From a virus: a stretch of 27,575 bases of DNA. The translations under genes and the position numbers were made by a program. Shown here piece after piece: positions 1-27,575 of this stretch. The notes below the pieces were generated by a model, which worked only from the letters and a program-made list of their open reading frames with translations, did no database searches and was not told where the DNA came from. Location of the stretch: IMG/VR virus record IMGVR_UViG_3300022699_000134, positions 1 to 27,575 of that record; one strand, 5' to 3'. The first letter of the stretch is position 1. Each line of letters begins with the position of its first letter.

Positions 1-1
1 G

Positions 2-64
2 TCTTCTTTACACGAAGTCGATTTGAAAAGGGTAAAAGATGGGCAGTACCTCATCAATAAATGA
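2..64 (+). CDS. C-terminal end of a tiny ORF open at the window edge
   Basis: The frame starting at base 2 is open to a TGA at 62-64 and reads SSLHEVDLKRVKDGQYLINK, a plausible coding sequence. The window starts inside it, so no start codon is visible. If the last two bases of the window (AT) are joined to base 1 (G), an ATG falls exactly in this frame, giving a 21-residue protein directly upstream of terS. That supports a circular or circularly permuted genome but is only an inference. No family is recognised. It could also be chance, because frame 1 is open to base 60 as well. Confidence 0.35.
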   Translation, partial: SSLHEVDLKRVKDGQYLINK

Positions 65-80
65 TAAAATTTGAGCAATA

Positions 81-530
81 ATGCCAGGAAGAAAAAGAAA
101 ACCGACAGCAATGGTAAAGGCTGCCGGCACATATAGGAAGGATAGACACGAGGACCGCTTGGAGGTGCAGGGCCGCCCGGAGCTCCCAGCGTTTCAAAGC
201 ACGGAGGAGACGTTCCACTGGTTGGTCAAGCACCTTGACGATCTTGGTGTAGTCGCTGAGGTTGATGCGCTAGCGCTTCAGATGTTAGCGGACAGCTGGG
301 AGGATTACGTGGCCGCTCGTGCAGTGATAAAAAAGAACGGTCCAACGTATACCACCACCACAGCACAAGGTGATGAGATGCACCGGCCACGCCCAGAGCT
401 TGCAATGATGCAAGAGGCATGGAATAGAATTAAAAAGATGCTGCCGGAGTTTGGACTCACTGCAGCAGCTAGAGCAAAATTAAGTGCACCGGACAAGGTG
501 CAGAGTTTAGAAGATTTATTGGGAGGTTAA
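81..530 (+). CDS. terS: Phage terminase small subunit, P27 family
   Basis: This is the DNA-recognition subunit of the packaging motor, which binds the phage genome near its cut site and hands it to the large subunit. The 149 residues follow the P27/Terminase_4 plan: a basic N-terminus (PGRKRKP), a central helical stretch around residues 58-85 (VAEVDALALQMLADSWEDY), a TYTTTTAQGDEMHRPRPELA segment at about 89-108, and the typical ending LPEFGLTAAARAKL around 120-134. The length is normal for the family. The stop is followed one base later by the ATG of the large terminase, so the two are co-transcribed and probably translationally coupled. The start at 81 follows an A/T-rich leader; no better upstream start exists in frame. 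Confidence 0.9.
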   Translation: MPGRKRKPTAMVKAAGTYRKDRHEDRLEVQGRPELPAFQSTEETFHWLVKHLDDLGVVAEVDALALQMLADSWEDYVAARAVIKKNGPTYTTTTAQGDEMHRPRPELAMMQEAWNRIKKMLPEFGLTAAARAKLSAPDKVQSLEDLLGG

Positions 531-531
531 G

Positions 532-2079
532 ATGTACGACGAGAACAAAGCAGAGCGAGTCATTAGATTTATTGAAAAGGTGTGTACACACGTGAAGGGT
601 GAGCTTGCAAACAAAGCCTTTATTTTAGAGGAGTGGCAGAAGGAGTACATCCGTGAGTTGTTTGGTACGGTGAATGCTGACGGCACACGTCAGTACCGAA
701 CCTCGTTTGTCTTTATACCGAGGAAGAACGGGAAGAGCAACCTGCTCGCCGCCATTGGTTTGGCACTGTTGTTTATTGACAAAGAGCCAGGAGCGGAAAT
801 CTATGTTTGTGCCTCTTCACGAGACCAAGCAAATGCCATCTTTGATGTGTGTAAGCAAATGATACGGAACCAGCCAGTGCTGGAGCGTGGCTGTAAAGTG
901 TACCGCAATAGTATTGTGCTTGGCGGTACCAATTCATTTCTCAAGGCTGTAGCTGCAGATGCTGGAGTTTTGCATGGGGCGAACGCTAGTGCAGTGCTTT
1001 ATGATGAGGTCCACAGTGCTAAGAATCGTGAGCTGTGGGATGTAATGGCCACCTCGATGGGTGCCAGGGCTCAGCCGCTTATGTTCGGTATATCTACCGC
1101 TGGAGTTTTTGACCCCAATAGCGTTTGCTTTGAGCTTTACGACTATGGGAAGAAGGTGCGTGACGGCATCATTGAGGACAACACGTTCCTGCCGCTGATT
1201 TACGAGGCAGAGATTGGCGACGACATTTATAGTGAGGAGACGTGGCGCAAAGCGAATCCAAACTACGAGGTCAGTATCAAGCCGGAGTATTTTAGGAAGA
1301 TGAGCAACGAGGCAAAGACACTGCCCAGCGCAGAGATAGCGTTCCGACAGCTGCACCTGAATCAGTGGGTAAATTCTCTCGCCTCTTGGATTGCTGATGA
1401 CGAGTGGATGCAGAGCAGTGGTTCGGTAAACCTCTCAGAGCTTAAAGGACGCCCTTGTTATGGCGGTTTAGATTTGGCTGCCGTGGAGGATGTTACTGCT
1501 TTTGTGTTGATATTCCCCTGGGACGATGGAAGCATTAAGGTGCTGCCCTACCTATTTGTAAGTGAGGCGGCTGTTGAGCGCAGGAGAGTGCAGACCGGTG
1601 GCTCTTACGACAGCTTTGTCGCTAAAGGTGAGCTCATCGTTACCGATGGCAATTCTACGGACTACAACGTAATAAGAAACAAGATCATAGAGGCGGCCAC
1701 GGTATTCGATATTCAGAGCATCGCTTTTGACCGGTGGAATTCCAACAGCTTGGTCCAGCAGTTGACGGACGAGGGGATTGATATGGACCCGTTCGGCCAG
1801 GGGTTTGTCTCTATGAGTGGCCCTATCAAAAATGCGGAGGTGTTGGTTAAAAAGAGACTGTTGCACCACGGCGGTCACTCTATGCTGCGTTGGATGGTTG
1901 GGAATGTTGTGGTGAAGAAAGACGATGCCGAGAACGTGAAATTTAGCAAGGCAAAAGCCGGTGATAAGATTGACGGCGTGGTCGCTTTGATTATGGCACT
2001 GGGCGAAAAGATGACGGTTGAAAATTCAGATGTGAGTAAAAGCTCGACCTATGAATCGCAAGATATTCGCTTTTTATGA
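532..2079 (+). CDS. terL: Phage terminase large subunit (ATPase and nuclease), HK97-like Terminase_1
   Basis: This is the motor ATPase and endonuclease that cuts concatemeric DNA and pumps it through the portal. The ATPase half shows a Walker A variant IPRKNGKS at residues 62-69 and a Walker B AVLYDE at about 154-159. The C-terminal RNase H-like nuclease has acidic positions fitting the family: D314 in GGLDLA, D400 in IAFDRW and D481 in KIDGVVALIMALG. At 515 residues it is full length. It begins one base after the terS stop, and its TGA overlaps the ATG of the next small gene (ATGA). HK97-type large terminases commonly work with an HNH protein to make cos ends, and an HNH gene sits near the other end of this window. 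Confidence 0.95.
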   Translation: MYDENKAERVIRFIEKVCTHVKGELANKAFILEEWQKEYIRELFGTVNADGTRQYRTSFVFIPRKNGKSNLLAAIGLALLFIDKEPGAEIYVCASSRDQANAIFDVCKQMIRNQPVLERGCKVYRNSIVLGGTNSFLKAVAADAGVLHGANASAVLYDEVHSAKNRELWDVMATSMGARAQPLMFGISTAGVFDPNSVCFELYDYGKKVRDGIIEDNTFLPLIYEAEIGDDIYSEETWRKANPNYEVSIKPEYFRKMSNEAKTLPSAEIAFRQLHLNQWVNSLASWIADDEWMQSSGSVNLSELKGRPCYGGLDLAAVEDVTAFVLIFPWDDGSIKVLPYLFVSEAAVERRRVQTGGSYDSFVAKGELIVTDGNSTDYNVIRNKIIEAATVFDIQSIAFDRWNSNSLVQQLTDEGIDMDPFGQGFVSMSGPIKNAEVLVKKRLLHHGGHSMLRWMVGNVVVKKDDAENVKFSKAKAGDKIDGVVALIMALGEKMTVENSDVSKSSTYESQDIRFL

Positions 2080-2225
2080 CGTTGGAGGAAGCGCAAAAAT
2101 TAGCCGTTTGCTTATTTGATATATACGATTACACACCTTATGTGCGTCATCTAGGAGGTGAAAATTACGCTGTAGAGGTGATTTTTGAGAAAAAGATTCT
2201 TAGTATTAAAACTTGCCGTTATTAA
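2076..2225 (+). CDS. Small hypothetical protein overlapping the terL stop
   Basis: A 49-residue ORF starts at an ATG overlapping the terL stop (ATGA at 2076-2079) and ends at TAA 2223-2225. It begins MTLEEAQKLAVCLFDIY and continues with a segment reading YAVEVIFEKKILSIKTCRY, which looks like a helix followed by two beta strands. The overlap suggests translational coupling to terL. It resembles no family I can name. Its stop codon lies inside the first conserved bases of regulatory element A, so the gene ends exactly where that element begins. Confidence 0.6.
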   Translation: MTLEEAQKLAVCLFDIYDYTPYVRHLGGENYAVEVIFEKKILSIKTCRY

Positions 2226-2357
2226 CAATCTGGTGTTTATTTTTGTTTTTTTTCTGCTATATATAGGGAGAAAAAAAATAAAACATCGGATTTTGTCTTT
2301 GCATTTTTTTCTCTGCGTGTGCTCATTTGCGCACCCGCAGATAAAAAGATGCTTGCA
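2220..2357 (+). promoter_or_regulatory. Element A: repeated promoter-like region with a covarying hairpin
   Basis: This ~138-base stretch is homologous to 18614-18753. Shared parts in order: ATTAACAATCT, GTGTTTATTTT, a T-rich arm, CTGCTATATATAGG, an A-rich arm, a TTTG-type -7 box (TGTCTTTG at 2294-2301), CTTTGCATTTTTTTCTCT, a hairpin at 2312-2341, and AGATAAAAAGATGCTTGCA. The 24-base hairpin core (2315-2338) differs strongly from that in element B but folds the same way. If the -7 box is used, RNA would start just upstream of the hairpin, placing it at the 5' end of the transcript. It lies upstream of a small gene at 2446. Function is unknown; the repetition and shared pairing are seen directly. 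Confidence 0.75.
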
Positions 2358-2372
2358 TAGCTGACAAAAAAA

Positions 2373-2453
2373 ATGAGGTATACATTCGGACGGTATAGTT
2401 TTTTTAGTAACTTGATTGAGCAACAACAACAAAAAAGTAAAAGTTATGTATAG
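2373..2453 (+). CDS. Possible 26-residue leader peptide
   Basis: An ATG after an A-rich leader opens a 26-codon frame (MRYTFGRYSFFSNLIEQQQQ, then KSKSYV) that ends in TAG at 2451-2453. It overlaps the ATG of the next gene at 2446 by eight bases. It could be a leader peptide coupling translation to the following gene, or chance. There is no equivalent ORF after element B, which argues against a conserved role. Confidence 0.2.
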   Translation: MRYTFGRYSFFSNLIEQQQQKSKSYV

Positions 2454-2640
2454 CAGTTTTGAAATTGGGGATATCCTCAAAAGCAACAAATTCAAATGGG
2501 TGTACAAGATCATCAACATTAAGAATGGTGTGGCCACCCTGGAAGACATTAACAAGAACACCGTGAGAGTTAGGTTCACTCTTTCCGCTTTGGCGCAGCG
2601 GGTAAAAAACGGTATCTTTGCCCATCGGCCGCAGATGTAG
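2446..2640 (+). CDS. Small hypothetical protein of a moron-like cassette
   Basis: This is a 64-residue protein starting MYSSFEIGDILKSNKFKWVY. The alternation of short beta strands (VYKIINI, GVATLEDI, TVRVRF) followed by a helix suggests a small SH3-like barrel; no family is recognised. I prefer the ATG at 2446 over the upstream TTG at 2416, because the intervening sequence (AACAACAACAAAAAAG) is the A-rich leader typical of Bacteroidota genes. The gene is bounded by regulatory element A upstream and an intrinsic terminator at 2668 downstream, while terminase and portal lie on either side. That arrangement, one gene with its own signals inside the late region, is what is called a moron, so it may be expressed at a different time from the structural genes. 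Confidence 0.65.
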   Translation: MYSSFEIGDILKSNKFKWVYKIINIKNGVATLEDINKNTVRVRFTLSALAQRVKNGIFAHRPQM

Positions 2641-2667
2641 TTGTTATTTGGTTTTGTTAATAGCGGT

Positions 2668-2700
2668 GCCCTACCAGTTATTGGTAGGGCTTTTTTATTT
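2668..2700 (+). terminator. Strong intrinsic terminator after the small cassette gene
   Basis: A perfect 9-bp stem, GCCCTACCA (2668-2676) with TGGTAGGGC (2682-2690), has a 5-base loop and is followed at once by TTTTTTATTT. It separates the element A transcript from the head operon, which has its own promoter 35 bases downstream. Confidence 0.9.
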
Positions 2701-2713
2701 TCTAAAACTTTGG

Positions 2714-2742
2714 TTTTGAGCCTTGAGAGATAGTTATATTTG
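2714..2742 (+). promoter_or_regulatory. Bacteroidota-type promoter for the head gene operon
   Basis: A perfect TAnnTTTG -7 box (TATATTTG, 2735-2742) is preceded by TTTTG at 2714-2718 (16-base gap) and TTTG at 2709-2712 (22-base gap), either of which could serve as the -33 element. The portal ATG follows 28 bases later and a terminator ends just upstream, so this is the likely start of the structural transcript. Confidence 0.7.
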
Positions 2743-2770
2743 AGCGTAATTACAATGTATCTCGCCAAAT

Positions 2771-3982
2771 ATGGCTGAAAATCAAAACTTCTTCGGACGC
2801 ATCCTTGGTGCATTTAGAGCTTCGCCTAACCGTCCTTCAACATCGTTGGCCAATCCGGCCTCCTGGATGTTTGACGGCTCGGCCTCTAAAACGGGCATCG
2901 CAATCACTGAAGACAGCGCAATGCGTTTGTCTGCAGTCTTTGGTGCGGTTCGTGTAATCTCTGAGACGATCGCTACACTCCCGTGGGACGTGAAGCAAGA
3001 TGCAGAGGGTTCTACACGCACAGCAGATGCGCACCCTATCAATAAGCTCATCCATCATCCAAATGGAATGATGACGGACTTTAACTTCCGTGAAGTGTGC
3101 CAGGCGCATCTTTGTTTGCACGGTAATGCGTTTATTGCTATCAAGCGCAACGAAGCTGGGCAGCCTATAAAACTTATTCCAATACATCCGGACCGAGTAG
3201 AGGTAAAGGTGTACCAAGACGAGAAGTTCTACGTCATCGACCAAGGTAAAGAAACCTTTGACGATACCGAGATTATCCACATCGTTGGTTTGTCTTTTGA
3301 CGGTATTGTTGGAAAGAGTGTAATCGAAGCAGCAAGAGAGAGTATTGGCCTAGGTTTGGCTGCTGACCAGTTCGGTGGCTCATTCTTTGGTAATGGCGCA
3401 AACGTAAGTGCAGTGCTCACGCACCCGGGAAGGCTCTCAGATGACGCCTACAAGCGTTTGATGGCTTCTTGGCAACGTAGGTACAGCGGACTAGATAACG
3501 CTCATAAGACGGCAATTTTAGAGGAGGGTATGAACCTGCAAAAAGTAAGCATCTCACCAAGCGAATCTCAATTTTTAGAGACTCGCCAGTTTGGTGTGGT
3601 AGACATTGCACGCTTCTTCCGCATTCCTCTTGCTTACTTAGGATCATTAGAAAATAGCTCAACGAGAGCAAACATTGAGGAGCAAGGCATCCAGTTCCAG
3701 CGCAATACCATTTTGCCGTGGGTGAAGAGATGGGAGGCGGAATTCAACCGCAAGCTCTTCCCCAATGGTGATGACTATTACATCCGTTTCAATATGGACG
3801 GTCTACTGCGTGGTGATTTAGCTTCTAGATATTCAAGCTACTCAGTAGCTCGCCAATGGGGCTGGTTGTCAGTGAATGACATCCGCAAGTTTGAAGGATT
3901 AGATAACATTGAAGGGGGAGATGTGTATCTCCAGCCGCTCAACATGGTTGATGCTGCAACCGATAATACCGACGATGACTAA
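2771..3982 (+). CDS. Phage portal protein, HK97 family
   Basis: The portal forms the dodecameric ring at the capsid vertex through which DNA is packaged and to which the connector attaches. The 403 residues match the HK97-type portal family: an N-terminal MAENQNFFGRILGAF, then AMRLSAVFGAVRVISETIATLPWDV around 51-75, HPINKLIHHPNGMMTDFNFRE, LCLHGNAFIAI, IIHIVGLSFDGIVGKS, and a C-terminal clip and wing containing RQFGVVDIARFFRIPLAYLG. The protein ends DAATDNTDDD. It is the first gene after the promoter at 2735, and its final base is shared with the first base of the protease ATG. Length is typical. Confidence 0.93.
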   Translation: MAENQNFFGRILGAFRASPNRPSTSLANPASWMFDGSASKTGIAITEDSAMRLSAVFGAVRVISETIATLPWDVKQDAEGSTRTADAHPINKLIHHPNGMMTDFNFREVCQAHLCLHGNAFIAIKRNEAGQPIKLIPIHPDRVEVKVYQDEKFYVIDQGKETFDDTEIIHIVGLSFDGIVGKSVIEAARESIGLGLAADQFGGSFFGNGANVSAVLTHPGRLSDDAYKRLMASWQRRYSGLDNAHKTAILEEGMNLQKVSISPSESQFLETRQFGVVDIARFFRIPLAYLGSLENSSTRANIEEQGIQFQRNTILPWVKRWEAEFNRKLFPNGDDYYIRFNMDGLLRGDLASRYSSYSVARQWGWLSVNDIRKFEGLDNIEGGDVYLQPLNMVDAATDNTDDD

Positions 3983-5262
3983 TGCCTTGGACTAATTACC
4001 CACAAGCAGCGAAAGACAACGCACAGCGTGCCCTGGACCTTAGAGAAGAAGAAGGAACGGATTGCGGTACTGTTGTCGGTTGGAACACTGCCCGCATTTT
4101 AGCAAATGGTGAGGTGGTGAGTGAGGAGCGACTTCCTCGCATCTTTAGCTTTTTGTCTCGTGCTAAAGTGTACGACACTGGCAGCTTCAAAGATGAAGAG
4201 GGGGACCAAGTGTGCGGCTCTATAATGTACGCAGCTTGGGGAGGTGACGAGATGCTTGAGTGGGCTCGTGAAACATTAGAGAGTGAAGAAATGGAAGAGA
4301 GACATATTAAAAGCGTAGTCGAGACTGACGAGGAGATTGTCATCACCTTTGGTAAGGGTGAGATGGTCGAGGAGGAAGGCTACAAGGATAAGGACAAGAG
4401 AGCAGAGCCGGATGAGCTTGTTGTTGGCGATTTTGTGCGCTGGAACACTTCAGGCGGAAACGCTTACGGCCTTATCATTCAAATAGAAAGAGATGGAGAG
4501 CTTGAAGCGGACAGCGGCTTCACGATCACGGGAACTGCTGACAATCCAGCTGCTCTCATCAGAATATACCGTTACTCTTCAGAAGAGGAGGCGTACATTG
4601 AGCGCAAGCCGGTCCTCAACGTGGTGCACTTATTCTCAACGCTTGAGAAGTTTGATGCGGAGGTGAGAAGCCATACCGCTATCGTTGAAAAGCGTGAGTT
4701 TAGAATGGAGAATGCCGAATATGAAGGCAACACGGTCCGTGGCTATGCTGCTGTATACAACAGCGACAGCGAATGGATGGGAGGCTTCTACGAGCAGATT
4801 GCTCCAGGGGCTTTTGACGGCGTGATGGACAATGACGTGAGAGCCTACTTCAACCATGACGAGAATCTACTTCTAGGTCGTGTATCAAGCGGCACCTTGC
4901 GCATTGGTACGGATGCTCGTGGGCTCTACTACGAGGTAGATATGCCGAACACATCCTACGCTAACGATTTGGTGGAGCTGATGAAGCGTGGCGATGTAAA
5001 CCAAAGTTCGTTTGCTTTCTTGATTGGTGAGGATCGCTGGGAAGAGAGAGACGGCAAAACGTACAGAATAATAGAAAAGGTATCAAGGCTTCTTGATGTA
5101 TCCCCCGTAGCACAACCTGCGTATCCGGATGCGACAAGTGAATTGATGAGAAATAATACACCGAAGTCAGAAGGTGCTGAGGTAGATGCTCCGGCAGATA
5201 TCAAAGAAGAATCTGACATTGAAATCTTTGAGTATAAATTGAAACTTCTAAAAATCGATTAA
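3982..5262 (+). CDS. Prohead protease (S78 type) with two extra N-terminal domains
   Basis: The C-terminal part (about 235-400) is the HK97-type serine protease that matures the prohead. It has YEGNTVRGYAAVYN, the histidine in FNHDENLLLGR (H292) and the serine in VNQSSFAF (S343). Two modules precede it. Residues 1-100 carry a pattern known from other phage head proteins: TVVGWNTARILANGEVVSEE, then CGSIMYAAWGGDEMLEW. Residues ~143-222 hold a VGDFVRWNTSGG...TITGTADNPAALIRIYR module that elsewhere occurs as a small separate protein. At 426 residues it is about twice the size of a minimal protease. The gene sits in the canonical place between portal and capsid. The extra modules may be cleaved off or may act as scaffold; their role is unknown. 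Confidence 0.88.
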   Translation: MPWTNYPQAAKDNAQRALDLREEEGTDCGTVVGWNTARILANGEVVSEERLPRIFSFLSRAKVYDTGSFKDEEGDQVCGSIMYAAWGGDEMLEWARETLESEEMEERHIKSVVETDEEIVITFGKGEMVEEEGYKDKDKRAEPDELVVGDFVRWNTSGGNAYGLIIQIERDGELEADSGFTITGTADNPAALIRIYRYSSEEEAYIERKPVLNVVHLFSTLEKFDAEVRSHTAIVEKREFRMENAEYEGNTVRGYAAVYNSDSEWMGGFYEQIAPGAFDGVMDNDVRAYFNHDENLLLGRVSSGTLRIGTDARGLYYEVDMPNTSYANDLVELMKRGDVNQSSFAFLIGEDRWEERDGKTYRIIEKVSRLLDVSPVAQPAYPDATSELMRNNTPKSEGAEVDAPADIKEESDIEIFEYKLKLLKID

Positions 5263-5263
5263 A

Positions 5264-6463
5264 ATGAAAAATATCGAATTGAGAGGACGCCGTGCACAGC
5301 TTATCAAAGACGCTGACGCTATTGTTGCTGCTGCACAGGCTGAGGGACGTTCTATGACGTCTGAAGAAAAATCAAAGTTTGAGGCTATCGAAGCTGACGC
5401 TCGTGGTCTTAAACAAGAGATTGAAATCATCGAGCGCAATGCTGAGATGAAGAAAGAAATCGCTGGCCTAGAAGGTGAGGCTCGTGCTGCTGCTCCAAAA
5501 CTTGATGCTAAAGGTGCTTTTTCTAAGTACTTGCGTCACGGTATGGGTGCTTTGACTGCTGAAGAGCGTTCTTTGGTACAAAAGCGTGGTACAGCTACTC
5601 AGGTAGTAGGTACTGACTCTTTGGGTGGTTTCTTGGTACCTCGTGAGTTCAGCAATGAGCTTGACGTAGCTACTGCTTTCACTGGTGAGGTTGAGCGTTT
5701 GGCTAAGAAGCTAAACACTGCATCAGGTGGTTTGTTGGACTACCCAACATTGAACGACACTGCAACTGACGCTAACTTAGTGAGCGAGGCTTCTGCAGTA
5801 ACTGTTCAAGATATGACTTTCGCTAACGCACAACTTTCTGCTTACAACTACTCTTCTTTGGTGAAGGTATCTCAGCAGTTGTTGCAAGACAGCGCTTTTG
5901 ATCTTGACGCTTTCTTGGTTGAGGCTATGGGTGAGCGTATCGCTCGTGCTACAAACGCTGCATTCACTACCGGTACTGGTTCAAGCCAGCCACAAGGTAT
6001 TGTAACGGGTTCTTCTTTGGGTAACACTGCAGCTGGAGCTTCTGCTATCGTTGCAGACGATATCCTAGACCTTATCTACTCTGTTGATGCTTCTTACCGT
6101 AACAAGCCAGGATTTGGTTTGATGGCGCACGATAACATCATTGCTGCTGTACGTGCTTTGGGTATTGGTTCAAGCAACGACTTCCCAATCTTCATTCCAT
6201 CAATGGAAGCAGGACAGCCAGACCGCATCTTCGGTGTTCCAGTATACGTGAACAACGATATGCAGTCAAGCATCGCTACTGGTACGAAGACAATGGTAGC
6301 TGCTGACTTCAGCAAGTTCGTTGTTCGTAACGCTGGTGGTATTCAGATGCTACGCTTGAACGAGCGTTTTGCTGATGAGCTCGAGGTGGGCTTTGTGAGC
6401 TGGAAACGTTCTGACTCTAAAGTATTGGACACTCGTGCTGTTAAGCACTTGATCCAGGCATAA
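5264..6463 (+). CDS. Major capsid protein, HK97 fold
   Basis: This is the shell-forming capsid subunit. Residues 1-75 are charged and helical (coiled coil) and correspond to the delta domain that acts as internal scaffold and is removed by the protease encoded just upstream. The mature part begins near the typical GTDSLGGFLVPREFSNEL (residues 117-134) and continues with the HK97-family segments FTTGTGSSQPQGIV and FGVPVYVNNDM. Total length, 399 residues, is normal. Codon choice is strikingly biased to GCT, GGT, CGT and TCT compared with neighbouring genes, as expected for the most highly translated phage protein. Confidence 0.95.
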   Translation: MKNIELRGRRAQLIKDADAIVAAAQAEGRSMTSEEKSKFEAIEADARGLKQEIEIIERNAEMKKEIAGLEGEARAAAPKLDAKGAFSKYLRHGMGALTAEERSLVQKRGTATQVVGTDSLGGFLVPREFSNELDVATAFTGEVERLAKKLNTASGGLLDYPTLNDTATDANLVSEASAVTVQDMTFANAQLSAYNYSSLVKVSQQLLQDSAFDLDAFLVEAMGERIARATNAAFTTGTGSSQPQGIVTGSSLGNTAAGASAIVADDILDLIYSVDASYRNKPGFGLMAHDNIIAAVRALGIGSSNDFPIFIPSMEAGQPDRIFGVPVYVNNDMQSSIATGTKTMVAADFSKFVVRNAGGIQMLRLNERFADELEVGFVSWKRSDSKVLDTRAVKHLIQA

Positions 6464-6465
6464 GG

Positions 6466-6654
6466 ATGAAAGTAGTCTTTAAAAAGACTGTTGTTGGTTC
6501 AGGGTTCCGCTTTCGCCAAGGTGCGGAGGCGGACCTCCCCAACGACAGAGCTATGGAATTTTTAAACGCTGGGTTCTGCGAGGCAGTCGCTGAACCTCCA
6601 AAGAAGCGTGCTAAAAAGAGCGTAAGCAAACCAAAAACAAAAGAGACACGATAA
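6466..6654 (+). CDS. Small basic protein following the capsid gene
   Basis: This 62-residue protein begins MKVVFKKTVVGSGFRFRQGA and ends in a lysine-rich tail (KKRAKKSVSKPKTKETR). Two bases separate it from the capsid stop and its own TAA runs straight into the next ATG, so it belongs to the head operon. The front half looks like a small beta fold, with LPNDRAMEFLNAGFCEAV resembling the helix of short head-associated proteins found at this position in many siphoviruses. The basic tail might contact DNA. No function is assigned. Confidence 0.7.
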   Translation: MKVVFKKTVVGSGFRFRQGAEADLPNDRAMEFLNAGFCEAVAEPPKKRAKKSVSKPKTKETR

Positions 6655-7224
6655 ATGGCTTATTCAGTAGTTACACCGGCAGCAAGTGAACCAATCACTT
6701 TGACTGAAGCTAAAAACTTCCTACGTGTTGATGGTAGTGACGAGGACGCACTTATTACCGCCCTTATTTCTGCTGCACGTGAGATGTGTGAGAGTTACAC
6801 TCGCCGCATCTTGGTGACTACTACCATAGACGAGTATTTTGACAGCTTCCCAAATTACAAGGACGCTCTTTCAAAAGACATCATCTATTTGAGCCGTGGT
6901 CCGGTACAAAGTGTTAGCAGCGTCAAGTATGTAGATGAGATAGGCTCAGAGGAGACCGTTGACCCTAGCTACTACGTTGTGGACACTATTAGTGAGCCGG
7001 CACGTATCGCTTCCACTGCAGGGTGGTTTGCTACTAACGGAATCATCAATCAGGTGATCGTTAGATACACCGTTGGTACGGATGTGAGTGCAATCCCAAC
7101 GCCATTAAAGCAGGGGATGATGCTCATCATCAGCGACCTATACGACAATCGTGGTGATAGAGTGAAGAAGATGCCAACGGCATCGGAGTATTTATTTAAC
7201 CCGTTCCGCATCTTTACATTCTAA
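6655..7224 (+). CDS. Head-tail connector (adaptor) protein, HK97 gp6 / SPP1 gp15 type
   Basis: This protein forms the ring directly under the portal. Its N-terminus has the family hallmark EPITLTEAKNFLRVDGSDED, then ALITALISAAREMCESYTRR around residues 33-52. The C-terminal half has the paired IPTPLKQGMMLIISDLYDNR helix. The length of 189 residues is in the family range. The stop shares a base with the ATG of the next connector gene, in the usual adaptor, stopper, completion-protein order. Confidence 0.9.
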   Translation: MAYSVVTPAASEPITLTEAKNFLRVDGSDEDALITALISAAREMCESYTRRILVTTTIDEYFDSFPNYKDALSKDIIYLSRGPVQSVSSVKYVDEIGSEETVDPSYYVVDTISEPARIASTAGWFATNGIINQVIVRYTVGTDVSAIPTPLKQGMMLIISDLYDNRGDRVKKMPTASEYLFNPFRIFTF

Positions 7225-7670
7225 TGATTGAGCAAGCTGGACAACTTGATAGGAGAGTGACCATACAAAAGCCGGTCAACGCTCGTGTCTATACTACTAA
7301 TGCTACCGATGCTTTCGGTCAGCGTGTTGGTGGAGACTCAGGTGTTGTTGAGGGTGAGGATTGTGTTGTTTCCGATATCAACGAGTTAGGAGGTATTGAA
7401 GGAGACCCCTTTGGTCAGCTTGTCGTTGACTACATTACTTTGGCGCAAGTATGGGCCAATGTGAAGGAAAAGGTAGGTAACGAGGGTGAGAAAGGTGATA
7501 TGTTGGCCTCCACTAAAAAGGTGGAGTTCATCATAAGATACCGCACGGATGTGAACGCAGAGATGCGTGTATTATACAACAACGAAATATATAAAATTGA
7601 GACCGTGCAAAACGCTGATGCTCGCAAAGCATATTTGAAGTTGGTTTGTTTATGGTCTGATGCGCAATAA
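7224..7670 (+). CDS. Head closure (stopper) protein, SPP1 gp16-like
   Basis: The family marker is near the N-terminus: AGQLDRRVTIQKPV, then DAFGQRVGG. The middle contains LAQVWANVKEKVGNEG, and the C-terminus has the small barrel strands VEFIIRYRTDVNAEMRVLYN and YKIETVQNAD. It is 148 residues long, somewhat larger than usual because of an insert around residues 36-62. It plugs the portal and forms the tail docking surface. It sits between the adaptor and the gp10-like gene. Confidence 0.85.
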   Translation: MIEQAGQLDRRVTIQKPVNARVYTTNATDAFGQRVGGDSGVVEGEDCVVSDINELGGIEGDPFGQLVVDYITLAQVWANVKEKVGNEGEKGDMLASTKKVEFIIRYRTDVNAEMRVLYNNEIYKIETVQNADARKAYLKLVCLWSDAQ

Positions 7671-7672
7671 GG

Positions 7673-8209
7673 ATGGAGAAGGTACGAGTAAAACTTGAGG
7701 GCGCTGATGAGCTCATGCGTAAGCTCAAGAAGCTCGATGACAGACTTAAAAAGAAGGTCATCAAGCAAATAGGGAAAAAATCTCTACCTCCTATGGTTGA
7801 TTCTTATGTTAGAAACATCACCAAAGCAGATGAGGTGTTCAAGGTCTATAGAAAGGGCAAGATATATGCCGAGATTATGCCAGGACAACTAAAAGAAAGT
7901 ATAGGTATTAAAACGCCTAAGTATTTACAAAGCTCAAACGTAGTAGGTATGAGTGTAGGCCCTAGGAGGTCTGGGCGCTACAAATCCCCAACCAAAGGCG
8001 GCTGGTACGGTGGTATGCTTAATTTTGGATGGCTTCGAGTTGGAGGAAATCAGAAAGAGAAATACTCCGGTGAAAATAAAGGCTTTGCTCAAAAGGCACA
8101 AAGTGCTGCAAAAGTAAAGGTAAGGGTAAAGTTCGTGCGTAACTTTAACCAAATTGTAGGTAGAGAACTAAAAAAGCTCAAGTTTGGGCAAAGATTTGGT
8201 TTGCGATGA
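7673..8209 (+). CDS. HK97 gp10-like tail completion protein
   Basis: The start, VRVKLEGADELMRKLKKLDD, followed by a run of lysines and LPPMVDSYVRNI, matches the HK97 gp10 family of neck/tail completion proteins. The later part is basic and glycine-rich (GPRRSGRYKSPTKGGWYGGM, FGWLRVGG), also typical. At 178 residues it is slightly long. It overlaps the next gene by four bases (ATGA), supporting translational coupling in the connector block. Confidence 0.82.
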   Translation: MEKVRVKLEGADELMRKLKKLDDRLKKKVIKQIGKKSLPPMVDSYVRNITKADEVFKVYRKGKIYAEIMPGQLKESIGIKTPKYLQSSNVVGMSVGPRRSGRYKSPTKGGWYGGMLNFGWLRVGGNQKEKYSGENKGFAQKAQSAAKVKVRVKFVRNFNQIVGRELKKLKFGQRFGLR

Positions 8210-8592
8210 TAGGCAAAGTGATAAAATACAAATTTGACAACACGAGCAGCTTAAACAGTGTTTTTGCCGGCCGTGTTTATCCATTGGTGGGTGCTCAAAC
8301 GAGCGCTCGACCTTTTTGTATTTACGACACTACCAGCATCAGAACCGAGGGCTCAAAAGATGCAGATAGTCACATTGATGTGGTAAATGTAGAGCTTACT
8401 TTAATAGGTGATAACTACGGCGTCCTCCAGGAGGCTGTGGAAAATATACGCACAGCATTTGTGCGAATGAAGGAAACAATTAGCGCTGTAGATGTTCAAT
8501 CGTGTGAATTTGAGACTCAATCAGAGATCTTTAATGCGGACGAGGAGACGTTTGCTGTTGCGGTTGATTTAAGTTTTAGAATAGGTAAATAA
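8206..8592 (+). CDS. Tail terminator / completion protein, DUF3168-like
   Basis: The 128-residue protein shows the DUF3168 / HK97 gp11 arrangement: a helix, then VFAGRVYPLVGAQTSARPFC, then YDTTSIRTEG and a beta strand VVNVELTLIGDNY, then a helix VLQEAVENIRTAFVRM. This family caps the tail tube at the head-proximal end. Position between the gp10-like gene and the tube protein is canonical. The short gap to the next gene holds an A-rich leader. Confidence 0.82.
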   Translation: MIGKVIKYKFDNTSSLNSVFAGRVYPLVGAQTSARPFCIYDTTSIRTEGSKDADSHIDVVNVELTLIGDNYGVLQEAVENIRTAFVRMKETISAVDVQSCEFETQSEIFNADEETFAVAVDLSFRIGK

Positions 8593-8609
8593 TAAAAAAT
8601 TGTAGCTAT

Positions 8610-9044
8610 ATGGCAGCAAGCACAAACATTATGAATAGTAGCGATGTGGTAATTCGCATTGGTACTGACGGAGCAACCTACGAGACTGTAGGTAAAATGA
8701 CCAGCGCTAACCTTAGCGTTTCTGTAGAGACAAGAGACACGACCAATAAAGATAGTGGTGCGTGGAACGAGTCTCTAGTAGGTATGAAATCTTGGACGCT
8801 CAGCGGCGAGGGTTTGGTAGTGTATAATAATAGCGGTAAGGCAACGCCTGACGATATTTATACGTATCTAAACAACCGCACTGAGGTGCATATTGAGTTT
8901 GGCTCAGAGACAGCAGACGAAATCTACTACTCGGGTCAAGGATTTATCACTGAGTTCTCAAACGACAGTGGTTTTGAAGATAACGCAACATTCAGCTTTA
9001 CGCTTCAAGGAAACGGAGCATTGACGCAAGGCACTCGTGCATAA
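8610..9044 (+). CDS. Major tail tube protein
   Basis: This is the tube-forming subunit of the siphovirus tail, 144 residues. Family features are VVIRIGTDGATYETVGKMTS, SVSVETRDTTNKDSGAWNES, the WTLSGEGLVVYNN strand pair, and a C-terminal ATFSFTLQGNGAL. It lies in the expected place and is followed by an intrinsic terminator, as often seen after this highly expressed gene, where partial read-through lowers expression of the downstream tail genes. Confidence 0.88.
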   Translation: MAASTNIMNSSDVVIRIGTDGATYETVGKMTSANLSVSVETRDTTNKDSGAWNESLVGMKSWTLSGEGLVVYNNSGKATPDDIYTYLNNRTEVHIEFGSETADEIYYSGQGFITEFSNDSGFEDNATFSFTLQGNGALTQGTRA

Positions 9045-9048
9045 TCTT

Positions 9049-9077
9049 AAGGGGAGGGGCGGCGCCTCTCCCCTTTT
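9049..9077 (+). terminator. Intrinsic terminator after the tail tube gene
   Basis: A GC-rich hairpin pairs AAGGGGAGGGGC with GCCTCTCCCCTT (12 bp with one G-T wobble and a short GGC loop) and ends in TTTT. It lies five bases after the tail tube stop and 16 bases before the next start, so it probably attenuates transcription into the chaperone and tape measure genes. Confidence 0.8.
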
Positions 9078-9092
9078 AAATAAAACACAACA

Positions 9093-9410
9093 ATGACGAA
9101 TTTTAAGGTAAAAGTAGCAGAACAACAGTATCCGGTAAAATACGGCTTCAACGCATTGAGGTTATTTACACAAGAGGCTGGTCTCGAGTTGAAAGACTTG
9201 GAGACGCTAGGGGAAAACATCAAACTGGACCACGCTATTATTTTGGTATGGGCAGGTTTAAAGGACGGCGCAAGAGCTGAGAAGCAATCTTTTGATCTTG
9301 AGATTGAAGATGTGGCCGATATGATGGACGAGGACCCAACACTGCTCAACCAATGTATGGAGCTTTTTGTAGCTTCATTCATCAAACCGGCTGCGACTGA
9401 AAAAAAGTAA
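9093..9410 (+). CDS. Tail assembly chaperone, gpG-like short product
   Basis: The 105-residue protein sits between tail tube and tape measure, where siphoviruses encode the chaperone that coats the tape measure during tail assembly. It has an N-terminal beta strand pair (TNFKVKVAEQQYPVKYGFNA) and a helical body (LRLFTQEAGLELKDLE; DVADMMDEDPTLLNQCMELF), typical of the tail assembly chaperone fold. It ends TEKK-stop, and the last codons form a slippery heptamer, so a fraction of ribosomes should continue into the -1 frame to make the longer gpGT-like protein. Confidence 0.85.
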   Translation: MTNFKVKVAEQQYPVKYGFNALRLFTQEAGLELKDLETLGENIKLDHAIILVWAGLKDGARAEKQSFDLEIEDVADMMDEDPTLLNQCMELFVASFIKPAATEKK

Positions 9411-9467
9411 ACGCCCAACCTAGTGAAGACATCTCCTGGGATGACTTGGAGGCGATAGGCTTGGGCG
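9401..9467 (+). promoter_or_regulatory. Programmed -1 ribosomal frameshift signal
   Basis: The heptamer A_AAA_AAG (9401-9407, in the reading frame of the gene starting at 9093) precedes the UAA stop directly. Four bases later CGCCCAACCTA (9412-9422) can pair with TAGG (9456-9459) and TTGGGCG (9461-9467): an 11-bp stem with one bulged C, enclosing a 33-base loop. A slip of -1 joins the first frame to the one ending at 9742. The heptamer is the classic bacterial slippery sequence. Confidence 0.88.
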
Positions 9468-9742
9468 AGATGGGATTGAGTGTTGAGGAGTTTTACAATA
9501 TGACGCCTCGCCAATTCCATAACAAAAGAGACGGCTTCCACCGCCAGCTTGAGTACAAGACTCAACTGATGTGGGAGGTCACAAGGTGGCAGGCGGCGGT
9601 GAACATCGCTCCTCACACAAAAAAGAGGTTAGGACCGAGAGACTTGGTGCAGTTCCCCTGGGATGCAAAAAGCAGCAACAAGGTGCACAGAGCAGCGAGT
9701 TTTGAGGAAGTGCAAGAAGCGGTAAAAAAGATGTTCGGATGA
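9407..9742 (+). CDS. Tail assembly chaperone C-terminal extension (gpT-like), made by -1 frameshift
   Basis: This frame has no convincing start codon of its own; the only internal candidate would be a TTG at 9446. Read from the frameshift it continues VNAQPSEDISWDDLEAIGLG and then MGLSVEEFYNMTPRQFHNKR, the 'LGLSPDEFWxLTPREF' pattern of gpGT extensions. The fused product would be about 216 residues (105 + 111). The gene ends by overlapping the ATG of the tape measure by four bases. In lambda and many other phages the G-to-GT ratio controls tail assembly on the tape measure. Confidence 0.87.
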   Translation, partial: VNAQPSEDISWDDLEAIGLGEMGLSVEEFYNMTPRQFHNKRDGFHRQLEYKTQLMWEVTRWQAAVNIAPHTKKRLGPRDLVQFPWDAKSSNKVHRAASFEEVQEAVKKMFG

Positions 9743-11400
9743 GCAAACAAGATTTAGACTTTAAGATTGGTGCGGACCTCAAGCAGTTCCGCAGCGCAAT
9801 GGGCAACATTGACCACAGCTTAAAAAAGTTGAGCGGTGGTTTCAGAGGTCTTGGCGGCGTCATTGGCGCTGCTTTTGTCGTTGATGCCGTTGCTGACTTT
9901 ACGCAGCAATCTTTAGACCTTGCGATGCAAGCCGAGGGGGTAAAGACCGCTTTTGACCGACTCAACGACCCGAATCTACTTAATGACTTAAGAAAAGCTA
10001 CTGCAGGCACTGTTTCTGATTTGGAGCTTATGAAATCTGCGGTAAATGCTAAAAACTTCCGCATCCCAATGGATGTGCTTGCGAAAGGTTTGGAGTTTGC
10101 ACAGCGCAGAGCGCAAGAGACGGGTCAGAGTGTTGACTACCTCGTTGACTCTTTCGTTACCGGTTTGGGGCGTAAGAGTGTGATGATTTTGGATAACCTC
10201 GGTATCTCTGCTGCTGAATTAAAGGAGCAGATGGAAGGTGGCGCAGATATGACTGAGGCTGTTGGTAAGATTATCGACCAGGAGTTTGCTAAGGCTGGAG
10301 AGCGTATTGTCACTACCACTATGAAGGTGGAGCAACAGCGTGCAGAGATTGAGAACCTCAAGACCGATATTGGTACTAAATTATTGCCAGCGTATAGCGG
10401 TGTCTTGTCTATCGTCTCAAGTATCGTTGATACGCTTTCTAAACCACTGCCGGATAGTTTTGCTGTTAGTGGTAAAACAGAGGAACAGCTTAGGAGCCAG
10501 GTAAAGGAGCTAGAAAAGCGTATTGAGATTAACAACCGAGACCTTGCCAACGCTCCTAAGAATCTTACCTATATTAAGAACGTCGATAGGCTTGAGGCAT
10601 TGCGCACCGAGACCTTAAAAGCGTTAAATGCTAAACTTGAGGAGAAGGAAGAAGCCGAGCGCATAAAAAGTGGTGAGGCAGCAAGGCTGTACCTTGAGGA
10701 GGAAAAGGTAAAAAAAGCTAAAGCGCTCGCAGCGGCTACGGAAGTATACAATCAAAAACTAGATGATGCTTTACCAAAGCTCAAGGCGGTGCGTAAAGAG
10801 ATGGACAAGATGTTTAAGCCAGGTGCCGTTGATGAGAGGCTGTTGGCAAAACAACTTGGTTTTGACGATGTAAACCTTGAGCTTGAGGAGATACCGGAAG
10901 CAACCGAGCAGATTGAAGAGTTTGAGAACGCTACCTTTAAGAGCTTCGAGCAAATTAATGCAGAGCGTGAGCGACTGCAACAAGGTTTTGCAATGATGGG
11001 CGGAGTGCTGCAGGCATCTTTTGCTGCAGCCTTTGCACCGTTAGAAGAAGGAGAGACACGCATCGGCAATTTTGCTGAGGTGTTCGTTCAGCAGCTAAAG
11101 ATGATGGTTGCGCAGCTCTTAGCTACTGCCGCAGCGGCTGCAGTGTTAGCTACTATTATGAGTATTGCCTTTGGTGGCGCTGGCGCTGCCGGTGCTAAGA
11201 TATTTGGCCAGAATGGTATGAGCTTTGGAGACCTCTTCGGCAAATCATTTGGAATGAGTGGTGGAGGCTTTGGCTTCAACAGCGCAGCGGCTGGAGGAAT
11301 GCAGGGCGGCATCCAAATCTTTGGAACTTTATCAGGTCAAGACATACTACTCTCTAATGAGAGAGCGGGAAGAAATAGAACACGACAAAGAGGCTTTTAA
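9739..11400 (+). CDS. Tail tape measure protein
   Basis: This protein sets tail length and exits the tail during DNA injection. At 553 residues it is short; the usual ~0.15 nm per residue would predict a tail of about 80 nm. The N-terminus (FKIGADLKQFRSAMGNIDHS) and the glycine-rich hydrophobic GGFRGLGGVIGAAFVVDAVA are family-typical. Residues ~250-390 are charged helix or coiled coil. A membrane-like stretch around 455-485 (MMVAQLLATAAAAAVLATIM and following) is the usual hydrophobic segment. The end is glycine-rich. It shares its last base with the next ATG. Confidence 0.88.
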   Translation: MSKQDLDFKIGADLKQFRSAMGNIDHSLKKLSGGFRGLGGVIGAAFVVDAVADFTQQSLDLAMQAEGVKTAFDRLNDPNLLNDLRKATAGTVSDLELMKSAVNAKNFRIPMDVLAKGLEFAQRRAQETGQSVDYLVDSFVTGLGRKSVMILDNLGISAAELKEQMEGGADMTEAVGKIIDQEFAKAGERIVTTTMKVEQQRAEIENLKTDIGTKLLPAYSGVLSIVSSIVDTLSKPLPDSFAVSGKTEEQLRSQVKELEKRIEINNRDLANAPKNLTYIKNVDRLEALRTETLKALNAKLEEKEEAERIKSGEAARLYLEEEKVKKAKALAAATEVYNQKLDDALPKLKAVRKEMDKMFKPGAVDERLLAKQLGFDDVNLELEEIPEATEQIEEFENATFKSFEQINAERERLQQGFAMMGGVLQASFAAAFAPLEEGETRIGNFAEVFVQQLKMMVAQLLATAAAAAVLATIMSIAFGGAGAAGAKIFGQNGMSFGDLFGKSFGMSGGGFGFNSAAAGGMQGGIQIFGTLSGQDILLSNERAGRNRTRQRGF

Positions 11401-14225
11401 TGGGGGTAAGACTGCAAGGTGAGTTCCGTACACTTAAGGACGATCAATATCAAGTACAAATCATTGACAGCGCCTATAATGGTGTGGTCCACAACATCAA
11501 GCTAGACGGCAACGGCTTCACACTCACGCATGACGGTGAGACGGATGTTATCTATAGCCCTATTGTTGGCTCTAGCGTGAGCGTTGGGTTCTACAACGAG
11601 AGCACGGCTGTGGACCAATTCCGCACGGCATTGCTTAATGCCCAGGACAAGCAGTTCAGCATCCGCATCCTAAAGTACAGCAAGCCAAGCCAAGAGAACA
11701 TCCTTAACGACTACCGCAATAGAGTGGTCGGCGATGGTGGTGAGTTCGAGGCAGGCAACTGCGTCAATGATGCTTTAATAGCTCTAGGTGTAGGCTCAGA
11801 GAGCCGCAGCAATATATTTAGCGATTACACCAAAGAGCGTGTAGAGACCGACGGCGGTACTTACGAGAGTGAGAACTGCGTGGTCAGTGCAATAAATGCA
11901 CTGGGCGGCACTACCGACATCCCTCAAGAGCTTTATTCTTTGTATTGGACCGGATACATTGCTCAAGACCTCATCGAAGAGGCAGACGAGAGCAAGCCAC
12001 GATTGATGGAGATTACTGCTGCTGACGGCATCAGCTTGCTGAGCACGGTGGACTACAACTTTGGTTTGGTGCAAAGTAACAACCGTACTTTTAAGGAAGC
12101 TATTATCGAGATGCTTGAAGACGCTGGCATTGCCTCTCTGTTTGAGACCGATGAGCCATTACTTACAAGTGTGGTGAACTGGTACGCTGAGGAGATGACC
12201 TACAGCGACACGATGGACCCGTTAGATAATACGAAAGTGGACCTCAAGGTCTTTACTTTTTGGACGCAAGGTCAAGAGCGTGAATATACACAGAGCTTAC
12301 AAGTCATCAGAGAGATGTGTATCATAATGGGCGCAAGGTTCTACTTCTCCGGAGGCAGTTACCGCTTTGAGCAGATAGGTGAGCGTGATAAGATAAACAT
12401 CCGAGAGTTTAAGTACCTCAAGAGCGGAACACAAGACAGTTTGAGCACGGTGGTCCAAGATGTGCTCGTAGACCAGGACGAGGTCTTCAGGTCTCAAGGT
12501 GTGTTCCGATTCCTCCCAGCTGTGAAGCGTGTGGAGCTTATCCAGGAGCGCAAGAGTGAAGCCAACCTCATCGGAGGTGTGGTGACTTACGACTCGCAGT
12601 TTGGTGATGAGATTGACGTGGGCATCATTCCAAGTGCAGACAATGGCCGTATCAATCTACAGATGCGCTCTAAGTTCCAAACCTATATACAAACGCCTTT
12701 GGTAGGTGTGGCTACTCCAGTATTCGAGGTGTACATCCGCTTGGAGCCGTCGGACGGCACTGCGGACCAATATTATACCAATTCTCTGGTCAGTGGGTTC
12801 ACCTCATTTGGTCCAGGATCGTGGGGCACTACTTACGGCAGTTACAAGTGGGCAGCAACGAATGTGAGCAGACAAGTATCAAGCACTACTAGAACGCTCC
12901 ATGCTATGGCCACAGCTCCGCTGCCTAAAGATGGAGAGATTTACATAGATATTACGATTTTAGGATTCTACGACTCGCAAGGGAGCTCGACGAGTTTCTT
13001 CACCGGTAGCAATACCTTTGCTTGGGCGGTAGACCTTGAGCGTGCGCAGTTTGTAAACGACAATACTAGAGGTACTGTTCAAAGCACATTCTACGCTATC
13101 AACAGCAGTACAAACCTTGGCAGTAACATAGAGGTTTCACTAGGACCTATCTCTTTAGGTGATGGCCCAGGAGCCGCAGGGTCCTTAAGAGTATATACCG
13201 GTAGTGTGTACACGCCGTCTACGGGATGGCGCCAGGGGAATAGTGGTGACTATGTAGATGTGAGTAAGCTGGTAACAAAAGAGATACTCGCTCTTCAAGC
13301 TAAGGTAGTCAACCGCTTTGAGGGTCTGTTTATCAATGGTGGGGAGTTCCACAAGCGTTTGCGCTTTGACGGTGCTTATTGGCTGCCGTTGAGGTCTTCA
13401 CTCAATGCCAATAGAGACGAGATTCAGTTCGAGGCGTTCAAAATAGCTAAGATATCCGCTTTTGCTGATATCAGTAACAACCCGATAGAAATTGGAGACG
13501 CTACGGAAAACATAGACGTTTACGATTATCAAGGGCAGTATATAAACGCCTCTAATGGTGTGGTCGGTGGCATGACAGTCGATTCTGTCAATCAAACGCT
13601 CGGCCCATTCCAAGAGACGGCAACGGGTGCGCAAATCAACGGCACGGCAAACGTCACGGGCAACCTTTATTCTACGGACGTCATTGCATCGGGTGAAATC
13701 ACATCCGTTGACATCACGGCAACTGGAGATGTAAACGTTTCAAACACGATAAGTGCGGGCGGTGATATTACGACAACAAGCGACATCAGCGGCCGAGATG
13801 TAACGGCGGCAAACAATGCCGATGTTGGTGGCACGTTGGATGTTGAGGGTGCTACGACATTGGCCACGACATCCGTTGGTGAATTTACTACGACGGGGCG
13901 TGTGAACGTGACGATCAATGATATTGTCGGAGGCCCCGGAGGTAGTGAAACGCTATCGTTGAGCAATAATGTCAATTTTATCAGTTGGGAAACGGGCGAA
14001 GGTAACGGCACCTATACATTGAACCTACCGTCAAGTCAATCTGGCGTGATTATGCGCTTTAAGACCGACGATACTATTGAGGCCAATAAAACTATTCGAT
14101 TGTTGCCTCAGTCGGGTGAGGCTATCGATGGCGAGGGTGCTTATACAATGGACAGAAGTTTTGACGGCATCACGTTGATGGGTCACAACAACAACTGGTT
14201 CGTGATTCAGAAAAAAGAGAAATAG
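11400..14225 (+). CDS. Tail hub / baseplate protein with fibre-like C-terminus
   Basis: A 941-residue tail tip protein of the type found after the tape measure in Bacteroidota phages. Residues 1-95 form a beta-rich hub start. Residues ~101-130 and ~139-169 are two copies of a motif (DYxxRVxxDGGxxExxNCV plus a helix). After them the hub resumes with SLYWTGYIAQDLIEE and MEITAADGISLLSTVDYNF, so the repeats look inserted. From ~730 on, short Thr/Val/Asp/Gly strands (VTGNLYSTDVIASGEITSV and similar up to ~850) form a fibre-shaft-like beta region, followed by a GHNNNWFVIQ ending. Threonine codons in the shaft are mostly ACG, unlike the upstream part, suggesting the tip was acquired separately. Confidence 0.78.
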   Translation: MGVRLQGEFRTLKDDQYQVQIIDSAYNGVVHNIKLDGNGFTLTHDGETDVIYSPIVGSSVSVGFYNESTAVDQFRTALLNAQDKQFSIRILKYSKPSQENILNDYRNRVVGDGGEFEAGNCVNDALIALGVGSESRSNIFSDYTKERVETDGGTYESENCVVSAINALGGTTDIPQELYSLYWTGYIAQDLIEEADESKPRLMEITAADGISLLSTVDYNFGLVQSNNRTFKEAIIEMLEDAGIASLFETDEPLLTSVVNWYAEEMTYSDTMDPLDNTKVDLKVFTFWTQGQEREYTQSLQVIREMCIIMGARFYFSGGSYRFEQIGERDKINIREFKYLKSGTQDSLSTVVQDVLVDQDEVFRSQGVFRFLPAVKRVELIQERKSEANLIGGVVTYDSQFGDEIDVGIIPSADNGRINLQMRSKFQTYIQTPLVGVATPVFEVYIRLEPSDGTADQYYTNSLVSGFTSFGPGSWGTTYGSYKWAATNVSRQVSSTTRTLHAMATAPLPKDGEIYIDITILGFYDSQGSSTSFFTGSNTFAWAVDLERAQFVNDNTRGTVQSTFYAINSSTNLGSNIEVSLGPISLGDGPGAAGSLRVYTGSVYTPSTGWRQGNSGDYVDVSKLVTKEILALQAKVVNRFEGLFINGGEFHKRLRFDGAYWLPLRSSLNANRDEIQFEAFKIAKISAFADISNNPIEIGDATENIDVYDYQGQYINASNGVVGGMTVDSVNQTLGPFQETATGAQINGTANVTGNLYSTDVIASGEITSVDITATGDVNVSNTISAGGDITTTSDISGRDVTAANNADVGGTLDVEGATTLATTSVGEFTTTGRVNVTINDIVGGPGGSETLSLSNNVNFISWETGEGNGTYTLNLPSSQSGVIMRFKTDDTIEANKTIRLLPQSGEAIDGEGAYTMDRSFDGITLMGHNNNWFVIQKKEK

Positions 14226-14288
14226 GCAAATAGTAATGGTTAAGCCTTAAATGATACTTAATTTTATAACACATAAAACATCCACAAG

Positions 14289-14456
14289 ATGAACAACGCT
14301 CAATTTTATTACCTCCTACGGAGAGGCGTGTTTCATTCGGGTATTGGTTCGGTCGTTGCCGAATTTCGTTCACGAGTGATAGCCGACTCCGGTTTATTTG
14401 AATCACAAAAATGCGTCAATCAATCGGTCGCATCACTTAAAAAAACAATAGCATAA
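14289..14456 (+). CDS. Stand-alone copy of the hub repeat motif
   Basis: This is a 55-residue ORF starting MNNAQFYYLLRRGVFHSGIG. Residues 25-50 read EFRSRVIADSGLFESQKCVN plus QSVASL, the same pattern as both repeats in the hub (R-V-x-x-D-[GS]-G-x-[FY]-E-x-x-x-C-V, then a helix with a terminal ASL/AL). It lies between the hub gene and the receptor-binding candidate and ends two bases before the next ATG. Function is unknown; because the same unit occurs inside the hub, a tail-tip structural or assembly role is likely. The 63 bases before it hold nothing I can identify. Confidence 0.75.
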   Translation: MNNAQFYYLLRRGVFHSGIGSVVAEFRSRVIADSGLFESQKCVNQSVASLKKTIA

Positions 14457-14458
14457 TT

Positions 14459-16201
14459 ATGGCAACACTATTCGATTCCGCTTCTTTGGTAATGATACCA
14501 AGCGGTTACAAAGACGATAAACTATATTCCATTAAACCGACCGATGGTAGTGGTGATTTCACTTTCTCAAGAGATGGAAGCGGAGCGAGTCCAGCGACTC
14601 GTGTAAATGCGAGTGGGCTTATTGAGAAGGGGAGGGAGAATGTGCTTCTTCAGAGTAATAGTTTTGATACTACTTGGTCAAATGTTTTGAGCGGCTCTAT
14701 AACGGGCGGTCAAAGCGGATACGATGGTAGTAACGATGCTTGGGAATTATCAAAAGGTGCTACTGCTTATCGTTACATAGTACAAAACATTTCACAAAGC
14801 GGAGTAAACACATTCAGTATTTACGCAAAGGCTGGAACACTTAATCAAGTTACCATTTTTAACGATACTGGTGCTACGAATCCATATGCTAAATTCAGCC
14901 TTGTTGATGGTTCACTTGTTGCAAGTGCTGGTATTATTGATTCAAACGCTACTGATGTAGGTGGCGGATGGTGGAGATTTTCAATGACCTTTAATGCGAC
15001 CATTACAACGGCTCGTATTTACCCCGATTTTGCGGAAACTACTGCTGGTACTATCTACATCCAAGACGCCCAATTGGAGCAAGGTCTAATAAGCACAAGT
15101 TACATAGAAACCACCACCGCCCCAGTATCTGCTGGATTGTTGGGAGATATGCCGAGATTAGACTATTCTGGCGGTGCGACTTGTCCTTCTTTGTTGCTTG
15201 AGCCGTCTCGTTCAAATTACGCTACACAAAGCGAATACATCGGTGTTTGGTCGCAGAATGATGTAACTGGCACGGATAACTTTGCAACATCTCCAGAGGG
15301 AGTTAAAAATGCGGCAAAGATTAGCGCATCACTAACATCATCAACGCATTTTATACAACTTATTGGAGGAGCAGTAGGAGATGACGCAGTCATATCAGTT
15401 TTTGCTAAAGCAGACACGGGAAGTTATATTCAATTAACAAACCCTTATAGCGGTGCAATTTTCGCAAACTTTGATGTTGCTACTGGAGTGGTTGGAACAA
15501 AGGGTTCTGGTTGTATAAGCAGCGACATTGAAGATTATGGAAATGGATGGTATAGATGTACTGCGGTATTTGATAATACTGGATTTACTTCTACAACTTA
15601 CCGCCATTACATTGTTTCCTCTGCGAGTGCTGGTTTTGGTCAATCTTGGTTACCAGCAAGTGATACATCGTTATTTATATATGGTCATCAATGGGAATCT
15701 GGCTCCTACCCAACAAGCTACATACCTACCTATGGTTCGGCGAGTACGAGGGGGAATGAGACGGCTATCACTTCAGCATCCACGCTTGGCGGTTTAAGTA
15801 TTGGTACTTTCTTCATTGAAATGACAAGACAAGGTATTGATACTGGCGTAACTGGTTCGGCTATTTCATTAAGAGATAATGCTGGTGCGGAAGAATTGCG
15901 TTTGCATTTTGACGCACCTACTTCACAAGTAAGATGGAGAGACGGAAACAATGGTTTTGCTCAAATCGGTGGCGCATTAGCGGTAACTGCTGGGACTACA
16001 TTTAAGATTCTAATAAAATCAGATGGTACTACCGCAAAAGTGTTTGGTAATGGTGCGCAAGTTGGTAGCGATTATTCTATCGTTTCAGCATTTGATTTGC
16101 AAAGAATATATAATTATCAATTAGGGTACGAAATAAAACAACAACTATTTTTCCCAACCGCCCTAACCGATGCCGAGTGTATCGCCCTAACAACACTATA
16201 A
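14459..16201 (+). CDS. Tail fibre / receptor-binding candidate with two lectin-like repeats
   Basis: A 580-residue protein with a short N-terminus (MATLFDSASLVMIPSGYKDD) and two related jelly-roll-like domains. Repeat 1 (~58-218) and repeat 2 (~248-427) share, in order: NVLLQSNSFDTTWSN / NYATQSEYIGVWSQN, TFSIYAKAG / VISVFAKAD, GGGWWRFSMTF / YGNGWYRCTAVF and AQLEQGLISTSYIETT / HQWESGSYPTSYIPTY. These are the marks of the carbohydrate-binding-like domain in phage spike and fibre proteins. A third, LamG-like domain follows (TFFIEMTRQG to ALTDAECIALTTL). Codons are more AT-ending than in the head genes, consistent with exchange of the host-range module. Confidence 0.75.
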   Translation: MATLFDSASLVMIPSGYKDDKLYSIKPTDGSGDFTFSRDGSGASPATRVNASGLIEKGRENVLLQSNSFDTTWSNVLSGSITGGQSGYDGSNDAWELSKGATAYRYIVQNISQSGVNTFSIYAKAGTLNQVTIFNDTGATNPYAKFSLVDGSLVASAGIIDSNATDVGGGWWRFSMTFNATITTARIYPDFAETTAGTIYIQDAQLEQGLISTSYIETTTAPVSAGLLGDMPRLDYSGGATCPSLLLEPSRSNYATQSEYIGVWSQNDVTGTDNFATSPEGVKNAAKISASLTSSTHFIQLIGGAVGDDAVISVFAKADTGSYIQLTNPYSGAIFANFDVATGVVGTKGSGCISSDIEDYGNGWYRCTAVFDNTGFTSTTYRHYIVSSASAGFGQSWLPASDTSLFIYGHQWESGSYPTSYIPTYGSASTRGNETAITSASTLGGLSIGTFFIEMTRQGIDTGVTGSAISLRDNAGAEELRLHFDAPTSQVRWRDGNNGFAQIGGALAVTAGTTFKILIKSDGTTAKVFGNGAQVGSDYSIVSAFDLQRIYNYQLGYEIKQQLFFPTALTDAECIALTTL

Positions 16202-16202
16202 G

Positions 16203-16592
16203 ATGAAAAAAGTATTTAGAAAATACCGCTTTGGTAGTAAAGGAGCGGCAACGACAAAAATCAACGCACTACCTCATATTGAAAATGAGGAAGGCGAGGT
16301 AGTACCGAGCCACTCACACCTAATCGTAGAATTAGGACACGAGGTAACAACCCCCGCTACCTACGATGAAGAAGGAGAACTACTCACGGAAGCCGTATAT
16401 GGTGATGCGTATTTAGTAGATGTCCTTTGGGATGGTGAGGCTGATGCCTCTTGGGATTCTAACCTCGTTTGGTGTTCTCCATTTGGCTTACTCGTAATGG
16501 GTGCAAGTGAGGTGAGACGAGAGTGGTTAGAACAATGTAAGATCGAACGCCCGGAACTATTCCCGGAACCAAGCGAGGAAGATTTGGTATAA
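16203..16592 (+). CDS. Hypothetical protein between the receptor-binding and lysin genes
   Basis: This is a 129-residue acidic protein beginning MKKVFRKYRFGSKGAATTKI. A central motif reads HSHLIVELGHEVTTPATYDE, followed by AYLVDVLWDGEADASWDSNL. The C-terminus is acidic and proline-rich (ELFPEPSEEDLV). It starts one base after the fibre stop and ends one base before the peptidase ATG, so it is co-expressed with tail and lysis genes. A tail-associated role is a guess from context; no family is recognised. Confidence 0.7.
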   Translation: MKKVFRKYRFGSKGAATTKINALPHIENEEGEVVPSHSHLIVELGHEVTTPATYDEEGELLTEAVYGDAYLVDVLWDGEADASWDSNLVWCSPFGLLVMGASEVRREWLEQCKIERPELFPEPSEEDLV

Positions 16593-16593
16593 A

Positions 16594-17055
16594 ATGAGAT
16601 TAAGCGAGAACCTTACCCTGGCAGAGGTAATCAAAAGCCAAACGGCTATACGGTTGGATATTGACAACAAGCCGACAAGAGCGCACCTCAAAGCGCTCAA
16701 GGCTGTTGCTGCAAACATCTTCCAGCCGGTCCGTGACCACTTTGGTGTGCCTATCGCAGTGACGAGCGGCTACCGCTCTGAAGCGCTCAACAAAGCCATC
16801 GGAGGTTCTCCAACATCTCAGCACTGCAAAGGTGAGGCTCTTGATCTTGATGCAGATGTTTGGGGAGGTACTGAGAACAGCTACATCTTCCACTACATTC
16901 ACCAACACCTTGTCTTCGATCAATTGATTTATGAGTTTGGGACCGATGAGAACCCGGCTTGGGTGCATGTGAGCTTCAAAGCGGACGGTAACAATAGAAT
17001 GGAGGTGCTCCAGGCGGTGCGCCAAAGAGGTGAAACAATATATAAGAGATGGTAG
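16594..17055 (+). CDS. M15-family peptidase, probable endolysin
   Basis: A zinc D,D- or L,D-peptidase of the Peptidase_M15_3 type that cuts peptidoglycan cross-links. The metal site is visible: SQHCKGEALDLD (H77, D84) and WVHVSF (H125). The typical IAVTSGYRSEALNKAIGG segment precedes it. At 153 residues it is a single-domain enzyme with no cell-wall binding domain and no signal peptide, so export needs a holin. It overlaps the membrane protein gene downstream by seven bases. Good match in length and motif order. Confidence 0.92.
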   Translation: MRLSENLTLAEVIKSQTAIRLDIDNKPTRAHLKALKAVAANIFQPVRDHFGVPIAVTSGYRSEALNKAIGGSPTSQHCKGEALDLDADVWGGTENSYIFHYIHQHLVFDQLIYEFGTDENPAWVHVSFKADGNNRMEVLQAVRQRGETIYKRW

Positions 17056-17432
17056 ACTTTAGACTGATAAAGAGCAATCTCAAGACCATCATTGGCTTTG
17101 CAGACTCTGAGTTCCTCGAGCTGCTTATTGCTGGTCTTCATGCGTTTTTGCTTCCTCTAGCCATTTGGACAGAGATAGGTTTCAAGTGGCACATTATAGT
17201 CACCGCTATAGCTGGAGGCCTCTTTCAGTTCTACAGCGTAGGGATGCGAGACTTAAAATGCAGATATTACAGCACGGTGATCGCTACGCTTGTAGCATTC
17301 CTTACCGTGGAGCAGTATATTATGACGGGTAAATTGTTTGAAGCTCCCTCACGCTTTGGATGGGTGTTTATAGCTTTAGCCGCAGTTATCAATCAAATAA
17401 GAGTTACAAAACAATGGAGAGCCAAGAGTTAA
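17049..17432 (+). CDS. Multi-spanning membrane protein, holin candidate
   Basis: 127 residues with about four hydrophobic segments (roughly 22-44, 46-62, 76-93 and 104-118), for example LLIAGLHAFLLPLAIW and FGWVFIALAAVINQI. It starts inside the end of the lysin gene and overlaps the next gene, forming a tight lysis cassette. The position beside an endolysin without signal peptide makes a role in its release plausible, but the sequence matches no holin family I know. Cytoplasmic ends are basic (KQWRAKS). Confidence 0.65.
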   Translation: MVDFRLIKSNLKTIIGFADSEFLELLIAGLHAFLLPLAIWTEIGFKWHIIVTAIAGGLFQFYSVGMRDLKCRYYSTVIATLVAFLTVEQYIMTGKLFEAPSRFGWVFIALAAVINQIRVTKQWRAKS

Positions 17433-17713
17433 TCATTGCCTTGTTGACTGTACTAGGGAGTGGTGCAGCTTTCAAGTTTTATGAGGTGGTGGTGAAAAAT
17501 AAAAAAGAAGCGGCACAGCAGTTGCGACAGGAACAACGTGCAGAAAGCCCTGAGACGATGTTTAGAGAGGACCTACTTAAGAGAATAGAAGAAATGAGTT
17601 TGTCTCTTGAATCTGCCCAGGGGAAAATCCTCTCGCTGACTCAAAAGGTGGCAGAGCTGGAAACCGAGAACAAGTACCTCCATAGAGAGATTGATATTCT
17701 AAAGAGAAAATAA
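17414..17713 (+). CDS. Membrane-anchored coiled-coil protein
   Basis: A 99-residue protein with an N-terminal hydrophobic segment (ELIIALLTVLGSGAAFKFY, ~4-22), a basic/glutamine-rich linker and a long C-terminal coiled coil (DLLKRIEEMSLSLESAQGKI and onwards to LKRK). I choose the ATG at 17414 instead of 17360 because the extra 18 residues would read MGVYSFSRSYQSNKSYKT in a region coding for the previous gene, and the membrane segment then sits at the N-terminus. This is the layout of i-spanins (Rz-like) and of some small holin-associated proteins. Lysis role inferred from neighbours. Confidence 0.65.
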   Translation: MESQELIIALLTVLGSGAAFKFYEVVVKNKKEAAQQLRQEQRAESPETMFREDLLKRIEEMSLSLESAQGKILSLTQKVAELETENKYLHREIDILKRK

Positions 17714-17743
17714 AAAAGCCCCGGTTACCAACCGAGGTCTTTT
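17714..17743 (+). terminator. Probable weak terminator inside the lysis region
   Basis: CCCCGGTT (17719-17726) pairs with AACCGAGG (17730-17737) over eight positions with one mismatch and a 3-base loop, followed by TCTTTT and preceded by AAAAAA. Termination is probably partial, because the rest of the lysis genes follow with no clear promoter in the 58 bases before 17802. Confidence 0.55.
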
Positions 17744-17801
17744 GTGCGGCTCGATGTAAACATTAGAAACACCAAGTCGACCTAATTTAAATATACATAT
17801 T

Positions 17802-17972
17802 ATGTTTGAAAGAATCACCCAAAACAAAAAGACCACGGCTGTGGGTCTCCTTATCTTTGTCTCGGGCATTGCCCTTGTCGCATCAGAGAAAGCCTCCCTC
17901 ACGGAGTTTAGCGCTTTTCTTGGTGTGGCCTTTGCCCTATTCTTTAGTAAGGACCCAAAAGCAGGTAAATAA
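17802..17972 (+). CDS. Two-pass small membrane protein, holin candidate
   Basis: A 56-residue ORF starting MFERITQNKKTTAVGLLIFV. A short basic N-terminus is followed by two hydrophobic segments (about 12-27 and 36-49) separated by SEKASLTEF, and a charged tail (SKDPKAGK). This hairpin topology with charged ends is that of class II holins, and the gene sits between the lysin group and the spanin candidate. Its TAA overlaps the next ATG (TAATG). Confidence 0.7.
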   Translation: MFERITQNKKTTAVGLLIFVSGIALVASEKASLTEFSAFLGVAFALFFSKDPKAGK

Positions 17973-18073
17973 TGGATGACAATTTCAACGAATGGCTCGA
18001 AGAGCTCGAAAATCAACAACAACCTCAATGCAACATAGACAACCCCGAAGAGTGCGACTCTTGTGGCTCGTAA
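17972..18073 (+). CDS. Tiny acidic, cysteine-containing protein
   Basis: A 33-codon ORF whose ATG overlaps the stop of the holin candidate (TAATG) and which begins MDDNFNEWLEELENQQQPQC. It ends with three cysteines in NPEECDSCGS plus one earlier. It overlaps the start of the spanin candidate in another frame by 46 bases. The tight coupling suggests translation; function unknown. It could simply be a coupling frame that brings ribosomes to the internal start at 18028. Confidence 0.4.
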   Translation: MDDNFNEWLEELENQQQPQCNIDNPEECDSCGS

Positions 18074-18459
18074 GCGCTGCCCTACTTCTGCACAGCTGTG
18101 GTGCTCAGTGGAACCTAAAGCGTGCGATTGCAAAAGACCCAACGATTGCCCAGGATATAGTGGTAAGGATAGACACCACGATCGTGACCGAGGTCGTAGA
18201 GGTGCGTGATACTATCACCATCAAGGAGGTTGATACTATACAAATAATAAAGGATGGAGTGGTTGTTGATATTCAACGCTATTACGATACACTGGTCGTG
18301 GATGTGGAGTGCCCTCCGGATACCATTACGGTGTTTAAAGAGCAGAAAGTGGAGCAGCTGGTCCTTAAAGAAGAGAAGAAAGGCTACACCATTGGTGCGG
18401 TAATTGGCTTCTTTTTGGCACTTATTGTGGTGAGGATTGCCGGTCAAGTGATAAAATAA
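18028..18459 (+). CDS. Unimolecular spanin (u-spanin) candidate
   Basis: A 143-residue protein beginning MQHRQPRRVRLLWLVSAALL and continuing LHSC, a lipoprotein signal with lipobox cysteine C24. It ends with a membrane segment (YTIGAVIGFFLALIVVRIAG, ~119-138) and a short basic tail. An outer-membrane lipid anchor plus an inner-membrane C-terminal helix is the definition of a u-spanin, which fuses the two membranes in the last step of lysis. The periplasmic part is rich in I/V/D/T strands (IDTTIVTEVVEVRDTITI). I prefer the ATG at 18028 to 17992, since the longer form adds twelve Arg/Ser/Thr-rich residues before the signal. It is followed by the terminator that closes the late region. Confidence 0.78.
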   Translation: MQHRQPRRVRLLWLVSAALLLHSCGAQWNLKRAIAKDPTIAQDIVVRIDTTIVTEVVEVRDTITIKEVDTIQIIKDGVVVDIQRYYDTLVVDVECPPDTITVFKEQKVEQLVLKEEKKGYTIGAVIGFFLALIVVRIAGQVIK

Positions 18460-18506
18460 AGCATACATTCAGCAGCTCGCAGCTGTTGTTTTGTTGTTGT
18501 GTGATG

Positions 18507-18538
18507 GCCTCGTTGGAGAAATCTAACGGGGCTTTTTT
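18507..18538 (+). terminator. Intrinsic terminator closing the lysis operon
   Basis: An 11-bp stem (GCCTCGTTGGA with TCTAACGGGGC, two G-T wobbles) capped by a GAAA tetraloop is followed by six T residues (18533-18538). It lies 47 bases after the spanin stop and separates the late genes from element B and the replication genes. Confidence 0.9.
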
Positions 18539-18613
18539 AGTATTTTATACTATACCAATAGATGAGGAATGGCTGTTTTTGGAGTGTCTCAAATATGAAT
18601 CAAAAACGGGGTT

Positions 18614-18753
18614 TATTAACAATCTAGTGTTTATTTTCTTTTTTCTCCTGCTATATATAGGAAAAGAAAAAAAAACATTCTTCAAATTCTACCTTTGCAT
18701 TTTTTTCTCTAGGTGGCCGGATGGCCGGCCCCCTAGATAAAAAGATGCTTGCA
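18614..18753 (+). promoter_or_regulatory. Element B: second copy of the promoter-like region with covarying hairpin
   Basis: Homologous to 2220-2357. It contains ATTAACAATCT, GTGTTTATTTT, CTGCTATATATAGG, an A-rich arm, a good -7 box TACCTTTG (18690-18697), the identical CTTTGCATTTTTTTCTCT, a hairpin at 18708-18737 whose core (18711-18734) is AGGTGGCCGGATGGCCGGCC plus CCCT, and the identical AGATAAAAAGATGCTTGCA. The hairpin would begin close to the expected transcription start. It lies between the late terminator and the replication genes, so it may drive early expression of the block starting at 18907. Confidence 0.78.
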
Positions 18754-18811
18754 GCTATGGTAGAAAAATACTAACGGCAAAAAACCATTGCTTTTGATCG
18801 TGCCAGGGGGC

Positions 18812-18832
18812 TGTGGACAACGCTGTGGAAAA
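18812..18832 (+). other. Pair of DnaA-box-like sites, possible origin
   Basis: CTGTGGACAACG and CTGTGGAAAATT follow each other at 12-base spacing. TGTGGACAA (18812-18820) and TGTGGAAAA (18824-18832) each differ by one base from the reverse complement of the consensus DnaA box TTATCCACA. They are flanked by an AT-rich stretch (18831-18867) and sit in the only long non-coding stretch of the window, 0.8 kb before a gene for a DnaA-domain-IV-like protein. An origin role is inferred. Confidence 0.4.
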
Positions 18833-18850
18833 TTATTTGTGTGTTGATTG

Positions 18851-18880
18851 TTGTTAATTAAAACAAACCTTGTATGTTTA
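18851..18880 (+). promoter_or_regulatory. Bacteroidota-type promoter upstream of the early genes
   Basis: TTG at 18851-18853 and TATGTTTA at 18873-18880 are 19 bases apart, matching the -33/-7 plan TTTG and TAnnTTTG with the last G replaced by A. The small gene at 18907 and then SSB follow. Confidence 0.55.
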
Positions 18881-18906
18881 CAACAACGAAACAAAACAAC
18901 TGTATT

Positions 18907-19038
18907 ATGCGAATCTCAAAGAACAATCTCAGAGACATTAAGTACTTCACATTCCTAGGTGCGGCTACGCTTATTTGCGTGAGCGCTGTGCTACTTTTAG
19001 GCCACGGCCTAGCCCTACTACTCGGAACAACATTATAA
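18907..19038 (+). CDS. Small single-pass membrane protein
   Basis: A 43-residue ORF starting MRISKNNLRDIKYFTFLGAA, with a hydrophobic C-terminal segment (TFLGAATLICVSAVLLLGHG and on to LALLLGTTL). It follows the promoter at 18851 after an A-rich leader (AACAACGAAACAAAACAAC), which supports translation. Its stop codon lies within the left arm of a hairpin that precedes SSB. Function unknown; as the first gene of the early block it may act on the host envelope or on entry of competing phages, but that is a guess. Confidence 0.65.
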   Translation: MRISKNNLRDIKYFTFLGAATLICVSAVLLLGHGLALLLGTTL

Positions 19039-19082
19039 CGCTGTAAAACGCTCCGCAGCGTTATATTATAATCAAGGAGCGT
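19034..19082 (+). promoter_or_regulatory. Alternative hairpins in the SSB leader
   Basis: TATAACGCTG (19034-19043) pairs perfectly with CAGCGTTATA (19056-19065). Within it, AACGCT (19047-19052) can instead pair with AGCGTT (19057-19062) around CCGC. ACGCTCC (19048-19054) can also pair with GGAGCGT (19076-19082). These foldings exclude one another, as in attenuators. There is no U-tract, so it is not a plain terminator. It may control SSB translation or stop read-through; no direct evidence. Confidence 0.4.
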
Positions 19083-19100
19083 CACATAACAATTACAACT

Positions 19101-19646
19101 ATGGCAAAGTTAGATTTTGCAAAAGGTGTATCGGCAGTATTGACCGGCACAACAAACTGGGCGCAGCTCACGGAGAAGAGCGGCCCTAACAAGATGAGCG
19201 GTAAGTATCAGGTAGAGCTTACCCTAGATGCGGAGAGCATCAAAACGCTAGAGGGCATGAAGATTCTTCCGCACCTCGAGATTAAGCGCCAGGACGGCAG
19301 TAAAAAGTACGAGCTACCAACCGTTCGCTTGAAGACCAACAACCCACCACAACTGTGGGACACGGCAAAGATGCCTTTTGACGGCCTTATTGGTAACGGC
19401 AGCACCCTACGTGCCAAGACGTACATTAAGAGCTGGGAGATGGCAGGAAAGAAGGGTCTGACGGCCTACATCAACAAAGGTGTAGTCTTATCTCTCAACG
19501 ATGTTGATGGTGCAGACGATGACGATCTTTGGGAAGATGTAGAACTCACTGCTCCAGTGACGGCTGAACAAACTACCGGCCCGGAAGCTTTTGGGGACAG
19601 CGTCATTGACGATGGTAAGGAACAAGACGATGACCTCCCGTTCTGA
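19101..19646 (+). CDS. ssb: Single-stranded DNA-binding protein (T7 gp2.5-like OB fold)
   Basis: A 181-residue protein that should coat ssDNA in replication and recombination. The body has the pattern of phage SSBs of the gp2.5/DUF2815 kind: SGPNKMSGKYQVELTLDAES, then KILPHLEIKRQDGSKKYELP and TLRAKTYIKSWEMAGKKGLT. The C-terminus is strongly acidic and ends DDDLPF, very like the DDDIPF tip with which bacterial SSBs bind partner proteins. The tip and the basic body together make the call. It is preceded by alternative hairpins, and its last base is shared with the start of the next gene. Confidence 0.82.
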   Translation: MAKLDFAKGVSAVLTGTTNWAQLTEKSGPNKMSGKYQVELTLDAESIKTLEGMKILPHLEIKRQDGSKKYELPTVRLKTNNPPQLWDTAKMPFDGLIGNGSTLRAKTYIKSWEMAGKKGLTAYINKGVVLSLNDVDGADDDDLWEDVELTAPVTAEQTTGPEAFGDSVIDDGKEQDDDLPF

Positions 19647-20248
19647 TGACTAGAGAGCACAAACTTATCCAAGCTGTGCGTGAAAACTTCGGTATTGACG
19701 CCTCTCTGCGCACAAGACGTAGAGAGGTCGTTGATGCCCGCAACGCCATTATGGTGGCCCTACGCAAGTACCACACCTTTGCAGACATCGGGAAGATGTT
19801 CCCCTACAACGCAAGAAAGGACGGTAAGGTCGTAGTACGATCTATGAGCCATTGCACTGTACTTCACGCTTACAACCAGCATCATCATCGCTACGATGCG
19901 GACCTGAACAAACGCATTTATTACAATCAGCTGTATTGCGAGATTTATGAGTACTGCCTGGACTATTTAGGTCAAGAAGGTAACAAGCCAATGAGCGTGA
20001 GTGAGCTCAGAGAGAAGATGCAGTACCACCGCTACCTTGAGAAAGAGGCGAATGAGCAAAACAAGCACCTCAAGGACCAATTTAGGGAGTACCGTAAAAG
20101 CAGAGATGAAGAGGTCACGCTCCTGGAGAAAGAGATTGCCAAGCTGCAAAAGCAACTGACTAAGGTAGAGGTCGAGCGTGATAAGGTAAAAACGGCATTT
20201 ACCGCTTTGTATAACGAGAAGAAGGCGAGAGCCGAAATAAACAAATGA
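19646..20248 (+). CDS. DnaA domain IV-like DNA-binding protein with coiled-coil tail
   Basis: A 200-residue protein whose N-terminal half resembles the DNA-binding domain IV of DnaA: RTRRREVVDARNAIMVALRK (22-41), then FADIGKMF and the signature-like MSHCTVLHAY (67-76), compared with RDHTTVLHAC in E. coli DnaA. A ~15-residue insert lies between IGKMF and the signature. There is no AAA+ domain. Residues ~118-195 form a long charged coiled coil (LLEKEIAKLQKQLTKVEVER). It could recognise DnaA-box-like DNA (two such sites are at 18812) and recruit replication proteins, or compete with host DnaA. It overlaps the SSB stop by one base and the next gene by four. Confidence 0.7.
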   Translation: MTREHKLIQAVRENFGIDASLRTRRREVVDARNAIMVALRKYHTFADIGKMFPYNARKDGKVVVRSMSHCTVLHAYNQHHHRYDADLNKRIYYNQLYCEIYEYCLDYLGQEGNKPMSVSELREKMQYHRYLEKEANEQNKHLKDQFREYRKSRDEEVTLLEKEIAKLQKQLTKVEVERDKVKTAFTALYNEKKARAEINK

Positions 20249-20442
20249 GAAAGAAGCTAACACGTAAGATGAGACATAAGCGCCACATCGAGCGCTTTAT
20301 CGCTCAGTTGAGGTGGGAGAGCCTCAATGTGATGCTCATGGCAAGTGCCACGCAATGGAACGAGGATGTCATCGCTTTGCTTGACAACAACGCCAAACTC
20401 ATCCGCAAGTACGAACGAAGAAAGAGATGGTTGATATTTTAA
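20245..20442 (+). CDS. Small highly basic hypothetical protein
   Basis: A 65-residue protein beginning MRKKLTRKMRHKRHIERFIA and ending KYERRKRWLIF. It is rich in Arg/Lys/His and predicted helical, so nucleic acid binding is possible. The start overlaps the previous stop (ATGA). It overlaps a 29-codon membrane ORF downstream. No family recognised. Confidence 0.6.
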   Translation: MRKKLTRKMRHKRHIERFIAQLRWESLNVMLMASATQWNEDVIALLDNNAKLIRKYERRKRWLIF

Positions 20443-20516
20443 TAGGCACCACCGTGGTGCTGTTGTGGAACGGGTACCTCATTTACAAATGGATTAAGAA
20501 TGACAGAAGAAAATAA
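20427..20516 (+). CDS. Tiny single-pass membrane protein
   Basis: A 29-codon ORF starting MVDILIGTTVVLLWNGYLIY and ending KWIKNDRRK: one transmembrane helix followed by a basic cytoplasmic tail. It overlaps the end of the basic protein by 16 bases and the start of the next gene by 17. It fills an otherwise empty gap between genes, which supports its reality, but size alone makes it uncertain. Confidence 0.5.
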   Translation: MVDILIGTTVVLLWNGYLIYKWIKNDRRK

Positions 20517-20808
20517 ATACAACACTTTTAAGGAGGGCGTCAAATTGGTGGCGCTCCTCCAAGCGAGCCTCGAGCAGATGGACAACTTAAAAGGTACAGC
20601 GCTCTACAAACAGAGCATTAAGAACCTGATGCACAACCTTGAGCGCAAGATTGAGCAGGCCATCCGTGGTCCACTTGCCGCTCTAGATAACGAGAACGAG
20701 GAGCTGCTTACTAAGATTCAGCTCAATGTTGAGATGATTTTAGGGCTGAACCTTGACGAGCTGGCAATGCTGCGTTCAGAGATTGATGAATTCAGAGAAA
20801 ACAAATAA
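20500..20808 (+). CDS. Helical hypothetical protein
   Basis: 102 residues, almost entirely predicted helix, with heptad-like spacing (YNTFKEGVKLVALLQASLEQ; LTKIQLNVEMILGLNLDELA). It is acidic. No motif or family is recognised. It lies in the early block between SSB and the exonuclease, one base before the next gene, and is therefore probably a replication or host-interaction accessory. Confidence 0.6.
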   Translation: MTEENKYNTFKEGVKLVALLQASLEQMDNLKGTALYKQSIKNLMHNLERKIEQAIRGPLAALDNENEELLTKIQLNVEMILGLNLDELAMLRSEIDEFRENK

Positions 20809-20809
20809 A

Positions 20810-21070
20810 ATGGAAAACCACAAACTAAGAAGCGTGTACTTTTTTGGTACACCAAAGCAGGTAGCGCAACTCGAGGAGCACGGCTACTCTATAATTCGCC
20901 ACGTCAAAGGGAATGTATACGAGGCAAGAGTTACCAACCAGGAGCAGTTCCTTGAGATCGCTGAGACCTTTAGTATTGACAGCACGGTTAGTGAAGACTA
21001 TGTAGATAAAGTCATTGCCGGTGTAGACTTCTCAGAGGCGTTGAACAAGCTAACAGAGTTGAAGTTGTGA
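20810..21070 (+). CDS. Hypothetical protein ending the SSB block
   Basis: 86 residues from the ATG at 20810, chosen over 20753 because the extension (MTSWQCCVQRLMNSEKTNK) is the out-of-frame copy of the previous gene and AAACAAATAAA directly precedes 20810. Sequence begins MENHKLRSVYFFGTPKQVAQ, with an alternating strand-helix pattern (GYSIIRHVKGNVYEARVTNQ). It resembles a small ferredoxin-like fold; no family assigned. It is the last gene before the operator-like region. Confidence 0.6.
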   Translation: MENHKLRSVYFFGTPKQVAQLEEHGYSIIRHVKGNVYEARVTNQEQFLEIAETFSIDSTVSEDYVDKVIAGVDFSEALNKLTELKL

Positions 21071-21137
21071 GCCGAATGGTAGAGGTAATCGGCTCAAAGT
21101 GTAAAATATTGCATATCTCAATACGCAATAATGTATA

Positions 21138-21163
21138 AATAAGCAGTACAAAACCTGCTTATT
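21138..21163 (+). repeat. Perfect 9-bp inverted repeat
   Basis: AATAAGCAG (21138-21146) and CTGCTTATT (21155-21163) form a perfect stem around TACAAAAC. It abuts and slightly overlaps the first 20-base dyad. No U-tract follows, so an operator or structural role is likelier than termination. Confidence 0.55.
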
Positions 21164-21222
21164 GTATGCTAAAGCGTACAAATAAGGCGAAAAGAGTACA
21201 GATTGTATGCTTATTCATACAA
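21162..21222 (+). promoter_or_regulatory. Two related 20-base operator-like dyads
   Basis: TTGTATGCTAAAGCGTACAA (21162-21181) and TTGTATGCTTATTCATACAA (21203-21222) are the same length, share TTGTATGCT, and each has dyad symmetry (TTGTATG with CRTACAA). Their starts are 41 bases apart, about four DNA turns, so a protein could bind both on one face. Looser half-sites (ATGTAT at 21131, GTACAA at 21146, GTACA at 21196) surround them. They lie in a 247-base non-coding gap (21071-21317) between gene blocks. Confidence 0.6.
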
Positions 21223-21317
21223 CTGAAAAAACAAGCGCAACTGAATTAAAGTAGGCGCAAACCTTTAACACCAAAGAGAACCCCCTCGAAATCGAGTAGA
21301 TTAATAATAAATACGCA

Positions 21318-21476
21318 ATGACGGACAGACAATTAAGACGCCGAGTAAAAGAGCTCCAGTACCAGATAGAGCGTTTAGAGCAAGATCAAACATTTAACGT
21401 GCGCTTTGCCTTTGTACTCGGTGCAGCTGTAAGCGCCATCATAATGACTATAATCTTCGAGCAATGGATATCATAG
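21318..21476 (+). CDS. Small membrane protein with helical N-terminus
   Basis: A 52-residue ORF starting MTDRQLRRRVKELQYQIERL (basic, coiled-coil-like), with one hydrophobic segment (FAFVLGAAVSAIIMTIIF, 30-47) near the C-terminus. It is the first ORF after the operator-like dyads. The ATG follows an AT-rich leader (TTAATAATAAATACGCA). Function unknown. Confidence 0.6.
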   Translation: MTDRQLRRRVKELQYQIERLEQDQTFNVRFAFVLGAAVSAIIMTIIFEQWIS

Positions 21477-21523
21477 CACTGTGCAACCGGGACCTGGAAG
21501 AGAACGGTATAGAAAACGATTAA
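21464..21523 (+). CDS. Possible 19-residue overlapping ORF
   Basis: An ATG inside the end of the preceding membrane gene opens the frame MDIIALCNRDLEENGIEND, ending at TAA 21521-21523, 17 bases before the exonuclease ATG. The tiling with its neighbours is like other tiny genes here, but there is no independent support. Confidence 0.25.
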   Translation: MDIIALCNRDLEENGIEND

Positions 21524-21540
21524 TTTAAAAAACAACAACA

Positions 21541-22155
21541 ATGAAAGAACTGCAACTACAACAACGCAGCCAAGAGTGGTTCGAGGCAAGACTCGGAGTT
21601 ATCACTGGATCACGAGCAAAGCAAGTTTTTGCCAAGAACAACCTCCCGTTTATCGATGAGCTCATTGCCGAGCGCATGACTGGCGTCATACCGGAGAGCT
21701 TCACCTCCAAATCAATGGAGCACGGCATCCTCTACGAGCCGGAAGCCATTAGAGTCTACGAGGAGACTAGTAAAAGGACAGTCCAAGAAGTAGGATTCTG
21801 CATTCATGACGATTACCCCTTTATTGCTGTATCGCCTGACGGCCTCGTTAAAGAGCAAGACCAATACATTGGTGGGGTAGAGGTAAAGTGCCCAAACAGC
21901 AAGAAGCACATCGAGTACATCCGCATCGGACGCATCCCAGCGGAGTACAAAGCGCAGGTGATTCACTACTTTGTAGTTATCGAGTCATTGCAATGGCTAG
22001 ATTTTGTATCTTATGACCCCCGCATGACAAATCACAAGCTACATATCCATCGCATCACTAGAGAGGACCTCTTAGAGGATATTACTACCGCCTTGGATAC
22101 TTACTTGAAGTTTTACGAAAAGCTGCAGAAATATGAGCAAGCCATCCGTGGGTAA
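21541..22155 (+). CDS. YqaJ/lambda-exonuclease-type recombinase nuclease
   Basis: A 204-residue 5'-3' exonuclease candidate of the PD-(D/E)XK YqaJ family, which resects dsDNA ends for single-strand annealing. Visible motifs: QRSQEWFEARLGVITGSRAK (8-27), HGILYEPEAI with E66, SPDGLV with D100, and GVEVKCP with E114/K116, followed by AEYKAQVIHYF. This is the full catalytic set. The usual partner (RecT, Erf or Redbeta) is not recognised here; SSB or an unknown gene may serve. The leader AAAAAACAACAACA is the typical A-rich one. A 59-codon gene overlaps its end. Confidence 0.9.
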   Translation: MKELQLQQRSQEWFEARLGVITGSRAKQVFAKNNLPFIDELIAERMTGVIPESFTSKSMEHGILYEPEAIRVYEETSKRTVQEVGFCIHDDYPFIAVSPDGLVKEQDQYIGGVEVKCPNSKKHIEYIRIGRIPAEYKAQVIHYFVVIESLQWLDFVSYDPRMTNHKLHIHRITREDLLEDITTALDTYLKFYEKLQKYEQAIRG

Positions 22156-22312
22156 GCTGCTGCACCAAGCAAAATGCTGGGAGTGTGCTATTGGTTATTT
22201 AAGAGCAATAGAAAAGGAGCACATAGTTAATTTGATAGAGTACCAGGTGCTCAGAGATACCATAAAAGATGAAGATACCAACAAACCTCAAGGAGTTAGC
22301 GAAGATCGCTAA
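22133..22312 (+). CDS. Small hypothetical protein bridging two nuclease genes
   Basis: A 59-residue ORF overlapping the exonuclease end by 23 bases and the VRR-NUC gene start by 44. It begins MSKPSVGKLLHQAKCWECAI and continues with a charged helix (EKEHIVNLIEYQVLRDTIKD). The CWEC pair is notable but there is no second pair for a zinc site. It fills the 113-base gap between the exonuclease and VRR-NUC genes, which supports it. Function unknown. Confidence 0.55.
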   Translation: MSKPSVGKLLHQAKCWECAIGYLRAIEKEHIVNLIEYQVLRDTIKDEDTNKPQGVSEDR

Positions 22313-22700
22313 CGAGCTCAATGCAGAGAAGCACCCAGACATTCCGCCGCACGTATTGGTCCGCAAAAAGTTTACGGACACCACGGCCAACGCACTGACC
22401 AAGACCATCATTTGGGATATGTACCACATCCGCCAAGGTGTGGCCTACCGAATCAACAATGGTGCGGTCTATGATGTAAAGCGACAAACCTACCGCAAAG
22501 GAGTGCAGCGCAAAGGTATCCCGGATATTATCGGTATTATTGACGGCCGCTTCTTTGGTATAGAGGTGAAGATTGGAAAAGACCGCCAATCTGCAGACCA
22601 AAAAGAGATAGAGAAAGAGATAAGAGATGCCGGGGGCGTCTACTTTATCGCTAAATCTTACGACGATTACCTAAACAAGCTGAGCGATGAGCTTAAGTAG
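22269..22700 (+). CDS. VRR-NUC domain endonuclease
   Basis: A 143-residue nuclease whose C-terminal half is a stand-alone VRR-NUC domain: GVQRKGIPDIIGIIDGRFFG (78-97, D86), GIEVKIGKDRQSADQKE (E99, K101) and AGGVYFIAKSYDDYLNKL. Stand-alone phage VRR-NUC proteins are often structure-specific nucleases acting on branched DNA. The N-terminal ~50 residues are helical (LKELAKIANELNAEK). It overlaps the next nuclease by 14 bases and belongs to a run of DNA-processing genes. Confidence 0.87.
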   Translation: MKIPTNLKELAKIANELNAEKHPDIPPHVLVRKKFTDTTANALTKTIIWDMYHIRQGVAYRINNGAVYDVKRQTYRKGVQRKGIPDIIGIIDGRFFGIEVKIGKDRQSADQKEIEKEIRDAGGVYFIAKSYDDYLNKLSDELK

Positions 22701-23040
22701 TGGCGCCATCTCAGAGCTGGCTGTTGCCTCTAAACTTGTAGAGTTCGGCTGGGCAGTAGCGTTCCCGTTCACCCACGATAATGATTGGGACCTTATTGCC
22801 TATAAAAAAGGTAGGACAATCACCGTGCAAGTGAAAGGTGCGGAGTTCATCGAGTACAACCACACCGTGGTGAAGCAGAATTTTGCGCAGTACAAAGATG
22901 TAGACTTTATTGTCCTGCACGATCGCATTCAACGGACCTTTTACATCTTTGCAAAGGGAGAGCTCAACAGCCGCAAAGCGGTGACCATGGACCCTAACAA
23001 ATGGACCACTCAGTTCAATAACTGGAAACGTATTAAATGA
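22687..23040 (+). CDS. PD-(D/E)XK endonuclease-like protein
   Basis: 117 residues with the PDDEXK_5 / intron-endonuclease-like layout: an N-terminal helix with SSGAISELAVASKLVEFGWA (glutamate E10), then THDNDWDLIAYKKG (D35 of the catalytic motif) and ITVQVKGAEF (QVK in place of ExK). Proteins of this shape resemble Holliday-junction resolvases. Overlaps at both ends (14 and 4 bases) place it in one operon with VRR-NUC and primase-polymerase. Role in resolving replication intermediates is inferred. Confidence 0.75.
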   Translation: MSLSSGAISELAVASKLVEFGWAVAFPFTHDNDWDLIAYKKGRTITVQVKGAEFIEYNHTVVKQNFAQYKDVDFIVLHDRIQRTFYIFAKGELNSRKAVTMDPNKWTTQFNNWKRIK

Positions 23041-25004
23041 ACACGACAACAATAGCAAAGAAATACATCGCCCACGGCTTCTCCCCTATCCCATTGGTAG
23101 ATGGACAGAAGCGCCCAAGCATCCGAAACTGGCAGCAATATAGTGAGGAGCCTATGGGCCTTAAAGAGGCGGAGCAGCTCTTCCAAACCACCACATCTAT
23201 TGGTTTGGTGATGGGCTTCGACGGCATTCAATGCCTGGACATAGATGCTAAGCACTTCAGAGGTGAGGAGTACAAAACATTCACCGAGCGCCTGGAAGAA
23301 GAGGCGCCAGGACTCAAGGACAAGATGATTATTCAAACTACCATCTCAGGCGGCTACCATTGGATATTCAAGTGCGACGAGATAGAAGGCAACCAAAAGC
23401 TCGCAAGAAACATTGACGGCGAGGTGACGTTTGAGACCCGTGGTAAAGGCGGTCAAATCGTTACCTACCCGAGCAAAGGGTACAAGATACTCGGAAAGAT
23501 AACGAACGTGCAGCGCATCAGCCCCGCTGAGCGTGACGTTATCTTCCGAGTGGCCCGTACAATGGACGAGATGCAAAAGGAGGTAGTGGTAGAGATAAAA
23601 GCGCATGGAGATCGTGAGACGGAGAACCACACGCCTTGGGGAGAGTTTAGAGAGAGCCACAGCGCCCTAGACATTATCCTTAGATACGGCTGGACCATCA
23701 CTGGGGAGAGCAACAAGTACATCTACCTGCTCAGACCCGGCAACACCGATGCTAAGACCAGTGGGGTGATATTTAAGGACAGCGGCCTGTTTTGGCCGTG
23801 GACCACAAGCACCGAGTTTGAAGCAGAGCAGCCCTACGACGGCTTCCAATGCTATGCCGTTTTGGAGCACGGTGGAAACTTTGACAACGCAATAGCAGAC
23901 ATTAGAGCACAAGGATATGGAAAGAAATACGAGCTCACCGCACCGACCGACTTCAACATTGAGACGGAAGACGAGGAGGTGGTGGAAGATATGGCGCAGC
24001 GCCTTGCGTCACTTAAAGTGGACAGTACTATTGAGGTCACCCAACCTCCAAAAGCTATTGAGATGGTCTTCGGGCAGAAGAGCTACATCTTTGGCTCGCT
24101 GGGCAACTTCTCATTGGTGCAAGGTAAGGCAAAGAGCCGCAAGAGTTATTTCCTCAGCGCCATCTGCGCAGCAGCAGCGAGTGATGGACTTGTTTGCAAC
24201 CTCCTACGGGGATACATTCACCCACGCAAGGTCATTTATATTGATACGGAGCAAGGAGATTACCACGCCGCAAAAGCCAAGAAGCGCATCCACGAGATGG
24301 CAGGGCTCCAGCACAGCGTCAACTACGACAACTTGGAGTACTACCGCTTCCGTGGTTTGGACACCAACGCTGAGCGACTCAAGTTTATCGACTACATACT
24401 GCAAACCGAAGAGAACATCGGCTACGTCATCATAGATGGTATTGCAGACATCGCCTCCAAAGGGGTGAACGATGAGGAGGAAGCTACAGCGATAGCTTCC
24501 AAGCTACTCAAATGGACGGCGGAGTACAACTGCCACATCACCTGCGTGCTCCACGAGAATAAGAACGACCGCAACGCTAAAGGACACCTCGGTGCCTACT
24601 TGGTGCAGAAGGCAGAGACGACGTTCTCCACCAAGAAGAGTGAGAACAACAAGGACATTACCGAGATCACACCGGAATACACCCGTAACATCGAGCCACC
24701 GGCGATAGAGATGACTGTTGGAGGCTTTGACGTGGTAGAGTTCTCAGAGATAGAGGTCGACGAGTTCTACAACCGCACAAGAGTGTGGACCGATGAGGAC
24801 CAGGAGCGCATCGCTCTCAAGATTATTGGTAAGAGCAAAGGAGATGCTGCCACGTTCATCCGTGATACGGAAGATTGCAAGCGTAAAGATGCAGAGAAGG
24901 TACTCGCTATAATGGAAGACGGCGGAGCTATACACTGGGAAGGCAAGCGCCCAAAAATCGCTGCCCTTGGTAGAGGAGATAATAGACAAAATTTAGAACT
25001 ATGA
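23037..25004 (+). CDS. Bifunctional primase-polymerase with RepA/RecA-like helicase domain
   Basis: A 655-residue replication protein. Residues 1-185 form an archaeo-eukaryotic-type prim-pol: AKKYIAHGFSPIPLVDGQKR, SIGLVMGFDGIQCLDIDA with D68/D70, GGYHWIFKC with H108, and ETRGKGGQIVTYPS. Residues ~208-295 are the linker domain common in such proteins (ALDIILRYGWT to FDNAIADIRAQGYG). Residues ~345-560 are a RecA/DnaB-like ATPase: GKAKSRKS (363-370, Walker A), VIYIDTEQGD, VIIDGIADIA (Walker B) and LHENKND. It combines priming and unwinding and is likely the core replicase. No family A/B DNA polymerase is present, so elongation may use the host polymerase. Confidence 0.92.
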   Translation: MNTTTIAKKYIAHGFSPIPLVDGQKRPSIRNWQQYSEEPMGLKEAEQLFQTTTSIGLVMGFDGIQCLDIDAKHFRGEEYKTFTERLEEEAPGLKDKMIIQTTISGGYHWIFKCDEIEGNQKLARNIDGEVTFETRGKGGQIVTYPSKGYKILGKITNVQRISPAERDVIFRVARTMDEMQKEVVVEIKAHGDRETENHTPWGEFRESHSALDIILRYGWTITGESNKYIYLLRPGNTDAKTSGVIFKDSGLFWPWTTSTEFEAEQPYDGFQCYAVLEHGGNFDNAIADIRAQGYGKKYELTAPTDFNIETEDEEVVEDMAQRLASLKVDSTIEVTQPPKAIEMVFGQKSYIFGSLGNFSLVQGKAKSRKSYFLSAICAAAASDGLVCNLLRGYIHPRKVIYIDTEQGDYHAAKAKKRIHEMAGLQHSVNYDNLEYYRFRGLDTNAERLKFIDYILQTEENIGYVIIDGIADIASKGVNDEEEATAIASKLLKWTAEYNCHITCVLHENKNDRNAKGHLGAYLVQKAETTFSTKKSENNKDITEITPEYTRNIEPPAIEMTVGGFDVVEFSEIEVDEFYNRTRVWTDEDQERIALKIIGKSKGDAATFIRDTEDCKRKDAEKVLAIMEDGGAIHWEGKRPKIAALGRGDNRQNLEL

Positions 25005-25246
25005 TAGACTTAAAAATACGCAACGCCATTGCACAGCTCATCGTGGATATGAACGTAGGAGAGGCAAAGCCCGTGCGCAAGCAAGAGATGGTGCCGCTCA
25101 TAAAAGAGGTGAACAACACTGCACTCATCGGCCACGCCGTCCGCTTTGTTGTAGACCAGCGCAGCGGAGAGACTACAGCTATAAAGAAGTACCGCAAGAC
25201 AGCAATAGAGAAAAGGTTGGAGAATGAAAAGGAAGAGATGCAGTAA
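25001..25246 (+). CDS. Hypothetical protein coupled to primase-polymerase
   Basis: An 81-residue protein beginning MIDLKIRNAIAQLIVDMNVG, with a basic charged C-terminus (KKYRKTAIEKRLENEKEEMQ). It overlaps the prim-pol stop by four bases (ATGA) and the next gene by 23. The strand and helix pattern suggests a small DNA-binding or partner protein, but no motif is recognised. Confidence 0.6.
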   Translation: MIDLKIRNAIAQLIVDMNVGEAKPVRKQEMVPLIKEVNNTALIGHAVRFVVDQRSGETTAIKKYRKTAIEKRLENEKEEMQ

Positions 25247-25535
25247 GTGCTCGAGAGTGCAGCCGCTCTCAGAGTACACAAAGCTCCGAGCCGGTAAAGA
25301 AGGACTCAGAGCACAGTGCAAAACGTGCGACAAACGCTACCGCAATAAAAATAAGAAGCCTAAGATGCCTGGAGAGAATGAAGCCTATGAAGTGAACAGC
25401 GTCACCATGAGTGACCACTTTTACCTGCACTTTGGATTCCAAGACCGTAGATACAACGCCAGTGAATATGCTGACGCTGCCAAGTACGTGAAAGCGTACG
25501 TTGACACAACAACAATAAAAACAAATAAATTATGA
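25224..25535 (+). CDS. Zinc-ribbon protein
   Basis: 103 residues. The N-terminus has two CxxC pairs, CSKCSRVQPLSEYTKLRAGK followed by EGLRAQCKTCDKRYRNK. This treble-clef-like ribbon is often found in front of HNH nuclease domains and in stand-alone phage DNA-binding proteins. The second half (MSDHFYLHFGFQDRRYNASE) shows no nuclease motif, so it is not a complete HNH enzyme. It overlaps the next small zinc protein by four bases. Confidence 0.7.
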   Translation: MKRKRCSKCSRVQPLSEYTKLRAGKEGLRAQCKTCDKRYRNKNKKPKMPGENEAYEVNSVTMSDHFYLHFGFQDRRYNASEYADAAKYVKAYVDTTTIKTNKL

Positions 25536-25678
25536 GATTTCCCGACAGCTACATTGATGACGGCAACCCGTGGACCACGGACACCGAGTGCTGCGCTTGG
25601 TGCGGCACAAATACCGAGCGATTCGTTTGGATTGACAACGAGCCGATGTGTGAGGAGTGTGAACACTTTGAAGATTAG
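25532..25678 (+). CDS. Small zinc-finger-like protein
   Basis: A 48-residue ORF beginning MRFPDSYIDDGNPWTTDTEC, with CAWC and CEEC pairs 19 residues apart, suggesting one zinc site. Its ATG overlaps the previous stop (ATGA) and its own stop lies four bases before the methyltransferase ATG, so it tiles perfectly. It is too short to be noticed by many gene callers. Function unknown. Confidence 0.65.
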   Translation: MRFPDSYIDDGNPWTTDTECCAWCGTNTERFVWIDNEPMCEECEHFED

Positions 25679-25682
25679 AGAG

Positions 25683-26831
25683 ATGAGTGACGCATTACAA
25701 ATTAATCAGCTAGACCTATTCTCCGGCATCGGAGGATTCCACCTTGGCTTCGAGCGTGCAGGCTACAAGGTGAACAGCTATTTCTCTGAGGTAGACAAGC
25801 ACGCCATCGCAGTATATAAACAACAATTCAAAAACAGTACTTATGTTGGATCAGTTACAGATGTTCGGGGAAGAGACCTCCCGAAAATTGACCTCATCAC
25901 TTTCGGAAGTCCTTGCCAAGATTTCTCATTGGCTGGAAAAAGAAAAGGGATGGAAGGAGAAAGAAGTTCTCTTATCAAAGAAGCAATTAGACTCATTCAC
26001 GAGTGCAGACCTCGTGTATTTGTCTGGGAAAATGTTAAAGGAACATTCTCCTCAAACGATGGCGCAGACTTTTGGGCAATTATCCAAGCCTTTGCCGACA
26101 TTGGGGGTTATAGACTTGAGTGGCAACTGCTTAACACAAGTTGGTTTCTACCCCAAAATAGAGAGCGCATATACCTTGTCGGATATTCTACAAAGCCCCG
26201 AAGAGATTGGCGAGGAGTTTTTCCTATCGGAGGGAGCGCAGGAGAGAATATTAAGCTACCGAGACAACAAGGAATTTCCTGCACCCTTACTACAAGATAC
26301 GGAGCAGACAGTAACGGGTCATTCCTTATTACAGATAAACAGTCTGCGGAAAAATTCAAAATAAAAAGCGCCACTAAACAAGGCTACGAGATTGCAGAGG
26401 AAGGCGACAGCATTAACCTGGCACAACCAAGTAGTACCACTCGCAGGGGTCGTGTGGGTAAAGGTAAAGCCAACACACTTGAAACATCTTGCAACCAAGC
26501 GGTAGTGCAGCCTACAACTTGTAGAGGTGGTTTACAAAAGAACGCAGCGCACTTTGAAGAGAAAAGCCCAGCTCTTACTTCTGCTATGGGAATGGGAGGA
26601 GGTCACACGCCAATAGTAGACCAACCTAACTACCGCATAAGAAGACTAACCCCTATAGAGTGTGAGAGACTACAAGGATTCCCAGATAACCATACCGAGT
26701 ACGGCAACTATGATGGTGAGGTTAAGAAGATGAGCAACACCCAGCGCTATAAGCAATGCGGCAACGCAGTGACCGTTGATGTGGTTCAAGCTGTAGCAGA
26801 ACAATTAAAACCTATTTACTATGCCGAATAG
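25683..26831 (+). CDS. DNA (cytosine-5) methyltransferase
   Basis: 382 residues from the ATG at 25683; a longer frame to 25554 exists but its extra residues are the out-of-frame copy of the zinc-finger gene. All hallmark motifs are in order: I LDLFSGIGGFHLGFERAG (10-27), IV FGSPCQDFSLAGKRKGM with catalytic C78, VI WENVKG (115-120), VIII QNRERIYLVGY (158-168), IX RRLTPIECERLQGFP (320-334) and X QCGNAVTVDVVQAVAEQL. The target-recognition region lies at ~170-318. No cognate restriction enzyme is recognised, so it probably protects phage DNA. It overlaps the HNH gene by 11 bases. A long +1-frame ORF is nested at 25843-26364. Confidence 0.95.
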   Translation: MSDALQINQLDLFSGIGGFHLGFERAGYKVNSYFSEVDKHAIAVYKQQFKNSTYVGSVTDVRGRDLPKIDLITFGSPCQDFSLAGKRKGMEGERSSLIKEAIRLIHECRPRVFVWENVKGTFSSNDGADFWAIIQAFADIGGYRLEWQLLNTSWFLPQNRERIYLVGYSTKPRRDWRGVFPIGGSAGENIKLPRQQGISCTLTTRYGADSNGSFLITDKQSAEKFKIKSATKQGYEIAEEGDSINLAQPSSTTRRGRVGKGKANTLETSCNQAVVQPTTCRGGLQKNAAHFEEKSPALTSAMGMGGGHTPIVDQPNYRIRRLTPIECERLQGFPDNHTEYGNYDGEVKKMSNTQRYKQCGNAVTVDVVQAVAEQLKPIYYAE

Positions 26832-27111
26832 TCCAAAACGTAAACAGCGCCCCTGGCTCCAAGGTAGTCAGCAGCACAGCAAAGATCGCTTGGTGCGCAA
26901 CAAGTTCTACAACACCACAAGGTGGCGCAAGCTGCGTGCTATGTTCATCAAGGAGCAGCCGTTGTGTGTTGAGTGTAACGGCATTGGTCAGGTAGTTGAC
27001 CACATCACGCCCATCAGACTTGGTGGCGATCCAATGAGCTGGGAGAATCTGCAGACGATGTGCCACCGGTGTCACAACATTAAGAGCGGTAAGGAGGCGC
27101 ACATGCGATGA
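26821..27111 (+). CDS. HNH endonuclease, probable packaging partner
   Basis: 96 residues. NTTRWRKLRAMFIKEQPLCV leads into a zinc knuckle CVEC, the catalytic VDHITPIRLGGD (DH pair), NLQTMCHRCHNIKSGKE with the second CxxC, and the terminal H/N set. This exact type is found next to terminase in HK97-like cos phages, where it is needed for DNA cleavage during packaging. If the window ends are joined it would lie about 0.5 kb from terS. It overlaps both neighbours (11 and 4 bases). Confidence 0.92.
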   Translation: MPNSPKRKQRPWLQGSQQHSKDRLVRNKFYNTTRWRKLRAMFIKEQPLCVECNGIGQVVDHITPIRLGGDPMSWENLQTMCHRCHNIKSGKEAHMR

Positions 27112-27524
27112 GATTCTCTACCAATGCATTCAACAAGTGGGACGACTGGGGCAAGCAAGTGGTCAAGGATTACCTAGGCGAACGTGGGCACATCATCGTG
27201 CCTAACCCGGACCGCTATGGTATTGATTTGTACAGCGACAAGGACGGCAAGCTCTATCGTTGGGAAGTAGAGGTAAAAACTGCAGTGCACTGGACCAATG
27301 AGGAGGACTTTCCTTACAATACAGTGAGCTTCTTGGGACGCAAAGAGAAGTGGAAAGAGTTCGGCTTCTACTATTGTATTGTGTGCTCCAAGAGCCGTGC
27401 AATACTCATGTGTCACTCGGATGTTATCTTTAGAGATGTGTTCAAGGTGGAGAAATATATAGGCGAGCGTTCAGAGGTGCAAAGGTTCTACCACGTTCCT
27501 AAGGACTTATGTTGGTTCACTTAA
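27108..27524 (+). CDS. PD-(D/E)XK nuclease-like protein
   Basis: 138 residues. The core YGIDLYSDKDGKLYRWEVEV plus KTAVHW gives D (about 40), then E-V-K as in PD-(D/E)XK nucleases, after an N-terminal helix WGKQVVKDYLGERGH. It is followed by strands in GFYYCIVCSKSRAILMCHSD. It begins within the HNH stop (ATGA), so both are made together near the packaging genes. Function could be recombination, packaging or host DNA breakdown; only the fold is supported. Confidence 0.65.
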   Translation: MRFSTNAFNKWDDWGKQVVKDYLGERGHIIVPNPDRYGIDLYSDKDGKLYRWEVEVKTAVHWTNEEDFPYNTVSFLGRKEKWKEFGFYYCIVCSKSRAILMCHSDVIFRDVFKVEKYIGERSEVQRFYHVPKDLCWFT

Positions 27525-27534
27525 AGTAAAGTAT

Positions 27535-27562
27535 GGGAGGGGGGTGTTAAACCTCTAGAGGT
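27535..27562 (+). other. G-rich run and 12-base palindrome, possible packaging site
   Basis: GGGAGGGGGG (27535-27544) is followed by the perfect palindrome ACCTCTAGAGGT (27551-27562). They lie in the 51 bases after the last gene. The place between HNH and terS (if circular) is where cos sites are normally found. No cut site can be proven from the sequence. Confidence 0.35.
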
Positions 27563-27575
27563 AAGTGCGTTACAT

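Follow-up and report, generated by a model that had tools for sequence, protein, structure and literature searches.

What does a duplicated, intergenic stem-loop that keeps its base pairing while its sequence changes do for a phage? This question is raised by two copies of an element (Table 1) in an IMG/VR virus record of 27,575 nt, the whole of which was analyzed and is referred to here as the window. A preliminary description had reported both copies, each as a 24-base hairpin core between identical flanks. Two copies do exist: a search of the window with the exact-flank pattern TTTGCATTTTTTTCTCT-N15..40-AGATAAAAAGATGC gives two matches, and 100 shuffles give none. The hairpin had been assigned to positions 2312 to 2341, a range that adds 3 bp of flank to the 24-base core; the cores themselves lie at 2315 to 2338 and 18711 to 18734. 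Folding showed that each copy forms a single stem-loop of approximately 80 nt, comprising an outer stem P1 of 7 bp, an asymmetric internal loop (TTT on the 5' side and 10 nt on the 3' side), a 10-bp stem P2 that includes one T.G pair, a C x T mismatch, a third stem P3, and an apical loop that is of neither the GNRA nor the UNCG type. The identical flanks are present but are not mere flanks, being paired with each other as P2 within this larger stem-loop; in copy 1, GCATTTTTTT (2301-2310) pairs with AAAAAGATGC (2343-2352), and TCT pairs with AGA. The two copies have fold z-scores of -5.6 and -6.2, and by GC-corrected folding energy no other 80-nt segment of the window folds as strongly as copy 2.

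Table 1. Positions of the two element copies, their parts, and associated features in the window
Feature	Position	Strand	Description
Element copy 1	2219-2369	+	
Copy 1 dyad A	2219-2240	+	TTATTAACA-N6-TGTTTAT; inverted pair of DnaA-box-like sites
Copy 1 AT-rich module	2241-2290		T-tract, TATATATA (2258-2265), A-tract; candidate unwinding element
Copy 1 stem-loop	2291-2369	+	P1 2291-2297/2363-2369; internal loop 2298-2300/2353-2362
Copy 1 stem-loop, inner part			P2 2301-2310/2343-2352; C x T 2311/2342; P3 and apical loop 2312-2341
Small conserved ORF	2446-2640	+	Between copy 1 and portal gene; F.VGDYL.SKRFGWQYKI..NGVAVLQDI
Element copy 2	18613-18765	+	
Copy 2 dyad A	18613-18634	+	TTATTAACA-N6-TGTTTAT
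Copy 2 AT-rich module	18635-18686		TATATATA at 18652-18659
Copy 2 stem-loop	18687-18765	+	P1 18687-18693/18759-18765; internal loop 18694-18696/18749-18758
Copy 2 stem-loop, inner part			P2 18697-18706/18739-18748; C x T 18707/18738; P3 and apical loop 18708-18737
Two DnaA-box-like 9-mers	18812-18832	-	TTGTCCACA, TTTTCCACA; one mismatch each; between copy 2 and early promoter
Early (ssb) operon promoter-like sequence	18851-18880	+	TTGTTAATT..TATGTTTA; 3' of stem-loop
First long ORF of early operon	19101-19646	+	Called ssb from position and sequence character only
DnaA-domain-IV-like protein	19646-20248	+	Candidate dyad A binder; beside ssb
Primase-polymerase with AAA_25 ATPase	23037-25004	+	Candidate priming/unwinding protein

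All five compensatory pairs reported for the core (positions 1-24, 2-23, 6-19, 7-18, and 10-15) are present, as is the T x C mismatch kept in both copies at 4-21. Outside the element as first described, P1 is unlike in the two copies yet paired in both (TTTTGTC/GACAAAA in copy 1 versus TTCTACC/GGTAGAA in copy 2), which contributes three further compensatory pairs. Comparison of the copies shows both partners replaced, and pairing retained, at 8 of 28 pairs; two null models, in which the differences of the 3' arm were either redistributed or redrawn, gave P values of 0.0017 and 0.0007. We then turned to relatives, for which about 170 viral loci were gathered by TerL, portal, and ssb searches. 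In an alignment of 26 rows (23 distinct) fitted to the structure, double compensatory changes were found at 22 of 27 pairs, in P1, P2, and P3 alike; 89% of cells pair, and the covariation score was 0.529 compared with 0.175 for shuffled alignments (0/500 shuffles) and at most 0.163 for slid controls. A MAFFT alignment that was not fitted to the structure gave the same picture (0.300 versus 0.142; 0/500). In favor of a chance resemblance or an alignment artifact, the window by itself offers a sample of just two copies (P of about 0.001), but 23 distinct relatives, the absence of any equal among 500 shuffles, and the failure of the slid controls refute that explanation, to which we assign a negligible probability. 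Because the relatives keep the pairing while the sequence changes, these alignments strongly support the earlier proposal that pairing, rather than the letters themselves, is under selection. Homologs with broken pairing had been named there as a refutation; when the relatives were examined for this, pairing proved to be retained.

A covariance model built from 13 sequences recovered the element in more distant phages (L030, L031, L056, and L061 to L065) with E values of 4e-7 to 2e-9. The number of full-length matches is exactly two, both on the same strand, in the window and in each of five large related contigs (25 to 30 kb); where the context was checked, one copy follows terL and the other lies upstream of ssb. 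Nearly all of the approximately 40 closest terL-portal intervals of sufficient reach contain the element, and it recurs upstream of ssb. The P2 arms are identical between both copies in the window and in three other contigs and nearly so in a fourth (L071/L134), a sharing that fits gene conversion or a common trans-acting partner; in L070/L086 the arms differ between the two copies. The element was not found after terL in the related classes L034, L037, and L113, among others, a weak absence since these relatives are fragments, and some of these classes carry the primase-polymerase. Direct DNA searches of phage records and a search of viral contigs with the exact-flank pattern returned nothing useful. 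A profile search of genome contigs with the primase-polymerase found no prophage or host, and Bacteroidota as the host is a guess from the style of promoters and leaders. Two other hairpins were observed among the relatives. A conserved strong hairpin, GGATTCCACTACCGcaaaGATGCGGTAGTGGA, lies seemingly inside a late gene (L040:15811-15890, L113:14011-14090, L065:11911-11990, and L061:15523-15602), and a CCGGCG..T/A stem..CGCCGG hairpin upstream of a distant ssb (L138:3006-3095), without the TATATATA module, is a possible divergent member.

In order to determine which molecule folds, the use of wobble pairs was compared between strands. When wobble pairs were forbidden, the single mismatches inside the + strand stems comprised 35 T.G and 2 A.C, counts in which many rows are related and the independent contexts number about half a dozen. 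When they were allowed, the + folds contained 71 G.T pairs and the - folds 15, a comparison biased toward the + strand in that the segments were chosen from + folds. Under DNA energy parameters, the - strand fold is slightly the more stable one for most elements. Because T.G pairs far outnumber A.C mismatches, these observations argue for folding of the single-stranded + strand, as RNA or as single-stranded DNA, over a duplex palindrome.

This asymmetry bears on a DNA site that uses the paired hairpins for another role, such as packaging start, recombination or dimer resolution, partition, or a fork barrier. In favor of such a site, the late operon has the direct repeats on either side, the terminase genes are next to copy 1, and the phage encodes nucleases of the HNH, YqaJ/RecE-like, and resolvase-like kinds. 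However, the wobble asymmetry speaks against a duplex palindrome or cruciform, no integrase was recognized, and packaging sites are usually single and located upstream of terS; we consider such a role unlikely. A pair of intrinsic terminators would account for strong GC-containing hairpins between operons, but its polarity is wrong, since a T-run precedes the stem and an A-run follows it whichever strand is read, and separate terminator-like sites lie nearby (2668-2690, downstream of copy 1, and 18506-18533, preceding copy 2). This candidate was rejected and has very little probability of being correct.

Upstream of each stem-loop lie dyad A and an AT-rich module. Among 80-bp stretches of the window ranked by computed duplex stability, the module of copy 2 is the least stable and that of copy 1 the third least; the module is also the least stable stretch in several relatives. 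The order T-tract, TATATATA, A-tract is conserved among the relatives. The 9-mer TTATTAACA is one mismatch off the DnaA box consensus TTWTNCACA (PMC7561715), and its exact form is confined, within the window, to the two element copies. The right half of the dyad is degenerate in the window; relatives carry ATTAACA-N-TGTTAAT or, in another class, CTAACAG-N-CTGTTAG, at a fixed distance from TATATATA. The two halves vary jointly between classes (TTATTAACA..TGTTAAT versus CTAACAG..CTGTTAG), and dyad A is absent from the L030 class. Several relatives carry an exact TTATCCACA at the site between copy 2 and the early promoter. We found no genome-wide enrichment of DnaA-box-like words, no iterons, and no switch in GC skew.

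A combination of fixed spacing and an AT-rich tract might also mark a promoter. The TATATATA region would then be a phage promoter controlled via dyad A, and the + transcript would start with or contain the stem-loop, whose role might be that of a leader with a regulatory function, a site of RNA processing, an anti-terminator, or a small RNA. The strong covariation and the use of wobble pairs on the + strand suit such a structured RNA, the element is invariably codirectional with the downstream genes, the spacing between dyad A and TATATATA resembles operator/promoter geometry, and the terminator at 18506-18533 means that copy 2 would need a promoter of its own. However, promoter-like sequences, read by eye against the Bacteroidota consensus, were located 3' of the hairpin for both the small ORF and the early operon, and that of the portal operon follows the terminator-like site at 2668-2690, so that a leader or anti-terminator would seem unneeded. 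The small ORF, bounded by its own promoter-like sequence and the same terminator-like site, is moron-like and had no match in Pfam or NCBIfam; nor had the ORF called ssb. A small RNA would not be closed by any intrinsic terminator, the apical loop types do not point to RNA, TATATATA does not match the -7 box of Bacteroidota, and neither a sigma factor nor a phage RNA polymerase was recognized. In addition, no family in Rfam 15 matched at the gathering score, mir-3613 alone appearing below threshold. We regard a transcribed structured RNA as the main and a strong rival, though a less probable one than an origin; if it were correct, the element would be a phage RNA family with strong covariation and without an Rfam entry. 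Early-type promoters (window 18840-18880, and after the hairpin or terL in L030, L057, and L061) were also seen to have a directly repeated word, TTGTTAATcgTTGTTAATTA or, in the L061 class, TTGTGAATacTTGTGAGTT, recurring at a spacing of about 10 bp upstream of TAnnTTTG-like boxes; these repeat words vary by class, like dyad A.

The preliminary description had likewise placed the hairpin at the 5' end of an RNA, on the strength of a -7 box 10 bases upstream. That reading finds no support. The sequences concerned, TACCTTTG and TGTCTTTG, are the 3' half of P1 plus loop; P1 varies freely in relatives (TCTGCATTTG, ACCCATCG, TTGCACTCCC); the word TANNTTTG occurs in the window at chance frequency (23 found, 19.9 expected); and the promoter-like sequences sit after the hairpin at both sites. 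Of the roles listed there, a stability element, small RNA, or regulator target is possible, and the "ssDNA signal" is the option nearest to a replication origin.

The proteins encoded with the element are relevant to this last option. The protein encoded at 19646-20248 and nine homologues all match Pfam PF08299, DnaA domain IV (10/10 members; best E value, 5.4e-9), the window protein alone falling below the Pfam cutoff. The DnaA ATPase domain is absent. A long C-terminal helix is predicted in a structure model and suggests that the protein may dimerize; a Foldseek search with the DnaA-IV model, in which the long helix dominated, returned nothing significant, and no relative was found among 50,697 phage records. 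With DnaA contact residues taken from PMC7561715, the recognition residues are S-H-C-T/S with TTATTAACA; in the L062/L064 group they are D-H-S-T, and L056/L061, relatives of that group, carry TTGTGAATT-type sites. This covariation of recognition residues and box is suggestive and was set aside as evidence, since it rests on one change. The protein encoded at 23037-25004 matches a primase-polymerase family (PF09250; E value, 3.2e-11) and AAA_25 (PF13481; 7.7e-13) and is related to the structures of pRN1 ORF904 (4.5e-6); no SF3 helicase family was found in it with Pfam. Separately, an ORF at 25554-26831 resembles, by eye, a DNA cytosine methyltransferase and is overlapped by a 173-amino-acid ORF in another frame.

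We propose that the copies are paired early and late replication origins with a strand-specific stem-loop, the best explanation of the element and one that we give an even chance of being right. Copy 2 would be the origin at the early operon, upstream of ssb, and copy 1 that at the head of the late region, after terL. The DnaA-domain-IV-like protein would bind the inverted pair of boxes, the adjacent T-tract/TATATATA/A-tract would melt next, and the freed + strand would fold into the P1-P2-P3 stem-loop, a putative shape-specific landing or priming site for the primase-polymerase/ATPase. We infer the identity of the element as an origin, and each of these binding, melting, and priming steps, on comparative evidence: the anatomy, the selection on pairing, the folding asymmetry in favor of the + strand, the two copies at constant places in each phage, the low computed duplex stability, and the proteins with which the element co-occurs. 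The position of both elements, outside genes and ahead of the apparent downstream transcripts, also counts in favor of an origin. Several observations count against such an origin: the wobble enrichment is at least as natural for RNA, DNA parameters slightly favor the - strand, the ATPase is AAA_25 and not SF3, and the element is distant from the primase-polymerase gene. The degenerate right half of the dyad in the window, the lack of dyad A in the L030 class and of the element after terL in some classes, the absence of box enrichment, and the structure search with the DnaA-IV model weigh in the same direction. It is possible, and we suggest it tentatively, that these twin early/late modules constitute a new class of phage origin, in which a short DnaA-IV-only protein would take the place of full DnaA at the inverted pair of boxes and a strand-specific stem-loop recognized by shape, its stem sequence free as long as it is paired, would recruit the primase-polymerase.

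The layout of initiator sites, an AT-rich stretch, and a strand-specific priming hairpin recalls oriV of RSF1010, which has iterons, an AT-rich stretch, and two hairpins, ssiA/ssiB, at which RepB' acts as the primase. Homology to it was shown in neither sequence nor protein, and a sequence search of solved structures gave no match to RSF1010 RepA. Two copies of a structured element at operon starts are also a feature of HK022, where put encodes anti-terminator RNAs; here, in contrast, the downstream operons have promoter-like sequences after the element, and copy 1 is followed by a terminator-like site after which the promoter-like sequence of the portal operon lies. SPP1 has two established origins, oriL and oriR, 12 kb apart, one of them called late, and both are bound by one phage origin-binding protein (PMC3485210). 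The number per genome is the same as that of our element; SPP1 differs in its G38P and priming by host DnaG, and the text consulted describes no covarying stem-loop.

Although the preliminary description knew of no such element, and no Rfam family matched, PMC4234260 presents stem-loops of variable sequence and conserved fold as putative sites of replication origin in primase-polymerase replicons. In Bordetella phage BIP-1, a large stem-loop beside the primase-polymerase gene is a putative origin (PMC4234260). BIP-1/BPP-1 share with the present phage a tailed virion, a primase-polymerase, and a large stem-loop; they differ in that one copy is described, near the primase gene, without sequence homology to our element. 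In BPP-1 (L199, NC_005357) we observed, at approximately 26602-26711 on the - strand between bbp27 and bbp28, a 110-nt stem-loop with a 23-bp lower stem, an internal loop, and a T/A upper stem; its architecture recalls the present element, and it may or may not be the published hairpin.

The closest parallel to the fold is the stem-loop origin of the pRN1 family of Sulfolobus plasmids, which encode the ORF904 primase-polymerase (PMC4234260, PMC3869888). The pRN1 stem-loop, of about 100 nt, has low sequence conservation but a conserved fold between conserved flanks; replication depends on it, and one mutation in the stem was tolerated solely with a second mutation that restores symmetry (PMC4234260). 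Both systems combine a large stem-loop of variable sequence and conserved fold, set between conserved sequence, with an N-terminal primase-polymerase domain of the same family. The present element, however, belongs to a bacterial phage, is found in two copies, and is accompanied by AAA_25 where pRN1 has an SF3 helicase; the pRN1 site lies 3' of its gene, whereas the copies here lie at 2.3 and 18.7 kb and the gene at 23.0 to 25.0 kb; and a DnaA-box-like dyad, an AT-rich module, and a separate DnaA-IV-like protein are additional here. Without an SF3 helicase and a position 3' of the gene, the element is not classed as a pRN1-type member; at most, by analogy, it may work like a pRN1-type origin. 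Twin origins are considered the most likely reading because the element fits both the pRN1 stem-loop and the SPP1 two-origin pattern. The replication start sites and modes of most uncultured phages are a gap that such an element could help to fill and, if it is an origin, the covariance model could locate origins in metagenomic phages. What recognizes the pRN1 stem-loop would then become testable through many natural variants, and the primase-polymerase replicons of archaeal plasmids and bacterial phages would be suggested to share an origin based on fold.
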